From assembly GCA_016463225.1 (NCBI GenBank), contig JAEMRT010000006.1:67779-131778 (forward strand): 64,000 nt of DNA. Direction: 5' to 3'. Shown piece after piece: positions 1-64,000 of this stretch. How positions within the stretch are numbered: position 1 is the stretch's first letter; every line of letters begins with the position of its first letter. Source of the stretch: Sphingopyxis sp. (GTDB taxonomy: Bacteria > Pseudomonadota > Alphaproteobacteria > Sphingomonadales > Sphingomonadaceae). The notes beneath the pieces were generated by a model that did no database searches, was not told the origin of the DNA, and saw nothing but the letters and a program-made list of their open reading frames with translations. A program made the position numbers and the translations under genes.

Positions 1-891
1 CAGCACGATCGGATTGGCGCTGCTCGCAAAGCCTGCGGCGGTGCCGAAATAGGCGTTGTTGGCGAGCCCCGGCAGGATGAACAGGCCGTTGGGATTGGTG
101 CCAACCGCGGTTTGGGGAACCAGCGTCAGCGTGGTCAGGTCGCGCGCATCGGTACGGATCGGGCGCGACTTGAAATAGCTGCCCGACAGGATCACCGACG
201 CCCGGTCCCACGTCTTGCCGACCGTTAGCATGCCGCCAACTTCGGCGCCGTCGCCGCGGCTGGTGACGCCAGCGCGCACCGACCCGCGCAGTCCGTCGAA
301 GGGCTGGACCGTCTTGATGTTGACGACGCCCGCAATCGCGTCAGCGCCGTAGATGGCCGATGCGCCGTCCTTCAAAACCTCGATGCCATCGATCATGCCC
401 TGCGGCAGCGTGTTCAGATCGACGAAATCGCGAAAGCCGCGCTGGCCGACGCCGTCGACCCAGCGATGTCCGTCGACGAGCACGAGCACGCGGTTGCCGC
501 TACCCTCGGCCCCGCCCAGATAGCGCAGGTTGATCGAGCTGGCGCCATAGGACGTCCCCTGCGTCCCGTTGGAATTGAGGCTGACTCCGGCGGACGGGAT
601 TTTCTGGAGCAGGTCGCCGATCGACGAGGTTCCCGACCGGGCGATATCGTCCGAGGTGATCGTCAGCAGCACGCCGACCGAGTCAGCATCCTTGCGGCTG
701 ATCCGCGATCCCGTGACGATGATATCGCCACCGCTATCGGCGTCGGCTTCGGCGTCCGCAGCAGCGACGTCTTCGGCGTCCTGCGCCTGCGCCATGGTCG
801 GCCAGGCCAGCGCGGCCAGGCTGATGCTCGCTGCGGCCGCGAATTTTGCGAGACGGCGTTGCCGGTCGCCGTGAACGATTGCACTGGTCAT
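1..891 (-). CDS. TonB-dependent receptor, N-terminal part (runs off the window)
   Basis: This is an open reading frame without a stop that runs off the left edge; 297 codons are visible. The ATG at 889-891 begins MTSAIVHGDRQRRLAKF, followed by a signal peptide ending at about residue 37 (PTMAQAQ) and an acidic linker. A TonB-box-like strand (DIIVTGSRI) comes next, then a plug domain with LLQKIPSAGVSLNSNG, RVLVLVDGHRWVDG and VEVLKDGASAIYGADAIAGVVNI-type elements. The plug pattern is that of outer-membrane receptors taking up large substrates. The C-terminal barrel lies outside the window, so the substrate is unknown. A purine-rich stretch (GGGGGC) precedes the start. The gene is divergent from the CapA-like gene across about 150 bp. 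Confidence 0.9.
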   Translation of the reverse strand, partial: MTSAIVHGDRQRRLAKFAAAASISLAALAWPTMAQAQDAEDVAAADAEADADSGGDIIVTGSRISRKDADSVGVLLTITSDDIARSGTSSIGDLLQKIPSAGVSLNSNGTQGTSYGASSINLRYLGGAEGSGNRVLVLVDGHRWVDGVGQRGFRDFVDLNTLPQGMIDGIEVLKDGASAIYGADAIAGVVNIKTVQPFDGLRGSVRAGVTSRGDGAEVGGMLTVGKTWDRASVILSGSYFKSRPIRTDARDLTTLTLVPQTAVGTNPNGLFILPGLANNAYFGTAAGFASSANPIVL

Positions 892-954
892 CGATAAGCC
901 CCCAAATTTGTGATGTCCCGACCAGCTTAGAGCGAAGTGCGACGCGGAAAAATA

Positions 955-981
955 TTATGACACTCCGTGATGCTATCATAA
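955..981. promoter_or_regulatory. Inverted repeat in the TonB receptor / CapA divergent promoter
   Basis: TTATGA (955-960) and its reverse complement TCATAA (976-981) are separated by 15 bases in an AT-rich island between the two divergent starts. The layout suits an operator or overlapping promoter elements. No regulator is encoded next to it, so function is inferred. Confidence 0.3.
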
Positions 982-1044
982 CGAAAGTGCATGGCGTTGC
1001 CGGTGAATGCGCAATCTTTGTATGAGGAGGCAGGGAGGCGAAAT

Positions 1045-2205
1045 ATGGGTTTCGATCTATTGCGCGTACCAACGCGCCGGCATCTGATCGCAGCAGGCGT
1101 GTCGATCGCCTTCTTTCCGTTGCCCGCAGCGGCGCGGCCGGCACCGCTGCGGATCAGCCTGCTCGGGCAGGCGCTGATCAAGACTGACCTTCGCGTGATC
1201 GGCTGGCCAGCCATGGGCGATTTCCGGCGCCTGCTCAAAGGCAGCGATGCCGTCTTTACCGATCTGGAGACGGTGATCGCCGGACCACTGTCCGGGCAAT
1301 CGACCCGGCCTGCGGACAGTGAGGTGCTGCATATTGGCGCGCCCGAGGTCATCGATTGCCTGCAGGCGATTGGCGTGAACATTGTCGCGACATCCAACAA
1401 TCACGCCTGGGATCTCGACGCGGGCGGAATCTTGTCGACGATCGATGCGTTGAAAATGCGCCGGCTGGCCTTCGCCGGATCGGGGCCAGACCTGGTATCG
1501 GCCAGCGCGCCGGGCTATTTGAAGGGACGAAAGACGGTGGCGCTTGTCGCCGCGGCCGCCGGTGCGATCCGCGACGGCGCCGCGGCGACAGCGACCCGAC
1601 CGGGGGTCAATGAATTGCGGCGCGGCGCCGACGGCGCGCTCGATGCCATTGACGTCGAACGCTATCTTGCGGCCATTCGCCTTGCGGCATCGACCGGGGC
1701 GATCGTGATTGCCTATCTGCACAGCCATTATTGGGAACCGAAGAAATCAGACACGCCGGAATGGCAGCGCGATCTGGCGCGCCGGGCGATCGACGCGGGG
1801 GCAGTCACCTTTGCCGCGCACGGCGTACCCGAACTGCAAGGCATCGAATATTATCGCGGCGCGCCGCTGTTCCATGGGCTCAGTTCGTTCATCTTTCAGT
1901 CGAAGAAACCCGATGACGCCTATGGACCCGAAGCGTGGCAGTCGATCATCGCGCAGCTCGAAATCGACCGCGGCGCGGTCACCCGAACCCAAATCATCCC
2001 TGTCCAGCTCGATGGAAAGGGCGTGTTCCACGATGGTTCGCTGGTCCGTGGCACCCCGATGCTCGCCGACATCGGGCAAGCGCCGGCCATCATAGATCGT
2101 GTCACAGCTCTCAGCGCGGTTCTGGGAAATTCCGTGAGCTTTCGGCAAACGTCGATGTCCGGCAGGCGGTTTCTACGTTCAACAATCGAACTGCGGCCAC
2201 AATAG
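1045..2205 (+). CDS. CapA-like metallophosphatase-fold protein, exported
   Basis: This 386-residue protein resembles the CapA / poly-gamma-glutamate-biosynthesis family (PGA_cap, a calcineurin-like phosphoesterase fold). Family-type motifs are DLETVI near residue 75, SNNHAWD near 120 with the invariant NNH, HSHYWEP near 230, AHGVPELQG near 260 and LFHGLSSFIF near 280. The N-terminus (TRRHLIAAGVSIAFF) looks like a twin-arginine or Sec signal, so it is probably periplasmic. The ATG at 1045 was chosen over one at 991 because AGGAGG and GGGAGG lie just upstream and the signal peptide then sits at the N-terminus. It stands alone, so a capsule role cannot be argued from context; a cell-wall or phosphoester hydrolase is equally possible. 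Confidence 0.8.
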   Translation: MGFDLLRVPTRRHLIAAGVSIAFFPLPAAARPAPLRISLLGQALIKTDLRVIGWPAMGDFRRLLKGSDAVFTDLETVIAGPLSGQSTRPADSEVLHIGAPEVIDCLQAIGVNIVATSNNHAWDLDAGGILSTIDALKMRRLAFAGSGPDLVSASAPGYLKGRKTVALVAAAAGAIRDGAAATATRPGVNELRRGADGALDAIDVERYLAAIRLAASTGAIVIAYLHSHYWEPKKSDTPEWQRDLARRAIDAGAVTFAAHGVPELQGIEYYRGAPLFHGLSSFIFQSKKPDDAYGPEAWQSIIAQLEIDRGAVTRTQIIPVQLDGKGVFHDGSLVRGTPMLADIGQAPAIIDRVTALSAVLGNSVSFRQTSMSGRRFLRSTIELRPQ

Positions 2206-2291
2206 TTTCGGATTGTCGAAGGTCTGTTGTCATGAAAGAATGCGCGAAAGCGACCTGGCCGCAAGCGGCCACTACCGTCTCTCGGTGCCCA

Positions 2292-3314
2292 TCACCCTTT
2301 CGTCACCTCGACAACAGTCGCCCCGTTCGACCTTTCGCTGGTTCGAAATCCAACGCCGGTAAACCTATCGATCAATGCCGCCGCAGTCAGCGTGTGCTGG
2401 CTCAGTTTTACCGTGGTAAATGCACCCCGCCGCGCAATGGCAAAGGGCAGTAGCAGTTGATCCTGCAAATAGGGGCCGGCGAAAGCCTCGCAGGCGAGGT
2501 AGCCTGCCATACGCTTGGCCGCCGTCTTAGCAAGGCGCTCCGCCGGGACGCCGATCTTGCCGAACGCTGAGATGATCTCGGTGACGTTCTCGAAAGCCGC
2601 CTCAAGCAGCAGCGCGTTGCCCGGCCCGTGGTCGGCAGGAAGCTGGCGCGTTGCGAAGGCATCGTCGGGCCAGTCAGCCAAAACCTTGCGCGCGCTTTTC
2701 AGCTCGCGGTCGGCTACATCGAAGGGGATGCCGGCGACAATCGCCGTCGCTTGTACGCTGCGCAGCGCCCCGCGATCGATGCAGTCGACCGGACGAAGCG
2801 GCGCGGGAGCAATATCGACCTCAATCCGGCCGCCGCCCCGCGGGAAAAAGCCGTGGCGGATCAGCCGCGCCGACACGGCCGGACCCATGCGGTTGACCAC
2901 CGGCAGCAGCGTGCGTTCGAGGAATTCGAACGGCGGGGCAGCCATCGCATGCGTTCCGCCCTCGATGACGAGACGCGACGGAGCGTCGGCCAGCATCAGC
3001 GGCACGAGGATCGTCTGGAGAACCAGTCCGGTGCTGCCCGCCGTGCCCACCGCGAAATGATAGTCGCCGGGCGTCACGCGACCGGGGCGGAAGGAAATGC
3101 TGTTCGATCCGACGGCCAGCCCGCTGCATTCGGCCGCGCCGATCACGCACGCCGCTTCGATCGCGGTCACATGCTGGCGCATGAGCCCCGGCTTCTCGCG
3201 CCCGCGCCGGATGTTTTCGATCGTGAAGGGCTCGCCGGTCAGCAGCGAAAGCGCGCAAGCATAGCGCAGCACCTGTCCCCCGCCTTCGCCTTCAGAGCCG
3301 TCGATGATGATCAT
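2292..3314 (-). CDS. rtcA: RNA 3'-terminal phosphate cyclase
   Basis: RtcA converts RNA 3'-phosphate ends to 2',3'-cyclic phosphates using ATP through a covalent histidine-AMP. At 340 residues it has the normal family length. The N-terminus carries the hallmark DGSEGEGGGQVLRYA, followed by IRRGREKPGLMRQH, HGFFPRGGGRI near residue 155 and SQHTLTAAAL near 305, which contains the expected catalytic histidine. Its ATG overlaps the stop of the upstream nucleotidyltransferase by four bases (ATGA at 3311-3314), so the two are translationally coupled. It is the last gene of the sigma-54-controlled RNA-repair operon. Confidence 0.96.
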   Translation of the reverse strand: MIIIDGSEGEGGGQVLRYACALSLLTGEPFTIENIRRGREKPGLMRQHVTAIEAACVIGAAECSGLAVGSNSISFRPGRVTPGDYHFAVGTAGSTGLVLQTILVPLMLADAPSRLVIEGGTHAMAAPPFEFLERTLLPVVNRMGPAVSARLIRHGFFPRGGGRIEVDIAPAPLRPVDCIDRGALRSVQATAIVAGIPFDVADRELKSARKVLADWPDDAFATRQLPADHGPGNALLLEAAFENVTEIISAFGKIGVPAERLAKTAAKRMAGYLACEAFAGPYLQDQLLLPFAIARRGAFTTVKLSQHTLTAAALIDRFTGVGFRTSERSNGATVVEVTKG

Positions 3315-4093
3315 TCTTCGTCTACCAGTTCCAGAAACAAGTCGTTTGCGTCTGCCGCAAAAGCTTCGATTGGCGGTCGCGCCGGCACCTCGCCGGCACG
3401 CGCCAACTCGTCCGCGATCAGCGCGTCGATCTCGGGCACGCGTGCGATCGGTCCCGCCTCGCGCGTGTCCGCCTTCATCGCCACCAGCTGCTCGATCTCT
3501 TCGATGGCCGAAGACGAAAGGTCAGCCTCCGCCATCAGCTGCTGCAACTGCATCGGCGGCCGGCGGGATGGATCGCGCCGCAGTACACGGATCGCCAAGG
3601 CAGGGCGCAGCGCATAGAAATAGCGCTTTACCGCCACTTCGCTCTCATCCTGCAACCAGCGCGCAATCGCGGTCCGGCCAAGCTTGGCATAATGCAGCGC
3701 AAAACCATTCGGATCGAAGTGGCGGTCCTTCAGTTCAGCCATCCGCGCGATCACGGGATGGGCATTGCGATACTCGATCGGCGATCCGATCCATTCGGAG
3801 AGCACCGAATTGTTGCGCAGCATTAACCCCAGCGCCTTGCGGATATCCCAGCCGTTCAAGTCGATCTCGTCGACGATCGGCCGCTTGATCACGTCACGCA
3901 CCGGGCTGAGCGCCAGATAGTCGCGGCGCGGCCGGACATAGAGAAAGCGCACGTCATAATCGCTGTCGGGCGACGGGAAACCCCACGCCCGCGACCCCGA
4001 TTCGATCGCGAGCAACAGGCGCACGCTGTCCTCCGCCTCGACGGCGGACAGGCGGGTTTCGATTTCGCGGCGCACGGAAGCCCCAATGGTCAT
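3311..4093 (-). CDS. RlaP-like nucleotidyltransferase of the RNA-repair operon
   Basis: This 260-residue protein carries the polymerase-beta-type nucleotidyltransferase signature GSRAWGFPSPDSDYDVRF near residues 33-50, with two acidic metal ligands (SDYD). The length and the all-helical C-terminal half fit the family called RlaP (RNA ligase/Pnkp-associated, DNA polymerase beta-like), which is often found near RNA repair genes. The start at 4093 is set by an ATGA overlap (4090-4093) with the preceding gene; an upstream in-frame ATG at 4303 would force a 214-base overlap. In this operon it may add nucleotides to, or modify, damaged RNA ends. That role is inference from family and context. Confidence 0.85.
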   Translation of the reverse strand: MTIGASVRREIETRLSAVEAEDSVRLLLAIESGSRAWGFPSPDSDYDVRFLYVRPRRDYLALSPVRDVIKRPIVDEIDLNGWDIRKALGLMLRNNSVLSEWIGSPIEYRNAHPVIARMAELKDRHFDPNGFALHYAKLGRTAIARWLQDESEVAVKRYFYALRPALAIRVLRRDPSRRPPMQLQQLMAEADLSSSAIEEIEQLVAMKADTREAGPIARVPEIDALIADELARAGEVPARPPIEAFAADANDLFLELVDEE

Positions 4094-4512
4094 GTCTCCA
4101 ACTTTCTCAATTCCGTTCCATCGGGATCCGCGATGAACAAATAAGGTGTCCAGCAATCGGTCATCTTCGTGCCAATCTCTGCCTTGCAGGATTTGCAACG
4201 AATATTCGGGCCACCACATCCGGAAAGGCCACAGCATCCGCCGAGACGGCGAGAATCCCCGACCAACTCGGTAAAGGCCTCGACGTCGTCGGGATTGGTC
4301 CAAATCTGCGCTACGAAATCGAGCGAATTGGGTTCGTCGAACGATGTGATGAATGGCTTATCGGATTTATAGGCCGTACCATGATCGGTCACCGGCTGCT
4401 GGTCGGCAAGCGTCGGCGCTTCGACCGCCGGATCCTTCGTCGAAAGAAAATTCAATTCATTCGACAATGGCGCGCCGCAAGTTGTGCAAAATAATTGGCC
4501 CTTCATCGTCAT
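4090..4512 (-). CDS. Small cysteine-rich zinc-ribbon protein of unknown function
   Basis: This is a 140-residue protein of no named family that I recognise. It begins FCTTCGAP (CxxC), and a second cysteine cluster runs from residue 93 to 109: GGCCGLSGCGGPNIRCKSCKAEIG. The two pairs look like separate metal-binding knuckles flanking a roughly 70-residue cysteine-free segment (FDEPNSLDFVAQIWTNPDDVEAF). The C-terminus (CWTPYLFIADPDGTELRKLE) is compact. It sits between rtcB (25-base gap) and the nucleotidyltransferase (ATGA overlap), so it is surely co-transcribed with RNA repair genes. It could bind RNA or bridge proteins; that is only context. The first ATG follows GGGGAT, and a second ATG two codons on is possible. 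Confidence 0.75.
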   Translation of the reverse strand: MTMKGQLFCTTCGAPLSNELNFLSTKDPAVEAPTLADQQPVTDHGTAYKSDKPFITSFDEPNSLDFVAQIWTNPDDVEAFTELVGDSRRLGGCCGLSGCGGPNIRCKSCKAEIGTKMTDCWTPYLFIADPDGTELRKLET

Positions 4513-4537
4513 ATCCCCGATAGCGGCGTGAAGGGGA

Positions 4538-5764
4538 TCACCCCTTCACGCACACCACCTGCTTCAGCGTATGAACGATCTCGACGAGGTCGGCCTGCGC
4601 CGCCATCACCGCCTCGATCGGCTTATACGCCTTTGGCGTTTCGTCGATGACGCCTTCGTCCTTACGGCATTCGACGCCAGCGGTGTCAGCGATATGCTCG
4701 TCGAGCGTGACGAGCTTTTTCGCCGCGGTCCGGCTCATAACCCGGCCCGCACCATGGCTGCAGCTATCGAAGGATTCCGGGTTGCCGAGCCCGCGCACGA
4801 TGAAGCTTTTTGCCCCCATCGAGCCCGGGATGATCCCCAGCGTCCCCCTCGCCGCGCGCACCGCCCCCTTGCGGGTGACGAGCACATTCTCGCCGAAGTG
4901 GTTCTCGCGCGTCACATAATTGTGATGACAGTTCACCGCTTCCATCTCGGCCTCGAACGGCTTGGCGATCTGGCGCCGGAGCGCCGCGATCACATTCGCC
5001 ATCATCATCCGCCGGTTCAGCGCCGCAAAATCCTGCGCCCAGCCGACCGCCTCGACATATTCGTCGAAATGGTCGGTCCCTTCGGGGAAGTAAGCAAGAT
5101 CCTCGTCGGGCAGGTTGATGAACCATTTGCGCATGTCCTGCTTCGCCAGTTCGATGAAGTAGGTGCCGATCGCATTGCCGACGCCGCGCGACCCCGAATG
5201 GAGCATCACCCACACCCGCGCATCCTGATCGAGGCAAAGCTCGATAAAATGGTTGCCCGTTCCGAGCGTCCCCAGATGCACGAGGTTGTTGGTGTTCTTC
5301 AGCCGCGGATGCTTCGCGACGAGATGCCCGAAGCGTTCGGCGAGCGTTGCCCACGCGTCGACGATCGCCGGGGGCGGATCGCCCCACGAACCGGTGTCGC
5401 GCTTGCCGCGCCCGACCGAGCGGCCGTGCGGCACCGCCTGCTCGATCGCACTGCGGATGCCTTCCAGCGTATCGGGCAGGTCGTGCGCCATCAGTGAGGT
5501 GCGCGCCGCCATCATGCCGCAGCCGATGTCGACGCCGACCGCAGCCGGGATCACCGCACCCTTGGTCGGGATCACCGATCCGACGGTCGCGCCAAGGCCG
5601 ACATGCACGTCGGGCATCGCCGCGACATGCTTGAACACGAACGGCATCCGCGCGGCCTTCGCAAGCTGCGCGCGGGCGCCATCTTCGACCGGGACGCCGC
5701 GCGTCCACATCTTGACCGGGCGTCCGCCCTCGACATTGAGCACTTCGTAAGTCGTCTGGGTCAT
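4538..5764 (-). CDS. rtcB: RNA-splicing ligase RtcB (3'-phosphate/5'-OH RNA ligase)
   Basis: RtcB joins RNA 2',3'-cyclic-phosphate or 3'-phosphate ends to 5'-hydroxyl ends, using GTP and Mn2+ through a histidine-GMP intermediate. The 408-residue protein shows the family set in order: MPDVHVGLGATVG, AVGVDIGCGM with the metal-binding Asp and Cys, GTLGTGNHFIEL, MLHSGSRGVGN, NCHHNY, GIIPGSMGAKSF and CSHGAGRVMSR, which carries the guanylylated histidine. It ends near KQVVCVKG. The start at 5764 follows AAGGAGGTCAGCG; an ATG seven codons upstream lies within this ribosome-binding sequence and is rejected. The coding region begins 28 bases after the third Y-RNA-like unit. Confidence 0.97.
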   Translation of the reverse strand: MTQTTYEVLNVEGGRPVKMWTRGVPVEDGARAQLAKAARMPFVFKHVAAMPDVHVGLGATVGSVIPTKGAVIPAAVGVDIGCGMMAARTSLMAHDLPDTLEGIRSAIEQAVPHGRSVGRGKRDTGSWGDPPPAIVDAWATLAERFGHLVAKHPRLKNTNNLVHLGTLGTGNHFIELCLDQDARVWVMLHSGSRGVGNAIGTYFIELAKQDMRKWFINLPDEDLAYFPEGTDHFDEYVEAVGWAQDFAALNRRMMMANVIAALRRQIAKPFEAEMEAVNCHHNYVTRENHFGENVLVTRKGAVRAARGTLGIIPGSMGAKSFIVRGLGNPESFDSCSHGAGRVMSRTAAKKLVTLDEHIADTAGVECRKDEGVIDETPKAYKPIEAVMAAQADLVEIVHTLKQVVCVKG

Positions 5765-5792
5765 CGCTGACCTCCTTCTCTTCATTCATAGG

Positions 5793-5896
5793 TGCCGGCG
5801 ACGAGTTTTGGCGAGACATTCCGGATTTCTCCGGCGCGGATTCGAACCGCTAGCCTTTCGGCCTACCCGATGTAGTCCCACCGGCATTCGCCAGCA
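5793..5896 (-). ncRNA. Y-RNA-like ncRNA, unit 3 (short, no D arm)
   Basis: This is the third and shortest tandem unit (about 104 nt). Its outer helix pairs 5896-5888 with 5801-5793 (nine pairs including one G-U). It keeps the shared 5' core GGCGAATGCCGG plus GGACTACAT and the shared 3' core AATGTCT plus CTCGTCGCC. Inside is a hairpin near 5865-5851, resembling a variable arm, then a T arm (stem 5850-5847 with 5839-5836, loop TTCGAAT). A 5-bp helix capped by GAAA follows (CCGGA 5834-5830, TCCGG 5825-5821). No D arm follows, unlike units 1 and 2. It is probably excised from, or transcribed with, the rsr-rtcB message. The ends given are the outermost base pairs, not mapped termini. Confidence 0.7.
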
Positions 5897-5906
5897 TGTT
5901 TGATAG

Positions 5907-6042
5907 AGGGTCACGGCGACGAGGATTGAAAAGACATTCGTGCTCTACCAGACTGAGCTACCGCTCGTTTCCGACCGGGCGGGATTCGAACCCGCGACAC
6001 CGACATTATCAATGTAGTCCTTCCGGCATTCGCCGTGATCCT
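5907..6042 (-). ncRNA. Y-RNA-like ncRNA, unit 2 (permuted tRNA module, GAAA cap)
   Basis: This second unit (about 136 nt) is closed by a helix between 6042-6030 and 5919-5907 (13 positions, one mismatch). The internal module is a tRNA in permuted order. A T arm comes first (stem 5995-5991 with 5983-5979, loop TTCGAAT). The acceptor 3' strand CCGGTCG (5978-5972), a GAAA tetraloop (5971-5968) and the acceptor 5' strand CGAGCGG (5967-5961; six of seven pairs) follow. Then come TA and a D arm (GCTC 5958-5955 with GAGC 5945-5942). The place of the anticodon arm is taken by the ACAT/ATGT helix leading into the Rsr-type stem. The tetraloop replaces the free 3' end, so no charging or CCA end is possible. 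Ends are inferred from pairing. Confidence 0.78.
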
Positions 6043-6056
6043 GTTGGCTCTTCATT

Positions 6057-6218
6057 CGAAGTGTCACGGCGACGAGGTTTAGCAAAGACATTGCCCCTAA
6101 GGGCGCCGCTCTATCCGCTAAGCTACAGGCCCGCATCATGGTGGACCCGGCGGGATTCGAACCCGCGCCTGCATCGTGACAGGATGTAGTCCTTCCCGGC
6201 ATTCGCCGTGACACTTCG
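6057..6218 (-). ncRNA. Y-RNA-like ncRNA, unit 1 (YrlA-type, complete permuted tRNA module)
   Basis: The first unit starts three bases after the rsr stop codon and spans about 162 nt. A perfect 16-bp helix (6218-6203 with 6072-6057) closes it. The conserved GGCGAATGCCGG and CTCGTCGCC strands resemble the Rsr-binding stem of bacterial Y RNAs. Within it are a T arm (GCGGG 6166-6162 with CCCGC 6154-6150, loop TTCGAAT), acceptor strand CGGGTCC (6149-6143), ACCA (6142-6139), linker TGATGC, acceptor strand GGGCCTG (6132-6126; all seven pairs form, two G-U), TA, and a D arm (GCTT 6123-6120 with GAGC 6111-6108, loop containing GCGGA). A short GCCC-TTAG-GGGC hairpin follows. YrlA RNAs of Salmonella are known tRNA mimics that bind Rsr; this matches that class. 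Confidence 0.82.
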
Positions 6219-6221
6219 TAG

Positions 6222-7769
6222 TCATACCTCCACTTCGTTGACGATCTGGACCCAGTCGCGCGTTTCGCCAGCAGCGAAGCGCGCCATTGCGCCAAAGACC
6301 GCGTCGGTGAAACCACCGACATTCATGATATCCTTCCGGTCCCTGGCCTGCGTGGTGCCATAGGGCTGGATGTCGATGCAGATCAGCTTCGCGCCCGGGT
6401 TACGGACCTTCAGCTTCGTCCACTCGTTCATCGTCGCCGTGGCGCCACGCCGGGTCGGATCGACCCAGCTTTCATTGTCCGAAACGATCACAACGGTATC
6501 GACCTTCGCGCGCTCGGCGTTGAGCCGGGCGAGCGGAGCCGAGACATTTGTCCCGCCGCCGCCGATCGCTGCCAGCCGCGCGGCGTTGACCGCAAGGCGT
6601 GCCTTGGGATCGAGCGCCATGTCGACGACATCGACTTCGAACGGCATCACCCGCGCCGACCGGTTGGTGCGCAGCATCGCCGCCGCGACCAGCGCCGCGA
6701 TGTCGATGCAGCGGACCTTCGAGGTCGCGCCCTTGCGGTGGCCGGTCGCTGCCGAGCCCATCGAGCCCGACACGTCCGGACAGACAATGATGTTGCCCGC
6801 CAGCACCGGAACCGTTGCAAGCGACAGTTCGAGTGCCTTTTCGAGCGATGCCTGGACCGCTAGCGGAACCGCGTCGCCGACCTGATCGAGCGCGATCATC
6901 AGGTGATAGGGCGCGGGCTTGATCTTCGCGATCGCCTCCGCATCCGCCAGCCGTGCCGCGACCGCTTCGGTCACCCCCGCCACGTCGAACGCACCATTGC
7001 GCGCCAGCGTGTTGAGGTTCATGCGCAGCGCCTGCCAGCCCATGCGAACCGCAAGATCGCCCCACTGTTCCGCCGAGAGCGGAAATGCGGTCAGCCATTC
7101 GAACGGCACCGGGGGGAGCGGCCCCGAGGGGTCGCGCTTCCAGGCTTCGAACGCTGCGATCTCTGCCGGCAGCGCAGCGACTTCATAGGGCTTGCCGATC
7201 AGCCAGCCGTAGAAGGCGCGTCGCTCCGCCGAAGCCGGCGCCGGGTGGACCATGCGAACGATGTCGGCGAGGCTCGGGTCGTTGCCCGTCGCTGCCGTCA
7301 TCAACTGGCGCATCGAAGCCGTTTCCAGCCATTGACGCACCAGCCGCTTCGGCCGCGAGCCGAGCGAACGGCGCCCGATCTGGCCCGACCGCATGATCTG
7401 CACGAAATTGCGCAGCATGCGGCCGTTATCGATCACGCGGCCGAATACCGGCACGGCGAGATCGGGATCGGCGACGGTCAGATAAGCGGCGAGCAGCGCC
7501 GGCATATCCTTCATCGCACCCGACTGGCGCGCATAGATCGCCGCCTTGGCAACAAACCCCGGCGACACCGCTTGCGCCGCCGACAGGACATCGGCGAGCT
7601 GCGCGTCGGCGCCCGAATAGAAGCCATCCGACAGCGTGCCGGTCGCGGCCAGCTGTGCAAGCTTCGCTTCGGCGCCATAGGCATAGGCCGCGCCGCCGGC
7701 TTCATTCACCGTGTCGGTGCGCGGCAGGAAGCGCGAGAGCGCCGTGGAAAACAGGGACTTGTTGGCCAT
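6222..7769 (-). CDS. rsr: Rsr, Ro60-like TROVE-domain RNA-binding protein
   Basis: Ro60 orthologues form a HEAT-repeat ring that binds Y RNAs on its outer surface and the 3' ends of damaged or misfolded RNA in the central hole. The 515-residue protein has the TROVE region over about residues 1-320 (for example FVAKAAIYARQSGAMKDMPALLAAYL, then LRNFVQIMRSGQIGRRSLGSRPKRLVRQWL). A von Willebrand A domain follows, with the MIDAS motif DVSGSM at about 332-337. The start at 7769 follows AAGGAG. It is the first gene after the sigma-54 promoter, and the Y-RNA-like units begin right after its stop. Such clustering of rsr, Y RNA, rtcB and rtcA is known from enterobacteria. Confidence 0.95.
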   Translation of the reverse strand: MANKSLFSTALSRFLPRTDTVNEAGGAAYAYGAEAKLAQLAATGTLSDGFYSGADAQLADVLSAAQAVSPGFVAKAAIYARQSGAMKDMPALLAAYLTVADPDLAVPVFGRVIDNGRMLRNFVQIMRSGQIGRRSLGSRPKRLVRQWLETASMRQLMTAATGNDPSLADIVRMVHPAPASAERRAFYGWLIGKPYEVAALPAEIAAFEAWKRDPSGPLPPVPFEWLTAFPLSAEQWGDLAVRMGWQALRMNLNTLARNGAFDVAGVTEAVAARLADAEAIAKIKPAPYHLMIALDQVGDAVPLAVQASLEKALELSLATVPVLAGNIIVCPDVSGSMGSAATGHRKGATSKVRCIDIAALVAAAMLRTNRSARVMPFEVDVVDMALDPKARLAVNAARLAAIGGGGTNVSAPLARLNAERAKVDTVVIVSDNESWVDPTRRGATATMNEWTKLKVRNPGAKLICIDIQPYGTTQARDRKDIMNVGGFTDAVFGAMARFAAGETRDWVQIVNEVEV

Positions 7770-7876
7770 CGTCCAACTCCTTCGAAATCATTCCGGATCC
7801 TCGGGGGCGGCCAGCCCATTCCGGCCGCCCCTTCGTTCCACTGTGCCGGGAGACGTGAGCCCCGACGCAAACATCG

Positions 7877-7893
7877 TTGCAGAAGACGTGCCA
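7877..7893 (-). promoter_or_regulatory. Sigma-54 (RpoN) promoter of the RNA-repair operon
   Basis: On the minus strand the sequence TGGCACGTCTTCTGCAA matches the -24/-12 consensus (TGGCAC, then TTGC). The GG and GC dinucleotides are exactly ten bases apart, as sigma-54 requires. Only one base of the -12 box differs (CTGC for TTGC). Transcription should start near 7867, giving a leader of roughly 98 bases before the rsr ATG. It is the expected target of the adjacent RtcR. Confidence 0.88.
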
Positions 7894-7909
7894 AACGCGG
7901 AAGGTGGAA

Positions 7910-7958
7910 GTGATATTCATATAACTAACTGATATCACGTAATAAGATTATAAATCTT
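7910..7958. promoter_or_regulatory. Inverted repeats upstream of the sigma-54 promoter (candidate RtcR sites)
   Basis: Two inverted repeats lie in an AT-rich stretch between rsr and rtcR. GTGATAT (7910-7916) pairs with ATATCAC (7932-7938), and AAGATT (7944-7949) pairs with AATCTT (7953-7958). They are 17-65 bases upstream of the -24 box, where an enhancer-binding protein would dock. The same segment must also hold the rtcR promoter. Binding by RtcR is inferred from position only. Confidence 0.45.
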
Positions 7959-8035
7959 CTTGAGATGTGGAAACGAGGCGTTAGACCTATATGATTATCT
8001 TGTATCGTAATTTATCCTAGAATATAAGTGTGATC

Positions 8036-9631
8036 ATGAAGCCCACTACCGTCATCGGATTTCTCGGCTCGACTCTCGATGCCGCCAAATTCGGACCCTC
8101 GCGCTGGAACAAGTGGCGGCCGACGGTCAGCATCTGCATGCAGGAAGACTTGCGGGTCGATCGCTTCATCCTGCTGCACGGCCGCTATCACAGCCGTCTC
8201 GCTGAATATGTGGCCGATGATATCCGTGACATATCGCCCGAGACTGAGGTCGTCCCACAACTCCTCGACTTCGACGACGCCTGGGATTTCGAGGAAGTTT
8301 ATGGAAAGCTGCTCGACTTCGCGCGCGCCTTTCCCTTCGACCCCGACAATCAAGATTATCTGGTCCACATCACGACCGGCACCCATGTCGCGCAAATTTG
8401 CCTCTTTCTCCTGACTGAGGCGCGCTATCTGCCCGGGCGGCTGCTCCAGACCCAGCCGCAGCGTGGCGCACCGCAGCCGATCGGGACGTGGAGCGCCATC
8501 GACCTCGACCTGTCGCGTTACGACAGCATCGCGACGCGCTTTGCCGAGGCGAGCGCCGAGAGCACGAGCTTTCTGAAAAGCGGCATCGAGACGCGCAATG
8601 CCGCCTTCAACCGAATGATCGAGGAGATTGAGCAGGTCGCGGTACGCAGCCGCGCGCCGATCCTGCTGATGGGTCCGACCGGCGCCGGCAAGAGCCAGCT
8701 CTCGCGCAAGATTTACGAGCTCAAGAAGCTGCGCCACCAGATCGCGGGCCCTTTCGTCGAAGTTAATTGCGCGACGTTGAAGGGCGACAGCGCGATGTCG
8801 GCGCTGTTCGGCCACCGCAAGGGCGCTTTTACCGGCGCGGCACAGGATCGCCCCGGCCTGCTCAAGTCGGCCGACAAGGGGTTGCTATTCCTCGATGAAA
8901 TTGGCGAGCTTGGCCTCGACGAGCAGGCGATGATCCTGCGCGCGATCGAGGAAGGACGCTTCCTTCCCGTGGGCGCCGACAGCGAAGCGAAGAGCGAATT
9001 CCAGCTGATCGCCGGCACCAACCGCGACCTCGTCCGCGAGGTTGTCGCCGGTCGCTTCCGCGAAGATCTGTTCGCTCGCCTCAACCTGTGGACCTTCAGC
9101 CTGCCGGGGCTTGCGGCGCGCCGCGAGGATATCGCCCCTAATCTCGACTACGAGCTGGAGCGCTTCGCCGAACGCGAAGGGGCACGGGTCACCTTCAACA
9201 AGGAGGCGCGCGACAAATTTTTGAGCTTTGCCGAGAACTCGGCCGCGCTGTGGAAAGGCAATTTCCGCGACCTTGCCGCCAGCGTCACCCGCATGGCAAC
9301 GCTCAGCGCGACAGGGCGCATCGATTCCGATGCGGTCGCCCTCGAGACGGGCAGGCTGCGGTCGCTTTGGTCGACCGACGATGCTCAGGGCGATGCGCTC
9401 GACCATTTGCTATCGTCCGACCAGCTCAAACGGATCGATCCCTTCGATCGGGTTCAGCTCGGCTATGTTGTCGATATCTGTCGTCAGAGCGCTAGCCTTT
9501 CGGCGGCGGGGCGTTCGCTGTTTTCGGCGTCGCGCGAAGAGCGTCGATCAACCAACGATGCGGACCGGTTGCGGAAATATCTCGCGCGCTTCGATCTCGA
9601 CTGGAGCATTGTCACGGCAAGCAGCGATTAA
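8036..9631 (+). CDS. rtcR: RtcR, sigma-54-dependent activator of RNA repair
   Basis: RtcR is a bacterial enhancer-binding protein whose N-terminal CARF-type domain senses RNA fragments with cyclic-phosphate ends and whose AAA+ domain opens sigma-54 promoters. The 531-residue sequence has the sensor domain at about 1-180 (SRWNKWRPTV, DYLVHITTGTHVAQICLFLL). The AAA+ core has Walker A GPTGAGKS near 213, the sigma-54 contact loop GAFTGA near 260, and Walker B LLFLDEIGEL near 280. The C-terminal helix-turn-helix region has SLSAAGRSLF and DADRLRKYLARF. The ATG at 8036 aligns with the usual N-terminus (MKPTTVIGFLG); a GTG two codons earlier is possible. No strong ribosome-binding site is visible, so expression may be low. 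Confidence 0.95.
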   Translation: MKPTTVIGFLGSTLDAAKFGPSRWNKWRPTVSICMQEDLRVDRFILLHGRYHSRLAEYVADDIRDISPETEVVPQLLDFDDAWDFEEVYGKLLDFARAFPFDPDNQDYLVHITTGTHVAQICLFLLTEARYLPGRLLQTQPQRGAPQPIGTWSAIDLDLSRYDSIATRFAEASAESTSFLKSGIETRNAAFNRMIEEIEQVAVRSRAPILLMGPTGAGKSQLSRKIYELKKLRHQIAGPFVEVNCATLKGDSAMSALFGHRKGAFTGAAQDRPGLLKSADKGLLFLDEIGELGLDEQAMILRAIEEGRFLPVGADSEAKSEFQLIAGTNRDLVREVVAGRFREDLFARLNLWTFSLPGLAARREDIAPNLDYELERFAEREGARVTFNKEARDKFLSFAENSAALWKGNFRDLAASVTRMATLSATGRIDSDAVALETGRLRSLWSTDDAQGDALDHLLSSDQLKRIDPFDRVQLGYVVDICRQSASLSAAGRSLFSASREERRSTNDADRLRKYLARFDLDWSIVTASSD

Positions 9632-9693
9632 TTGGCGTGACGGCAGCGCGGCGATCCCTTGCCAAGAAATCACATAACCGCCAGTAATCGCCG

Positions 9694-10314
9694 ATGACCG
9701 AACAACTGCTTGCTCCGGAGAATGTCGTTTTCAGTTCAGCACTATTGCTGATGCTGCTGATCGGCGTGGTTCAGGCGATGGGTCTGTCCGCAGACGTCGA
9801 TACCGATCCCGGGGCCGACGCCGACGCCGGTTTCGCCGACGCGCTGCTTGCCTGGGCCGGCATAGGCCGCGTTCCTTTCCTGATGTGGCTAGTGCTCTTC
9901 CTTGCGTTCTTCGGTGCGCTTGGGTTGGGGCTTCAACAACTGGTGACTGGATTAACCGGCGGGCCGGGCACCAACCTGCTGATGGTTCCGCTCACCGCCG
10001 CCGCGGCGCTGCCGCCGACCAGCGCCGCGGCGCGGCTGGTCGGGCGGATTTTTCCGAGCCTTGAAACCACCGCCATCGAACGTGATGAATTGGTCGGACT
10101 CTATGCCGAGATCAGTATCGGGACGGCACGCTCGGGGCACCCTGCGAGGGCGCGGGTGACCGATCGGCACGGTCAGTCGCACCAGATAATGGTCGAGCCC
10201 GACAGCGCCGATCAGGTATTTCAAGCCGGCGAGAGCGTCCTGCTGGTAAAACTCGAGGGCGATATATTCAAAGGCTTCACGCGGGGTGATTTCTATTTAC
10301 CCCGGCTCGACTGA
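9694..10314 (+). CDS. yqiJ: YqiJ-like membrane protein with OB-fold domain
   Basis: This 206-residue inner-membrane protein has three hydrophobic segments (about residues 11-30, 55-85 and 95-115). A soluble C-terminal domain (ARVTDRHGQSHQIMVEP, AGESVLLVKLEGDIFKGF) is typical of the NfeD/YqiJ OB fold. It precedes a flotillin gene by 62 bases, the same pairing as yqiJ-yqiK in Escherichia coli, where such pairs are thought to organise membrane microdomains. It starts 62 bases after rtcR in the same direction, and co-transcription is possible but unproven. The acidic, Asp/Ala-rich loop at residues 35-50 is unusual but low in complexity. Confidence 0.85.
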   Translation: MTEQLLAPENVVFSSALLLMLLIGVVQAMGLSADVDTDPGADADAGFADALLAWAGIGRVPFLMWLVLFLAFFGALGLGLQQLVTGLTGGPGTNLLMVPLTAAAALPPTSAAARLVGRIFPSLETTAIERDELVGLYAEISIGTARSGHPARARVTDRHGQSHQIMVEPDSADQVFQAGESVLLVKLEGDIFKGFTRGDFYLPRLD

Positions 10315-10376
10315 GCCTAATATCCGTTCGGGGCCTTCCAATGTCGGAAGCGCGAATCGACAGCAACGGGTAGTCC

Positions 10377-12092
10377 ATGATTGAAATAGCCATTTACGCG
10401 GGCATCGGCCTCGCCACTCTCTTGATTCTGGGACTGATCGTCACGCGGCTTTATCATCGCGCGACCAAGGAAATTGCCTTTGTCCGCACGGGTTTTCGCG
10501 GCGAGCGCGTGATCATGAACGGCGGCGCGCTGGTGCTGCCCGTTCTGCATGAAACGATGCCGGTGAATATGAATACGGTTCGGCTCGCGGTCGAGCGCAA
10601 AAATGTCGATGCACTGATCACCTTCGACCGGCTGCGGATCGACGTGAAGGCCGAATTCTATGTCCGCGTCCGGCCTGATGCGGGATCGATCGCGATGGCG
10701 GCGCAGACATTGGGGCTGCGCACGATGAATCCCGAGGCGCTGAAGGATCTTGTCGAAGGCAAATTCGTCGACGCGCTGCGCTCGGTCGCAGCTGGCATGA
10801 CGATGAACCAGCTTCACGAACAGCGCTCCGACTTTGTGCAAAAGGTGCAGCAGGCGAGTTCGAACGACCTGTCGATGAACGGGCTCGAGCTGGAATCGGT
10901 GTCGCTGACCGGACTCGACCAGACTTCGATCGAGCATTTCAATGCCAACAACGCCTTCGACGCCGAGGGTCTCACCAAGCTGACCGAGCAGATCGAGATG
11001 CGCAAAAAGGCGCGCAACGACATCGAGCAGGACACCCGCGTTCAGATCGAGACTAAGAATCTTGAGGCCGACAAGCGCAGCTTCGAAATCAGCCGCGACA
11101 ATGAATTCGCGCGGCTCGAACAGGAGCGCGAGGTTGAAATGCGCCGCGCCGAGCAGGCGTCCGAAGTCGCACGCGAACAGGCGATGCGCGGCCGCGAGGC
11201 CGACGAAGCACGGATCACGGCGAAGCAGCAGGTCGATTCGACCCAGATCGAGGCCGACCGGGCGGTGAAGCAGGCCGAAATCGCGCAGGAACAGGCGATC
11301 GAACTAGCGCGTCAAGACCAGCAGATCTTGATCCAGAACAAGAGCCGCGAGGAAAGCCAGGCGCGCGGCGAGGCCGACGAAGCTCGTGCCAAGGCGGTCG
11401 CCGCCGAGGAACAGGTCATCACCGCACGCGACACTGAGGTCGCCGAACGATCGAAGCGTATCGAACTGATCGAGGCGTCAAAGCAGGCCGAGCGCGCCGC
11501 GATTTCGGTGAAGGTCGAGGCCGAAGCCGAAAAGGAAGCGGCATCGAACCGCGCCGCGGCGCTGCGCTTCGAAGCCGAGGGCGAAGCAGATGCCGAAAAG
11601 CTGCGCGCCGAGGCCGCACGCGTGCGGTTCGAAGTCGAAGCCGCGGGTCAGCGCGCAATCAACGAGGCCGCAAATATCTTGTCGTCGAACCAGATTTCGC
11701 TGCAGACCAAGATGGCGTTGCTGAAAGTCCTTCCCGAAGTCGTGCGCGAAGCCGCCAAGCCTATGGAGGCGATCGATTCGATCAAGATCATTCAGGTTGA
11801 CGGAATCAGCCAAAACGGCGGGGGTGGGTCGAACGGCACCGGCGGGAATGGCGGGGACGGCGGCAACCTCGCCAGCAATGCTGTGTCAGCGGCGCTCGCC
11901 TATCGGGCACAGGCCCCCGTGATCGACAGCCTGATGAAAGAGCTCGGGTTTGACGGCGGTTCTCTAGACGCTTTAGTGAAAGGGGCCGCCGACGCCGGCT
12001 ATGGTTCGCCAGCCGAACTGGAAACCTCCCCGCCCGTGCGCCGCAAGTCGCGCGCGGTGGCTCCAGCAACCGAGGAAAACGACGAGGGCTGA
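10377..12092 (+). CDS. yqiK: YqiK-type flotillin
   Basis: This 571-residue flotillin is a membrane-microdomain scaffold. It has one N-terminal transmembrane helix (about residues 4-23) and an SPFH/PHB domain (about 30-200, with RTGFRGERVIMNGG and VLPVLHETMPVNM). A very long Glu/Ala/Arg-rich coiled coil follows (about 200-440, with repeats such as EADEARAKAVAAEEQ). A glycine-rich linker (GGGGSNGTGGNGGDGG, about 478-493) leads to the C-terminal oligomerisation tail. Membrane topology and assembly follow from the family. It forms an operon with the preceding YqiJ-like gene. The glycine-rich insert is longer than I would expect for YqiK. Confidence 0.93.
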   Translation: MIEIAIYAGIGLATLLILGLIVTRLYHRATKEIAFVRTGFRGERVIMNGGALVLPVLHETMPVNMNTVRLAVERKNVDALITFDRLRIDVKAEFYVRVRPDAGSIAMAAQTLGLRTMNPEALKDLVEGKFVDALRSVAAGMTMNQLHEQRSDFVQKVQQASSNDLSMNGLELESVSLTGLDQTSIEHFNANNAFDAEGLTKLTEQIEMRKKARNDIEQDTRVQIETKNLEADKRSFEISRDNEFARLEQEREVEMRRAEQASEVAREQAMRGREADEARITAKQQVDSTQIEADRAVKQAEIAQEQAIELARQDQQILIQNKSREESQARGEADEARAKAVAAEEQVITARDTEVAERSKRIELIEASKQAERAAISVKVEAEAEKEAASNRAAALRFEAEGEADAEKLRAEAARVRFEVEAAGQRAINEAANILSSNQISLQTKMALLKVLPEVVREAAKPMEAIDSIKIIQVDGISQNGGGGSNGTGGNGGDGGNLASNAVSAALAYRAQAPVIDSLMKELGFDGGSLDALVKGAADAGYGSPAELETSPPVRRKSRAVAPATEENDEG

Positions 12093-12129
12093 CGTTCGGC
12101 GGTTCGACGCAGCCGAAGTGAAAGCTGAG

Positions 12130-12156
12130 CCATCGAGCGCATGCCGCGCTCGATGG
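12130..12156 (+). terminator. Hairpin downstream of the flotillin gene
   Basis: CCATCGAGCG (12130-12139) and CGCTCGATGG (12147-12156) form a perfect 10-bp stem with a seven-base loop, 38 bases after the flotillin stop. No U-tract follows, so termination may be weak or the hairpin may stabilise the 3' end. Confidence 0.55.
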
Positions 12157-12457
12157 GTACTGAATCAGTATATCGAGCGCACCGCAAGTTATAGACTAAA
12201 TACCGGTCTTTCTAAATTTGCAGGAGTGTAAAAATCGTTACAGCAGAGTGGAAGAGGATAGCTGACAGGCTGAAATTTTGACCATGGCAATTTGAATGAA
12301 AGGTCGTTGTCATGTGAGGGTGACGAACCTCAGCGCAGCATATGTTCATTGCCGCTTCGAGGCTGAGTGGCAGCTTATGCGTGATTTTGCTTAGAAGCGG
12401 GCCGTCTCGAACCGGCCATGTTCAACAGGACAGGGATTTTTTGACTTTTGCTCGCGG
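12157..12457. other. Non-coding interval before the CHASE2 cyclase gene
   Basis: These 301 bases lie between the flotillin hairpin and the next gene. They are AT-richer than their surroundings (for example TTATAGACTAAATA near 12189-12202) and probably hold the promoter of the cyclase gene. I see no credible short gene here. Confidence 0.4.
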
Positions 12458-14479
12458 ATGCAGAATGTTTTGCCCGTGGGGGTTTTCAGGACAACGGCGA
12501 GCCGGCTGGACTGGCTTTTGGGTTGGATGGGTCCCTCATCCAAAGTGGTGGCGCTTCTCGCCCTGGGGCTAGCGTTGGTTGTCGCGACGCTGAGCTGGAG
12601 ACTGCCCGGCATTGTCGACGCTGAGCGCGCTCTTTTCGGACTTCGCTATTCTTTATTCATCGAAAGGGCTCGGCAGGACGATCGCATCGTCCAGATCGCC
12701 TATACCGATGAGACCCTTCGCACCACCGGCAAGCGGAGCCCGCTGGACAGGCAGATCCTCGCCAAGACACTGGCCGCAATCGACGATGCAGGCGCAAAGG
12801 CGATCGGCATCGACATATTGATCGATACGCCGCAGGCTGAAGATGCCGAACTGCAAGCTGCCCTGCACAGGATGAAGACGCCTGTGGTTCTTGCCGGTGT
12901 CGAGGTGCCGGAAACTGATCTACTATCTGCAGAGCAGGCAGCATATGCCAGAAAGTTTGCAGCGTTGGCGGACAACAAGAATGTCCGCCTCGGCAACGCA
13001 AAGCTTCAGACGGATACGGACGGTGTATTGAGGCGCTGGCCTTTGATGAAGCAGGGCGAGATGCCTTTGATGTCGCTCGCGCTTGCGGATGCGGTTGGCA
13101 AGTTTCGATCCTATTCAGGCCCTCTCCGGTACCGCGCTTCCAGTTCAAGCGACCAACCGCTTTTTGCATCTTTTCCGATCGACCTGTTCACCGACGATGT
13201 CCTCATGAAAAATGATGAGACGCGTCAGCTGTTCTTCGAACAGCTGCGAGGCCGGTATGTGCTGATCGGAGCCAATCTCATCGACGTCGATCAATTCGAC
13301 ATGCCATTCGGCGATCCCGGTTCGGATCGTAGCTTTACCAGCGGCCTCGACGTTCAGTCGCATATGCTGGCCCAGGTGCTCGACGATTTGCGCTACGATC
13401 CGGTCCCGGCCTGGGTCCCGATCGCGTTTTCCGCCATGGTCATTCCTCTGGGGCTCGTGACAGGCCTGTTCTACAGGCGCACGACTATCTGGTCTTCGGC
13501 GGTAATCGCGGAACTCGCTATGTTGATAGCGGTGCCATTCGGCTTCCAGGCCGCCGTTCCCTATCCGACGTACGGGTTTCCCGCTTTCGGCCTGTTGCTC
13601 GCCTGGTTTTTTGTTTTTGGCCTGATGCTGGTGTTGAGGCGGAGCATTGTCTGGGAGCAGGGAAAAGTCGCGCAGCTCGCACTGACGCGTTACCTTCCGC
13701 CCGATATCGCACAGGAAATTCTGAACTCGCCGTCCAAGGATTATCTTTCCGGCGACAGGCGAATGATTTTTACGCTGTTCACCGATCTCGAGGGCTTCAC
13801 GTCGCTGTGCCAGCGGCTCGATCCTGCGATCGTTGCCGCACTGCTGAACGACTATCTCGAGCGGTTGTCGCGGGTCGTCATCGACGCCGGCGGGACGATC
13901 GACAAATATGTTGGAGATGCCCTGGTCGCCATTTGGGGTGCGCCCCTGTCCAAGGAGGATGATGGGATGCGCGCTTATCAGGCGGCGCTCAAACTCTATG
14001 CCGAAGGGGAGGCGTTCCGCGCCGACGACCGTTGGTCGGCCCATGATATCGGCCGGACGCGGGTGGGTCTGCACTATGGCGAAGCGATCGTAGGAAATTT
14101 TGGCGGCAAGGATCGCGTTCATTACACGGCACTCGGCGATACCATCAACGTGGCTGCCCGGCTCGAGGGAGCCAACAAGGAGCTTGCGACCAAGATACTC
14201 GTCAGTGGCGATGTCGTCAAGCGGGTCGACGGGGTTCAATGTCGGCCAATGGGATCGATCGTGTTGCGCGGCCGCGACGCGCCGATCATCGTGTTTGAAC
14301 CGGCCGAGCATATGACGGGAGAAGAGCTACAGTCCTTTTCGGATCTCTACCGGCGTTCGCTCGCTGGAGATCCGGCGGCGTGGGCCGAGATGCAGGCGCT
14401 GTCCGCCAGGAACAGCGACGACGCTGCGCTCGCCTTGTTCGTAAAGCGAATGGCGGCGGAGACACGTTTCTCGCTTTGA
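12458..14479 (+). CDS. CHASE2-domain adenylate/guanylate cyclase
   Basis: This 673-residue class III nucleotide cyclase has a membrane helix (about 30-47), then an extracytoplasmic CHASE2 sensor domain (about 50-310: ERALFGLRYSLF, VQIAYTDETLR, AIGIDILIDTP). Three transmembrane helices follow (about 312-390), then the catalytic domain (about 430-600). The catalytic domain has FTLFTDLEGFTSL with a metal-binding aspartate, DKYVGDALVAIWGAP with the second aspartate, and ALGDTINVAARLEG. It makes cAMP (or cGMP) in response to an unknown periplasmic signal. The start is uncertain: no clear ribosome-binding site precedes 12458, and a downstream ATG at residue 24 is also compatible. Confidence 0.92.
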   Translation: MQNVLPVGVFRTTASRLDWLLGWMGPSSKVVALLALGLALVVATLSWRLPGIVDAERALFGLRYSLFIERARQDDRIVQIAYTDETLRTTGKRSPLDRQILAKTLAAIDDAGAKAIGIDILIDTPQAEDAELQAALHRMKTPVVLAGVEVPETDLLSAEQAAYARKFAALADNKNVRLGNAKLQTDTDGVLRRWPLMKQGEMPLMSLALADAVGKFRSYSGPLRYRASSSSDQPLFASFPIDLFTDDVLMKNDETRQLFFEQLRGRYVLIGANLIDVDQFDMPFGDPGSDRSFTSGLDVQSHMLAQVLDDLRYDPVPAWVPIAFSAMVIPLGLVTGLFYRRTTIWSSAVIAELAMLIAVPFGFQAAVPYPTYGFPAFGLLLAWFFVFGLMLVLRRSIVWEQGKVAQLALTRYLPPDIAQEILNSPSKDYLSGDRRMIFTLFTDLEGFTSLCQRLDPAIVAALLNDYLERLSRVVIDAGGTIDKYVGDALVAIWGAPLSKEDDGMRAYQAALKLYAEGEAFRADDRWSAHDIGRTRVGLHYGEAIVGNFGGKDRVHYTALGDTINVAARLEGANKELATKILVSGDVVKRVDGVQCRPMGSIVLRGRDAPIIVFEPAEHMTGEELQSFSDLYRRSLAGDPAAWAEMQALSARNSDDAALALFVKRMAAETRFSL

Positions 14480-14622
14480 ACTTCGCGGTTGTCAGCCAGC
14501 ACCAAAAGAATTGCAGCGGATCAGAGCGGTTAGGCAGCCCGTCAACGACGGCTTCTCAGGAATTGCTCCCAAGAGCGGACGGTCGGCAACCGGCCATAGC
14601 CGCGCATTGAGCGTATTTGCCG

Positions 14623-15132
14623 CTATGCCGCGCCAGCGCGTCGCGGTAGCTTCCAGTCCGGCCTCACAAAATGGCAAGTATACCCGTCCGGAAGGCGTTC
14701 GAGATAATCTTGATGCTCGGGTTCGGCTTCCCAGAAATCGCTCGCCGGAGCGACTTCGGTTACGACCTTGCCGGGCCAGAGGCCCGAGGCTTCGACATCG
14801 GCAATCGTGTCCTCTGCCACCGCCTTCTGCTCGTCGCTCGTGTAGAAGATCGCCGAGCGATAGCTGTCACCGATGTCGTTGCCCTGGCGGTTCTTCGTCG
14901 TAGGATCGTGGATCTGGAAGAAAAACTCGAGCAGGGCGCGGAAGCTGGTGAACGTAGGATCGAAGATAATCTCGATCGCTTCGGCGTGGCCCGCGTGATT
15001 GCGATAGGTGGCATTGGCGACGTCGCCGCCTGAGTAGCCGACGCGGGTCGAGATTACGCCGGGCTGCCGGCGCACGAGATCCTGCACGCCCCAGAAGCAG
15101 CCGCCGGCGAGAATTGCGCGTTCGGTGCTCAT
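14623..15132 (-). CDS. msrA: Peptide methionine (S)-S-oxide reductase
   Basis: MsrA repairs S-diastereomers of oxidised methionine. The 169-residue protein has the catalytic motif GGCFWG at residues 10-15 with the nucleophilic cysteine, then [44 protein letters not shown] and PEHQDYLER, all diagnostic. No obvious recycling cysteine follows near the C-terminus except Cys153 (YTCHF). Its ATG overlaps the msrB stop by four bases (15129-15132), so both reductases come from one message. No signal peptide is visible, so the enzyme is cytoplasmic. Confidence 0.97.
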
Positions 15133-15578
15133 GCCACATCCTCCACCTGGCCAAGATAGGCGCCGTAGCCCTCGGCTTCCATGTCGTCGCGATGGACGAA
15201 GCGGAGCGACGCCGAATTGATGCAGTAGCGCAGGCCGCCGCGATCCTGCGGCCCGTCGTCGAACACATGCCCGAGATGGCTGTCGCCATGCGCCGAGCGT
15301 ACCTCGGTCCGGACCATACCCAAGCTCCTGTCGCTCAGCTCGCTGACATTCGCGAGCTCGATCGGCTTGGTGAAGCTCGGCCAGCCGCAGCCAGACTCAT
15401 ATTTGTCGGAGGACGCGAACAAGGGCTCGCCGGAGACGATATCGACGTAGATGCCGGGTTCCTTGTTGCTCAGATATTTGCCCGTACCGGGGCGTTCCGT
15501 CCCGCTTTGCTGCGTCACCCGATATTCCTCGGGCGTGAGGGCGGCGAGCGCCTCCTCCGTTTTGCGGTATTCAGTCAT
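15129..15578 (-). CDS. msrB: Peptide methionine (R)-S-oxide reductase
   Basis: MsrB reduces the R-diastereomer of methionine sulfoxide, complementing MsrA. The 149-residue protein has the family motifs [53 protein letters not shown] and [13 protein letters not shown], with the catalytic cysteine. The two CxxC zinc pairs of many MsrBs are absent, which is the zinc-free form. The start at 15578 was chosen because GGAG lies eight bases upstream and the protein then begins at the usual MTEYRKTEE; an ATG 17 codons further upstream also exists. It is co-transcribed and overlapping with msrA. Confidence 0.95.
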
Positions 15579-15666
15579 ATCGATCTCCATTTCGTCTTTC
15601 AATATGGTGTCGGCGCCAGCTTTATCCATCCTTGCCTGGGCGAATGTCCGGCGCGGTAGGCAAGGA

Positions 15667-15692
15667 AACGCGGCGCCTCGCGGCGCCGCGTT
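15667..15692 (-). terminator. Terminator of the epoxide hydrolase gene
   Basis: AACGCGGCGCC (15667-15677) and GGCGCCGCGTT (15682-15692) form a perfect 11-bp stem with a four-base loop. It starts 17 bases after the epoxide hydrolase stop, and on the minus strand it is followed by a T-rich stretch (TTTCCTT). This is consistent with intrinsic termination before msrB. Confidence 0.75.
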
Positions 15693-15708
15693 CAGGATGG
15701 GACTTGGT

Positions 15709-16944
15709 TCAGACCGACCGCAGCGAGCGGAAGCCCTCGCGGAGGTCGTGGACGAGCAGTTCGGGCTGTTCCCAGGCGGCGAAGTGGCCGCCCTTTTCGG
15801 GCTTGTTGTAGTAGATCAGGTTCGGAAAAGCCTGCTCGGCCCAAGTGCGCGGGATCTGGTAGAGCTCGTCGGGGAACGCGCTCACCGCCACCGGAACCTT
15901 GACGCCCTTGGGGCTGAAGAAACCGACCTTGTTTTCGGCATAGAGGCGGGCGGAGGACACGCCCGTATTGGTCAGCCAGAAGAGCGTCACATTGTCGAGG
16001 ACGTCGTCGGGCGTCAGGCCTTCCTCCACGCCATCGAACGAGCGGGCGATCAGTTCGAGGCTGCGTGCGTCATGATCGATCAGGAAGGTAGCAAGCCCGA
16101 TCGGCGAGTCCGCGAACGCGGCTCCGGATTGCGGGCGGGAGGCCATCCAGAACGCGTAGGTAACATTTTTATAGACGAACACGAGCTGGTCATAGACGCT
16201 CTTCTCTTCCTTCGAGAGGCCGGCGGGCGCCGGCGCGCCGCCAAACGCCGCTCCGTCGATTTCTGCCGGGATCGCGCCTGCCATGCTGGTGTGAATTCCC
16301 AGCAATTCGGCGGGAGCCTGGACGCCGAGCAGTTCGGTGATCACCGCGCCCCAGTCGCCGCCCTGAGCCACGAACTTGTCGTAACCGAGGCGCTGCATCA
16401 GTGTGGTCCAGGCGCTGGCGATCCGTTCGGGCCCCCAGCCGCCCGAGGTGGGTTTGCCGGAGAAGCCATAGCCGGGGATCGAGGGGATCACGACGTGGAA
16501 GGCGTCTTCGGCTTTGCCGCCGTGGGCCGTGGGGTTGACCAGCGGATCGATGATCTTGAGCTGCTCGAGGATTGAACCGGGCCAGCCATGGGTGACGATG
16601 ACCGGCAACGCATTCTCATGCTTCGAGCGCACATGGACGAAATGGATGTCCAGCCCGTCGATCTCGGTTAGGAACTGCGGATAGCTGTTCAGTTTAGTCT
16701 CGACTTTCCGCCAGTCGTAATTGTCCCGCCAGTGGGCGAGAACCTGCTCGATCGTCTTGAGCGGAACGCCTTGGCTGAAGTCGTCGACGGTTTCCTTTTC
16801 GGGCAGCCGGGCATTCGCCAGGCGCTGCCGAAGATCAACAAGATCGGCTTCGGCGATGTTGACGCGGAAGGGGCGAACGGCGACGCCATCGGTGCCCGGG
16901 TTGGCAAGAATTGCCGGCGAATTCTTCGAGATTTCTGAAATCAT
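15709..16944 (-). CDS. Epoxide hydrolase (alpha/beta-hydrolase, EHN domain)
   Basis: This 411-residue enzyme hydrolyses epoxides to diols. The N-terminal EHN lid-like domain (about 15-120: [39 protein letters not shown]) precedes an alpha/beta-hydrolase fold. The fold has the oxyanion motif HGWPGS near residue 140, nucleophile motif GGDWGA near 210, and the histidine in [11 protein letters not shown] near 390. The start at 16944 follows AAGGAGA; longer in-frame extensions lack such a site. The gene is divergent from a PAS histidine kinase over 243 bases, which makes it a candidate target of that system. The substrate is unknown. No signal peptide is visible. Confidence 0.92.
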
Positions 16945-17187
16945 GACACTTCTCCTTTTTTGCGCCTTGGCGCCCATCAGCGACAGTTGCTGACGGGAAG
17001 AAGATCGGGCGAAGTGTCGCCGAAATATATGGTACCTAGGGGTGCCGGACACCTACGTATACCTTGGACCCTCGCGTTGCAGGCTCCGGATCTAGCTTTA
17101 TAGACCCGGGCGAAGGGATACCTATGGACCATCGACGCAGGCCGTCTGAAGGTCGACTATGCCGTTGGAAGCCACAGCGAGGACAGA

Positions 17188-18351
17188 ATGGACATCCAGC
17201 AAAGCCGACAATCGGACGAAGCAGATCTGCAGCGCGCCTATGTCCATCTCGCCGAGGCCCAGCGGCTCAGCCATACCGGTAGCTTCACCTGGGACTTCGA
17301 CAGGGGCGAGCTTCTCTGGTCCGAGGAATTGTGCCGCATTTTCGAATTTGATCCGGCAACGACCGTCACCACCGACCGCGTCGGACAATATGTGCATCCG
17401 GACGACCTGCCGGCGTTCGCCGCTGTGCTGGAGGGAGCCGCCGCGGGCCGCGACATCGATTTTCCGTACCGGATCATTACTGCGAGCGGTGTGCTCAAAC
17501 ATTTGCATGCCGTTGGCCATCGCATCGAGCATGACGCCGATCGGCCCGTCATCATTGGTGCGGTCCAGGATGTGACCGAGCGGAGGGTCGCCGAGGAAGC
17601 GTTGAGCAGGGCGCGCGCCGAGCTAGCGCATGTAGCGCGCGTTGCTACGTTGAGCGCGTTGACGGCGTCGATCGCGCACGAAGTCAACCAGCCGCTGACA
17701 TCGCTCGTGACCAATGCCAGTACCTGCCTGCGCATGCTGGCTGCCGATCCGCCGAACCTCGAGCTCGCGCACACAACCGCGCAGCGTACGATCCGCGATG
17801 CCAATCGCGCATCCGACGTCATCGCACGCCTGCGGGCGATGTTCGTCCGGAAGGACGGAGCCGTTGAAGCGGTGGACGTAAACGGGGCGGCAGCCGAAGT
17901 TCTCGCCCTTTCTTCCAGCGAGCTGCAGCGGACGCAGGTCGATCTGCGATCGGACTTCGCCAGCGACCTGCCGAACATCCGCGGCGATCGTATCCAGCTT
18001 CAGCAGGTCGTTCTGAACCTCGTTCTCAATGCGCGGGATGCGATGCTTGCGGTCGATAAGCGGCCCCGGACGCTTAAAGTTTCCACGAAGGTCGACGACA
18101 CCGGCCAGGTTCTTCTCTCGGTTCGCGACGCGGGGAGTGGAATAGCGCCCGATCGGCTCGATCGGCTCTTCGACACCTTTTTCACAACCAAGAGCGAAGG
18201 CATGGGCGTAGGCCTGTCGATCAGCCGGTCGATCATTCAGAGCCACGGCGGGCGGCTTTGGGCCGCAAACAATGCCGACGGGCTTGGCGCTACATTCTCT
18301 TTCTCGATCCCGCTAGCTGGCGCGGACGGCGAAGGAACGCACGATGACTGA
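17188..18351 (+). CDS. PAS-domain sensor histidine kinase (cytoplasmic)
   Basis: This 387-residue kinase has no membrane segment. A PAS domain (about 25-130: SHTGSFTWDFDRGELLWSEE, YVHPDDLPAF, GAVQDVTERR) precedes the dimerisation domain with the phospho-accepting histidine in SIAHEVNQPL near residue 155. The ATPase domain follows, with N-box LVLNARDAM, G1 box VRDAGSGIA and G2 box GMGVGLSISRSII. Its 3' end overlaps the next gene by eight bases, giving a three-gene kinase-receiver-FixJ operon. The upstream region holds CCTACGTATACC and a GGTG/CACC inverted repeat, possible sites for the LuxR-type output regulator. Confidence 0.94.
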   Translation: MDIQQSRQSDEADLQRAYVHLAEAQRLSHTGSFTWDFDRGELLWSEELCRIFEFDPATTVTTDRVGQYVHPDDLPAFAAVLEGAAAGRDIDFPYRIITASGVLKHLHAVGHRIEHDADRPVIIGAVQDVTERRVAEEALSRARAELAHVARVATLSALTASIAHEVNQPLTSLVTNASTCLRMLAADPPNLELAHTTAQRTIRDANRASDVIARLRAMFVRKDGAVEAVDVNGAAAEVLALSSSELQRTQVDLRSDFASDLPNIRGDRIQLQQVVLNLVLNARDAMLAVDKRPRTLKVSTKVDDTGQVLLSVRDAGSGIAPDRLDRLFDTFFTTKSEGMGVGLSISRSIIQSHGGRLWAANNADGLGATFSFSIPLAGADGEGTHDD

Positions 18352-18727
18352 ACGCAATCTTGTGTCGATCGTCGACGACGACGAATATGTGCGCGAGGCC
18401 TTGCCCGACCTGCTGCGCTCGTTCGGCATCGACGCCAAGCCCTTTTCTTCGGCCGATGAGTTCCTTGCATCGACTTCGCTTGATCGGACGGGTTGCCTCG
18501 TGCTCGACGTCAACATGCCCGGAATGACCGGACCTGAGCTGCAACGCGAACTCACCCGGCGTCGCTGTGCTATTCCAATCGTCTTCATCACCGCCAATGC
18601 CGACGAGGATCTAGGTCCGAAGCTGATACGGCGCGGCGCCAGTGCTTTTTTGAAGAAGCCGTTCAGCGAGGCGGTCCTCATCGGCGCGGTCAATGATGCG
18701 CTCGCCTCCGATCGGAATCTGCTATGA
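18344..18727 (+). CDS. Single-domain response regulator (stand-alone receiver)
   Basis: This 127-residue receiver has no output domain: VSIVDDDEYVREALPDLL, the phospho-accepting aspartate in LVLDVNMPG near residue 51, IVFITANAD and the conserved lysine in FLKKPF near 103. The gene overlaps the kinase by eight bases and the following regulator by four (ATGA). With two receivers for one kinase it could act as a phosphate sink or intermediate, competing with the FixJ-type partner. That role is inference. The sequence is close to the downstream receiver, suggesting duplication. Confidence 0.92.
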   Translation: MTERNLVSIVDDDEYVREALPDLLRSFGIDAKPFSSADEFLASTSLDRTGCLVLDVNMPGMTGPELQRELTRRRCAIPIVFITANADEDLGPKLIRRGASAFLKKPFSEAVLIGAVNDALASDRNLL

Positions 18728-19413
18728 TGCCCACGGATGCAGAACGTCAGCCACGGGGGCTTTCTATGGCAAAAAGTTCCGGCCTGCCAGATACGACGCT
18801 CACGGTATTCGTCGTCGACGACGACGAATACATCCGTGAGGCACTCGAAACCGCGATCGAAGTGGCGGGCTGGCGCCCGCGTTCCTTCGCCTCGGCCGAA
18901 TTGTTTCTCGCATGCCCGCCGGCAAGCGGCGCAAGCTGTCTCGTTCTCGACGTCAACATGCCGGGCTTGGGCGGGCTCGATCTTCAGAAGGCGATCGCCG
19001 ATGAACGCGCGGACATGCCGATCATCTTCATCACCGGTATTGGCGATATTCCGACCTCAGTGCGCGCGATGAAAGCCGGGGCGGTCGAGTTCCTGACCAA
19101 GCCGTTCGAAGAGCCGGTCCTGCTCGATGCCATTCGCGCGGCGCTTGAGCGGAGCCAGGGGATGGTGGGAGACCGGAGCAGATTGCAGGAGCTTCGCGAA
19201 CGCTATGCGGTCCTTACTTCCCGGGAACGTGAGGTCATGGATGGCGTTGTGTCGGGTCGCATGAACAAGCAGGTGGGCGGGGATCTGGGCATTACGGAAA
19301 TCACCGTAAAGAAGCACCGCGGAAGGGTGATGGAAAAGATGCGCGCCCGGTCCTTGGCGGAGCTTGTCAACATGAGTGCGAACCTTGGGCTTTCTCCCTC
19401 GGGTAGGCGATAG
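18724..19413 (+). CDS. FixJ/NarL-type response regulator
   Basis: This 229-residue DNA-binding response regulator has a receiver (about 17-135: VFVVDDDEYIREALE, LVLDVNMPGLGG, FITGIGDIPTSVRAMKAGAVEFLTKPF). The C-terminal LuxR/GerE helix-turn-helix is at about 160-215 (LTSREREVMDGVVSGRMNKQVGGDLGITEITVKKHRGRVMEKM). The start at 18724 overlaps the preceding stop (ATGA). An internal ATG at 18769, directly before the receiver, is an alternative. Likely targets are its own operon or the divergent epoxide hydrolase gene; neither is proven. Confidence 0.93.
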   Translation: MMPTDAERQPRGLSMAKSSGLPDTTLTVFVVDDDEYIREALETAIEVAGWRPRSFASAELFLACPPASGASCLVLDVNMPGLGGLDLQKAIADERADMPIIFITGIGDIPTSVRAMKAGAVEFLTKPFEEPVLLDAIRAALERSQGMVGDRSRLQELRERYAVLTSREREVMDGVVSGRMNKQVGGDLGITEITVKKHRGRVMEKMRARSLAELVNMSANLGLSPSGRR

Positions 19414-19541
19414 AGACCGCTGCGGACAATCTTTAGATGGCCGCGATGGGTCAATTGGTGGTGGGCCCACCTTCAAATGCAATTCCGCTTTGGACGTAGC
19501 CCTGGGAAAGACGGAAAATCTGGGATCGGCTAGACGCCTCA

Positions 19542-20009
19542 TCAATGATTATGCGACGGCCCATCCGCGGTCACGTCAGCTAAGTTCGGGACGATGAAGG
19601 ACACGGATCTGCCGGTCAGGATCTTGTGCTCGGGCGTCGCCAGCTCGATCAATATTTTATGGGGTCCGGCAGGAAGCCCGTTCACGACGACAGCGCCATT
19701 GTCACCGGCGTCCGCCCACCGCCAAGGCAAGTCGTCGACGCTGACGTGAAGATGGCCCGCGCGTGGCGAGACATCGACGGCGCTTGCTCCAAAGACCGGC
19801 AAGATGCGAAAATGGTTCGTCCGATAGGGAATGATGACCGCGCCCCGGGTGAGCGGACCGGCAAGCGGGGGATCGACGAACAACTCGGCAGCCGGTTCGT
19901 TGCTTATCGGCACGAATTGCGAAGCTTCGCGTCCGGCATCCATCGGCTGCGCGGCTGCGGTCGTGGCCAACATCGAACAGAGCACAGCATAGAGGGCGGT
20001 GCGGATCAT
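19542..20009 (-). CDS. Secreted protein of unknown function (DUF6130-like)
   Basis: This 155-residue protein has a clear Sec signal peptide (MIRTALYAVLCSMLATTAAAQP). The mature part is beta-rich, with RTNHFRILPVFGASAVDVSPRAGHLHVSVDDLPWRWAD and LPAGPHKILIELATPEHKILTG. The histidine-containing GHLHV strand and the closing AGPHKI element recall the periplasmic DUF6130 family; I am not certain of that assignment. The start at 20009 overlaps the cupin stop by four bases (20006-20009), so the two are co-translated. A role in periplasmic binding of a small molecule or metal is possible, not shown. Confidence 0.8.
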   Translation of the reverse strand: MIRTALYAVLCSMLATTAAAQPMDAGREASQFVPISNEPAAELFVDPPLAGPLTRGAVIIPYRTNHFRILPVFGASAVDVSPRAGHLHVSVDDLPWRWADAGDNGAVVVNGLPAGPHKILIELATPEHKILTGRSVSFIVPNLADVTADGPSHNH

Positions 20010-20443
20010 CGCGATTTCTCCTGCATTCCCGTTTCGCTTGTTGGCACCTCTGCAGGAATGAGCAGTGGCTTGCCTTTTTCGACGATATAGGTCGCAAGTT
20101 CGGCGCCGTTGCTGGCGGTGCGATTGCGCGCCATATGCGCGACGCCCGCAGGCACGAAAAGAACCTGGCCGGCCGTGACGGTGACTGGCGGTTGACCCTC
20201 GAGCTGATATTCGAGCGTCCCCTCGATGATGTAGATGACTTCCTCGCCGGGATGGCGATGCCATGGTGCCACCGCACCCGGGGCAATGTCGATGCGCGCC
20301 TGGATGGTTTCGCGGCCCGCGATCGACAGGTCGTGCCGCTGCAGGTCGGTGCGCGTGACGCCTGCGGGCGTGGGAGTTGCAGCAGATGCCGCGCCAGTCG
20401 TCAAAAGGATGACGGCAAATAAATTTGAGATTGCGTGCTTCAC
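20006..20443 (-). CDS. Secreted cupin-domain protein
   Basis: This 145-residue protein has a signal peptide (cleavage near ASAATP, residue 22) and one cupin barrel. The metal-ligand motif is WHRHPGEEVIYIIEGTLEY near residues 62-80; the second motif VPAGVAHMARN near 97 contains the remaining histidine. Export plus a complete set of histidine/glutamate ligands suggest a periplasmic metal-binding cupin. Its substrate is unknown. It overlaps the downstream secreted protein gene and follows a DUF2798 gene by one base. Confidence 0.88.
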   Translation of the reverse strand: MKHAISNLFAVILLTTGAASAATPTPAGVTRTDLQRHDLSIAGRETIQARIDIAPGAVAPWHRHPGEEVIYIIEGTLEYQLEGQPPVTVTAGQVLFVPAGVAHMARNRTASNGAELATYIVEKGKPLLIPAEVPTSETGMQEKSR

Positions 20444-20444
20444 C

Positions 20445-20675
20445 TTAAGCCTCCTTGCCGATGACCCGGTCGATCCGGGCCTGCAAACGCGGCCCGATCA
20501 GAAGGATCGCGGGAATGACGATCACATAGGCGATCGCCCAGGAACGCAACCATGTCCCGACAAAGCCGGTCGCAAAACCGAGATTGAGCGCGAGGAGGGT
20601 GAAGGAAATAATCCCGGTTGTCACGATCCCCATCAAGAGGGCGAAGGCGATTTTTCGTTTCATTTGGATGTTCAT
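20445..20675 (-). CDS. DUF2798 small membrane protein
   Basis: This 76-residue protein has two transmembrane helices (about 8-34 and 40-62), separated by GFVGTWLRSW and ending in the basic segment RLQARIDRVIGKEA. Length, helix spacing and the LRSWAIAYVIVIPAILLIGP region match the DUF2798 family, of unknown function. It is the first gene of a short unit with the cupin and DUF6130-like genes. Confidence 0.85.
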   Translation of the reverse strand: MNIQMKRKIAFALLMGIVTTGIISFTLLALNLGFATGFVGTWLRSWAIAYVIVIPAILLIGPRLQARIDRVIGKEA

Positions 20676-20710
20676 GATCCAGATCCTTATTCATCCGCAG
20701 CTTGGCGGCA

Positions 20711-20751
20711 AAAACCGCCGCGCCATGCCATGGCACAGGCGCGACGGTTTT
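20711..20751 (-). terminator. Intrinsic terminator after the ohr-type gene
   Basis: AAAACCGCCGCGCC (20711-20724) pairs with GGCGCGACGGTTTT (20738-20751) with one mismatch. The structure begins nine bases after the organic-hydroperoxide-resistance gene stop. Read on the minus strand the stem is followed by TTTTT. It is probably bidirectional in effect. Confidence 0.8.
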
Positions 20752-20759
20752 GGGGTGGG

Positions 20760-21170
20760 TCAGACGATGTTGATGTCGACCGCGATATTGCCGCGCGTCG
20801 CCTTCGAATAAGGGCAGATCTCATGCGCGCGGGCGGTCAGCGTTTCGGCGGTTCCGCGGTCGATGCCGGGCAGGCTGACGTTGAGGCGCGCGATCAGAGA
20901 AAAGCCCCCATCGTCGAGCGCAAGATCGACTTCGGCTTCGATGGCGGCGTCGGCAGGCAGCCGCAATTTGTGTTCGCTGGCAGCCTTGCCAATTGCGCCG
21001 AGGAAGCAGGCCGACCAGCCGGCCGCGAACAGCTGTTCTGGATTGGTGCCGGTGCGGTTCGATCCGGGCGGCGACAGCGCGATATCGAGTTCGCCGTCCG
21101 AGCTGCGCGACGCGCCGTCGCGGCCGCCGGTGGTGTGGGTTTTTCCGGTATATACGATATTTTGTGACAT
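20760..21170 (-). CDS. ohr: Organic hydroperoxide resistance protein (Ohr/OsmC family)
   Basis: This 136-residue thiol peroxidase reduces organic hydroperoxides. Both catalytic cysteines are present: GWSACFLGA near residue 55 and EICPYSKATRGNIAV near 120. The N-terminus VYTGKTHTTGGRDGASRSSDG and the ALSPPGSNRTGTNPEQLFAAG segment are typical of Ohr rather than OsmC. An SDR gene ends upstream 28 bases away in the same direction, so the two are likely co-transcribed. No MarR-type OhrR regulator lies nearby. Confidence 0.94.
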   Translation of the reverse strand: MSQNIVYTGKTHTTGGRDGASRSSDGELDIALSPPGSNRTGTNPEQLFAAGWSACFLGAIGKAASEHKLRLPADAAIEAEVDLALDDGGFSLIARLNVSLPGIDRGTAETLTARAHEICPYSKATRGNIAVDINIV

Positions 21171-21197
21171 GATTTTACTCCTGCTAGGCTTCGGGGA

Positions 21198-21992
21198 TCA
21201 AGCGGCCAGATATCGGGCCGCGGGGGTGCTGGTGGACAATTCGCCCGCCATGGCCTGCCGGGCCGCCTCGAAGGCGTCCCAGCGGGATTCGTCGTGAAGA
21301 CTGGGGATGGTTGCGAGCTCGCCGCGCGCGAGGCCGGCCAGCGCGGCGTCGACGAGCTGGTCGGCGCGCATGACGATCTCGCCAGGCAAATGCTCGACGG
21401 GGGTTCCCGCGATGTCCCAGAAATCGGTCGCGGTCGCGCCGGGCAGGACGACCTGCACGTGAACACCGGTGTTATCGAGTTCGCGGTGCAAATTCTGACT
21501 GAAGGCGAGAACGAACGCTTTCGTCCCGCCATAGACGCCGTTGAGCACCTCGGGCGCTACTGCAACGATCGACGCGATGTTGACGATCGTGCCGCGGCCG
21601 CGCGCGACGAAGGCGGGCACGACCGCATAGGTCAGGCGCATCAGCGCCTCGACATTGAGCGACACCATCGCGCTCATCGTGTCGACGTCGGCGTCGAGGG
21701 CGCGAGCGGTCGAGCCGATCCCGGCATTGTTGACCAGCAAGGTGATGCTGCGGTCGTTCGCGAGCCGCGCTTCGATCAGGCGCAGACTGCCGGGGTTTGC
21801 AAGGTCGGCGGGCAGCGTGTCGATTTTGCGGCCGGTGGCTTCGCGGATCGCTTGTGCCACGCGCTCGAGTTTGGTGGCGTTGCGCGCGACAAGGATCAGG
21901 TCATAGCCTTGGCGAGCCAGGCGATCGGCGTAAAGCGCGCCAATTCCACTCGACGCTCCGGTAATGAGGGCAGTGCCCTTTGCTTCGTTCAT
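21198..21992 (-). CDS. Short-chain dehydrogenase/reductase
   Basis: This 264-residue classical SDR has the NAD(P)-binding motif TGASSGIGALYADRLA, LLVNNAGIG, the catalytic Ser in NIASIVA and the YxxxK motif YGGTKAFVLAF near residue 155. The arginine after the second beta strand (VARN) suggests NADP(H). The C-terminal region (EHLPGEIVMRADQLVDAALAGLARGE) resembles the YqjQ/DltE-like group. The substrate is unknown. It lies between ohr and a LysR-type regulator gene. Confidence 0.9.
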   Translation of the reverse strand: MNEAKGTALITGASSGIGALYADRLARQGYDLILVARNATKLERVAQAIREATGRKIDTLPADLANPGSLRLIEARLANDRSITLLVNNAGIGSTARALDADVDTMSAMVSLNVEALMRLTYAVVPAFVARGRGTIVNIASIVAVAPEVLNGVYGGTKAFVLAFSQNLHRELDNTGVHVQVVLPGATATDFWDIAGTPVEHLPGEIVMRADQLVDAALAGLARGELATIPSLHDESRWDAFEAARQAMAGELSTSTPAARYLAA

Positions 21993-22129
21993 CGTTCTTC
22001 CTTTCCAACAAGGGATGGATGCCGACCGGCCGTGATGGACGGGGCGGACCAGAACGATTTAGTCGTGCGGGAAAATGCCGGTAGCGGGCGAAAGCGAGAG
22101 CGAGCCTCTCAATCGCGGCAAGGGTCGGG

Positions 22130-23032
22130 TCAGGGGCAGTCGAAACCCGTGCATGCGGCGCGCAGCCGCGGCGTCGCCCAGTCGATGAAGGCGCGCACCT
22201 TTAGCGGCAGCAGTCCCTGGCGCGGATAGACAATATGCACAGGGCGCTGCTCGCTGTCGCCGCCGGGGAGTACACGAACGAGCGCACCCGACTGGATCTG
22301 CCCCGACAGCTGATAGTCAAAGAGGCGCGCGATCCCGACCCCGCCGAGCGCCGCCGCGAGATTGCCTGCGGCGCTGTTGACGGCAATTCGCGTCCGCGGC
22401 GCGCAGATCATATCCTCGCCGTCGATGCGGTAGGTCCAGAACATTTGCCGGGTGCCGAACAGGATACCATCGTGCGCGGAAAGTTCGCGCGGGTCGGTGG
22501 GCGTGCCGTGCCGTTCGAGATAATCGGGGCTCGCACAGGTGATCAGGCGAAACTCGCCTGTCTTGACCGCATAGAGAGCGCTGTCGGCCAGATGGCCGAG
22601 GCGGACGGCGACGTCGATATGTTCATCGACCATATGGGTGCGCCGGTCGGAGGCGATGAGGTTCAGGGTGACTTCGGGATATTCGGCCATGAACGACAGC
22701 GCGATCGGCGTCACATGGCGCGCGCCGAATTCGACCGGCATGGTGACCGTCAGTTCGCCGCGCGGAGTGCTATATTCGCCCGATGCGCGCCGTTCCGCCT
22801 CGTCGAGGTCGGCAACGATCCGCCGCGCCGCCTCGACATAATCGCGCCCGGCATCAGTGAGCTGGATATTGCGGCTGGTGCGGACGAGGAGATTGGTGCC
22901 GAGATGCCGTTCGAGTTCGGCAACCTTGCGGCTGACGCTGGGGAGCGGCGCATTCAGCTTGCGGCTCCCCGCGGACAGGCTGCCCGCGTCGACGACCGCC
23001 AGAATGACCCGCATGGCATCGAGCCGATCCAT
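22130..23032 (-). CDS. LysR-family transcriptional regulator
   Basis: This 300-residue LysR-type regulator has an N-terminal winged helix-turn-helix (MDRLDAMRVILAVVDAGSLSAGSRKLNAPLPSVSRKVAELERHLG) and a substrate-binding domain from about residue 90. The start at 23032 follows a GGGAGAGGGA stretch, and longer extensions are not LysR-like. It is transcribed toward the SDR and ohr genes and may regulate them. It is of the CrgA/DmlR-like subgroup, judged by DRLDAM and the C-terminal KVRAFIDWATPRLR. Confidence 0.93.
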   Translation of the reverse strand: MDRLDAMRVILAVVDAGSLSAGSRKLNAPLPSVSRKVAELERHLGTNLLVRTSRNIQLTDAGRDYVEAARRIVADLDEAERRASGEYSTPRGELTVTMPVEFGARHVTPIALSFMAEYPEVTLNLIASDRRTHMVDEHIDVAVRLGHLADSALYAVKTGEFRLITCASPDYLERHGTPTDPRELSAHDGILFGTRQMFWTYRIDGEDMICAPRTRIAVNSAAGNLAAALGGVGIARLFDYQLSGQIQSGALVRVLPGGDSEQRPVHIVYPRQGLLPLKVRAFIDWATPRLRAACTGFDCP

Positions 23033-23117
23033 CTGCTTCCCTCTCCCGCCTTGGACGATGATAGCGGAAATTATCTGATCGTGACAGCGTCGAGCGCCTA
23101 CCGTGGGCGTCTCGAGC

Positions 23118-23152
23118 AAACACCCGCCATCGGCAATCGATGGCGGGTGTTT
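23118..23152 (-). terminator. Intrinsic terminator after the tautomerase gene
   Basis: AAACACCCGCCAT (23118-23130) and ATGGCGGGTGTTT (23140-23152) form a perfect 13-bp stem with a nine-base interval that can add two more pairs. It begins 21 bases after the tautomerase stop. It separates that gene from the downstream LysR gene. Confidence 0.8.
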
Positions 23153-23172
23153 CGAGGTATCCTTGACGAAAC

Positions 23173-23409
23173 TCAGCCCGGGGGACCAGCGAGCTTCTTG
23201 CGATATTCTGCGACGGGCATTCCGCCCCAACCCCAATCTTCCATCTCGACCTCCTGGAAGATGACCCAGGTCCATTCGGGGGGCTTTTTGAGCACATCGA
23301 ACAGGACCTGGCTCATACCCTTGTAGATCGCGGCTTTCTGCTCGGGGGTTACGTGATCGACACCGGCTTCGGTGCCTTCCTTGGTGACCTGTACGGTTAC
23401 GATCGGCAT
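23173..23409 (-). CDS. Tautomerase-family protein (4-oxalocrotonate tautomerase superfamily)
   Basis: This 78-residue protein begins with the catalytic proline after the initiator methionine (MPIVTVQVTKEG), followed by VTPEQKAAIYKGMSQVLFDVLKKPPEWTWVIFQEVEMEDWGWGG. This resembles the MSAD/CnbG-like small tautomerases. It probably tautomerises or hydrates an unsaturated keto acid. The start at 23409 follows GAGGAGA and puts proline at position 2, as activity requires. It lies 25 bases after an SDR gene in the same direction. Confidence 0.92.
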   Translation of the reverse strand: MPIVTVQVTKEGTEAGVDHVTPEQKAAIYKGMSQVLFDVLKKPPEWTWVIFQEVEMEDWGWGGMPVAEYRKKLAGPPG

Positions 23410-23434
23410 GATCTGTCTCCTCGCTCTCGCCGGA

Positions 23435-24145
23435 TCAGTGGCCGGCTGACTGGCCGCCATCGACATGAAGGATTTCGCCCGTCACGAAACCGGCGCTTTC
23501 AAGATACAGCACGGCCTCGACGATGTCCGAAATATCGCCCATGCGGCCGACGGGATGCAGCGCCGACAGGAAATCATGGGTTTCGGGGGTGTGCATCGGC
23601 GTCTTGATCACGCCCGGCGATACGGCATTCACGCGGATACCACGTGTCGCATATTCGATTGCGAGGCTTTTGCTCGCGGCGTTGATGCCGCCCTTCGACA
23701 GCGAAGCGAGGACCGACGGCACCTGCGACAGGGCATGATCGACGAGGCTCGTCGTGATGCTGACGATGTGGCCGCGGCCGAGCTTTTCCATCGCCGCAAT
23801 CGCAGCCTGGGTGATGTAGTAGAAGCCGTTGATGTTGGTCGAAACGACATCGGCGTATTGCTTCGCGCTGTAATCGGTAAACGGACCGGCGAGGAAAATG
23901 CCGGCGTTGTTGACCAACGTGTCGACGCGCCCGAATGTTTCGATCGCTGCGGCGATCACGCGCGGACCGGTTTCGGGGTCGCCGATATCGCCGGCGATCG
24001 TCAGCACGTCGGGATTGTTCGACGGCTGGATCGAGCGCGACGTGGCGACGACGCGATAGTTGCGATCGAGATAGGCGCCGACGAGCGCGGCGCCAATCCC
24101 CTGCGATGCGCCGGTAATGACGACGACTTTCTTTCCGTTGCTCAT
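23435..24145 (-). CDS. Short-chain dehydrogenase/reductase
   Basis: This 236-residue SDR has TGASQGIGAALVGAYLD near the N-terminus, VNNAGIF, Ser in SITTSLVD, and a C-terminal region FVTGEILHVDGGQSAGH typical of the classical family. The active-site tyrosine is not in its normal place: the segment reads VPSVLASLSKGGINAASKSLA, where SLSKGG occupies the usual YxxSKGG position, with serine instead of tyrosine. Catalysis may be impaired or changed. The start at 24145 gives the standard MSNGKKVVVITGA. It is followed by the tautomerase gene. Confidence 0.88.
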   Translation of the reverse strand: MSNGKKVVVITGASQGIGAALVGAYLDRNYRVVATSRSIQPSNNPDVLTIAGDIGDPETGPRVIAAAIETFGRVDTLVNNAGIFLAGPFTDYSAKQYADVVSTNINGFYYITQAAIAAMEKLGRGHIVSITTSLVDHALSQVPSVLASLSKGGINAASKSLAIEYATRGIRVNAVSPGVIKTPMHTPETHDFLSALHPVGRMGDISDIVEAVLYLESAGFVTGEILHVDGGQSAGH

Positions 24146-24295
24146 GATATTTGACCTTTCTTTGAATGAATGCGGGCCAAATTTCATTGGTCCGGCCGGC
24201 GCAATCCGCGTCGACAGGACCTATCTAAGGAAGGTCGTTTTCCGTGATAATACAGCTATATTGACAGACATCATGCCGATTAACGGCATAATAGC

Positions 24296-25225
24296 CTAGA
24301 GCGTCCGAGCATCGAGAGCTAACCGGTTGAACGCGGCACGCAGCCGCGGCGCCGCGAAATCGATGAAGGCACGGACCTTCGGTACGGCCCGGCGCCCAGC
24401 CGGAGTCAGCAGGTGCGCCGGCTGGACCGACGGCTCGGCGTCGGCGAGCACGACCTGCAGCCGCCCCGCCTTCACTTCGTGCGCGACATGATAGGAATAG
24501 ACGCGCGTCAGCCCGCCGCCAGCCACCGCCGACGCCACCGCTGCGCGCACGCTGTTGACGATGAGGCGGGGCGCGAAGTGAACCGTCCGCGCGGCGCCGG
24601 ATTTGCCGGCGGCGGCGAAGGCCCAGGATTCCAGCCCGAAATGGGTCAGCGATATGATCTGGTGCCCGACGATATCGCCGGGGGCTGCGATCGGTGGATG
24701 CTGCGCCAGATAATGCGGCGCCGCAACGATGACCCGGCGTACCCCGTCTCCGACCCGCGTTGCGAGCAGCGACGAGTCAGGGAGCTCCGCGACCCGCAGC
24801 GCGATATCGACCCCTTCGTCGATCAGGTTGACGGACCGGTCGACCAGAAGCAGGCGCGCCGTGACCAGCGGATAGGCATCGAGGAACTCATCGAGGATGG
24901 GGCGCAATATTTCCTCGCCGCTGATTGGCGGCGCGGTGAGCGTCAGCAGCCCGCGCGGTGCGGCGCGCTCGCCCCCGGCGAGCAGATCGGCCTCCTCGAG
25001 CTCGGCAAGGATGCGGCGGCACGATGCCGCATAATGTTGGCCTGTGTCGCTGAGGCGGATGCTGCGGGTCGTACGATGCAGCAGTTCCGCGCCCACATGC
25101 GCCTCCAGCGAAGCGATCGCGCGGCTGATCGCGGTCGGCGAACGGCGAAGGCGACGCGCGGCGCCAGCGAGGCTGCCCTCGTCAACCGCCGTCACAAAAA
25201 TCTTCATCGCATTGATGCGGTCCAT
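24296..25225 (-). CDS. LysR-family transcriptional regulator
   Basis: This 309-residue LysR-type protein has the helix-turn-helix MDRINAMKIFVTAVDEGSLAGAARRLRRSPTAISRAIASLEAHVG and an effector domain from about residue 90. It is upstream of, and in the same direction as, the SDR-tautomerase pair, separated by 150 bases. That interval contains an AT-rich promoter-like segment, so local regulation of the pair is plausible. It belongs to the same subgroup as the LysR protein encoded at 22.1 kb. Confidence 0.93.
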   Translation of the reverse strand: MDRINAMKIFVTAVDEGSLAGAARRLRRSPTAISRAIASLEAHVGAELLHRTTRSIRLSDTGQHYAASCRRILAELEEADLLAGGERAAPRGLLTLTAPPISGEEILRPILDEFLDAYPLVTARLLLVDRSVNLIDEGVDIALRVAELPDSSLLATRVGDGVRRVIVAAPHYLAQHPPIAAPGDIVGHQIISLTHFGLESWAFAAAGKSGAARTVHFAPRLIVNSVRAAVASAVAGGGLTRVYSYHVAHEVKAGRLQVVLADAEPSVQPAHLLTPAGRRAVPKVRAFIDFAAPRLRAAFNRLALDARTL

Positions 25226-25338
25226 TGCCCATCCGAACGCAGGTTCAATTCGTCGATGCTACATGCGACTGCAGGATCGGTCGAGCGTTGAACGTCCGCT
25301 TCAACTCCATGCCGCCGCCTACCGGACCTGTCGCTATC

Positions 25339-25503
25339 GGCCGATGTTGTTGAAAAAGTCGGCCCACAAAAGAGGGTTGAAACATCGTTACGTGAACAGC
25401 CCCTCGTGAGCAGGATTGATTCAACGCCCGAGCAATTCTCGCCCGAACGATTCAACGGCACGGAATAAAATTACGAGCTCCGACTTTTTCAACAACATCG
25501 GCC
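25339..25503. repeat. 165-bp MITE-like element with perfect 24-bp terminal inverted repeats
   Basis: The first 24 bases (25339-25362, GGCCGATG then TTGTTGAAAAAGTCGG) are the exact reverse complement of the last 24 (25480-25503). The interior of 117 bases has no open frame of note. The termini match 20 of 22 positions of the left end of the damaged IS at 28699, so this is probably a non-autonomous relative. The right end is only ten bases from the stop of the M23 peptidase gene. No target duplication is evident. Confidence 0.85.
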
Positions 25504-25512
25504 AGTTCCAGA

Positions 25513-26649
25513 CTATTCAGAAGTTTCGACAATATCGCCTGACTGTATGGAACGTGGGGCAAGTTCGAGTGGAAGGCGGACGCCGCGAAAGACGGTGGGA
25601 ATCGCGCGACAGGTCGCGATGTCGGCGGTATCGCACATCTGGAAATGAAGGTGCGGCTCGGTCGAATTACCCGAGCTGCCCACCGTGCCGATTGTCTCGC
25701 CGGTGCCTACGCTGTCGCCGGGCTTGACCCGGACGCTTTCTGGCTTGAGGTGGGCATAGACAGAAAACTCGCCGTTGCGGTGATCGACTATGACATAATT
25801 GCCTTGGACCGCCTCGATCCCTTGTGAGAGAAGTGTGGTCTGCGCCTCGATCAAACGGTCGAGATAGGCCGCGTCGGTCTCGCCAGTGCGCTTCAGCATC
25901 GCCACATTGTCGGGCACATCGGCCTTGGTGCGCGCGACGACGCCGTCGGCGACCGCGCGTACCGGTGCGCCGTAGATGCGGTAGTCGGAGAGTACGAGGC
26001 CGTCGCCCTTATGCGTCGCGGCGCCATCGAGCATGGCGATATCGAGGGCGAACTCCTCGACCGAAGCCCAGCGATGGTGCGACTGGAAACTGGCGCCCGC
26101 CCCGACATAGCTCCGCCCGGCGATCGGGAATAAAGCCGGCGTCGCCGAAGCCTCGGCGCGGATCGGGAAGTCGCGGACAGTTTCGCCTTTTCCCTCTTCG
26201 CGTGCGGTCAAACGCAGCGTATCGCGCGCGCCTTTCCACGCGAACGGCTGATAGAGGAAGACGACCGCCTCGCCGGGGGCGATCAGGTCGGCGTTGGCCA
26301 GAGCGGCGCCCCGGAGCAGCGCGCCGTTACAGAATTGCGAAGGGAAAATCCGGTTCATCGCCGCGATCTGCGGCGCCGAGGCGACGGCTTTGGCCACGTC
26401 GGCGACATCGAGGCTACGCCGGTCGCGAAGCACGCCCTTTGCCAGCAGGTCGAAATCGAGCCCCGCGATCCGCACCGCCGACTTGCCGTCGTTCACGATC
26501 GCGATCGCCTGTACCAGCAGGCTCTGGACTCCCCGCTCGTCGTTCAGCGGCGCGGTACGAAGCTGGGCATGGCAGCTGCGGATTTCCATGGCGGCCAGGG
26601 GCGAGGGAAGTAGCGCGCCAGCGGCGAGCAAGGCGGCGAAGATTTTCAT
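25513..26649 (-). CDS. M23-family metallopeptidase (LytM-like), exported
   Basis: This 378-residue protein has a signal peptide (MKIFAALLAAGALLPSPLAAM). After a roughly 170-residue N-terminal domain of unclear family comes an M23 fold. It has HHRWASVEEFALDIAM near residue 205 (the Hx(n)D zinc ligands), VRAVADGVV, NYVIVDHRNGEFSVYAHLKPESVRVKPGDSVGTGETIGTVGSSGN and the HLHFQ zinc motif near 335. Enzymes of this family cut peptidoglycan cross-links. The start at 26649 follows AAGGAGA. The N-terminal cysteines (SCHAQ, QFCNG) may form a disulfide. Confidence 0.9.
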   Translation of the reverse strand: MKIFAALLAAGALLPSPLAAMEIRSCHAQLRTAPLNDERGVQSLLVQAIAIVNDGKSAVRIAGLDFDLLAKGVLRDRRSLDVADVAKAVASAPQIAAMNRIFPSQFCNGALLRGAALANADLIAPGEAVVFLYQPFAWKGARDTLRLTAREEGKGETVRDFPIRAEASATPALFPIAGRSYVGAGASFQSHHRWASVEEFALDIAMLDGAATHKGDGLVLSDYRIYGAPVRAVADGVVARTKADVPDNVAMLKRTGETDAAYLDRLIEAQTTLLSQGIEAVQGNYVIVDHRNGEFSVYAHLKPESVRVKPGDSVGTGETIGTVGSSGNSTEPHLHFQMCDTADIATCRAIPTVFRGVRLPLELAPRSIQSGDIVETSE

Positions 26650-26690
26650 TTGCGTATCTCCTTGCGGTCGGTCCACGCGGCGACTTGGTC

Positions 26691-27938
26691 TTAGTAGGCC
26701 TTGCCCGGTATCGGAGCCAGCGCCCGTTTCCCGGGAAGGGAAAGCGGAGCAACGCTGCTTTGCCGGGGCAGTTCGCTAAACGGCCGCCTGTCGAGGCCCG
26801 AGAGGCCAAGCGCCAGCCGGCGCTTGAGGGGCGGCACGCGATTGATCAGTCGCAAGAGAAGATTGCGGACTTGCCGGCCAACGGGGGATCGCAGCGTCGC
26901 CGCGCGCGTCAGCCTTGAAGCCAGCGCCAGCACTTTTTCAGCGGCGGGCCGGCGAATCTCAGCAAAGGCGTCGAGCAATCGGTCGGACTCGCCGCCCTGA
27001 ACGACGCGCGTCAGCGCCCTGCCGAGAACGATCGCATCGACGAGTCCGACATTCATACCTTGGCCGCCGGCGGGGCTATGAACATGCGCAGCGTCGCCCA
27101 TCAGCATAAAGGGTCCTGCCCGGTAGCGATCGGCAAGGCGGTGATGGACGCGAAAGCGCGATGCCCAACCGATGTCGGTGACGAGGCTGCGCACGGTGGG
27201 TCCGCGCGCATCGAGCAGGCGTTGAATATCAGCGATAGTCGGTTTCTCAGGCGCATCGTCAAGGGTTGCGACGATCCGGTACGCGCCGCCGGGCAGGGGC
27301 GCGACCACCACGAGGCCTTGCGGCGAAAAGAAGAGCGATACCTCGTCAGCGCCCAGCGCCCAGTCCATCCGCACGTCGGCAAGAATGAAGGACGCGTCAT
27401 AGGCCTCGCCCTCGAAGCCGATGCCCGCGGCCTCGCGGATATTGCTGTGCATCCCGTCGGCGCCGACGACATAGCGCGCCGTGACGATGCGTTCGCCCTC
27501 AGGCGTCATGATCGACGCGAGCGCACCTTCGTCATCCTGATCCGCATCTAGGACGCGGATGCCGCGATGGACGCATCCCCCCAATTCTTCGAGCCGCGCC
27601 TGCAGCACCGCCTCGGTCGTCGATTGCGGCACCATCAACAGATGGCGAAAGGTTGATGGCAGGTCATCGAACGACAGCTTCAGAAGGGTCTGGTCGCGGT
27701 CGCGGATAACGAAATCGGGCACGGCCATGCCTTGGCTCTCGAGTTCGGCAGTGACGCCGATCGTCTCGAGCATTTCGAGCGTATGGGCATGCACCACCGC
27801 CGCCCGCGAACTGTTCTGGGCATAGTCCAGCGCATCGACGAGCAGATGGTCGACACCGGCTTGCTGCAGCGACGTGGCCAGGGCCAGTCCGGTGGGTCCA
27901 GCTCCAGCGATGAGGATATCGGTTTTCAGCTTCATCAT
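26691..27938 (-). CDS. FAD-dependent aromatic-type monooxygenase
   Basis: This 415-residue flavoprotein hydroxylase has the N-terminal dinucleotide motif GAGPTGLALATSLQQAG and the RPxxx-like HAHTLEML. VVGADGMHSNIREAAG is the DG motif near residue 165, and GDAAHVHSPAGGQGMNVGLVDA is the second FAD motif near 290. It probably uses NAD(P)H to hydroxylate an aromatic or quinone-like compound. The start at 27938 follows TTTGGAGACC; a second ATG directly follows. Two palindromes lie in the intergenic region shared with the divergent TetR gene, which probably represses it. Confidence 0.93.
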   Translation of the reverse strand: MMKLKTDILIAGAGPTGLALATSLQQAGVDHLLVDALDYAQNSSRAAVVHAHTLEMLETIGVTAELESQGMAVPDFVIRDRDQTLLKLSFDDLPSTFRHLLMVPQSTTEAVLQARLEELGGCVHRGIRVLDADQDDEGALASIMTPEGERIVTARYVVGADGMHSNIREAAGIGFEGEAYDASFILADVRMDWALGADEVSLFFSPQGLVVVAPLPGGAYRIVATLDDAPEKPTIADIQRLLDARGPTVRSLVTDIGWASRFRVHHRLADRYRAGPFMLMGDAAHVHSPAGGQGMNVGLVDAIVLGRALTRVVQGGESDRLLDAFAEIRRPAAEKVLALASRLTRAATLRSPVGRQVRNLLLRLINRVPPLKRRLALGLSGLDRRPFSELPRQSSVAPLSLPGKRALAPIPGKAY

Positions 27939-27957
27939 GGTCGGTCTCCAAATTTGC

Positions 27958-28005
27958 CAACGATCGTTGACTAAAATTCTCGCTTGCATTTGTCAACAGC
28001 TGTTG
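27958..28005. promoter_or_regulatory. Two palindromic TetR-type operators
   Basis: CAACGATCGTTG (27958-27969) and CAACAGCTGTTG (27994-28005) are perfect 12-base palindromes. Outer bases extend both to the pattern G(C/T)CAAC-NNNN-GTTG(A/G)C. They sit 36 bases apart centre to centre in the 80-bp space between the monooxygenase and tetR starts. This is a usual arrangement for a repressor controlling both directions. Confidence 0.75.
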
Positions 28006-28018
28006 GCAAAAATATCGC

Positions 28019-28591
28019 ATGACCGAACAGCGACGCTCCACGCCGAAATCGATCCGCACCCGCGAGGCGATCGAAGCCGCGGCCAAGGAATTATTCTCTA
28101 TCAATGGCTTCGAGCGAACGACGGTGCGCGAAATCGGGGCGCGGGCAGGCATCGATCCATCGATGATCATCCGCTACTTCGGCAGCAAGGACGCACTGTT
28201 CGCCCGCGTCGCTACGCCCGATCTCGAGCTTCCCGATCTCAGTGCGACCGACTCGCATGCGATCGGTGAAACGCTCGTTCGGCATTTTCTTGCCCAGTGG
28301 GAAGGTGAGAAGAGCGGGAAGGGAATGACCGTGCTGCTGCGTTCCGCGACGTCCAACGAAGATGCGGCCGAACGCCTTCTCGACATTTTTCGCACGCAGG
28401 TCTTTCCAGCGATCGCCCGAGCCGGGCCTCCGGACACGGCCCCGCTCCGCGCAGGTCTCGTCGGTTCGCAGCTGTTAGGCCTTGCGCTTGCGCGTTATGT
28501 GCTGCGCCTCCCGCCCGTGGTTGCCATGTCCCCCGATCAGATTGTTCGCTCGGTTGGCGAAACGATCCAGCGCTACGCGACGGGTGCCTGA
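28019..28591 (+). CDS. TetR-family transcriptional regulator
   Basis: This 190-residue TetR-type repressor has an N-terminal helix-turn-helix (IRTREAIEAAAKELFSINGFERTTVREIGARAGIDPSMIIRYFGSKDALF). The ligand-binding C-terminal domain (TVLLRSATSNEDAAERLLDIFRTQVFPAIARA) resembles the PsrA/TetR_C_17-like group. It is divergent from the FAD monooxygenase across two palindromic sites, so it is the likely local repressor, released by the monooxygenase substrate. That link is inference. Confidence 0.93.
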   Translation: MTEQRRSTPKSIRTREAIEAAAKELFSINGFERTTVREIGARAGIDPSMIIRYFGSKDALFARVATPDLELPDLSATDSHAIGETLVRHFLAQWEGEKSGKGMTVLLRSATSNEDAAERLLDIFRTQVFPAIARAGPPDTAPLRAGLVGSQLLGLALARYVLRLPPVVAMSPDQIVRSVGETIQRYATGA

Positions 28592-28698
28592 ATATCTGAA
28601 CGGGGCCCGGTCCAGCCAGGAAGCAAGCTTGCGGCACGGACGGTCAGCGAGCGACAGCTTTTCAGGCTTCTTTTCTGGAAAGCGGAACGGCAGCAATC

Positions 28699-29806
28699 GG
28701 CCGATTCTGTTGAAAAAGTCCCTCTTGCAGTGAAGCGCCGATCCTGATTCAGCATTCCCGTGATCGGGAGACTGGCAGATGATGGGCGAGCGGACGGTGA
28801 TGCAGGAGGCGCTGTTTTACAGCTTCAGCCTTGAGGATCATGTGCCGGCGGACCACCTGCTGCGGTCGATCGACCGGTTCGTGGACCTGGGCGATATCCG
28901 CGAGCATCTGCGGCCCCACTACAGCGAAATGGGTCGGCCCTCGATCGATCCGGAGTTGATGATCCGGATGCTGATCATCGGCTATTGCATGGGGATCCGC
29001 TCGGAGCGGCGGCTGTGCGAGGAGGTGCATCTGAACCTCGCCTATCGCTGGTTCTGCCGGCTGGGGCTCGATGGGGCGGTGCCCGATCACTCGACCTTCT
29101 CGAAGAACCGGCATGGCCGCTTCCGTGACAGCGACCTCTTGCGCAAGCTGTTCGAGATGACGGTGGCGCGCTGCATGGCGGAAGGGCTGGTCGGCGGCGA
29201 AGGCTTTGCGGTCGATGCCAGCCTGATCCGCGCCGAAGCGAACCGCCAGACCTTCCATAGCGGCGAAGAGGGGCTGCCTGCGGACCTGACGAGCCGAGCG
29301 GTCGATGAATATATGGCTGTCCTCGACGATGCGGCGTTCGGCGCCGCGAGCCAGGCGGTTCCGCCGCGCCTATCGCCGTCGGACCCGGCATCGCGCTATA
29401 CCTCGGCGCACGGCGGGCGCGCCGGGTTCTGCTACGCGACCAACTATCTGATCGATGTCGACCATGCGGTGATCGTCGATGTCGAGGCGAGCACTGCAGT
29501 CCGGCAGGCGGAAGTGACAGCAGCCAAGCGGATGATCGCCCGCGTGCATGACGAGCTTGGACTCTGGCCGCGCAAGCTGATCGGTGACACGGGATATGGC
29601 TCGAGGGAGGGAGCAGATGATGGCGCCTATACTGTAGCATGCGGCCGACCCGTCGACCGACTGCGGTATCAACCAAGCCACGCTCGCACCCAGCTGACCC
29701 CATCAAGTGCCGATATTGAGCACGCAGAGAACGCAGGCACCCAAAGGCATCATCCGCTCAGGACCGAGTAGCCAGACCTTGACCCATTAGAGAACAGCAT
29801 CGGCCA
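28699..29806 (+). mobile_element. Damaged IS element (IS1182/IS5-like) with partial right end
   Basis: The left end GGCCGATTCTGTTGAAAAAGTC (28699-28720) matches the ends of the MITE-like repeat at 25.3 kb. The right boundary is weak: GAACAGCATCGGCC (29793-29806) retains only the outer part of the expected inverted repeat. AATC flanks both outer GGCC ends, which would fit a 4-bp target duplication. At about 1.1 kb the element is shorter than intact relatives. The transposase C-terminus is replaced by unrelated sequence, so it is probably immobile. Confidence 0.65.
28779..29771 (+). pseudogene. Truncated transposase (DUF772 / DDE type)
   Basis: The N-terminal about 275 residues are a normal transposase: FSLEDHVPADHLLRSIDRFVDL, GRPSIDPELMIRMLIIGYCMGIRSERRLCEEVHLNLAYRWFCRLG, VPDHSTFSKNRHGRF, GEGFAVDASLIRAEANRQ with a catalytic aspartate, and LGLWPRKLIGDTGYGS with the second. 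The C-terminal glutamate region is missing. After position 29603 the frame reads unrelated, Arg/His/Pro-rich sequence to a stop at 29771. A full-length member would be about 450 residues. The copy is therefore probably inactive. Confidence 0.8.
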
Positions 29807-29907
29807 ATCATCGCCGCGGAGCGGCTGTCTTGGCCGCTAAACGTTCGGTAGCCGATCTTTGATGTGAACCGACTGGAGCGCCGCGCCTAACATGCTAAGG
29901 GCATCCT

Positions 29908-30228
29908 ATGCTTCACATGCACGGCCGCAGCGGCACCGTCCAAATCGATGGTGTCAAATATGACTGGGAACTCCTGAGCGAGCCCCAACTGTCCTCTTCC
30001 GAAGGCTGGAGGGGCATGAGGGTCGCCTTGCGCCAGAGAGATATGCCACGCGAAGCCGTGCTGGAATTTCCGACGCCAAAGCGCCTGCTGAAAGGATTGC
30101 CGAAAGGGCGTTCGCACATCAACGACGCGATAGCCTCGCGAGGGGTGCGAGCGGCATTGTCGGCAGGATGGGACCCGGCTTCTCGCGGCAAGCCGACGGT
30201 CTTCATGGTTGATGCCGACGGCCATTAA
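29908..30228 (+). CDS. Conserved hypothetical protein
   Basis: This 106-residue soluble protein has no signal peptide and no family I can name. A beta-rich N-terminal half (GRSGTVQIDGVKYDWELLSEPQLSSSEGWRGMRVALRQRDMPREAVLEFP) precedes a basic Arg/Gly-rich C-terminal half (RLLKGLPKGRSHINDAIASRGVRAALSAGWDPASRGKPTVFMVD). The alternation of charged and hydrophobic residues and the lack of a better frame support a real gene. Neighbours (IS remnant, rlmJ) give no clue to function. Confidence 0.65.
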   Translation: MLHMHGRSGTVQIDGVKYDWELLSEPQLSSSEGWRGMRVALRQRDMPREAVLEFPTPKRLLKGLPKGRSHINDAIASRGVRAALSAGWDPASRGKPTVFMVDADGH

Positions 30229-30309
30229 GCGCAATCGTCTGGAGCACTCGCATCCAGCCTGAAGCGCTGCAATTCCTCCTTTTGGAGAAGGGGAAGATGA
30301 GGGTTTGTT

Positions 30310-31140
30310 TTAATCGCCCAACCAATCGGCTGCGATCTCGCCCCTATGCCCCTCCGGCGCCAGCGCGGCGCGCAGGGCTTCCAGCAGAGGCGGCAGCGCC
30401 TGCGTGAAGGCGTAGGGCGGGTTGACGATAAAAAGGCCCGCGCCGTTATAGATGTCGGGCTGATCGCGATCGTACAACCAATGCTCCACGACCAGAAACT
30501 TCGGGATGCCGAGCTTACGTAGCTGCGCCTTCCACCGCACATGCGTGGCGCGGTCCTTCAGCGGATACCAGATCACCGTCACGCCATGCGCCCATTTTCG
30601 GTGCGCGGCCGCGAGGGTGGCGGTGATACGCGCGCGTTCATCGGTCTGCTCGTACGGCGGGTCGACCACCACCACGCCGCGCGCGGTGCGGGGCGGCAGC
30701 ATCGCCAGCCAAAGCTCGTAGGCGTCGCGCTGATGCACGGCGGCGGATGTGCCGCGCATCGCGCCGCGCAGGGCATAGGCGTCGTCGGGATGTTTCTCGT
30801 TCAGGATCAGAAAATCCTGCGGACGCAGAAGCTGCGCCAGAAATCGAGGCGATCCGGGGTAGACGCGAGGCTCGGCCCCGGCATTCACCGCCTGTACGGC
30901 GGCGCGGTAGTCGTCCAGCAAGGGGTTCGGGTCGGCAAAGGCCCGCAGCACGCCCTGCGTTGCCTCGCCGGTGCGCCTCGCCTCCTCGCCGCCAAGGTCG
31001 TACAGCCCGCAACCGGCATGGGTGTCGATCAGGGTCAGCGCGCCCGGTTTTTGCTGCAAGGCCCGCACGAGGGCGATCAGCAGGCTGTGCTTTACGACAT
31101 CGGCGCTGTTGCCAGCATGGAAAGAATGGCGATAATTCAT
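30310..31140 (-). CDS. rlmJ: 23S rRNA (adenine(2030)-N6)-methyltransferase
   Basis: RlmJ methylates A2030 of 23S rRNA from S-adenosylmethionine. The 276-residue protein begins with the family signature MNYRHSFHAGNSADVVKH, followed by LTLIDTHAGCGLYDL (SAM-binding), FLILNEKHPDDAYAL and the catalytic VVVDPPYEQTDE near residue 165. It ends with WYPLKDR and LFIVNPPY. The length is normal. It stands alone, convergent with the small hypothetical gene. Confidence 0.95.
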   Translation of the reverse strand: MNYRHSFHAGNSADVVKHSLLIALVRALQQKPGALTLIDTHAGCGLYDLGGEEARRTGEATQGVLRAFADPNPLLDDYRAAVQAVNAGAEPRVYPGSPRFLAQLLRPQDFLILNEKHPDDAYALRGAMRGTSAAVHQRDAYELWLAMLPPRTARGVVVVDPPYEQTDERARITATLAAAHRKWAHGVTVIWYPLKDRATHVRWKAQLRKLGIPKFLVVEHWLYDRDQPDIYNGAGLFIVNPPYAFTQALPPLLEALRAALAPEGHRGEIAADWLGD

Positions 31141-31714
31141 TGTAATTCAAAGTCCTGGCGATCTGCCTATATACGAATGGCTGGGCGCGGAAGCCGAGCG
31201 CGAGGCAACGGAAGCAACCAATCCGGTGCCCGTATAGAGTCGGGCGGAAACCTTCAAAGCATTCTGCGCAAGGCCTCAATCCCGCGTTCGCGATCGTCAC
31301 CAGAGGCGGAGACACAGGCCTCCGGGCCGCATGGGAATGTTCGATCATCGAGGAGCCGGATGCGACTGGCATTGCCGCGAAGCGCCCGGTCGCCTGATGT
31401 CGGCCGAACGTTCATATAACACCGCATTATCAGAACTGCGGCGCTTCGACGTCCGCGTCTGTCAGCAGCGGACCTGCACCCGCTCAATGTCGAATGACTT
31501 GGATCGGTCGGATTCGGCCATGGCTCCAAGTTGCAACGCGAATGCCCGCTTCTTCAGTTTCGCTCTCTAAAGCCGCCAATCAGCTAGCGGCCAAATTTGC
31601 TTTAGCTTGGGCGGCAGGAATTTGCACTTGTCGCGCGGTGCGGTTTCGCGCGATGATAGGTCGCCGATTGCTCTTTTGGTTCGATTGACGCGCGGCTTTT
31701 GTCTTGGGAGGATC
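31141..31714. other. Long interval between rlmJ and the GH6 cellulase gene
   Basis: These 574 bases contain no frame I can support as a gene. Short frames here have arginine/serine-rich, unstructured translations typical of shadow frames. The region must contain promoters for rlmJ (near 31141-31200) and for the GH6 gene. GGGAGG at 31706-31711 is the GH6 ribosome-binding site. Confidence 0.5.
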
Positions 31715-32917
31715 ATGAACGGCTTTGCAATCGGCCTTGCCTTTTCGCTAGCCGCCCTGTCCGCACCGGCGTCGGGGGAGGCACCCAGCAGCATGGGCAT
31801 CTTCGTGGACCCGCACAGCACGACTGCGCAGGCCGCGGCGCGGCTAGCGGGTCAATCGCTCCACGACGCCCTCCTATTGTCGCGCATTGCATCGGCGTCA
31901 TGGTTCGCCGGTGGGACGCCCGAAATGGTGGAAGCCAAGGTTCGCGACATCGTTGATCGTGCTACGGCTGCGGGTCAAGCTCCGGTTCTCGTTGCTTACA
32001 ATATTCCGTTCCGGGATTGTGCGCTCTATTCGGCCGGCGGCGCGTCTGATGGCGCGGCTTATCTTTCGTGGATCAAAGGTTTCGCGGCTGGCATCGGGGA
32101 GCGCCAGGTCATCGTCATTCTCGAACCCGATGGCCTGGGCATCATACCCTGGCACGGGACGCTCGACGGGACGGTCGAACATTGTCAGCCCGCAGGGCAG
32201 GATAGCCGTGCTTCCGATGCAAGATACGCGCAATTGAGAGGCGCGGTCTCAATTCTCACGTCATTGCCCAATGTGCGCCTGTATCTCGATGGCACCGGCA
32301 GCAGCTGGCTCGCGCCCGGGGAGGCCGCAAGTCGGCTGATCAAGGCCGACGTCGAGCGCGCGACGGGTTTCTTCCTCAATGTGTCCAATTTCGAAAGCGA
32401 CGCGCGCGTCGTTCCTTATGCGCGCTGGGTCAGCGACTGTATCGCGCTGGTGATGCACAGCGAGCTCGACCCGCTCGCCTGTCCCAGCCAATATGGGCCT
32501 GCGGATTTCAAGGATCATGCGACGTGGGGCGCGACCGACGCGGCATTTGACCGCTTGTTCGAACAGACGGGGCTGCGGCGCGATCCCGCATCACAAAAAC
32601 ATGCGGTGATCGACACCAGCCGCAACGGCCGGGGATCGTGGGAACCGCCGGTCGGAAAATATCCGGATGCCGAAGTCTGGTGCAACCCGCCGGGCCGCGG
32701 ATTGGGTCGACGGCCGACGCTGGAGACAGCCGATCCCTATGTCGACGCCTTTCTGTGGATCAAAATTCCCGGGGAGTCGGATGGAGAATGCCATCGCGGA
32801 CGTGGTGGTCCGGCGGATCCTGAGCGCGGGCTGACGGCACCGCCAGCGGGGTCTTGGTTTCCGGAACAGGCGCGCGAACTGATCGAATTTGCGAACCCGC
32901 CGATTTCAGAAGATTGA
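31715..32917 (+). CDS. Glycoside hydrolase family 6 cellulase
   Basis: This 400-residue secreted enzyme has a signal peptide (MNGFAIGLAFSLAALSAPASG). GH6 hallmarks are VLVAYNIPFRDCALYSAGG near residue 90, ILEPDGLGII near 130 (the EPD motif), HSELDPLAC, DTSRNGRGSWEPPVG near 300, WCNPPGRGLGRRPT near 325 and LWIKIPGESDGEC near 350. GH6 enzymes are inverting endoglucanases or cellobiohydrolases acting on beta-1,4-glucan. No carbohydrate-binding module is visible. The start at 31715 follows GGGAGG. It neighbours GH3, GH1, a TonB receptor and sugar transporters, which fits glucan use. Confidence 0.92.
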   Translation: MNGFAIGLAFSLAALSAPASGEAPSSMGIFVDPHSTTAQAAARLAGQSLHDALLLSRIASASWFAGGTPEMVEAKVRDIVDRATAAGQAPVLVAYNIPFRDCALYSAGGASDGAAYLSWIKGFAAGIGERQVIVILEPDGLGIIPWHGTLDGTVEHCQPAGQDSRASDARYAQLRGAVSILTSLPNVRLYLDGTGSSWLAPGEAASRLIKADVERATGFFLNVSNFESDARVVPYARWVSDCIALVMHSELDPLACPSQYGPADFKDHATWGATDAAFDRLFEQTGLRRDPASQKHAVIDTSRNGRGSWEPPVGKYPDAEVWCNPPGRGLGRRPTLETADPYVDAFLWIKIPGESDGECHRGRGGPADPERGLTAPPAGSWFPEQARELIEFANPPISED

Positions 32918-32941
32918 CCGGTATCGCTGCTGCGCCCTCGA

Positions 32942-33970
32942 TTAGCCCGATGGCGGCGGCGGGGCGGTCGAGGCGCGAACGAGCAATTCGTGCAGATGGT
33001 CGCGGCGGCGTGGCGCGTCGGAATCGATGTCCCCGTCGAGCATGGCAATAAGCCGGTTTGCCGCGTCCCACGCCATTTCCCGCACGGGCTGATGGACGGT
33101 CGTGAGCGGGGGCCAAGCGGTACGCGATACCTCCGAATTGTCGAAGCCGGCAACCGAGAGATCCTGCGGAACGGAAAGACCAAGGTCGCGCGCCGCCGCG
33201 ATCGCTGCGACCGCCATGTCGTCGTTCTGGGCGAGGATCGCGGTGGGACGAACGGGGCGGTCAAGGAGCTCAAGCGCGACCCGATATCCGACGTCGTAGG
33301 TGAAGTCGCCCGTGCCGACGAGCGAATCGTCGATCGGAACCCCGGCTTCGTCAAATGCCTGCCGATACCCCTCCAGGCGCCCCCGGCTTGCAGCGTGGGA
33401 CGGGTCGCCAAGGATGACCCCGACGCGCTGGTGCCCGAGCGACAGGATATGCGCAGCAACGGTATGGCCCGCAGCGACCTCGTCCATCGCCACGACCAAG
33501 CCGCGGTCGAGGTCGCTGTGCGGCGTGATGCGGGCATAAGGGAGCTTTTGCCGTTCGATCATGTCGAGCAGCACCGGCTGGTCGCAAGCGGGCGGCGCCA
33601 GCAGCACCCCGTCGAGTCCGGCGCGCAGAAGAAGTTTGCCGAGTTCCTCGGGCCGGCTGGCGACATGGTTGAAAGGAAGGACAACGAGACGGTAGCGCTC
33701 GTTTTCGAGGCGGCCCAGCGCGCCGTTTTGGAGTTCGACGACATAGCTCGGGCTGGGTCGTTCGTAAGTCAGGCCGATCAGATACGAACGACGCGCGATC
33801 AGGCTCTGCGCCGCGAGATTGGGGTGATAGTCGAGCGCGGCCGCGGCTTCCTTGACCTTGCGACGCACCGCTTCGCTGACATGGGGGGCATCGTTGAGTG
33901 CGCGCGACACGGTCTTGGGTGTGACCCCGGCGACCCGCGCAATATCAACGATCGTTGATCGTTTCGAAAT
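32942..33970 (-). CDS. LacI-family regulator with apparent AUU start
   Basis: The 342-residue LacI-type regulator has an N-terminal helix-turn-helix reading SKRSTIVDIARVAGVTPKTVSRALNDAPHVSEAVRRKVKEAA and a periplasmic-binding-like effector domain (about 65-335: YLIGLTYERPSPSYV, PTAILAQNDDMAVAAI, SVAGFDNSEVSRTAWPPLTTV). No ATG, GTG, TTG or CTG lies in frame between the upstream TGA (33980-33982) and the GTG at residue 21, which would cut off most of the helix-turn-helix. ATT at 33968-33970 has GGAG six bases upstream and gives the normal N-terminus. It is divergent from the GH3 gene and probably represses it. Confidence 0.85.
   Translation of the reverse strand: MSKRSTIVDIARVAGVTPKTVSRALNDAPHVSEAVRRKVKEAAAALDYHPNLAAQSLIARRSYLIGLTYERPSPSYVVELQNGALGRLENERYRLVVLPFNHVASRPEELGKLLLRAGLDGVLLAPPACDQPVLLDMIERQKLPYARITPHSDLDRGLVVAMDEVAAGHTVAAHILSLGHQRVGVILGDPSHAASRGRLEGYRQAFDEAGVPIDDSLVGTGDFTYDVGYRVALELLDRPVRPTAILAQNDDMAVAAIAAARDLGLSVPQDLSVAGFDNSEVSRTAWPPLTTVHQPVREMAWDAANRLIAMLDGDIDSDAPRRRDHLHELLVRASTAPPPPSG
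33944..33959. promoter_or_regulatory. 16-bp palindrome at the start of the LacI-family gene
   Basis: ATCAACGATCGTTGAT is a perfect palindrome covering roughly codons 5-9 of the regulator gene. It differs from the two operators near GH3 but shares the CAAC/GTTG core. It could be a self-regulation site. Part of the symmetry is also dictated by the coding sequence, so confidence is low. Confidence 0.3.
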
Positions 33971-34046
33971 TTCCCTCTCCGATCAACCAGGTAGCTTGCC
34001 TTGCGGCGTTGCTGTCGCGTCCCACGCTTCCCCTTTAGCGCCTCTA

Positions 34047-34104
34047 TTGACTTCTGTCGAGAATCGACGGTAAACGTTGACCGACAACAACGGTAAACGT
34101 TGAC
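34047..34104 (+). promoter_or_regulatory. GH3 promoter with two LacI-type operators
   Basis: TTGACT (34047-34052) and TAAACG (34071-34076), 18 bases apart, make a plausible -35/-10 pair. The 14-base sequence CGGTAAACGTTGAC occurs twice in the same orientation, at 34068-34081 and 34091-34104, 23 bases apart. Its AACGTT centre is typical of LacI-family operators. The first copy covers the -10 box and the second lies just before the GH3 start, the expected geometry for repression by the divergent regulator. Confidence 0.7.
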
Positions 34105-34120
34105 ATGATGGGGAGAGGGA

Positions 34121-36631
34121 ATGAGTTTGTCACGCGCAGCTGCCATGGCGCTTGGGGCGACGCCGCTCGTCGCGCTCCTTTCTCCCAATTTTATCGAACG
34201 CGCCGTCGCTCAGTCGGCAGTGGCAGCAACGAATGCCGAGGCGATACCGGCAAACTGGCCCGCGCGCGCCGCAACGGTTGTGGTGGATCCGGCGGTGGAA
34301 CGCCGCGTCGACGGGCTGCTCGCCGCAATGTCGATCGAGCAGAAGGTCGGGCAGATCATCCAGGCCGACATCGCGAGCGTCACGCCGGATGACGTTTATC
34401 GTTATCACCTGGGTTCGGTGCTCAATGGCGGCAATTCGGATCCGGGCGGGCGCTACAATGCGCCAGCGAAGGACTGGCTGGCCGCCGCGGACGCCTTTTA
34501 CGCCGCGTCGATGAAACGCCATGGCACGCTGCCCCGTATCCCGGTGATCTGGGGTAGCGATGCGGTCCACGGCCATAACAACGTCGTCGGTGCGACGCTG
34601 TTTCCCCACAATATCGGGCTCGGCGCCGCGCGGAATCCCGATCTCATCCGCCGGATCGGTGCCGCGACGGCGGTGGAGATGCGCGTCACCGGGCTCGACT
34701 GGACCTTTGCCCCGACGCTGGCCGTGGTGCGCGATGATCGCTGGGGCCGCACCTATGAAGGCTTTGGCGAGACGCCCGAGATCGCTACCAGCTACGCCGC
34801 GCCGCTGATCGAAGGCCTTCAGGGCAGGATCGGCGACAAGGACTGGCTGCGTGGACCGCATATCGTCGCCACCGCGAAACATTTCCTCGGCGACGGCGGC
34901 ACCAGCGGTGGCAAGGATCAGGGCGACGCCGTGATGCCCGAAGCGCAATTGCGCGACCTGTTTAGCCCGCCCTATCTCCCTGCGCTCGACGCCGGAGTCC
35001 AGTCGGTGATGATCAGCTTCTCGAGCTGGAACGGCGTCAAGATGCACGGTCATCAGTCGCTGATGACCGGCGTGATGAAGGACCGCTGGAATTTCGACGG
35101 TTTCCTTGTCGGCGACTGGAACGGTCATGGCCAGGTCGCCGGCTGTGCCGCCACCGATTGTCCCCAATCGGTGATCGCCGGGCTCGATATGTATATGGCG
35201 CCCGACAGCTGGAAAGACCTGTACCGCACCACGCTCGCCCACGCGCGGGGCGGATCGCTGCCGATGCCACGGCTTGACGACGCGGTGCGCCGTGTCCTGC
35301 GCGTGAAGATCCGCGCCGGGATGTTTGAAGCGGGCAAGCCGTCGTCGCGGCCTTATGGCGGCCGGTTCGAATTGCTCGGGGGCAAGGCGCATCGGGCACT
35401 GGCGCGCGAAGCGGTGCGCGAATCGCTCGTGCTTCTCAAAAACGCTGGCGGGCTGCTGCCGCTCAAGGCGGGTGCCCACATATTGATTGCGGGCGACGGT
35501 GCCGACAATCTGACCAAGCAAACCGGCGGCTGGACGCTTAGCTGGCAGGGCACCGGCACCAAGCGCAGCGATTTCCCCCATGCGCAGTCGATCTGGGAAG
35601 GGGTCGACGAAGCGGTCAAGGCCGCTGGCGGCACCGCGTCCCTTTCGGCCGACGGTCGCTATTCCCGCAAACCCGACGTCGCAATCGTCGTGTTTGGCGA
35701 GGATCCCTATGCCGAGTTTCAGGGGGATCGCCCCGATGTCGGCTATGACGACGCCAAAAACCTGGCTTTGCTGCGTTCGCTCAAGGCGGCGGGTGTGCCG
35801 ACGGTCGCGGTGTTCCTGTCGGGGCGCGCGATGTGGGTCAATCCGTTCCTCAATGCATCGGACGCGTTCGTCGCGGCCTGGCTGCCGGGGTCGGAAGGCG
35901 GCGGCGTGGCGGACATCTTGTTCGGCAAGGCCGATTTTCGCGGCAAGCTGCCTTACAGCTGGCCCCGATCGAGCGACCAGACCGCGGTCAACTTCGGAGA
36001 CGCCAACTATGATCCGCTGTTTGCCTATGGCTTCGGCCTGACCTTTGCCGACAAGGGCGATCTCGCGCCGCTACCCGAAGAGCGCGCCAGTGCCGCGATA
36101 CCCGATCCCGGCACGCTGTTCGCTGCCGGAAAGCCAGGGAGTGGGCGGCGGCTGTTGCTGGGCGCGCCCGGCGCGCTGTCGACCAATCCCGGCCCGCAAT
36201 TGATCGAAGCGCGCGCCGCCGACCGCACAGCGCAGGAGGATTCGGTACGTCTCCGCTGGACGGGGGCAGGGCATGCCGTCGCGACAATTGCCCAGGACAC
36301 GCCCGCCGACCTGACGCGCCAGACCAACGGCGACCTCGCGCTGGAACTTGAGTTGAAGGTCAACGCAGCGCCGTCTGCTGACGTCAGCCTTTTGATGGGA
36401 TGCGGCGCGAACTGTGCAGGGGGCATCCCGGTGCGCAGCCTGCTCACCGAAGCGGCGAAGGCGGACAAATGGACGCGCATCGCGGTCCCGCTTCGCTGTT
36501 TTGAAAAAGCGGGGGTCGACATGGCCCGCGTCGAGACACCGCTGACCCTCGCGACCGGAGGCAGTCTCGACATCACTTTATCTTCGGCGCGCATCGTCTC
36601 GCCGTCGGGGCCACAACTTGCATGCAAATAA
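34121..36631 (+). CDS. Glycoside hydrolase family 3 beta-glucosidase, exported
   Basis: This 836-residue enzyme probably releases glucose from cello-oligosaccharides. After a signal-like N-terminus come the TIM-barrel domain (about 60-400: MSIEQKVGQIIQAD, IPVIWGSDAVHGHNNV, ATAKHFLGDG) with the nucleophile Asp in GFLVGDWNGH near residue 330. The alpha/beta domain follows (VVFGEDPYAEFQGDRPD near 530, with the likely acid/base Glu, then PLFAYGFGL). A C-terminal domain of about 160 residues resembles the ExoP/CBM-like modules of marine GH3 enzymes. The start follows GGGGAGAGGGA. Repression by the divergent LacI-type regulator is likely. The TonB receptor gene follows after 23 bases. Confidence 0.95.
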   Translation: MSLSRAAAMALGATPLVALLSPNFIERAVAQSAVAATNAEAIPANWPARAATVVVDPAVERRVDGLLAAMSIEQKVGQIIQADIASVTPDDVYRYHLGSVLNGGNSDPGGRYNAPAKDWLAAADAFYAASMKRHGTLPRIPVIWGSDAVHGHNNVVGATLFPHNIGLGAARNPDLIRRIGAATAVEMRVTGLDWTFAPTLAVVRDDRWGRTYEGFGETPEIATSYAAPLIEGLQGRIGDKDWLRGPHIVATAKHFLGDGGTSGGKDQGDAVMPEAQLRDLFSPPYLPALDAGVQSVMISFSSWNGVKMHGHQSLMTGVMKDRWNFDGFLVGDWNGHGQVAGCAATDCPQSVIAGLDMYMAPDSWKDLYRTTLAHARGGSLPMPRLDDAVRRVLRVKIRAGMFEAGKPSSRPYGGRFELLGGKAHRALAREAVRESLVLLKNAGGLLPLKAGAHILIAGDGADNLTKQTGGWTLSWQGTGTKRSDFPHAQSIWEGVDEAVKAAGGTASLSADGRYSRKPDVAIVVFGEDPYAEFQGDRPDVGYDDAKNLALLRSLKAAGVPTVAVFLSGRAMWVNPFLNASDAFVAAWLPGSEGGGVADILFGKADFRGKLPYSWPRSSDQTAVNFGDANYDPLFAYGFGLTFADKGDLAPLPEERASAAIPDPGTLFAAGKPGSGRRLLLGAPGALSTNPGPQLIEARAADRTAQEDSVRLRWTGAGHAVATIAQDTPADLTRQTNGDLALELELKVNAAPSADVSLLMGCGANCAGGIPVRSLLTEAAKADKWTRIAVPLRCFEKAGVDMARVETPLTLATGGSLDITLSSARIVSPSGPQLACK

Positions 36632-36654
36632 GAAGACAATTTAGGGAGGATGTT

Positions 36655-39285
36655 ATGAACAAGGGAATTTTTGGGCGTTCCGCGCTTTTGGTGCTGCTTT
36701 CCACCGTCGCCACCATCCCGGCTTATGCGCAGGATCCGGTGGCCACCGAAACGACCGCCGAGGATCGCGACGATGTCATCGTCGTCACGGCAAACCGCCG
36801 CGAGGAAAATCTGCAGGATGTGTCGGGCGTCGTGCAGACGCTGGGCGCCGATCAGTTGCGCCGCGATGGCATCAGCGATCTGCGCAATCTGCAGGTCGCT
36901 ATCCCCGGCCTCAGTATCTCCAACCAGGAGGGCAATGTCGAAATCTTCATCCGCGGTGTGGGTTCGGCGAACAGCACCGAGCTTGGCGATCCCGGCGCAG
37001 CACCCCACCTCAACGGTACCTATATCCCGCGCCCGCGCGGGCTGGGGCTGATGTTCTATGACCTCGAACGGGTCGAGGTGAACAAGGGGCCGCAAGGCAC
37101 GCTTTATGGCCGCAACGCGGTGGCGGGGACGCTGAACATCATCACCGCCAAACCGCGGCTAGGCGAATTTGGCGGTTATGCGCAGGCCGAGTTTGGCAAC
37201 CGCTCGTCCTACGGCGCCGAAGGCGCGATCAATATTCCGCTTGGCGACACCTTCGCGCTGCGCGCCGCCGCCTATTACATCAATCGTGACTTTGGCTTCA
37301 AAAATGTCTCGACCGGCGCCCTCGCCAGCGGACTGAAACCCGCAGGCCTTGAAGAGAATTACGCCGGCCGTCTGTCGTTGCTCTGGGAACCCAGCGACCA
37401 GCTCAGCATCTCGATCGTCGGCGACTATGGCAAGGAAACCGGTACCGGCTATCCCGGCGCGAACATCTTCAGCGCCGTTCAAGCCACCGGCCTCCGCCCC
37501 GACAAGCTCAACCTGAAAAATGTCGTCTATCGTGGCCTGCAAGGTGAAATGGAAAACGAACTGTGGGGTGTGCAGGGCAAGATCAACTATGATTTCGGTA
37601 GCTTTGGTGCCGAACTGACCGGCAGCTATCGCTCGGTCGACTTTTACCAGGTGAATGCGTCGAGCGAAGGCATCGACTATCCGGGCCGCGATCTCTTGGC
37701 CGTCCAGTACGACAATTTTTCGGGCAATTTTTGGCAGACCAAGTCAAAAAGCCAGGTCTATGAGGCGCGGGTGTTTGCCAATGAGGATCAGCGTTTCCGC
37801 TGGAATCTCGGCGGCTTCTACTTCAACGAAGACCAGCAGGTCGGCTATCTTGCGCTCGCCGATCGTGGCTATTGCTGCTATTCGGGTACCGAGTTCACGA
37901 TGCCCGACGTCAACGGCGAGAGCTACGCCTTCTATGCCGATGGCACCTTCGATGTCACCGACCGGCTGCGGTTCCTGGGCGGCATTCGCTACACCGACGA
38001 AAAAAAGTCGCGCTATGGCATCGGCGGCAACTGGGCGCTGACGCTGGGCGGCGAAGATTTCGCCTGCTGCTTTGCGACACGCCTCGGGACCGAAGGTTTC
38101 AAGCCCAACCTGCTCGACCGGCCGAACTTCGACGTCACCGGCATCAACACGCCGCGCGGCCTGGCACAGTTCCTGATCGAAGGCATCAAGACACCGGGGT
38201 TGCGCGACACGCTGATCGCGCAGATCGGTTCGATCGCCAACGGCACCAACCCGAACGGCACCTGCATCGACCGGCCCGACATCGACAATGGCTTCGTCAA
38301 CTGCCCGGCGCTTAACCCGTCCAACACAAATGGCGGTTTCAGCTATGCGAACCTGACCATCCCGGGTCAGCAGGTCGGCAGTTCGGAGTTTAACTTTGTC
38401 GATTGGCGCGCGGGCATCGAGTTCGACGTCAGCGATGACAATATGCTCTATGCGAAGGTTTCGACCGGTCACAAGTCGGGCGGGTTCAACGACAGCTTCA
38501 ACGGATCGGCGATCCCGGAAACCTTCAGCCCCGAAAAGCTGCTCGTCTATGAGATCGGCAGCCGCAACAGCTTCGATGCCTTTGGACGGCGGGCGGTCCT
38601 CAACCTTACCGGTTTCTATTACGACTATTCGAACCAGGTGTTCCAAGACCTCACCTGTATCAACCTCGATAGCACCCAGACCCCGCCGGTCTGCAATGGC
38701 TATTCGCTGGTGAACCGGAATATCGGTGCTTCGCGTATCTATGGCGCCGAAGCCGAGCTGCGCCTGAGTTTGCCGGGCAATTTCGGGCTCGACATCAACG
38801 CCGCCTATCTGGACACAAAGATCACGCGCGGCACCGTCGCTGATGCGCGCGCGCAGGACTTTGGCGCAGGCGGCAATTCGCCGCTCATCAGCCTGGTCGG
38901 CAACCGTTTGCCGCTGTCGTCGAAGATGAACGTCAGCGCACGGCTGTCACAATGGTTCGATGCCGGACCCGGCCGCCTGGACTGGCAGGCCTTGCTCAAC
39001 TATCGCTCGTCTTATTTCCTGAGCCAGTTCAACGAGGACGATATCGTGTTCCTGAGCGGCGCGCGCCAGACATCGCTGGCCGCGGGCTTCCCCGATCGGC
39101 AAAAGGGCTATGCGACGCTCAATCTGGGGATCGGCTATACGATCGACAACTTCCGGCTCGAAGCCTGGGCGAGCAACTTCCTCAACGAAGAAGTCTCGCA
39201 AAAGGCACTGGTCGGTTCGTCGCTGAACATCCGCTTCCTGAACGACGCGCGCAGCTATGGTCTGCGGGCGCGCGTGACCTTCTAA
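36655..39285 (+). CDS. TonB-dependent receptor for oligosaccharide uptake
   Basis: This 876-residue outer-membrane receptor has a signal peptide (cleavage near AYAQDP, residue 25) and a TonB box region (DVIVVTANRREENLQDV). The plug domain (about 45-165: LRNLQVAIPGLSIS, VEVNKGPQGTLYGRNAVAGTLNIITAKP) and a 22-strand barrel end in the required aromatic residue (ARVTF). Extracellular loops contain several cysteine pairs (RGYCCYSG, FACCF, NGTCIDRPDIDNGFVNCP). The start at 36655 follows GGGAGGA. Placement right after GH3 in a LacI-controlled operon suggests import of cello- or other gluco-oligosaccharides. Confidence 0.94.
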   Translation: MNKGIFGRSALLVLLSTVATIPAYAQDPVATETTAEDRDDVIVVTANRREENLQDVSGVVQTLGADQLRRDGISDLRNLQVAIPGLSISNQEGNVEIFIRGVGSANSTELGDPGAAPHLNGTYIPRPRGLGLMFYDLERVEVNKGPQGTLYGRNAVAGTLNIITAKPRLGEFGGYAQAEFGNRSSYGAEGAINIPLGDTFALRAAAYYINRDFGFKNVSTGALASGLKPAGLEENYAGRLSLLWEPSDQLSISIVGDYGKETGTGYPGANIFSAVQATGLRPDKLNLKNVVYRGLQGEMENELWGVQGKINYDFGSFGAELTGSYRSVDFYQVNASSEGIDYPGRDLLAVQYDNFSGNFWQTKSKSQVYEARVFANEDQRFRWNLGGFYFNEDQQVGYLALADRGYCCYSGTEFTMPDVNGESYAFYADGTFDVTDRLRFLGGIRYTDEKKSRYGIGGNWALTLGGEDFACCFATRLGTEGFKPNLLDRPNFDVTGINTPRGLAQFLIEGIKTPGLRDTLIAQIGSIANGTNPNGTCIDRPDIDNGFVNCPALNPSNTNGGFSYANLTIPGQQVGSSEFNFVDWRAGIEFDVSDDNMLYAKVSTGHKSGGFNDSFNGSAIPETFSPEKLLVYEIGSRNSFDAFGRRAVLNLTGFYYDYSNQVFQDLTCINLDSTQTPPVCNGYSLVNRNIGASRIYGAEAELRLSLPGNFGLDINAAYLDTKITRGTVADARAQDFGAGGNSPLISLVGNRLPLSSKMNVSARLSQWFDAGPGRLDWQALLNYRSSYFLSQFNEDDIVFLSGARQTSLAAGFPDRQKGYATLNLGIGYTIDNFRLEAWASNFLNEEVSQKALVGSSLNIRFLNDARSYGLRARVTF

Positions 39286-39291
39286 AAAAGG

Positions 39292-39326
39292 GGCAGCCGC
39301 CCGGGCCGCGACGCGGTCTGGGCGGC
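39292..39326 (+). terminator. Hairpin after the TonB receptor gene
   Basis: CAGCCGCCC (39292-39300) pairs with GGGCGGCTG (39318-39326). The interval can add a GCCGC/GCGGT helix. It starts seven bases after the receptor stop and is followed by TATT. It may attenuate read-through into the transporter genes. Confidence 0.65.
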
Positions 39327-39410
39327 TGTATTATGCCGGTTGGTAACGCTATGCAGGCTGTAGGTTGGCGATGGGCGGCGTGCCCAAGCGGAGGCTTGAA
39401 AGCATTGGCG

Positions 39411-40604
39411 ATGGACAATGAGGCCAGAGGAGCGGCGCGGCAGCCGCTCGGCTTCCTGCTTCTCTATGCGCTCGCCTATGCAGGCGGCGTTACGGCTTAC
39501 ACCCCCTTTCTCATGCTCGTCCTCCCCGCGCGGATTACCGAACTCGCCGGCGCCGACGATATTGTCTGGCTGGGCTATATCGTGTTCGCGGGCGCGGTCG
39601 CGGCCAGCGTTTCGGGTGTCTTGTCGGGATGGCTGAGCGACCGCACCAACAGCCGCCGTCTGTGGGTCGCCGTTGGTATGGTCGCGACGATCCTGCTCCA
39701 GCTGGCCATGACGCAGTGCGACAGCATCGGCGCCCTGCTCTGGCTGGTCGTGGCGTGGCAACTGGCGCTCAACCTGATGCTCGTGCCGCTGATCGCCTGG
39801 GCAGGCGACTTCGTTCCCGACACGCAGAAAGGGCTGCTAGGCGGTCTGCTCTCGATTGCGCCCGCGCAGGGCGCGTGGTCGGGCATTTTGTTCGCAGCCG
39901 GGGCGGTGTTCTCGTTCTAGGGCAAAGCCGTGATCATCGCGGCGATGACCGCTGCGTTGGTGCTGCCGTTGCTGCTTCTGGGCTATCCCTTGCGCCTGAC
40001 AGCATCGCCGGGCGGGTCAGTAGCGAGCGAGACAAGGCGACCGCACCTCAAATCGGCCGCGGTTCGCATGTGGGGCGCCCGTCTCCTGATGCAGATTTCC
40101 GGCGCGGCACTCGCCAGCTATCTCTATTTCTGGCTCCGCGCGCTCGACCCCGCGATGGGGGATGGGGAGAAGACCATATTGTTTGCGGGCGGCCTGTCGG
40201 CGTCGATCGTCGTCGCGTTGTTCCTCGGCCGCTGGTCGGACAGACGTGGTCATCCTTTTGCGGTCTTGTCGTTGATTTCGGCGCTCGCGGGTTTGGCGCT
40301 CGCCGCGATGGCACTTGCCAACGACCCGGCGATGGCAAAGCTTGCCTATGTGCTGTTCGCGATCGCCGGCGCGACCTTTCTGGCGCTGCATGCCAGCCAG
40401 ACGCTTCGCGTCCTGCGCGACCCCGCGCACCGCGGGCTGGGCATCGGGCTGTTCAACCTGACCAACACCGCGCCGTCGCTCATCATGCCATGGATCGCCA
40501 TCTCGGTGGTTCCGGGTTTCGGCTTCGGCAGGCTGTTCCTGGCGCTTGCCTTGCTCGCACTATGCGCCGCCGCGCTGCTGGCGACGATGCCGCGCGATGT
40601 TTGA
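39411..40604 (+). pseudogene. MFS sugar transporter interrupted by an in-frame amber codon
   Basis: The frame encodes an MFS permease of about 396 residues with roughly twelve hydrophobic segments. Residues 1-169 (GFLLLYALAYAGGVTAYTPFLMLVLP, GWLSDRTNSRRLW) are followed by TAG at 39918-39920 after AGAVFSF. The same frame then continues without a shift (GKAVIIAAMTAALVLPLLLLGYPLRL) through TM 7-12 (FAGGLSASIVVALFLGRWSDRRGHP) to 40604. The second half alone also has ATG codons. Either the gene is inactivated by a nonsense mutation or the UAG is suppressed. It lies in the glucan-use operon, next to a FucP-type transporter that could compensate. Confidence 0.85.
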
Positions 40605-40721
40605 TGCACCAGCGACCTTGCGTGGGCGAGCAACCGTGCCGCACGGTCCAACCGGCAGGCAAGCGAGACTTTGTTCGGATTATCGGGCAGCATGCCCAGG
40701 CCGTTTTGGGGAGACATAGAC

Positions 40722-42017
40722 ATGGCGATTGTGCCGCAGGATAGCGCGATGGATGCGGGCAGGGGAACTGAGCCGGGCGGCCATGTCGATGCCCCCGAAC
40801 TGCGTCTGTTCGTGATGGGCCTCTTTTTCATCTTCGGCGGCATCACGTCGCTGAACGATGTGCTGATCCCCAAACTCAAGGAGCTGTTCACGCTCAACTA
40901 TACGCAGGCGATGCTGGTGCAGTTCTGTTTCTTCACCGCCTATCTGTTGATCGGCATCCCGGGGGCCAAGCTGGTCAAAAGGATCGGCTATATGCGCGGC
41001 GCGGTTGCCGGACTGGTGACGATGATGGTCGGCTGCCTGCTCTTCATTCCGGCATCGCAGACCGCTACCTACGGGCTGTTTCTCTTGGCGCTGTTCGTCC
41101 TCGCCAGCGGGGTGGTGATCGTGCAGGTCGTCGCCAACCCGCTGATATCGCTACTGGGCAAGCCCCAGACCGCGCATAGCCGCCTGACCTTTGCGCAGGC
41201 ATTCAATTCGTTCGGGACGACCATCTTTCCGCTCGTCGGGGCAGGGCTGCTTCTCGGTTCACTCAAGGACGTATCGGCTGAGGATCTGTCGGGCACTGCA
41301 CTGGACGCCTACCGCGTCGCCGAGAGCCAGGCGATTGTTCACGGCTATCTCGGGATCGCCGCAGCGCTCGCGGTCGTCGCCGCGGCGGTTTGGATGTTCC
41401 GGGGTCGGCTCAAGGACGAGAAGCATGAAGCCAGCAGCGGCTTTGCAGGCCTCGATCTTCTCAAGCGGCCGCGCTTCAGCTTTGGCGCGCTGTGCATCTT
41501 CCTCTACGTCGGTGCCGAGGTGTCGATCGGCTCGCTGGTCATCAACTATCTCGCGCTCGAACGCGTGCTCGGCCAGCCCGAGTCCGTCATCGGCTGGATG
41601 ATCGCGCTCTATTGGGGCGGCGCAATGATCGGGCGCTTCATCGGCTCGGGTGTCATGTATCTGGGCGTCAGTCCCGGCAAATTGCTCGCGGCGGTGGCGG
41701 TCGGCGCCATCACGCTGATCCTCGTCTCCGCCAGCAGCAGCGGGTCCGTCGCGGCCTATTCGCTGCTCGCGATCGGACTGACCAATGCGATCATGTTCCC
41801 GACGATCTTCAGCCTGGCGTCCGAAAAGCTTGGGCCTCGCGCGGCGGACGGGTCGGGCATCATCAACATCGCGATCTTCGGCGGCGCCGTCGTCCCGCTC
41901 GCGACCGGGGCGATCGCCGACCTGACGGGCAGTCTTGCGCTGGCGTTGTTGCTGCCCGCCTTTTGCTATGCGGTGATCGCATGTTTCGGCTATTACGCCC
42001 GGCGCCCGGCGGTATAG
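40722..42017 (+). CDS. Glucose/galactose-type MFS transporter (FucP/GluP family)
   Basis: This 431-residue inner-membrane sugar:H+ symporter has about twelve transmembrane segments. FFIFGGITSLNDVLIPKLKELFTLNYTQAMLVQFCFFTAYLL is the characteristic N-terminal stretch, and FAQAFNSFGTTIFPLVGA near residue 160 and YWGGAMIGRFIGSGVM near 300 are further family motifs. FIFGGITSLND resembles the glucose/galactose (GluP) branch rather than fucose. The start at 40722 follows GGGGAGA. It is 64 bases upstream of glucokinase, giving import and then phosphorylation of glucose. Confidence 0.93.
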   Translation: MAIVPQDSAMDAGRGTEPGGHVDAPELRLFVMGLFFIFGGITSLNDVLIPKLKELFTLNYTQAMLVQFCFFTAYLLIGIPGAKLVKRIGYMRGAVAGLVTMMVGCLLFIPASQTATYGLFLLALFVLASGVVIVQVVANPLISLLGKPQTAHSRLTFAQAFNSFGTTIFPLVGAGLLLGSLKDVSAEDLSGTALDAYRVAESQAIVHGYLGIAAALAVVAAAVWMFRGRLKDEKHEASSGFAGLDLLKRPRFSFGALCIFLYVGAEVSIGSLVINYLALERVLGQPESVIGWMIALYWGGAMIGRFIGSGVMYLGVSPGKLLAAVAVGAITLILVSASSSGSVAAYSLLAIGLTNAIMFPTIFSLASEKLGPRAADGSGIINIAIFGGAVVPLATGAIADLTGSLALALLLPAFCYAVIACFGYYARRPAV

Positions 42018-42081
42018 CGCGGCGGCGTCTTGCAATTGAGATGGGCGTTGGGGAGCGACCCCGACACCGAAGAGGAGTGTT

Positions 42082-43050
42082 ATGAGCGAGACCGTAGTTG
42101 CAGTCGACATCGGCGGCACCCACGCGCGCTTTGCGATCGCCGAGGTCGCAGGCGGTCGTGTCGTGTCGCTTGGCGAAGCGACGACGCTGCACACCGCCCA
42201 TCACGCAAGCTTCCAATCTGCATGGGAAGCGTTCGCGCGCCGCGAGGGCGGCGTGCCGCGCAGCGTCGCGATCGCGGTGGCGGGACCGGTGCGCGGCGAG
42301 GTGATCCGTTTCACCAACAACCCCTGGCTGCTTCGTCCGGCGTTGATCGGAGAAAAGCTGAACGTTGACCGCTATGTGCTGGTCAACGATTTCGAGGCAG
42401 TGGGCCATGCCGTCGCACAGGCCGACGAGTGCTATTTCGAGCGACTGAGCGGTCCCGATGAACCGCTGCCGACAACGGGTACGATCAGCATCATCGGTCC
42501 CGGCACCGGACTGGGGGTCGCGCATATCTGGCGCGGCGGCAGCGATTACCGGGTGCAGGCGACCGAAGGCGGCCACATCGATTTTGCGCCGCTCGATAGC
42601 ATCGAGGATGCGATCCTGGCGCGGCTGCGTGAGCGCCACCGGCGCGTGTCGATCGAACGCATCGTGTCGGGTCCGGGCATCGTCGACATCTATGAAACGC
42701 TGGCCGCGCTCGAAGGGCGACCGGTCGCGTCGCTCGACGACCGGACGATCTGGACGATGGCGATGAGCGGCGAGGATAGTCTGGCCGCCGCCGCTGCCGA
42801 CCGCTTCTGCCTGTCGCTCGGCAGCGTCGCGGGCGATCTGGCGCTGGCGCAAGGCGCGAGCGGCGTCGTCATCGCGGGCGGGCTGGGGCTGCGCATCCGC
42901 GATAGCCTCGTCCGCTCTGGTTTCCCCGAACGCTTTGTTGCGAAAGGCCGGTTCGAAAATCTGATGGCGGCGCTGCCGGTGAAGCTGATCACGCATCCAC
43001 AACCCGGCCTGTTTGGCGCTGCGGCGGCGTTCGCACGGCAGTATCGCTGA
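42082..43050 (+). CDS. glk: Glucokinase
   Basis: This 322-residue enzyme phosphorylates glucose with ATP. It has the phosphate-1 motif VAVDIGGTHARFAIAE, AVAGPVRGEVIRFTNNPW (glucose and magnesium region), LVNDFEAVGHA, and the adenosine-binding SIIGPGTGLGVAHI. ATEGGHIDFAPLD is typical of the bacterial Glk (non-ROK) family. The start follows GAGGAG. It is the last gene of the plus-strand glucan operon and leads released glucose into central metabolism. Confidence 0.95.
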   Translation: MSETVVAVDIGGTHARFAIAEVAGGRVVSLGEATTLHTAHHASFQSAWEAFARREGGVPRSVAIAVAGPVRGEVIRFTNNPWLLRPALIGEKLNVDRYVLVNDFEAVGHAVAQADECYFERLSGPDEPLPTTGTISIIGPGTGLGVAHIWRGGSDYRVQATEGGHIDFAPLDSIEDAILARLRERHRRVSIERIVSGPGIVDIYETLAALEGRPVASLDDRTIWTMAMSGEDSLAAAAADRFCLSLGSVAGDLALAQGASGVVIAGGLGLRIRDSLVRSGFPERFVAKGRFENLMAALPVKLITHPQPGLFGAAAAFARQYR

Positions 43051-43203
43051 TGGCAGACGAGATAATTATGCGCGCGTGACAGCGCTGTTAATCCAGGCTC
43101 CCTATTCAGAGTTCCGGCGAAGTCCGCTTTCGCCATTTTGCAGCCGGAAGCCGACAGTCGCCTGACGGTCAATTTCTATCGCGCGATGGAAAGGTCGCCT
43201 ATA

Positions 43204-43818
43204 TCATTGATCGCCGCGCAGCATGCGCGCGGTGAGGCGGAATATGGCGTCGGGCGACACGCGCGTTTCTTCATAGAGCATCTCGTCGGCGGCGAAACCG
43301 AGTTCGACCGTCAGGCGCAGTTCCTGCCACAGTGCGTCGCGGTCCGCGTCGGGCAGATTGCGGGCATAGGCTTCGACCAGCCGGTCGGTGACGTAGCGGT
43401 GCGATTCAAGGCGGATATGCGCCAGCTGGGGCGTCGCGTGAAGCGCACGCAGGATCCACACGGCGCCGGGTTCGGGGCGCGTCACCGCCGCCGTTTCGCG
43501 CATCAGCTCCTCGATATTGTCGCGCAGGGCATCGACGCCCTGATCGACATGGCGCGCGATCCACGCTTCCAGCACGTCGTTCTGCTTGGTCATCAGGCGC
43601 TGTCCCAGCGCCTCGAGCACGGCATATTTGTCCTTGAAATAACGATAGAGCGCTGGCGGGGTCAAACCGGCGCGCGCGCAGATCATGTTGGTCGAAATGC
43701 GTTCGATGCCGACTTCGCCCAAAAGTTCGCCGGCAACGTCGAGCAGCAAGTCGTAAGTCGCCTGCGCGCGCTCCTGCTTGGGCGGCGAGCGGGGATTGAT
43801 TTTGGCGCGGGCGTTCAC
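43204..43818 (-). CDS. TetR-family transcriptional regulator
   Basis: This 204-residue regulator has the helix-turn-helix KQERAQATYDLLLDVAGELLGEVGIERISTNMICARAGLTPPALYRYFKDKYAVLEALG and a C-terminal effector domain (about 75-200). A GTG at 43818 preceded by GGAAAGG gives the compact N-terminus VNARAKINPRSPP; an ATG further upstream would add 61 unrelated residues. It follows the GH1 gene by 169 bases in the same direction and is convergent with glk. Its target is unknown. Confidence 0.9.
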   Translation of the reverse strand: MNARAKINPRSPPKQERAQATYDLLLDVAGELLGEVGIERISTNMICARAGLTPPALYRYFKDKYAVLEALGQRLMTKQNDVLEAWIARHVDQGVDALRDNIEELMRETAAVTRPEPGAVWILRALHATPQLAHIRLESHRYVTDRLVEAYARNLPDADRDALWQELRLTVELGFAADEMLYEETRVSPDAIFRLTARMLRGDQ

Positions 43819-43987
43819 ATCGACCTTTCCATGATCATGGGCGGGTCGAATCCGGTACCCCACGCTTTTGAAGACATAATGGCTACCATATCGGCGCACC
43901 GACTGCGCGTCATCTTCGATGTCGCGAAGCCAGCAGCATCGCATGGCTGTGGCGCCGTCCCCGGCGTCGTTTGCGGCCGAACCATAT

Positions 43988-45439
43988 TCACCGCGCCGCA
44001 CGATTCTTTTGGATCAGCGCGCGATACCAATGGAAGGAATCCTTGGGGGTACGCTGCAATGTTTCATAGTCGACATGGATTAGCCCAAAGCGTTGGTCGT
44101 AACCCGCCGCCCATTCGAAATTGTCCATCAGCGACCAAGCGAAATAGCCGCGCACATCGATTCCCCGGCCCATCGCGACCTGTAGCGCCGCAAGATGGGA
44201 GCGAACATATTCGACGCGCCGGGCATCGCGAACACGGCCATCGGCGCCCGGCGCGTCGCTGTACGAGCAGCCGTTCTCGGTGATGTAGATCGGCGGCAAT
44301 TTCGCGCCGTAGCGCGCCTGCAATTGCGTCAGAATTTCGTCCAGCCCGGCGGGAACGACCGGCCATCCGAAGTCGGTCTGGGGATAGCCCGCGATGTCCT
44401 GGATCGAAAAGAGCGGTTGCGCCGCTATGGCCGCGCCATCGATAATCGCGGCCCGTCCGTCGGGCGCGCCGACGCGGGTCGGATTATAATAGTTTACGCC
44501 ATACCAGTCGAGCGGCGCCGCGATGATCTTCAGATCGTCCGCTTGCACCGGCAGCAGCTCCGCTACGCCGGCCGGATAGGTGCCGGCCAACAGCGGATCG
44601 GCAAAGGTCCAGTTGACCAGGTCATCGTAAATTTTCGCCGCGTCCACGTCCGCGGATGCCGCGCTGGCAGACCATGTCGGAGCATGGACGTTGGCAATTC
44701 CGATTGCGCTCGCCCCCGCAGCGCGCAGCGCGCCGACGCCCAGGCCGTGCGCCAATAGCTGATGGTGGGCCGATGCCAGCGCGGCCATGCCCAGCTGTTT
44801 GCCGGGAGCGTGAAGTCCAAGCATATATCCCATCGACGTCAGTGATAGCGGTTCGTTAAGCGGCATCCACATCGCCACACGGTCGGCGTATCGTTTTCCG
44901 ACCAACGCGGCATAATCGGCAAAGCGAAGCGCGGTATCGCGGACCATCCAGCCCCCGGCATCCTCGAGCGGGGCCGGGGTGTCCCAGTGGAACAATGTCG
45001 CGACCGGCTTGATTCCCGCGGCAAGCAGGGCGTCGATCAGCCGGTCGTAGAAATCGAGCCCTTTGGGATTGGAGGGGCCGGACCCCGTCGGTACGATCCG
45101 CGGCCAGGCGATCGAAAAGCGGTAGTGGGTCAGCCCGAGTGCTTTCATCAACGCCACATCGTCGCCGAAACGGTGATAATGGTCGTCGGCAACCGCACCG
45201 CTGGCGCCACCTTTTACGCGTCCTGCTTCGGCGCAGAAGCGATCCCATGACGATGCGCCGCGGCCATCCTCGTCGACCGCTCCTTCGATCTGATAGGCCG
45301 ACGTCGCGGCGCCGAAGGCGAAATCCGCCGGGAAGGGCGCCAACGCATTGTCCAGCCGGGCAAGTTTGCGCGCGTGCGCGCTCGATCCCAGTCCAGCCGA
45401 TGCAATGCCGGCGGCGATCAAATGACGACGTGAAAGCAT
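43988..45439 (-). CDS. Glycoside hydrolase family 1 beta-glucosidase, Tat-exported
   Basis: This 483-residue retaining beta-glucosidase has a twin-arginine signal (MLSRRHLIAAGIASAGLGSSAHA). GH1 motifs are FPADFAFGAATSAYQIEGA, HYRFSIAWPRIVPTG, the acid/base glutamate in WMPLNEPLSL near residue 185, NYYNPTRVG and the nucleophile glutamate in IYITENGCSY near 375. FAWSLMDNFEWAAGYDQRFGL completes the aglycone/glucose site. It would cleave cellobiose in the periplasm. The start at 45439 follows GAAAGGTAGAGAC. It is transcribed away from the GH3 operon. Confidence 0.95.
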   Translation of the reverse strand: MLSRRHLIAAGIASAGLGSSAHARKLARLDNALAPFPADFAFGAATSAYQIEGAVDEDGRGASSWDRFCAEAGRVKGGASGAVADDHYHRFGDDVALMKALGLTHYRFSIAWPRIVPTGSGPSNPKGLDFYDRLIDALLAAGIKPVATLFHWDTPAPLEDAGGWMVRDTALRFADYAALVGKRYADRVAMWMPLNEPLSLTSMGYMLGLHAPGKQLGMAALASAHHQLLAHGLGVGALRAAGASAIGIANVHAPTWSASAASADVDAAKIYDDLVNWTFADPLLAGTYPAGVAELLPVQADDLKIIAAPLDWYGVNYYNPTRVGAPDGRAAIIDGAAIAAQPLFSIQDIAGYPQTDFGWPVVPAGLDEILTQLQARYGAKLPPIYITENGCSYSDAPGADGRVRDARRVEYVRSHLAALQVAMGRGIDVRGYFAWSLMDNFEWAAGYDQRFGLIHVDYETLQRTPKDSFHWYRALIQKNRAAR

Positions 45440-45508
45440 GTCTCTACCTTTCAAACAGTCCATGTCGGCAAGGAAAATCCCGAAAAATCCATATCGCGCG
45501 ATCCGCCA

Positions 45509-46660
45509 TCACGCGGGCCGCGGCGCCGCGGCCAATCGGCCCATCCTTGCACCGACCAATGCGATGGTACCTGCCACGGCGCAGGCCGCACCGAACCAGA
45601 GCACGGGCCCGACGTCGCGATCGCTGACAAGGAACGCCGCGATGAATGGACCGAGGCTCGACCCGACGAGCTGCGCGCCGCCGATCAGCGTTGCGGCGCG
45701 GCGGCTGGGGTCGGCGGCGATCAGGATCGGCACCTGGAACGGCATGGCAAACAACCAGAGGAACCCGAATATCGCCGTCGCGGCGACAAAGGCTGCGGTC
45801 GACGGCGGGGCGGCCATGACCGCCAGCAACACCAGATTTGCGATTGTAACAGCGACGACGACCCATCGCGCCGACATGCGCCCGGCAAGCATAGCCGCTG
45901 CGGCCGCCCCCGCGACCTGCATCGCTAGCGATAGCGGCGCGATCAGGTGGACCGTTGCCGCGTCGATACCGCGTTGCAGCCCGAGCGGCTCGACATAGAC
46001 CCACACCGACACAATGAACGCCAGGATGAGGGTCACGCCGACCAGCGCGACGATGCCGCGCGCGGGCAGCGCGGTTCCCGCGGCGTCGCCATGATCGAGA
46101 TCGGCATAGGCGCGCGGAAACCACGGCAGCGCGGCGAGGCCGAGGACGGTGACCAATGCGAGAAGGGTAAACCCGCCCGCCGACCCGAACAGCGGCACGA
46201 TCGTCAGTCCCATCGCCGTCGCGAGCGCGAGCTGGGCGAGCGTCTGCAAAGCAAGATAGATGCCCGACCAGCGCTCGGGGCGCGCGGCACGGACGATCAG
46301 GCCGATTGCGAGCCAGATCAGCACGCCTTCGCCAAAGCCCGCGGCGATCCGCATGGCGAACAGCCCGCCGCCCGATGCGAAAGGCGTAGCGAGGTCGAGG
46401 GCGGCGGTCGCAACCAGAGCCGATGCTGCGATCAGGCGCAACCGGTCGACAGGCAGCAGCCATCCCGCCGTTCCGGCCGCGATCCCCATCGCAAGAAGCT
46501 CTGCCGTCGCGAGCAGACCAAGCGCACTTGTCGACAGCCTGGCTTCGGCGAGCAGCGCGCCAAGCAATTGCGGCTGCAGTCCAGGGATCAGCACACCGAT
46601 GACGCCGACGATCATCACCGCCGCGGTCTGACGGGCGGTGAGGATGGCCGGTGTGCTCAC
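45509..46660 (-). CDS. Major facilitator superfamily transporter
   Basis: This 383-residue permease has about twelve hydrophobic segments. It has AGWLLPVDRLRL between TM2 and TM3 and GIYLALQTLAQLALATAMGLTIVPLFG near residue 135, and it has a short C-terminus. It starts with GTG at 46660, overlapping the stop of the PLP enzyme gene (46657-46660), so translation is coupled. The substrate is unknown; by context it may move the product or substrate of the neighbouring FAD oxidase and PLP enzyme. It is the last gene of the minus-strand operon. Confidence 0.88.
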   Translation of the reverse strand: MSTPAILTARQTAAVMIVGVIGVLIPGLQPQLLGALLAEARLSTSALGLLATAELLAMGIAAGTAGWLLPVDRLRLIAASALVATAALDLATPFASGGGLFAMRIAAGFGEGVLIWLAIGLIVRAARPERWSGIYLALQTLAQLALATAMGLTIVPLFGSAGGFTLLALVTVLGLAALPWFPRAYADLDHGDAAGTALPARGIVALVGVTLILAFIVSVWVYVEPLGLQRGIDAATVHLIAPLSLAMQVAGAAAAAMLAGRMSARWVVVAVTIANLVLLAVMAAPPSTAAFVAATAIFGFLWLFAMPFQVPILIAADPSRRAATLIGGAQLVGSSLGPFIAAFLVSDRDVGPVLWFGAACAVAGTIALVGARMGRLAAAPRPA

Positions 46661-47799
46661 CGGGCGCGGCCGCGCGCGCTCACCGGCCAGATCGCGACGA
46701 GCGTGTCGTCCTGTACGACATGATAATGGTCATAGAGATTCACCGTGGGGTCGCAGTGCGGCACGGTCAGGCTGACCGGGTCGCCGGGCCGCAGGCGCGA
46801 CCCGATGTCGGGGCCGATCAGCGCGGCATGTTCGTCGCCCATGAAGACAAACATCGTCTCGGGCGGCGCGCCGCGGGTCACCACCGCAACCCCGCCGTCG
46901 GTCGACAGCGATTTATACCCGGCGTCGATCGTCACCAGCGCGTCGTGATTGGCGCTGACGACGCGGGCGTCGACCGCGAGCGACGGCGCGAAGGCAATGC
47001 TGCCATCGCCGATCAGGTCGCAATCGAGATATTGCTTGTCCATCAGCGCATAGGAGCCGGTCTGGAACTCGGTGAAAACACCGAGATCGAAATCGATGCG
47101 GTGCGTACCGGTGCCCGATCCGCTGATGATTTCGGGCGGATGCCCGGCCTCGGTCAGCGCCGCGATGACGCTCTGGAGATAGTCGGTGCGCTCGACGATC
47201 GCGGTGCGGCGTTCGGCATAATCCTCGACATGCTGCTGCATGCCGCAATAATATTGCACGCCGCGCAGGCGCAGATTTCCAGCGGCGGCAATGGCGGTCG
47301 CCAGTTCGGCTGCGGCCTCGGGCGAGGCAACGCCGGTGCGGCGGATGCCCGGATCGATATCGATCATCACGTCGAGCGAGGCGCCCGCTTGGGTCAAAGC
47401 CTCTGCGATCCGCGCGACGACGGCGGGGTTGTCGACGGTCGCGATCAGGCCCGCGCTGCGCTTCGCGAGCAAGGCCAGTCGCACGATCGCGGCGGGCGCG
47501 CTGACCGGCGATGTGATCAGCAGGCCGGTTATCCCGCCGTCAGCCAGCACCTCGGCCTCGCCGATTTTTGCGCAGCACAGCCCGACCGCCCCCGCCGCCA
47601 GCTGGCGCTTGGCGATATCGACGCTTTTGTGCGTCTTGGCGTGGGGGCGCAGCGTCACGCCGTGCGCCTTTGCCAGCTTTGCCATCGCGGCGATATTGCG
47701 ATCGAGGATGTCGAGGTCGAGCACCAGCACCGGGGTGTTGAGTGCGGCGCGCGAGCCCTGCTGGCCGATCAGAGAGCCATGAAGTTCGATGTCGTCCAT
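46657..47799 (-). CDS. PLP-dependent D-threonine aldolase / D-serine dehydratase-like enzyme
   Basis: This 380-residue protein has an alanine-racemase-type N-terminal barrel: NTPVLVLDLDILDRNIAAMAKLAKAHGVTLRPHAKTHKS, with the PLP lysine in AKTHKS near residue 55. VMIDIDPGIRRTGV and SGSGTGTHRI follow. The C-terminal domain contains VPHCDPTVNLYDHYHVV near 350, with the His-x-Cys metal ligands of the DSD1/D-threonine aldolase family. Such enzymes act on D-beta-hydroxy-amino acids. The ATG at 47799 shares its last base position with the upstream stop (TGATG), so it is coupled to the FAD oxidase gene. Confidence 0.92.
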   Translation of the reverse strand: MDDIELHGSLIGQQGSRAALNTPVLVLDLDILDRNIAAMAKLAKAHGVTLRPHAKTHKSVDIAKRQLAAGAVGLCCAKIGEAEVLADGGITGLLITSPVSAPAAIVRLALLAKRSAGLIATVDNPAVVARIAEALTQAGASLDVMIDIDPGIRRTGVASPEAAAELATAIAAAGNLRLRGVQYYCGMQQHVEDYAERRTAIVERTDYLQSVIAALTEAGHPPEIISGSGTGTHRIDFDLGVFTEFQTGSYALMDKQYLDCDLIGDGSIAFAPSLAVDARVVSANHDALVTIDAGYKSLSTDGGVAVVTRGAPPETMFVFMGDEHAALIGPDIGSRLRPGDPVSLTVPHCDPTVNLYDHYHVVQDDTLVAIWPVSARGRAR

Positions 47800-49052
47800 C
47801 AGCTGAACAGCTCCGTCATATGGGTGTTGAGGAATTTGCCGTCGGGGTCGGCGGCGCGGCGCACGTCGCGATACCGTTCGGCCATCGGATAGAGCGCATC
47901 GACGTCGGCGCGCGACAGCGTGTGGCGCTTGGCCCAGTGCGGCCGCCCGCCATGGTCACGGAAAATCGCCTCCGCATCGGCGAACAGGCGGCGCCAGGAC
48001 ATGCGCGCATATTGATGCATCGAAATCGCCGCGACCGGTCCCTTGTTCATCGGGCTCATCCAGATGTCGTCGCCGGCAACGACGCGATATTCGAACGGGA
48101 AGGACACCGGCAGGCGTTTCTTGCGGATCCACTCGACGACCGCGGACAGGGTTTCGATGCCGACGGCCTGCGGCATTTCATATTCCATCTCTTCGAACCG
48201 GATCGTGCGGTCGGACGGAAAAATCGCGTGTGCAGGCCCGCGCCGGCGACCGTCGAAGCCCGTTTTCATCATCGCCCGCTGCAGGGGCGGGATCAGGAAA
48301 GGCAGCTTCGCTCCGATCGACAGCACGCGGCGGAACGGAGTCTCGTCGATATCGCTGGTGCGCGGCGGCGCTTCGCAAGGGTCGATCAGCGACAAGGTTT
48401 TGAAGATCACATCATTGGCGTGTGGAAAGAACCAGAATTCGGCGTGGCGATGCGTCGCGGTCAGTTCGTCGAACCGTTCGCGCGCCTCCTCCCAGCGCAT
48501 CTTTTCGATCCGCTCGGCCAGATAATAGGCCGGGACGACATCGCACATGATCTCGGTCGCGATACCGAACAGCCCCAGCGACAGGCGCTGCGCCTCGAAC
48601 AGATCGGCGTCGGTCTCTGCGTCGCACCATTTCGCTTCGCCATCGGCGCCGATCAGGCGGAACCCGCGGGCGAAGGTCGCGAGATTCCCCAGCTCCCTCC
48701 CGGTGCCGTGCGTCGCCGTCGCCATCGCGCCCGCCAGGCTTTGCGGGTTCACGTCGCCCTGGTTGGCCAGCGCGAGGCCGTCGTCGGCCAGCGCTGCGGT
48801 CAGCCGCTTGATACTCCAGCCGGCGGGGATGCGCGCGGTTTTGCGATCAGGGGCGATCGTCATCGTCCCCGCCATATCCTCAAGGCTGACGATCAGCCCT
48901 TCGGATGCGCACAGCGGCATGAAACTGTGCCCGGCGCCCGTCGCGCGCACCGTGCGAGCGCCGCGAACCGCCGCGCCGAGCTCGGCTTCGGTCCGCGGTC
49001 GCAGGACCGGCACTGAAGCGCTGACACTGCCCGACCAGTTGGACCAGCTCAT
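47799..49052 (-). CDS. FAD-linked oxidase of the D-arabinono-1,4-lactone/alditol oxidase type
   Basis: This 417-residue flavoprotein has an FAD-binding PCMH domain (about 15-180: VRATGAGHSFMPL with the possible covalent-FAD histidine, then QGDVNPQSLAGAMATATHGTG). A C-terminal ALO domain ends in RPHWAKRHTLSRADVDALYPMAERYRDVRRAADPDGKFLNTHM. Such oxidases act on aldono-lactones, polyols or related hydroxy compounds. The start is uncertain: 49052 gives MSWSNW, the usual family start, whereas 49094 would overlap the TonB receptor gene. It is translationally coupled to the PLP-enzyme gene. Confidence 0.9.
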   Translation of the reverse strand: MSWSNWSGSVSASVPVLRPRTEAELGAAVRGARTVRATGAGHSFMPLCASEGLIVSLEDMAGTMTIAPDRKTARIPAGWSIKRLTAALADDGLALANQGDVNPQSLAGAMATATHGTGRELGNLATFARGFRLIGADGEAKWCDAETDADLFEAQRLSLGLFGIATEIMCDVVPAYYLAERIEKMRWEEARERFDELTATHRHAEFWFFPHANDVIFKTLSLIDPCEAPPRTSDIDETPFRRVLSIGAKLPFLIPPLQRAMMKTGFDGRRRGPAHAIFPSDRTIRFEEMEYEMPQAVGIETLSAVVEWIRKKRLPVSFPFEYRVVAGDDIWMSPMNKGPVAAISMHQYARMSWRRLFADAEAIFRDHGGRPHWAKRHTLSRADVDALYPMAERYRDVRRAADPDGKFLNTHMTELFS

Positions 49053-49077
49053 CCTATCAACATCCCACCCATGATCT

Positions 49078-51474
49078 TCAAAATTTGAAGCCAAGCTCTA
49101 CACCATAGAAGGCCGGCCGGTCGCGCCGGACATAAGGTGTCTGGAAGATATCGGCCGAAATCGTGTTGAGGGTTCGCAGATACTTCTCGTTGAACAGATT
49201 CTCGGCATAGGCCGCAATCGAGAAGCGGCGGTCTTCGCCGAAGCGATAGCCGATCTTGGCATTCACGATATTGCGCGCCGAGCGCAGTCGATCGAGCTGC
49301 AAAAAGTCGACGAAAGGCGCGATCGCGGCATCGGTAAAACGCACCGCATCGTTGATCCGCTGGCGCGACGTATAGCTGTAGCTGACGTCGGCAAACAGCG
49401 CGCCGCTGCCGGTGTCGTGCAGATAATGGGCGCCCAATATGCCGCGAAAACTGGGTTCACCGGTCGGCTGGCCCGAAATGTCGATGCCCTGCTCGGTCCG
49501 CGCCGACCATGTGCTGTCGATATAGCCCACCGTTGCGGAGATCGAAAGATCGTCCGACACGACGAACTGAGTGTCAAGGTCGATGCCATATGCGCGCGAA
49601 TCGCCCGACCGGGTAATATATTGCGGGATCGAACCGCCGGTATCCTCCAGGCTGATCGACTGCCGGTTCCTATATTTGAAATAATAGGCCGAGGCATTGA
49701 ATCGTACCCGGCGGTCGAACAATTCCGACTTGAAACCGCCCTCGAAATTCCAGACATTTTCGGGCGAGAAGAAGGAGTTGATCTGGACCGAATTGAACCC
49801 ACCCGCCTTGTAGCCGCGCGATGCCGAGGCGTAGAGATGGACGTCGTCGGCCGCGTCATATTGAATGACGAAGCGCGGGCTGACATCGTTGAACGTTTCG
49901 CTCCGGGTAAAGGGAACCCCCTCGAGCGCGCCCTGATCGAAAATCAGGCCATTGGGGCCGACCGTCGCGCGAAAGAAATCGGCGGCGCTGATCTGGGCGG
50001 CGTCGGGAAAGGCCGGAACGCCGAGGATCGCATTATAGAGCGCGCCGGGCGCGGTCGTGGTCTCGAGGCCGCCGCCGTCGAACCCGCCGTTGAGCCAGGT
50101 GAAATCCTTTTTGTCGTGGGTGTAGCGAATGCCGGCGGTCAATTTCAGCCGCGGGGTGACTTCAAAGGTCGCATCGGCAAAGGCCGCGAAACTGTCGTTG
50201 ACCGCAAGATTGTTCATATCCTCCCGATATTCTTGACCGAACACCGGTATTCCGACGCTGTCCAAAATCGTGAAGATCGGAAAGTCCGCAACCGCGCCCA
50301 GCAACCGGTCGACCGAATCGCTGAGCAATGTCACCGCGCTCGTCTGACGCCCGCGCTCGTGGAAATAGCTCACCCCGGCGATCGCGTTCAGCGGGCCATC
50401 GTCATAGCCGAGCCGCAGTTCCTGATAGAAGCTTTTGTTCTTCTCGATATTCTCGGTATCGAGGTAGCGCGTCGGGTCGCCGGTGCCATCCTCATCCTGG
50501 CGATTGTGCGTTTCGAACTTCTTGAACGAGCTGATGCTGGTGAAGGTCAGCGGTCCGGCATTGTGCGTCGCGGTCAGCGACACCGCGTTCAGGATCCGTG
50601 TTTCCTTGTTGTCGATGACGTCATTGGTGAAGGGGCCGAAAGGATCACGGCTGAGCGCAAAATTGCTGATCCCCACCGACGCCGGACCATCCTTGTCAGT
50701 GTCGTCATGGTCATAGGTCAGGATGAAATCGGTGTCGGCGCTCGGCGCCCAGCGGAGTGCCGCGCGCGCCGACACATTATTTTCGCGCTCGCGATCCTCG
50801 CCGGTCACCGCGTCTGTCATATAGCCGTCGCGGTGATTGACGACCCCGTTGGCGCGGAAATAGAGCGTTTCGGTCAGCGGGATATTGACGGTGGCGTCGG
50901 CGCGAACGGTGTCGAAATTGCCATATTGCAGCGTCGCCGATCCTTGGCGTTCATCGACCGGTTTCTTGGTGACGATCGATATCGCGCCGGCCGACGTGTT
51001 GCGCCCGAACAACGTGCCCTGCGGACCTTTCAGGATTTCGACGCGGTCGATGTCGTTGAAAAAGATCAGCGATGCGCCCGAACGGCCCGAATAGATGCCG
51101 TCGATGAAGATACCCACCGACGGATCGGTGCCGATTCCGAAATCGTCGGTCGCGACGCCGCGGATCGTATAGCTAGGCTGCGTCACCGACGTGTCGTTGA
51201 TCGTCAGGCCGGGGGTGAAGGTGTCGAGATCGCCGATCGACTGGGCATTGAGCGCTTCCAGGCCGGCGGTGTTAAAGGCGGTGACGCTGATTGGCACTTC
51301 CTGCAACGACTGTTCGCGCCGCTGCGCGGTGACGACGATCTCCGATACCCGTCCGGTGTCGCTGCCTGAATCGGTCGTCGGCGAAGCACCGCTGTCCTGT
51401 GCCATCGTCACCGCTGGCGCCGCGCCGATCGCCACGGTCGCTGCGAGCCATGCAAGCCTGCTTGTCGTCATCAT
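49078..51474 (-). CDS. TonB-dependent receptor
   Basis: This 798-residue outer-membrane receptor has a signal peptide (MMTTSRLAWLAATVAIGAAPAVTMAQ), the TonB-box strand SEIVVTAQRREQSLQEVPISVTAF, and a plug with IGDLDTFTPGLTIND, SVGIFIDGIYSGRSG and VEILKGPQGTLFGRNTSAGAISIVTKKP. The barrel ends in the aromatic C-terminus VELGFKF. It is the first gene of the operon with the FAD oxidase, PLP enzyme and MFS transporter, so it probably imports their substrate. Its QSLQEVPISVTAF element is typical of the large sphingomonad receptor families. Confidence 0.94.
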   Translation of the reverse strand: MMTTSRLAWLAATVAIGAAPAVTMAQDSGASPTTDSGSDTGRVSEIVVTAQRREQSLQEVPISVTAFNTAGLEALNAQSIGDLDTFTPGLTINDTSVTQPSYTIRGVATDDFGIGTDPSVGIFIDGIYSGRSGASLIFFNDIDRVEILKGPQGTLFGRNTSAGAISIVTKKPVDERQGSATLQYGNFDTVRADATVNIPLTETLYFRANGVVNHRDGYMTDAVTGEDRERENNVSARAALRWAPSADTDFILTYDHDDTDKDGPASVGISNFALSRDPFGPFTNDVIDNKETRILNAVSLTATHNAGPLTFTSISSFKKFETHNRQDEDGTGDPTRYLDTENIEKNKSFYQELRLGYDDGPLNAIAGVSYFHERGRQTSAVTLLSDSVDRLLGAVADFPIFTILDSVGIPVFGQEYREDMNNLAVNDSFAAFADATFEVTPRLKLTAGIRYTHDKKDFTWLNGGFDGGGLETTTAPGALYNAILGVPAFPDAAQISAADFFRATVGPNGLIFDQGALEGVPFTRSETFNDVSPRFVIQYDAADDVHLYASASRGYKAGGFNSVQINSFFSPENVWNFEGGFKSELFDRRVRFNASAYYFKYRNRQSISLEDTGGSIPQYITRSGDSRAYGIDLDTQFVVSDDLSISATVGYIDSTWSARTEQGIDISGQPTGEPSFRGILGAHYLHDTGSGALFADVSYSYTSRQRINDAVRFTDAAIAPFVDFLQLDRLRSARNIVNAKIGYRFGEDRRFSIAAYAENLFNEKYLRTLNTISADIFQTPYVRRDRPAFYGVELGFKF

Positions 51475-51877
51475 GTCAGCCTCCCATTTTCGACAATGGG
51501 TAGCTATTGCTATTTAATAGTCAAGACTATCTTTATGGCCATGCGCCGACCTGCCGCGCGCAGCCAGAAGTGATCAGCTGTAGCAGGAATCTTGGATCCG
51601 CCGCGTCGAGCAGCGCATTCGTCCGCCAGAATGTCTGGCAGCGCACGCACCGAAGGAAGGAGTCCGCGCGGCGGCGGCGAAGCAATGACCGCTTCCTGTC
51701 CGTCCGCCCTGAAAGCCGACCGACTGATGTCGGCCAGGTCCAGCGATAGGATGAGGGCCAGGACGGGGGCACAGAGAACGGCGGGAACGGATCATTAGCT
51801 GCATTTGGGCTAATTCGTCGCCCCGGCCGACGGCCGAGGTAACTCTCAGCTTCTTAACGCAATGGGCAGACGCCCCG
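51475..51877. other. Interval upstream of the TonB receptor operon
   Basis: These 403 bases contain an AT-rich promoter-like stretch close to the receptor start (51508-51540, with TATTTAATAG and GACTATC). The rest is GC-rich and has no credible gene. Overlapping short frames on both strands have arginine/serine-rich translations typical of non-coding GC-rich DNA. Confidence 0.45.
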
Positions 51878-52117
51878 TCAGCCGAAGTGACGACGAAGCC
51901 AGCCCCGCTTTTTTGGAACGACAGGGGATTGACCGGACAGCCGCACCAGATAATTGCCTAAGATAGCCGCTTGCTGTTTAGTCATAAGGAACCGGAACAA
52001 ATCGGGGTCGTGCTTCTTGGCTGCTTCCGAAGACTGCACGCTTTCAAGCCGGAGCATAATGCGGTCACCCGCATCATGGTGAGTCCAGCCAACCAGAGCC
52101 CCAAAACTCTCCATCAT
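51878..52117 (-). CDS. Conserved hypothetical protein
   Basis: This 79-residue soluble protein reads like a small conserved sphingomonad protein: SFGALVGWTHHDAGDRIMLRLESVQSSEAAKKHDPDLFRFLMTKQQAAILGNYLVRLSGQSPV, then a basic C-terminal tail (PKKRGWLRRHFG). It looks like a beta-hairpin followed by an amphipathic helix and could be membrane- or nucleic-acid-associated. I do not know its function. A ribosome-binding-site-like AGGGGCGGC precedes the ATG. Confidence 0.7.
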   Translation of the reverse strand: MMESFGALVGWTHHDAGDRIMLRLESVQSSEAAKKHDPDLFRFLMTKQQAAILGNYLVRLSGQSPVVPKKRGWLRRHFG

Positions 52118-52403
52118 CGCGCCGCCCCTTCACGATTTTCGCGCGACTGATGCCGACAGTCCGCGATGGGTTGTTACCAGATCTTCAGCGACATGTCGTC
52201 TAGCAGTGACGAAATAACTGCCGGAACCCAGGCCCGGCAGTCCGGCACTGAACATTGGAATATCCTGATCGGGCCGGGCCGGGCCGTCGCCAGTTTAACG
52301 AGAAATTGCTGCGCGCAGCTTGAGATCGCGATTCCGTGCGGGCTGAAGGAATGGAGCGAGCGCGCAATTTGGCTGAGCCCGGGCGATCGGCTATGCGCCG
52401 ACG

Positions 52404-53015
52404 ATGCGCCACAGCCCCATCCTCTATAGTTTTCGCCGCTGTCCATACGCAATGCGCGCGCGGATGGCATTGCTGATGAGCGGCACGATCTATGAGCATC
52501 GCGAGGTTCTGCTGCGAGACAAGCCCGCCGCCATGCTTGCCGCGTCGCCCAAGGGAACCGTGCCGGTGCTCGTGCTGGTGGATGGGACGGTGGTCGATGA
52601 AAGCATCGATATCATGGACTGGGCCTTGTCGCAGCATGACCCCGAGGACTGGCTGCCGCGTGCCGAAGCGGCGCTGGTTGCGAAGTTCGACGGCGCGTTC
52701 AAACATCATCTAGACCGCTACAAATACGCCGGTCGTTACGAAGTCGATCCGCTTACGCATCGCGCGGCAGGATTGGCGATGCTGGCGGAGCTCGATGAGC
52801 GGCTGAAAGATCGAGATTATCTTGACGGCGCAACGCGCGGGTTCAGCGATATCGCGCTGTTTCCATTTGTCCGGCAGTTCGCCGGAGTCGAGGGGCAATG
52901 GTTCGCAGCCCATGCGCCCATGCGGGTGCGCGAATGGCTGGCAACCCTCGTGGCATCGGAGCTGTTTGAGCAGGCGATGGTCCGAACAGCGCCATGGGAA
53001 GGAGGACAGAGCTGA
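52404..53015 (+). CDS. Glutathione S-transferase-like protein
   Basis: This 203-residue GST-fold protein has a thioredoxin-like N-terminal domain beginning ILYSFRRCPYAMRARMAL with a CPYA motif, in the position used by glutaredoxin-like and beta/omega GSTs. It has the cis-proline in GTVPVLV and DESIDIMDWAL, which binds the glutathione gamma-glutamate. The helical C-terminal domain includes the N-capping motif GFSDIALFPFVRQF. It is cytoplasmic. It may deglutathionylate or conjugate. The start is uncertain because no clear ribosome-binding site precedes it. Confidence 0.88.
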   Translation: MRHSPILYSFRRCPYAMRARMALLMSGTIYEHREVLLRDKPAAMLAASPKGTVPVLVLVDGTVVDESIDIMDWALSQHDPEDWLPRAEAALVAKFDGAFKHHLDRYKYAGRYEVDPLTHRAAGLAMLAELDERLKDRDYLDGATRGFSDIALFPFVRQFAGVEGQWFAAHAPMRVREWLATLVASELFEQAMVRTAPWEGGQS

Positions 53016-53350
53016 AAGGGAGAGGCCGTGAATGTCCGCTTGTAACCCTTGCCAATCCAAAGCAGACTCAAGGTAAACGGCCAATTTACGCCCAAAACGG
53101 GTTGGTCTCAAACGGGGCGTGCCACAAGAAATCAGTCGTGGCACACCGCTGCCTTCGATCGGCATATCCGCGGGCATAGCCTCACCGGTCGGTCAGGTGA
53201 TAAGCTGCCGCAATGACAGCTTATCACCAGTATGGTGCGACAATTGAGACCGAGAGGGCGGCGACTGGCGGTGGGACTGTCGCTTGTCGGACTCGCCTTG
53301 AAAACTGCGCACGGCAATTAGCCGCCGCGAATGCAATCGGAGGCAACTGA
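53016..53350. other. Interval before the L-2-hydroxyacid oxidase gene
   Basis: These 335 bases hold no credible gene. They include a perfect 12-bp inverted repeat at 53196-53228 (listed separately) and the ribosome-binding site GGAGG at about 53339 for the next gene. They should also contain the promoter of the plus-strand hydroxyacid cluster. Confidence 0.4.
53196..53228. promoter_or_regulatory. Perfect inverted repeat upstream of the hydroxyacid oxidase gene
   Basis: GGTGATAAGCTG (53196-53207) and CAGCTTATCACC (53217-53228) are exact reverse complements with nine bases between. The centre lies about 140 bases before the oxidase start. With no U-tract, an operator (for example for the GntR or AraC protein encoded at 62-63 kb) is as likely as a terminator of the GST gene. 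Confidence 0.5.
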
Positions 53351-54562
<1,212 letters not shown>

Positions 54563-54730
54563 GGCGCTCGGCGAGCATCGATATTAAGAGAGACGTCCGT
54601 TTTGGGCTTCCCGTACCGAACGCTGCCAGCCGTCAACCAGCCAGACCGTTGCGAGGATCAGGGCATATCAGTTCCTACGATCGGCACATCGACAACCGAT
54701 GTTGCGCAGCGGCGCGGATGCTATGGCGTC

Positions 54731-56221
54731 ATGATGACGACTCCTGACCCAGCTGGTGCAGCAATCGCGATCGACGGCGGACTTGTCCGCGGTTGTCTTG
54801 ACGGCCCGATTATTCGCTATCTTGGTATCGCCTATGCCGCTCCTCCTGCGCGCTTCGAACTACCGCGCATGCCGACAGCTTGGGACGGGGTTCGAGGCAT
54901 GGACGATCCCGGCCCGGGCGCGCCGCACCGGATCAAGGCGTTCCCCGAGATCGATCCGTCGCCGTTGATCGGCCATGGGAGCGATGGCCGCGACGGCGAC
55001 TATCTTCGCCTAAACGTCTGGGCGCCACGCGATGCCAGGGCGGCGCCGGTCATGGTGTTCGTCCATGGCGGCGGCTTTGTCGCTGGCAGCAAGGATGCGG
55101 TGGTCCATGACGGCAGCGCTTTCGCTGCGTCGGGCGTTATCTGCGTCGCGATCAACTACCGGATGGGGATCGACGGTTTTCTGCCGGTGCCGGGGGCGCC
55201 GACCAATCTGGGGCTACGGGATATCTTGTTCGCGTTGGCGTGGGTGCAGCGCAATATCGCGGCGTTTGGGGGCGATCCGGCGAATGTGACGGTGTTTGGC
55301 GAGAGCGCGGGGGCGATGGCGATCGCCGATCTCGTCACCTCGCCGCTCGCCGAGGGGCTGTTCGCGCGCGCGATCATCCAGAGCGGGCATGGCGCTATGG
55401 TGCGTGAGATTGACGTGGCGCAGCGACTGGTGCGGAAGTTGGCAAAAGTGCTGCGTATCGTGCCCGATGCGAGCGGATTTACACCGGTGTCCAACAAGGA
55501 TGCGATGGATGCGGTCGAGAAGGTGGCGAAGCCGTGGGCGATCGACTTGCGCGACCGGAACGGGCGCGAACCGGTGTATGGGATCAGCCGGTTCATTCCG
55601 GTTTACGGCGACGATGTGCTGCCCGACAAGCCGATCGATGCGCTGCGCAAAGGGGCGGGGCGCGACGTCGAAGTTGTCATCGGGAGCAATGCCGACGAGA
55701 TGAACCTGTATTTTGTGCCGACCGGGATACGCAAAAAGATCGGCGGGCTGCTTGCGCGCTGGCTGCTCGGGCGCTCGCATCCGCAGGCCAAGGCGGCCCT
55801 GCTGGCCTATGGTTACAAGCAGAAGGGGGTGCGGCCGGGCGAGGCGATGACGCGCGCGATGACCGACCTCGTGTTCCGCTGGCCGGCGCGGCAATATGCC
55901 GCGGCGCATCAGGGCAAGACGTGGCTGTACGAATTCGACTGGCGCTCGCCCGCATGCGACGGCGAGCTGGGCGCGTGCCATGGGATTGAGATGCCGTTCG
56001 TGTTCAAGACGCTGCCGACCGTGACCGGGCCGCGCGGGCTGGCGGGGATGGACCCGCCGCAGGCGCTGGCCGAGCAGGTCCACGATCTGTGGGCGGGTTT
56101 TGCGCGCAGTGGATCGATGCCCTGGCCGGAGTTTGATGGTGACCGAATGGTGTATCAGATGACGCGCGGCGAAGCGGTCCACGAACCGGTGATGCCCGCC
56201 GCCGCTTTCGTGCCGGAATAG
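54731..56221 (+). CDS. Type B carboxylesterase
   Basis: This 496-residue esterase of the carboxylesterase/lipase (type B) family has RYLGIAYAAPPA, LRLNVWAP, VMVFVHGGGFVAGSKD with the oxyanion hole and the nucleophile serine in FGESAGAMAI near residue 195. A likely acid/base triad completes it with IGSNADEMN and ACHGIEMPFVF, containing the histidine near 420. No signal peptide is visible from this start; the ATG pair at 54731/54734 lacks a strong ribosome-binding site, and an earlier ATG at 54602 would add 43 unlikely residues. In context it may release 2-hydroxy acids from esters. Confidence 0.88.
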   Translation: MMTTPDPAGAAIAIDGGLVRGCLDGPIIRYLGIAYAAPPARFELPRMPTAWDGVRGMDDPGPGAPHRIKAFPEIDPSPLIGHGSDGRDGDYLRLNVWAPRDARAAPVMVFVHGGGFVAGSKDAVVHDGSAFAASGVICVAINYRMGIDGFLPVPGAPTNLGLRDILFALAWVQRNIAAFGGDPANVTVFGESAGAMAIADLVTSPLAEGLFARAIIQSGHGAMVREIDVAQRLVRKLAKVLRIVPDASGFTPVSNKDAMDAVEKVAKPWAIDLRDRNGREPVYGISRFIPVYGDDVLPDKPIDALRKGAGRDVEVVIGSNADEMNLYFVPTGIRKKIGGLLARWLLGRSHPQAKAALLAYGYKQKGVRPGEAMTRAMTDLVFRWPARQYAAAHQGKTWLYEFDWRSPACDGELGACHGIEMPFVFKTLPTVTGPRGLAGMDPPQALAEQVHDLWAGFARSGSMPWPEFDGDRMVYQMTRGEAVHEPVMPAAAFVPE

Positions 56222-56225
56222 GTCC

Positions 56226-56999
56226 ATGTATCTGGAGAAGCTTCGGCTTGACGGGCGCACCGCCTTTGTGACGGGCGGCGCGCAGGGGATCGGGCTGGCG
56301 GCGGCCGAAGCGCTGAGCGAAGCGGGTGCGACGGTGACGATTGCCGACCGCGATGGCGTGGCGCTTGAACGCGCGGTCGCTGCCCTTGCTGCTAAAGGAT
56401 ATGCGGTTTTCGGAGAGACGCTTGACGTGACCGATAGCGCCGCGGTCGACGCCGCCGCGGCGGCAATGCGCGCGCGCGAGGGCCGCATCGACATCCTGAT
56501 CAACAATGCCGGGATCGCGCGCAGCGAGACCGCCGCCGAGGATGTCGCTGACGAACATTGGCTGAATGTGCTCGATGTGAACCTGAATGGCAGCTTCTGG
56601 TGCGCGCGGGCGTTTGGGCGGCACATGCTGGCGGCGGGGCGGGGGAGCATCGTCAATGTCGGGTCGATGTCGGGCTTCATCGTCAACCGGCCGCAGCCGC
56701 AAAGCTATTACAACGCGTCGAAGGCGGCGGTGCATCAGCTGACCAAAAGCCTCGCCGCCGAATGGGCGACCCGCGGCGTGCGGGTGAATGCGGTGGCGCC
56801 GACCTATATCGCGACGCCGCTGAACGCCTTTGCCGATCAAGAGGGCGAGATGGTTCGCCGCTGGATCGACGGCACGCCGATGGCGCGGCTGGGCGAGCCC
56901 GAGGAGGTGGCGGCAGTGATCCTGTTCCTGGCGTCGGACATGGCGAGTTTGATGACCGGGAGCGTGGTGCTGGCCGACGGCGGGTATAGTTGCTGGTAG
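56226..56999 (+). CDS. Short-chain dehydrogenase (3-hydroxyacyl/polyol type)
   Basis: This 257-residue classical SDR has the dinucleotide motif VTGGAQGIGLAAAEALSEAG, acidic ADRDG after beta-2 (favouring NAD), LINNAGIARS and the catalytic Ser in NVGSMSGF. The YNASK motif YYNASKAAVHQL lies near residue 160, and the C-terminal MTGSVVLADGGYSCW is typical. It starts four bases after the carboxylesterase stop and is surely co-transcribed. The substrate is unknown; 3-hydroxy acids or sugars are common for this type. Confidence 0.92.
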   Translation: MYLEKLRLDGRTAFVTGGAQGIGLAAAEALSEAGATVTIADRDGVALERAVAALAAKGYAVFGETLDVTDSAAVDAAAAAMRAREGRIDILINNAGIARSETAAEDVADEHWLNVLDVNLNGSFWCARAFGRHMLAAGRGSIVNVGSMSGFIVNRPQPQSYYNASKAAVHQLTKSLAAEWATRGVRVNAVAPTYIATPLNAFADQEGEMVRRWIDGTPMARLGEPEEVAAVILFLASDMASLMTGSVVLADGGYSCW

Positions 57000-57015
57000 C
57001 GGACGCCGAAAACAT

Positions 57016-57091
57016 CGTCATTGCTAGCGAAGCGAAGCAATTCAGGGCGGTTGACGCCAATCTGGATTGCTTCGCTTCGCTCGCAATGACG
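57016..57091. repeat. Palindromic intergenic repeat (REP-like)
   Basis: The 30 bases at 57016-57045 (CGTCATTGC then TAGCGAAGCGAAGCAATTCAG) and the 30 bases at 57062-57091 are inverted repeats with two mismatches. The GCGAAGCGAAGC core is a common extragenic palindromic repeat in many bacteria. It sits between the SDR and TonB receptor genes and can form a long hairpin that would separate the two transcripts. Confidence 0.75.
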
Positions 57092-57149
57092 GGACGGGAC
57101 ATCCACGCTCTGCAAACCCCGTCTGCCGATCGGCACAGTCGACAACCTT

Positions 57150-57179
57150 TCATATAGGTCGTAAAGCTGTCAGATAGGT
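57150..57179 (+). promoter_or_regulatory. Direct-repeat site upstream of the TonB receptor gene
   Basis: TCATATAGGT (57150-57159) and TCAGATAGGT (57170-57179) are direct repeats exactly 20 bases apart. The 17 bases AAAGCTGTCAGATAGGT (57163-57179) recur with one mismatch just upstream of the araC-type gene at 62077-62093. Direct repeats of about 20-21 bases are typical of AraC-family binding sites. This is therefore a candidate operator for that activator. Confidence 0.6.
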
Positions 57180-57219
57180 TCCGACGGGCGGCTCAGACCG
57201 CCGTTTTTGGGGATGTCTG

Positions 57220-59355
57220 ATGACCAAGCTGAATTTTGCCGTTTCCACCGCCGTGCTGGCGACCATGCTCGCCGCGGCGCCCGCCTATGCGCAGGATGCG
57301 AGCGGGCCTGCTGCCACCGAAGGCGAAGAGGACGGCGTGATTGTCGTCACCGCGCGCAAGCGCGACGAAACATTGTCCGATGTGCCGATCGCGGTGACCG
57401 CGATTGACGGCGACACATTGACGGCGCGCGGGATCAATTCGGTGCGTGAAGCTGCGGTCTTGTCGCCGGGGCTCAACATCAACAGCGACGGCAGCGGCCG
57501 CGCGTTCGTAGCGATCCGCGGCGTCGGGGTGACGCTGGTGCAGTCGGTACAGCCCGGCGTCGGCCTGTTCATCGACGGCATTTACCAGCCGAACACGGCC
57601 TACCTCAACAACCCGCTGCTCGATGTCGAGCGTATCGAAGTGCTGCGCGGGCCGCAGGGTACGCTCTATGGCAAGAACACGCTGGGCGGCGCGATCAACG
57701 TCATCACCCGCGCCCCGAGCGACGTGTTCGAGGCGCGGGCGAATGGCAGCTATGCCGGCCCCGACAACAGCTGGCTGGTGTCGGGCGCGGTGAGCGGCCC
57801 GATCGCGGGCGACGTGCTGGGCTTTCGCATCGCGGCATCGCACCGCCAGCAGGACGGTTTCCTGACCAACACGCTGCTCAACAAGGACGCCAACCGCTTC
57901 AACACCGATTCGATCAACGCGACGCTGCGCCTCGCGCCGTCGGACGGCTTTTCGCTGACGATCAAGGGCTATTATGACTGGGTCAACGGGGCGAACACGC
58001 CCTATTCGCGCGTCAGCGGGCCGACCGATTATCGGCGGGATATTCAGTTCAATGCGCTGAACGAAATTTCGTACAAATATCGCGGCATCAACGCGCGCGC
58101 CGAAGCCGATCTGGGTGGTGGGTCGAAGCTGAGCGTCATCGGCGCCTATGATATGCGCAACAGCTTCGCCCCCGATAACGATGGCGATTTCGGTCCGACC
58201 AACACGGTGTGCACCGTCGGCCGCGACAGCCTGCGCACGATGACGCTGGAAACGCGGCTCGACAGCGAATGGACCGATCAGATTTCGACGCTCGTCGGGC
58301 TATTCACCAGCAATGAGGCGACGCGCGCGAATGTCACCGACACGATCTCGCTCGTCCATCCGGTCTTTGGCCCGATCAGCATCGTGCGGAACACGGTGTC
58401 GAAAAATGTCGCCGACACTTATGCGGCATTCGGTACCATGTTCTGGAAACCCAATTCCGATTGGGAAGTCGCGCTGGGGCTGCGCTACGATCGTGAGAAC
58501 CGGGTTTCGCGCAGTTCGATTTCGGGCGCCATCCTGCCGATCGCAAAACTCAAATCGAGCGAGTGGCAGCCCAAGCTGACGGTGTCGCGCAAATGGACCC
58601 CCGACCTGATGACCTATGTGTCGGTCGCACGCGGCTATCGCGGCGGCGGGTTCAACGCGCCGACGGCGCCGACGCGCACCTATGAAGGGGATTCGGCGTG
58701 GACTTATGAAGCGGGTGCGAAATATGCGACGCCCAAGCTGATGCTGTCGGGCGCTGTTTTCTATAATGATTACAAGAATTACATCGGCCTCAACTCGATC
58801 GCTCCCGCAGCGGGCGGGGGGCTCGTCACCGTCGACCTCAACACCGGCGACGTCGAAAGCTATGGCATCGAACTCGAAGCGATGGTGCGGCCGGTATCGG
58901 CGTGGACGATCCGCGGCGGCTTTACCTATATGCATGCGCGGATCACCGACGACAGCGCCTATGTCGGCACGACGGGGCGCCAGCTGTCGTCCGACCGGCT
59001 GACCTTCCAGCCCGACTGGATGGCCAACATCTCGACCGACTACCGGATCGAGATGAGCGGCGAAGATGAAGTCGTGCTGAGCGCGGGATTGTTCGGCAAG
59101 GGCAAGCGGCTGGCGGCGACGCTGAATGAGACGACACCGACGTTCCTCGACAGCTATTGGCTGACCAATGCGTCGATCGCGTATCGCACCGGCCCGGTCG
59201 AGATCGCGCTGTTCGCCAACAATCTGTTCAACACCGAATATTTCGAAAGCTATATCGAAAAGACGACGCTGGCGCTCGCGGGGCTGCCAGCCTCCGACCT
59301 TGGCATCACCGGCGACCGCCGCCGGTACGGTGTGCGCGCCAGCCTGAAGTTCTGA
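57220..59355 (+). CDS. TonB-dependent receptor
   Basis: This 711-residue outer-membrane receptor has a signal peptide (MTKLNFAVSTAVLATMLAAAPAYAQ), the TonB-box strand GVIVVTARKRDETLSDVPIAVTAI, and a plug with VGLFIDGIYQPNTAYLNNPLLDVERIEVLRGPQGTLYGKNTLGGAINVITR. The barrel ends in the aromatic residue of GVRASLKF. A possible AraC-type site lies at 57150-57179. It is followed by a D-2-hydroxyacid oxidase gene after two bases, so it probably imports the compound that cluster degrades. Confidence 0.94.
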   Translation: MTKLNFAVSTAVLATMLAAAPAYAQDASGPAATEGEEDGVIVVTARKRDETLSDVPIAVTAIDGDTLTARGINSVREAAVLSPGLNINSDGSGRAFVAIRGVGVTLVQSVQPGVGLFIDGIYQPNTAYLNNPLLDVERIEVLRGPQGTLYGKNTLGGAINVITRAPSDVFEARANGSYAGPDNSWLVSGAVSGPIAGDVLGFRIAASHRQQDGFLTNTLLNKDANRFNTDSINATLRLAPSDGFSLTIKGYYDWVNGANTPYSRVSGPTDYRRDIQFNALNEISYKYRGINARAEADLGGGSKLSVIGAYDMRNSFAPDNDGDFGPTNTVCTVGRDSLRTMTLETRLDSEWTDQISTLVGLFTSNEATRANVTDTISLVHPVFGPISIVRNTVSKNVADTYAAFGTMFWKPNSDWEVALGLRYDRENRVSRSSISGAILPIAKLKSSEWQPKLTVSRKWTPDLMTYVSVARGYRGGGFNAPTAPTRTYEGDSAWTYEAGAKYATPKLMLSGAVFYNDYKNYIGLNSIAPAAGGGLVTVDLNTGDVESYGIELEAMVRPVSAWTIRGGFTYMHARITDDSAYVGTTGRQLSSDRLTFQPDWMANISTDYRIEMSGEDEVVLSAGLFGKGKRLAATLNETTPTFLDSYWLTNASIAYRTGPVEIALFANNLFNTEYFESYIEKTTLALAGLPASDLGITGDRRRYGVRASLKF

Positions 59356-59357
59356 CC

Positions 59358-60761
59358 ATGGCGGGGACGGCGCATTCGGGGGAACGCAGGCCGCTCCCCG
59401 CCAGCCTGGTAGGGGCGCTGGAGGAGCGGTTTGGGGACCGTTTCCAGCGGGGCGAAGCGGTGCTCGGGCAGCATGGATCGAGCGAGTCCCATTTCGCTCC
59501 CGTGCTGCCCGACGCCGTCGTCTTTGCGCATTCCACCGACGAGGTCGTCGCGCTGGTGAAGCTGTGTTCGGCCGCCGGCATCCCGATCGTGCCATTCGGG
59601 GCGGGGACGTCGATCGAGGGCAACGCGCTCGCGATCAACGGCGGCATCTCGCTCGACATGAGCCAGATGGACCAGGTGATCGCGGTGAACGCCGAGGATT
59701 TCGACTGCGTCGTCCAGCCCGGGGTGCGGCGCGAGGAATTAAACCTACACCTGCGCGATCAGGGACTGTTCTTTCCCATCGACCCCGGCGCCAATGCAAC
59801 CATTGGCGGCATGGCATCGACCCGGGCGTCGGGGACCAACGCGGTGCGTTATGGCACGATGAAGGACGCGGTGCTCAGCCTCCAGATCGTGACGCCGCAA
59901 GGGACGGTGATCCGCACCGCGCGCCGCGCGCGCAAGTCGGCGGCGGGTTATGACCTGACCCGGCTGTATGTCGGGTCCGAAGGCACGCTGGGCATCATCA
60001 CCGAGGTGACGCTGCGGCTGCACCCCGTTCCCGACACGATTTCGGCGGCGGTGTGCAGCTTCGACGCCTTGGGCGGCGCGGTCGATACCGTGGTGCAGTC
60101 GATCCAGTGCGCGGTGCCACTGGCGCGCGTCGAAATCCTCGACACCAAACAGATGATCGCGGTCAACCGCTGGTCAAAGCTCGATTATCCCGAAGCGCCG
60201 ACACTGTTTTTCGAATTTCACGGCAGCGCGATGCATGTCGCCGAACAGGTCGAGACGGTGAAGGCGCTGGCCGAAGCCAATGGCGGCAGCGCGTTCAACT
60301 GGTCGAACCTGCCCGAAGAACGATCGAAGCTGTGGCGCGCGCGGCACGAGGCCTATTATGCTGCGGTCAACATGCGCGGCGGCGCGATCGGCTGGGCGAC
60401 CGACGTGTGCGTGCCGATCAGCCGTCTCGCCGAATGTATCGCCGAAACGCATGTCGATCTGGAGACATCGTCGGTCCCCGCGACGATCCTCGGCCATGTC
60501 GGCGACGGCAATTTTCATGTCATCTTTTCGATCGACCCGAACGCGCCCGAAGAGATGGCGGAAGTCGAGGCGATCAACGCGCGCCTCGTTGAGCGCGCGC
60601 TGGCGATGGACGGCACGTGCACTGGCGAGCATGGCATCGGCATCGGCAAGCAGGACTGGCTGGTTGCCGAGCTGGGCGACGCGGTCGAGCAGATGCGGAT
60701 GATCAAGCGCGCGCTCGATCCGCAGAATTTGTTCAACCCTGGCAAGATTTTTGCGTTGTGA
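59358..60761 (+). CDS. FAD-binding D-2-hydroxyacid oxidase (GlcD/DLD type)
   Basis: This 467-residue flavoenzyme of the D-lactate dehydrogenase / glycolate oxidase subunit family has a PCMH FAD domain (about 45-225: VPFGAGTSIEGNALAINGGISLDMSQM, GANATIGGMASTRASGTNAVRYGTMKD, YVGSEGTLGIITEVTLRL). The C-terminal domain has HVGDGNFHVIFSIDP near residue 390 and CTGEHGIGIGKQDWL near 435. It should oxidise D-lactate or another D-2-hydroxy acid. The start at 59358 is two bases after the TonB receptor stop, and its own stop overlaps the MFS gene (TGATG). It complements the L-specific oxidase of the same cluster. Confidence 0.93.
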   Translation: MAGTAHSGERRPLPASLVGALEERFGDRFQRGEAVLGQHGSSESHFAPVLPDAVVFAHSTDEVVALVKLCSAAGIPIVPFGAGTSIEGNALAINGGISLDMSQMDQVIAVNAEDFDCVVQPGVRREELNLHLRDQGLFFPIDPGANATIGGMASTRASGTNAVRYGTMKDAVLSLQIVTPQGTVIRTARRARKSAAGYDLTRLYVGSEGTLGIITEVTLRLHPVPDTISAAVCSFDALGGAVDTVVQSIQCAVPLARVEILDTKQMIAVNRWSKLDYPEAPTLFFEFHGSAMHVAEQVETVKALAEANGGSAFNWSNLPEERSKLWRARHEAYYAAVNMRGGAIGWATDVCVPISRLAECIAETHVDLETSSVPATILGHVGDGNFHVIFSIDPNAPEEMAEVEAINARLVERALAMDGTCTGEHGIGIGKQDWLVAELGDAVEQMRMIKRALDPQNLFNPGKIFAL

Positions 60762-62086
60762 TGGCGGCGCAGGCTGACACGCTGACGGATCGGGCCACGC
60801 GCCTGACGGCGCCCGCAACGCTGGTTCCGCTGTTGTTGCTGGCGCTGGTGGCGACGATGGGATTCACCGCGCTCGGCAGCTTTGGCACGATTCAGGAAAG
60901 CGCAAAGGCCGAGCTGGGGCTCACGGACGATAGCCTGGCGCTGATCCAAGGGCTGGGTGCGGCGGTGCCGATGGTGCTGTTTTCGATCCCGATCGGCATA
61001 TTGGTCGATCGTCGCAACCGGGTGCGGCTGACGATCGGGCTGGCGCTGCTGTGGACGCTCGGGACTTTGCTCACTGCCTTTGCGCCGAGCGCGGGGTGGC
61101 TCACCGCGGCGCGGATGCTGGTTGGGATTGGTTCGACGGGATCGCTGACCGCGGCGTTGTCGCTGTGCGCCGATTTTTGCGCACCCGAGCAGCGCGGTCG
61201 CGCGATGCTGATCGTCAACCTCGGCAAGGCGCTGGGGGTCGCGCTCGGCTTTGCACTCACCGGCTGGCTGTTCGGCCTGCTCACCGATTTCGCGGCACCG
61301 GGCTGGCTCGCCGATCTGGCGCCATGGCGGAGCACGCATGTCCTGTTAGCAGCGATCAGCGCGCTGTGCCTGTTACCTTTGCTGTTGCTCCGCGAACCCG
61401 AACGCCGCGAGGTCGAGGCGAGCCCCAATGCGCCCTTCCGCATCGTGGCCGCCGAACTGTGGTCGCGGCGGTCGTTCCTCGGCCCGCTGTTCGCGGGGCA
61501 GGTTGCAGTCGTTATGGCCGATGTCGCGGCGACGGTGTGGGTCGCGCCGGTACTGTCGCGCGACTTCGGACTTCAACCGCAGCAATTTGCCGGATGGGTC
61601 GGGGCGCTGATGTTCGGCACCGGGGTGGCGGGCGCGGTGCTCGGCGGCTTGTCGGCCGACATCGGCCAGAAAAGCCAACGGCGCGGCGGCATCTTGCTCG
61701 GCGCGGTAATCGCCGCGGGGATCGGGGTGCCGGCCGCGCTGTTCCCGCTGATGCCCAGCGTTGCGGGCCTAGCGGTCGCGCTCGGCGTGATGTCGATGTG
61801 CGGTGCGGTGACCGGGCTGATCGTGTCGGTCGCGCTAACCGTGCTGTTGCCCAACGAGCTGCGCGGGCTGTGCATCGGGGCGTTTATCGCGATTGCCGGA
61901 TTGATCGGCTTTGGGCTGGCGCCGTGGATCGTCACGCAGGTGAGCGGGTTGATGGGCGGCGAGGCGATGCTGGCCGAAGCGCTGGCGCTGGTCGGTGTGA
62001 TCGTCAGCGCGTTGTCCTTCTTCGCCTTCATGCTCGCGATGCGGCGGGCGCCCGAACCTGTCATACAGCTATTGCCAAAGCTGTAA
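60761..62086 (+). CDS. Major facilitator superfamily transporter
   Basis: This 441-residue inner-membrane permease has about twelve hydrophobic segments. Its N-terminus (ALVATMGFTALGSFGTIQESAKAELGLTDDSLALIQGLGAAVPMVLFSIPIGILVDRRNRVRL) resembles spinster-like or phthalate-type MFS carriers. RMLVGIGSTGSLTAALSLCADFCAPEQRGRAM lies near residue 125. The start shares its first base with the last base of the oxidase stop (TGATG), proving co-translation. It likely carries the monomer taken up through the TonB receptor. Confidence 0.9.
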   Translation: MAAQADTLTDRATRLTAPATLVPLLLLALVATMGFTALGSFGTIQESAKAELGLTDDSLALIQGLGAAVPMVLFSIPIGILVDRRNRVRLTIGLALLWTLGTLLTAFAPSAGWLTAARMLVGIGSTGSLTAALSLCADFCAPEQRGRAMLIVNLGKALGVALGFALTGWLFGLLTDFAAPGWLADLAPWRSTHVLLAAISALCLLPLLLLREPERREVEASPNAPFRIVAAELWSRRSFLGPLFAGQVAVVMADVAATVWVAPVLSRDFGLQPQQFAGWVGALMFGTGVAGAVLGGLSADIGQKSQRRGGILLGAVIAAGIGVPAALFPLMPSVAGLAVALGVMSMCGAVTGLIVSVALTVLLPNELRGLCIGAFIAIAGLIGFGLAPWIVTQVSGLMGGEAMLAEALALVGVIVSALSFFAFMLAMRRAPEPVIQLLPKL

Positions 62087-62093
62087 GATAGGT
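62077..62093 (+). promoter_or_regulatory. 17-base motif shared with the TonB receptor promoter
   Basis: AAAGCTGTAAGATAGGT lies across the end of the MFS gene and just before the araC-type gene. It matches 57163-57179 at 16 of 17 positions. The region 16-24 bases upstream also carries TCATACAGCT. It is probably an AraC-type operator for autoregulation, defining a regulon with the receptor gene. Confidence 0.55.
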
Positions 62094-62122
62094 ATAGGTG
62101 AGTCGGCGAGGGAGTTTCGTCC

Positions 62123-62872
62123 ATGCCGAGCAAGCACAGCGTCATCGTCTCGTCCGAAATGACGACCTATGTCGGCCCCGGTCTCTGCGAACGCCTTCTC
62201 CTGCCCCCCGACGCGCTGTTTATCGGCTTTGGCGATGTCGGCGAGCCGGTGGTCCGCACCCTGGCATTTCGCGAACTGGAAAGCGAAGCGCATCTGCTGG
62301 TGTTCGCGGTGTCGCGCGGTGCGTGCCGCCGGTTGTTCGATGCGTTGCCCGATCCCGGCGGGCGTTGGTACCTGCCGTCGGACCTGCGCGCGCTTGGCCA
62401 GTCGATCATCGCGCCCGAATGCGACGCCGCCGCGGCGGATACGCTGCGGCTGGCGCGGAGCATCGAGATGCTCTGCCAGTTTTTCGCCGCGCTGCGGTCG
62501 GGCAGCCTGGTCGCCGTAGAAGGCCAGCCGAGTTTGAGCGAGGGCGACATTTCGCGGATCGCGGCGGCGCGGCGGATCGTCGACGAACGCTGGCACGAGA
62601 AGCTGACGATCGACAATATTGCGCGCAGTTGCGGGATCAATCGCGACAAGCTGACGCGCGGCTTTCGCGAGCTTTATCATTGCAGCGTTGGCGAGGCGCT
62701 GAGCGAGCGGCGCCTGCGGCAGGCGTGGACCTTGCTGGCGGCGAGCGATCTGCCGGTGGCCAGCATCGGCTATCGATGCGGTTATCTGAACAACGCGAGC
62801 TTCACGCGCGCCTTTTCGCGGCGGTTCGGCATGGCGCCAACCGCGATGCGGCGGATGGGGGTGGCGGCATGA
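62123..62872 (+). CDS. AraC-family transcriptional regulator
   Basis: This 249-residue regulator has an N-terminal effector-type region without a clear cupin (about 1-145). The C-terminal double helix-turn-helix at about 150-245 reads RIVDERWHEKLTIDNIARSCGINRDKLTRGFRELYHCSVGEALSERRLRQAWTLLAASDLPVASIGYRCGYLNNASFTRAFSRRFG. Its stop overlaps the following GntR gene (ATGA, 62869-62872). The shared 17-base motif at its own promoter and at the TonB receptor promoter makes it the likely activator of the cluster. Confidence 0.92.
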   Translation: MPSKHSVIVSSEMTTYVGPGLCERLLLPPDALFIGFGDVGEPVVRTLAFRELESEAHLLVFAVSRGACRRLFDALPDPGGRWYLPSDLRALGQSIIAPECDAAAADTLRLARSIEMLCQFFAALRSGSLVAVEGQPSLSEGDISRIAAARRIVDERWHEKLTIDNIARSCGINRDKLTRGFRELYHCSVGEALSERRLRQAWTLLAASDLPVASIGYRCGYLNNASFTRAFSRRFGMAPTAMRRMGVAA

Positions 62873-63573
62873 GCGGGATGATCGACCTGGGCCGCGGCTC
62901 GCTCGTCGATCGCGCGGTCGACGCGGTGCGCGACTATATCCGCACCCATGACCTGAAGGTCGGCGACACGCTGCCCGGCGAGGGGAGCTTTGCGACGCAG
63001 CTGGGGGTTAGCCGACCGGTGATGCGCGAGGCGTTCGGGGCGCTCACCGCGCTGCGGCTGGTCGATGTCGGTAACGGTCGCAAGCCGCGCGTCGCGGCAA
63101 TCGACGGATCGGTGATGGCGGCGTCGATGGGGCATGCGGTCAACACCGCGCAGGTGTCGCTCGCCGATGTGTGGGAGGTGCGCCGGACGCTGGAATTGCG
63201 CACCGCCGAACTGGCCGCGATCCACCGCAGCGAGGAACAGGCGCAGGCGATCCTGACTGCCGCGCACGGGCTGTCGGTCGAGCATGACGAGGCGGCGCGG
63301 ACCGCGGCGGACACGCGCTTTCATCAGACAATCGCGGCCGCCAGCGGCAATCAGCTGTTCCTGCAGATCGTCCGCTCGTTCGAGCAGCTGATGGCGGTCG
63401 CGATCCCGCGCGCCTGGGCGGGGCGCACGACGCGCGAAGAGCGCGACGAGACGCTGGCGTTGCACCGCGAGGTTGCCGAGGCGATCGCGGCGCGCGATCC
63501 GGCGCGCGCGCGCGCGGCGATGGACAGCCATTTCAACAATTCGATCGGCGAAATGCTCAAGGATCAGTTCTGA
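62869..63573 (+). CDS. GntR-family (FadR/FCD-type) transcriptional regulator
   Basis: This 234-residue regulator has an N-terminal winged helix-turn-helix (LVDRAVDAVRDYIRTHDLKVGDTLPGEGSFATQLGVSRPVMREAFGALTALRLV). The FCD effector domain runs from about 95 to 230 (VWEVRRTLELRTAELAA, DTRFHQTIAAASGN, LHREVAEAIAARDPARARAAMDSHF), whose Asp/His residues bind a metal and carboxylate ligand. FadR-type regulators commonly sense organic acids such as lactate, which fits the neighbouring hydroxyacid oxidases. The ATG at 62869 overlaps the AraC stop (ATGA). Confidence 0.93.
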   Translation: MSGMIDLGRGSLVDRAVDAVRDYIRTHDLKVGDTLPGEGSFATQLGVSRPVMREAFGALTALRLVDVGNGRKPRVAAIDGSVMAASMGHAVNTAQVSLADVWEVRRTLELRTAELAAIHRSEEQAQAILTAAHGLSVEHDEAARTAADTRFHQTIAAASGNQLFLQIVRSFEQLMAVAIPRAWAGRTTREERDETLALHREVAEAIAARDPARARAAMDSHFNNSIGEMLKDQF

Positions 63574-63577
63574 GCCG

Positions 63578-64000
63578 ATGCTGGCAGGGGTCGAACTGGG
63601 CGGCACGAAATGCATCTGTACCCTGGGTACCGGCCCGGACGATGTGCGGGAGCAGGTTGCGATACCGACAACCAGTCCCGAACAGACGCTGGCGGCGATT
63701 GCCCGCGTCCTTGAAGGGTGGGATTTCCAGTCCCTCGGCATAGCCAGTTTTGGGCCGCTGGAGCTTGATCGCACATCGGCGAAATTCGGGAGCATATTGT
63801 CGACGCCCAAGCCAGGGTGGAGCGGGATTGACCTGACGTCGCTCGCGAATGGGGTTCCTTTTGCCATCGACACCGACGTGAATGGCGCGGCGCTGGCCGA
63901 AGGTCTTTGGGGCGCGGCGCAGGGGTTGGAGAGTTGGGCCTACATCACGATCGGTACGGGGGTCGGCGTCGGATCGGTTGCGGCGGGGCAGATACTGCGC
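63578..64000 (+). CDS. ROK-family sugar kinase, N-terminal part (runs off the window)
   Basis: The 141 visible codons begin MLAGVELGGTKCICTLGTG, the ROK phosphate motif, followed by LGIASFGPLELDRTSAKFGSILSTPKPGWSGIDL and TDVNGAALAEGLWGAAQG. The last visible motif is YITIGTGVGVGS. The sequence fits the fructokinase branch (compare VELGGTKC and the STPKPGW substrate segment). The zinc-binding and C-terminal parts lie past the window edge. It begins four bases after the GntR stop and is likely in the same operon. Confidence 0.88.
   Translation, partial: MLAGVELGGTKCICTLGTGPDDVREQVAIPTTSPEQTLAAIARVLEGWDFQSLGIASFGPLELDRTSAKFGSILSTPKPGWSGIDLTSLANGVPFAIDTDVNGAALAEGLWGAAQGLESWAYITIGTGVGVGSVAAGQILR

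Follow-up and report, generated by a model that had tools for sequence, protein, structure and literature searches.

The closest described relatives of the RNAs analysed here are the YrlA RNAs (Rfam RF02553), known from the Salmonella rsr-yrlBA-rtcBA operon and from structure 6CU1, whose fold is described as permuted in the available text of PMC11472068. With YrlA they share a basal Y stem, a place beside rsr in an operon with RtcR, RtcB and RtcA, and a circularly permuted domain of T arm, acceptor and D arm. Unlike YrlA, they stand in rows of 2-6 diverged units, include an additional class opened in the D loop, and in many cases carry anticodon-type hairpins. Plain Y RNAs of the YrlB kind have a Y stem without a tRNA body, as do 27 units of the arrays ('noT'), which we take to be YrlB-like; unlike plain RNAs of that kind, 9 of these 27 bear an exact real-tRNA anticodon loop. 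Permuted (two-piece) tmRNA (RF04321) and permuted tRNA genes likewise encode the 3' half ahead of the 5' half, and unit A of the present array resembles them in the ACCA of its acceptor loop, whereas here the open end is joined to the Y stem. The array is a variant of the YrlA-type Y RNAs with an ordinary copy number; D-loop opening and anticodon display are new as far as the literature searched shows, since no title or abstract returned by the search dealt with Y RNAs that are D-loop-opened or carry anticodons, a negative that does not establish their absence from print. Chen 2014 is said to give, in its abstract, at least one Y RNA with a tRNA-like domain per species, so that several Y RNAs per species are probably known already.

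The window, a stretch of 64,000 nucleotides from Sphingopyxis sp., contains a divergent rtcR, a predicted sigma-54-type site before rsr, and rtcB and rtcA, which together point to an RtcR-controlled RNA-repair operon, and the Y-RNA units directly adjoin the Rsr gene (Table 1). In its strict form, TGGCAY-N6-TGC, the sigma-54-type site occurs in 75 of the 80 rtcR-rsr gaps from the window and its relatives and in 0 of 80 on the reverse strand; a looser form is found in 79 of 80. Besides the match given in Table 1, the rsr product has a TROVE match of 21.4 bits, just below the Pfam cut-off of 23.

Table 1. Features of the RNA-repair locus, numbered from the first letter of the window
Feature	Position	Strand	Evidence or detail
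rtcR, divergently oriented gene for a sigma-54 activator that has an RtcR regulatory domain	8030..9631	+	Pfam RtcR 272.4 bits, Sigma54_activat 166.5 bits
Predicted sigma-54-type promoter site TGGCACGTCTTCTGCA, upstream of rsr	7878..7893	-	Sequence
rsr, Ro60 homologue	6222..7769	-	Pfam vWA_Ro60 57.9 bits (cut-off 27.7)
Y-RNA unit A, in which a basal stem carries an anticodon-type hairpin, a T arm, an acceptor followed by ACCA, a D arm and one additional small hairpin	6060..6215	-	
7-nt loop CUGUCAC of unit A	6176..6182	-	Same sequence as the anticodon loop of this genome's tRNA-Asp(GUC)
ACCA of unit A, which follows the acceptor 3' strand (7 nt)	6139..6142	-	Acceptor strands 6143-6149 and 6126-6132
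Y-RNA unit B, in which a basal stem carries an anticodon-type hairpin, a T arm, an acceptor hairpin and a D arm	5911..6038	-	
Anticodon-type loop of unit B, UUGAUAA (7 nt, triplet GAU), on a stem of 3 bp	6006..6012	-	
Y-RNA unit C, in which a basal stem carries a reduced insert made up of a T arm, an acceptor-like hairpin and a GAAA-capped hairpin; no D arm	5793..5896	-	
rtcB, RNA ligase	4538..5785	-	Pfam RtcB 427.1 bits
Small ORF between rtcB and rlaP	4090..4512	-	No Pfam match
rlaP, RNA repair pathway nucleotidyltransferase-like protein	3311..4303	-	Pfam RlaP 253.1 bits
rtcA, RNA 3'-phosphate cyclase	2292..3314	-	Pfam RTC 238.6 bits

Several further features of the locus were recorded. The small ORF encodes 140 amino acids with cysteine pairs, and tblastn (E <= 1e-5) detects relatives in 7 of the 80 rsr loci retrieved, L034, L046, L053, L056, L095 and L100 being among those listed. 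A leader hairpin, GGGGCGGCC..GGCCGCCCC, lies between rtcR and rsr at 7804-7831 on the minus strand, and its GGAATGGGC-type core is present in 66 of the 80 rtcR-rsr gaps. ARAGORN reports a normal-order tRNA between rtcR and rsr, directly upstream of the latter, in 18 of the 81 loci (for example L066:3405-3482, L061:3408-3480 and L083:3392-3484) and none there in the window; 13 of these are tRNA-Pro(UGG)-like and 2 Trp(CCA)-like, plus others, with an enlarged anticodon arm in L083, a short loop in L078 and apparent remnants in several more loci.

Judged from the sequence, units A, B and C are paralogous Y-RNA units between rsr and rtcB. The cores GGCGAATGCCGG, GGACTACAT, AATGTCT and CTCGTCGCC, with which a first-pass annotation had defined them, were all located in the three minus-strand units, and predicted folds agree with its closing helices of about 9 to 16 bp; all three have the long basal stem, its 5' and 3' cores being conserved. 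Its order of T arm, acceptor 3' strand, acceptor 5' strand and D arm holds for units A and B but not for unit C, which lacks a D arm. Overlooked at that stage were the 7-bp acceptor encoded in unit A, followed by ACCA, and the 7-nt anticodon-type loops just 3' of GGACTAC in units A and B. Fold z-scores are -2.76 (A), -2.83 (B) and -2.90 (C). Single-sequence folding returns unit C as described, unit B likewise apart from a competing hairpin that replaces the anticodon-type hairpin in its predicted best fold, and unit A in part, the best fold being rare in its own ensemble and different from the centroid. A single parent tRNA for each mimic was considered and set aside: the best local matches among the tRNAs of this genome are scattered, with tRNA-Met(cat) commonest and no result for unit B, and no parent tRNA is therefore claimed.

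The first-pass assignment to YrlA-class RNAs stands insofar as Y RNAs of the YrlA type here adjoin the gene of a Ro60 homologue in an RtcR/RtcB/RtcA operon, but the covariance-model search with Y RNA and tRNA models that it had recommended lifts only the middle unit over a cut-off. Unit B scores 78 bits with RF02553 (cut-off 69), while unit A (36.3 bits, E 2.7e-6), unit C (36.6 bits, E 2.2e-6) and the sole RF00005 match in the window (26.8 bits, cut-off 29), which spans two units, fall below; a search of the whole genome with RF02553 gives three matches, namely the three units of the window. On these scores only unit B is filed as YrlA, and units A and C are YrlA-like paralogues. Ordinary tRNAs are rejected on that RF00005 score and on the absence of any ARAGORN tRNA prediction in the window, and permuted tmRNA (RF04321) on the score of unit A, 26.8 bits against a cut-off of 47.

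Comparison with other genomes covered the best 80 of 525 rsr relatives in named genomes together with the window, 81 loci in all, from Sphingopyxis, Novosphingobium, Sphingomonas and Erythrobacteraceae and, further off, Nitrospirillum, Azospirillum, Zavarzinia and others; the nearest of these best 80 shares 92% Rsr identity. Two loci whose contigs end inside rsr (L109, L110) were left out, and the gap of L038 was read to the contig end instead of to rtcB. The 79 readable rsr-rtcB gaps contain 325 units: 2 in 3 loci, 3 in 18, 4 in 28, 5 in 27 and 6 in 3. The core search by which these were found yields 325 units in the 49,140 bp of gap sequence from the 81 loci, 0 when the gaps are read on the opposite strand, 63 in the remaining 1,219,180 bp of locus sequence on both strands, and 1 to 4 in each of five shuffles of the gaps; the arrays of predicted units thus exceed chance. 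The view that triplication is unusual is accordingly given up, since every readable locus holds a row, and a peculiarity of this one genome is ruled out by rows of units in relatives and in another class. Among 398 genomes drawn from the phylum, 10, the present one included, encode Rsr at E <= 1e-20, and rows of Y-like units are visible by eye downstream of the Rsr gene in the nine others, 3 of which belong to another class and 2 of which (L160, L161) resemble loci of the named set (L081, L112). The Rfam model is far less sensitive here, with RF02553 matching 26 of 298 family genomes, 8 of them over the cut-off. Its occurrence in the family is patchy, none of the 6 other same-genus genomes listed being matched.

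The points at which the tRNA bodies are opened were assessed with covariance models built from 18 of the 46 tRNAs found in this genome, real tRNAs only, rotated so as to be opened in the D loop (R1), between positions 26 and 27 (R2) or in the anticodon loop (R3). At E <= 0.1 these gave 264, 199 and 257 matches, respectively, in 722,290 bases; 26 of the 264 R1 matches lay outside the rsr-rtcB gaps, mostly in tRNA genes or tRNA-like sequences upstream of rsr. Classed by the best-scoring model at no less than 20 bits, 234 of the 325 units fit a model and 91 fit none. The D-loop-opened class comprises 115 units, 95 with a lead of at least 10 bits; 74 units are opened at the junction of D arm and anticodon arm (such a lead in 4) and 45 in the anticodon loop (17), a clean split of these latter two classes being only partly possible, with margins below 10 bits in 70/74 and 28/45. 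D-loop-opened units are mixed with units opened on the anticodon side in 65 of 79 arrays. The window is among the 14 that are not mixed: unit A (51.8, 50.9 and 43.9 bits with R2, R3 and R1) and unit B (63.4, 55.2 and 46.7 bits) score best as junction-opened, and unit C matches none of the three models. Among the loci from the phylum draw, the models matched all 8 that were searched (L161-L168). The Rfam YrlA model, tried on eight loci with 38 units at E <= 0.01, recovered all 14 junction- or anticodon-loop-opened units, 4 of them over the cut-off, 6 of 13 other units, and only 1 of 11 D-loop-opened units, with none of the 11 over the cut-off.

Permuted tRNA genes of red algae give rise to precursors that are matured into working tRNAs, and the units might be treated in the same way, through excision of the Y stem, ligation of the ends by RtcB and a break in the acceptor loop. 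Unit A, whose tRNA parts follow the correct cyclic order and which has ACCA encoded and a genuine anticodon loop, and the RNA ligase gene that adjoins the units would suit such a pathway; the outer anticodon pairs are nevertheless absent, as are NCCA or a normal anticodon loop from most units, and this origin of tRNAs appears highly improbable. A sponge, in which the mimics compete with tRNAs for enzymes such as DusA, TruB or RNase P, so that tRNAs mature more slowly under stress, would agree with the report that YrlA is a substrate of DusA and TruB (PMC8394870, in the part available), with the retention of T loops and D arms and with the 25 units that keep a 7-bp acceptor with NCCA; most units, however, are without NCCA and the reduced ones without a D arm, which leaves it improbable.

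Two side observations concern the mimics themselves. Directly after ACCA, the acceptor loop of unit 3 in L045, L049 and L053 contains a GCGCTAACGCTTCGCTGCGTGAGCGC-like hairpin, so this loop tolerates insertions. Inserts that by eye resemble a D-loop-opened tRNA-Leu with a long variable arm were seen in L162 (near 836-959, minus strand) and in unit 4 of L092.

Structural conservation was evaluated on two alignments made with MAFFT without structure, their rows being representatives under 85% identity. All 19 representatives of the 44 D-loop-opened units with at least 42 bits and a lead of 8 entered the first, in which RNAalifold places a D stem around an anticodon arm, a T arm and an acceptor hairpin atop the Y stem; both sides change in 17 of 35 pairs and 98.0% of cells pair. 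The second holds 19 of 20 junction-opened rows, units A and B included, after units of 165 nt or more and unit 3 of L082 had been dropped; both sides change in 18 of 32 pairs, all 7 acceptor pairs among them, and 97.8% of cells pair. In neither set did any of 500 shuffles equal the real alignment. Slid controls pair 34-52% and 39-46% of cells, respectively, a comparison in which the consensus structures, derived from the same rows, have the advantage. Four D-stem pairs are invariant in the D-loop-opened set, and D-stem covariation is therefore uninformative in that class; the anticodon-type hairpin is missing from the junction-opened consensus because its position shifts between rows. Covariation thus supports both predicted folds, and the first-pass annotation, which had made its helices depend on covariation in related genomes, came through this check. 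Among ten relatives' units folded singly, the complete mimic is missing from the best folds of five (L083_1, L070_1, L059_3, L086_2 and L099_3).

The counts of anticodon-type loops come from related rows and not from independent events. An exact loop was scored where a hairpin of at least 3 bp after GGACTAC carried a 7-nt loop identical to one of 41 real loops of this genome. Such loops occur in 14 of 106 AC-order units (shuffle mean 0.14), in the 9 of 27 plain units mentioned above (0.01), in 3 of 26 T+D5 (0.03), 1 of 51 T-only (0.04) and 0 of 26 D3+T units, and in 2 of 89 DL units (0.04, largest shuffle 2). A T arm is recognised in 73 of the 74 junction-opened units, and 49 of these 73 have an anticodon-type loop on at least 3 bp, with 19 different triplets, GAU and GUC being commonest; A37 is present in 48 of the 49, under a filter that demanded U33 and a purine at 37. 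When aligned to R2 by cmsearch, the loops of units A and B fall on the anticodon-loop columns. The UUGAUAA loop of unit B recurs in L037, L038, L042 and L050; in L033, the nearest relative, UUUUUAA stands in the same frame. Among 41 anticodon-loop-opened units examined, one has an anticodon-type loop, on 2 bp. D-loop-opened units have a 7-nt U33/R37 loop in only 2 of 115 cases; a 4-nt loop replaces the anticodon loop in 62/115 (GNRA 46) by one count and in 39/115 (GNRA 24) by another, and since the two disagree, only the rarity of the 7-nt loops is used. Duplication of YrlA under neutrality or weak selection, accompanied by recurrent drift or by the copying of parts of tRNAs, would produce such diversity without function and would account for a copy number that varies among near relatives (L063 4, L065 5, L066 4, L067 3); the compensatory changes in helices, the 2-6 units in 79/79 readable gaps and the near-constant A37 speak against it, and its probability is slight.

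Our preferred reading, which we hold tentatively and at a little under an even chance, is that the Rsr-held YrlA-type RNAs form a panel of tRNA baits against enzymes that cut or process tRNAs. Salmonella RtcR is activated by tRNA fragments (PMC7790460, in the text available), and RtcR here may sense such fragments and start transcription from the sigma-54 site. Rsr would then hold the unit RNAs through their common basal stem, the RNAs would fold in the cell as predicted, and the baits would divert tRNA-cutting or tRNA-processing enzymes while repair by RtcA and RtcB proceeds. In junction-opened units, a body that closes into the Y stem would display differing anticodon loops; D-loop-opened units would offer a tRNA body with a changed anticodon loop and would therefore bind tRNA enzymes without a normal anticodon to cut. 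We count in favour of this reading the operon with RtcR, RtcB, RtcA, RlaP and a sigma-54-type site, the 234 fits to tRNA models, the exact loops, the 19 triplets, A37 and the covariation, as well as the naming of competition with an anticodon nuclease as one possibility for Salmonella YrlA in the available part of PMC7790460. Against it we count the 91 units without a fit, the outer anticodon pairs lost in junction-opened units, the competing hairpin of unit B, the rare best fold of unit A and the five incomplete folds of relatives; in addition, the varied anticodons could simply reflect which tRNA was copied, and the same part of PMC7790460 describes YrlA itself as uncut in Salmonella and reports no inhibition test.

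The main rival casts the units as tethers or gates: the Y RNA stem would bind Rsr, the tRNA-like domain would recruit PNPase or a different enzyme to the ring, and with several units Rsr would have more than one partner or substrate gate. Such an arrangement is known for Rsr, YrlA and PNPase, YrlA tethering PNPase to Rsr (PMC8394870, with PMC4987338, in the parts available), and the basal stem is conserved across arrays; taken alone, however, it leaves unexplained both the varied triplets of the anticodon loops and the variety of openings inside one array, and we regard it as possible, though on the unlikely side. In our judgement a bait panel best explains the varied loops of one class and the altered loops of the other, with tethering close behind.

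If the units are indeed baits, a broader and more doubtful possibility is that RNA-repair operons hold a fast-changing library of tRNA baits that soaks up whatever anticodon nuclease is attacking the tRNAs of the cell, an RNA-based anti-ribotoxin immunity array in which each Rsr-held Y RNA would present a genuine anticodon loop of its own or else a tRNA body lacking a normal anticodon, the baits arising by the opening of tRNAs at different loops. Arrays of diverged tRNA mimics yield testable predictions as to which nucleases or modifying enzymes each unit binds, and a further one, that the choice of anticodons tracks the local tRNA-cutting toxins. They also constitute a natural series of tRNAs opened at different loops, which may be used to learn how tRNA enzymes recognise their substrate.
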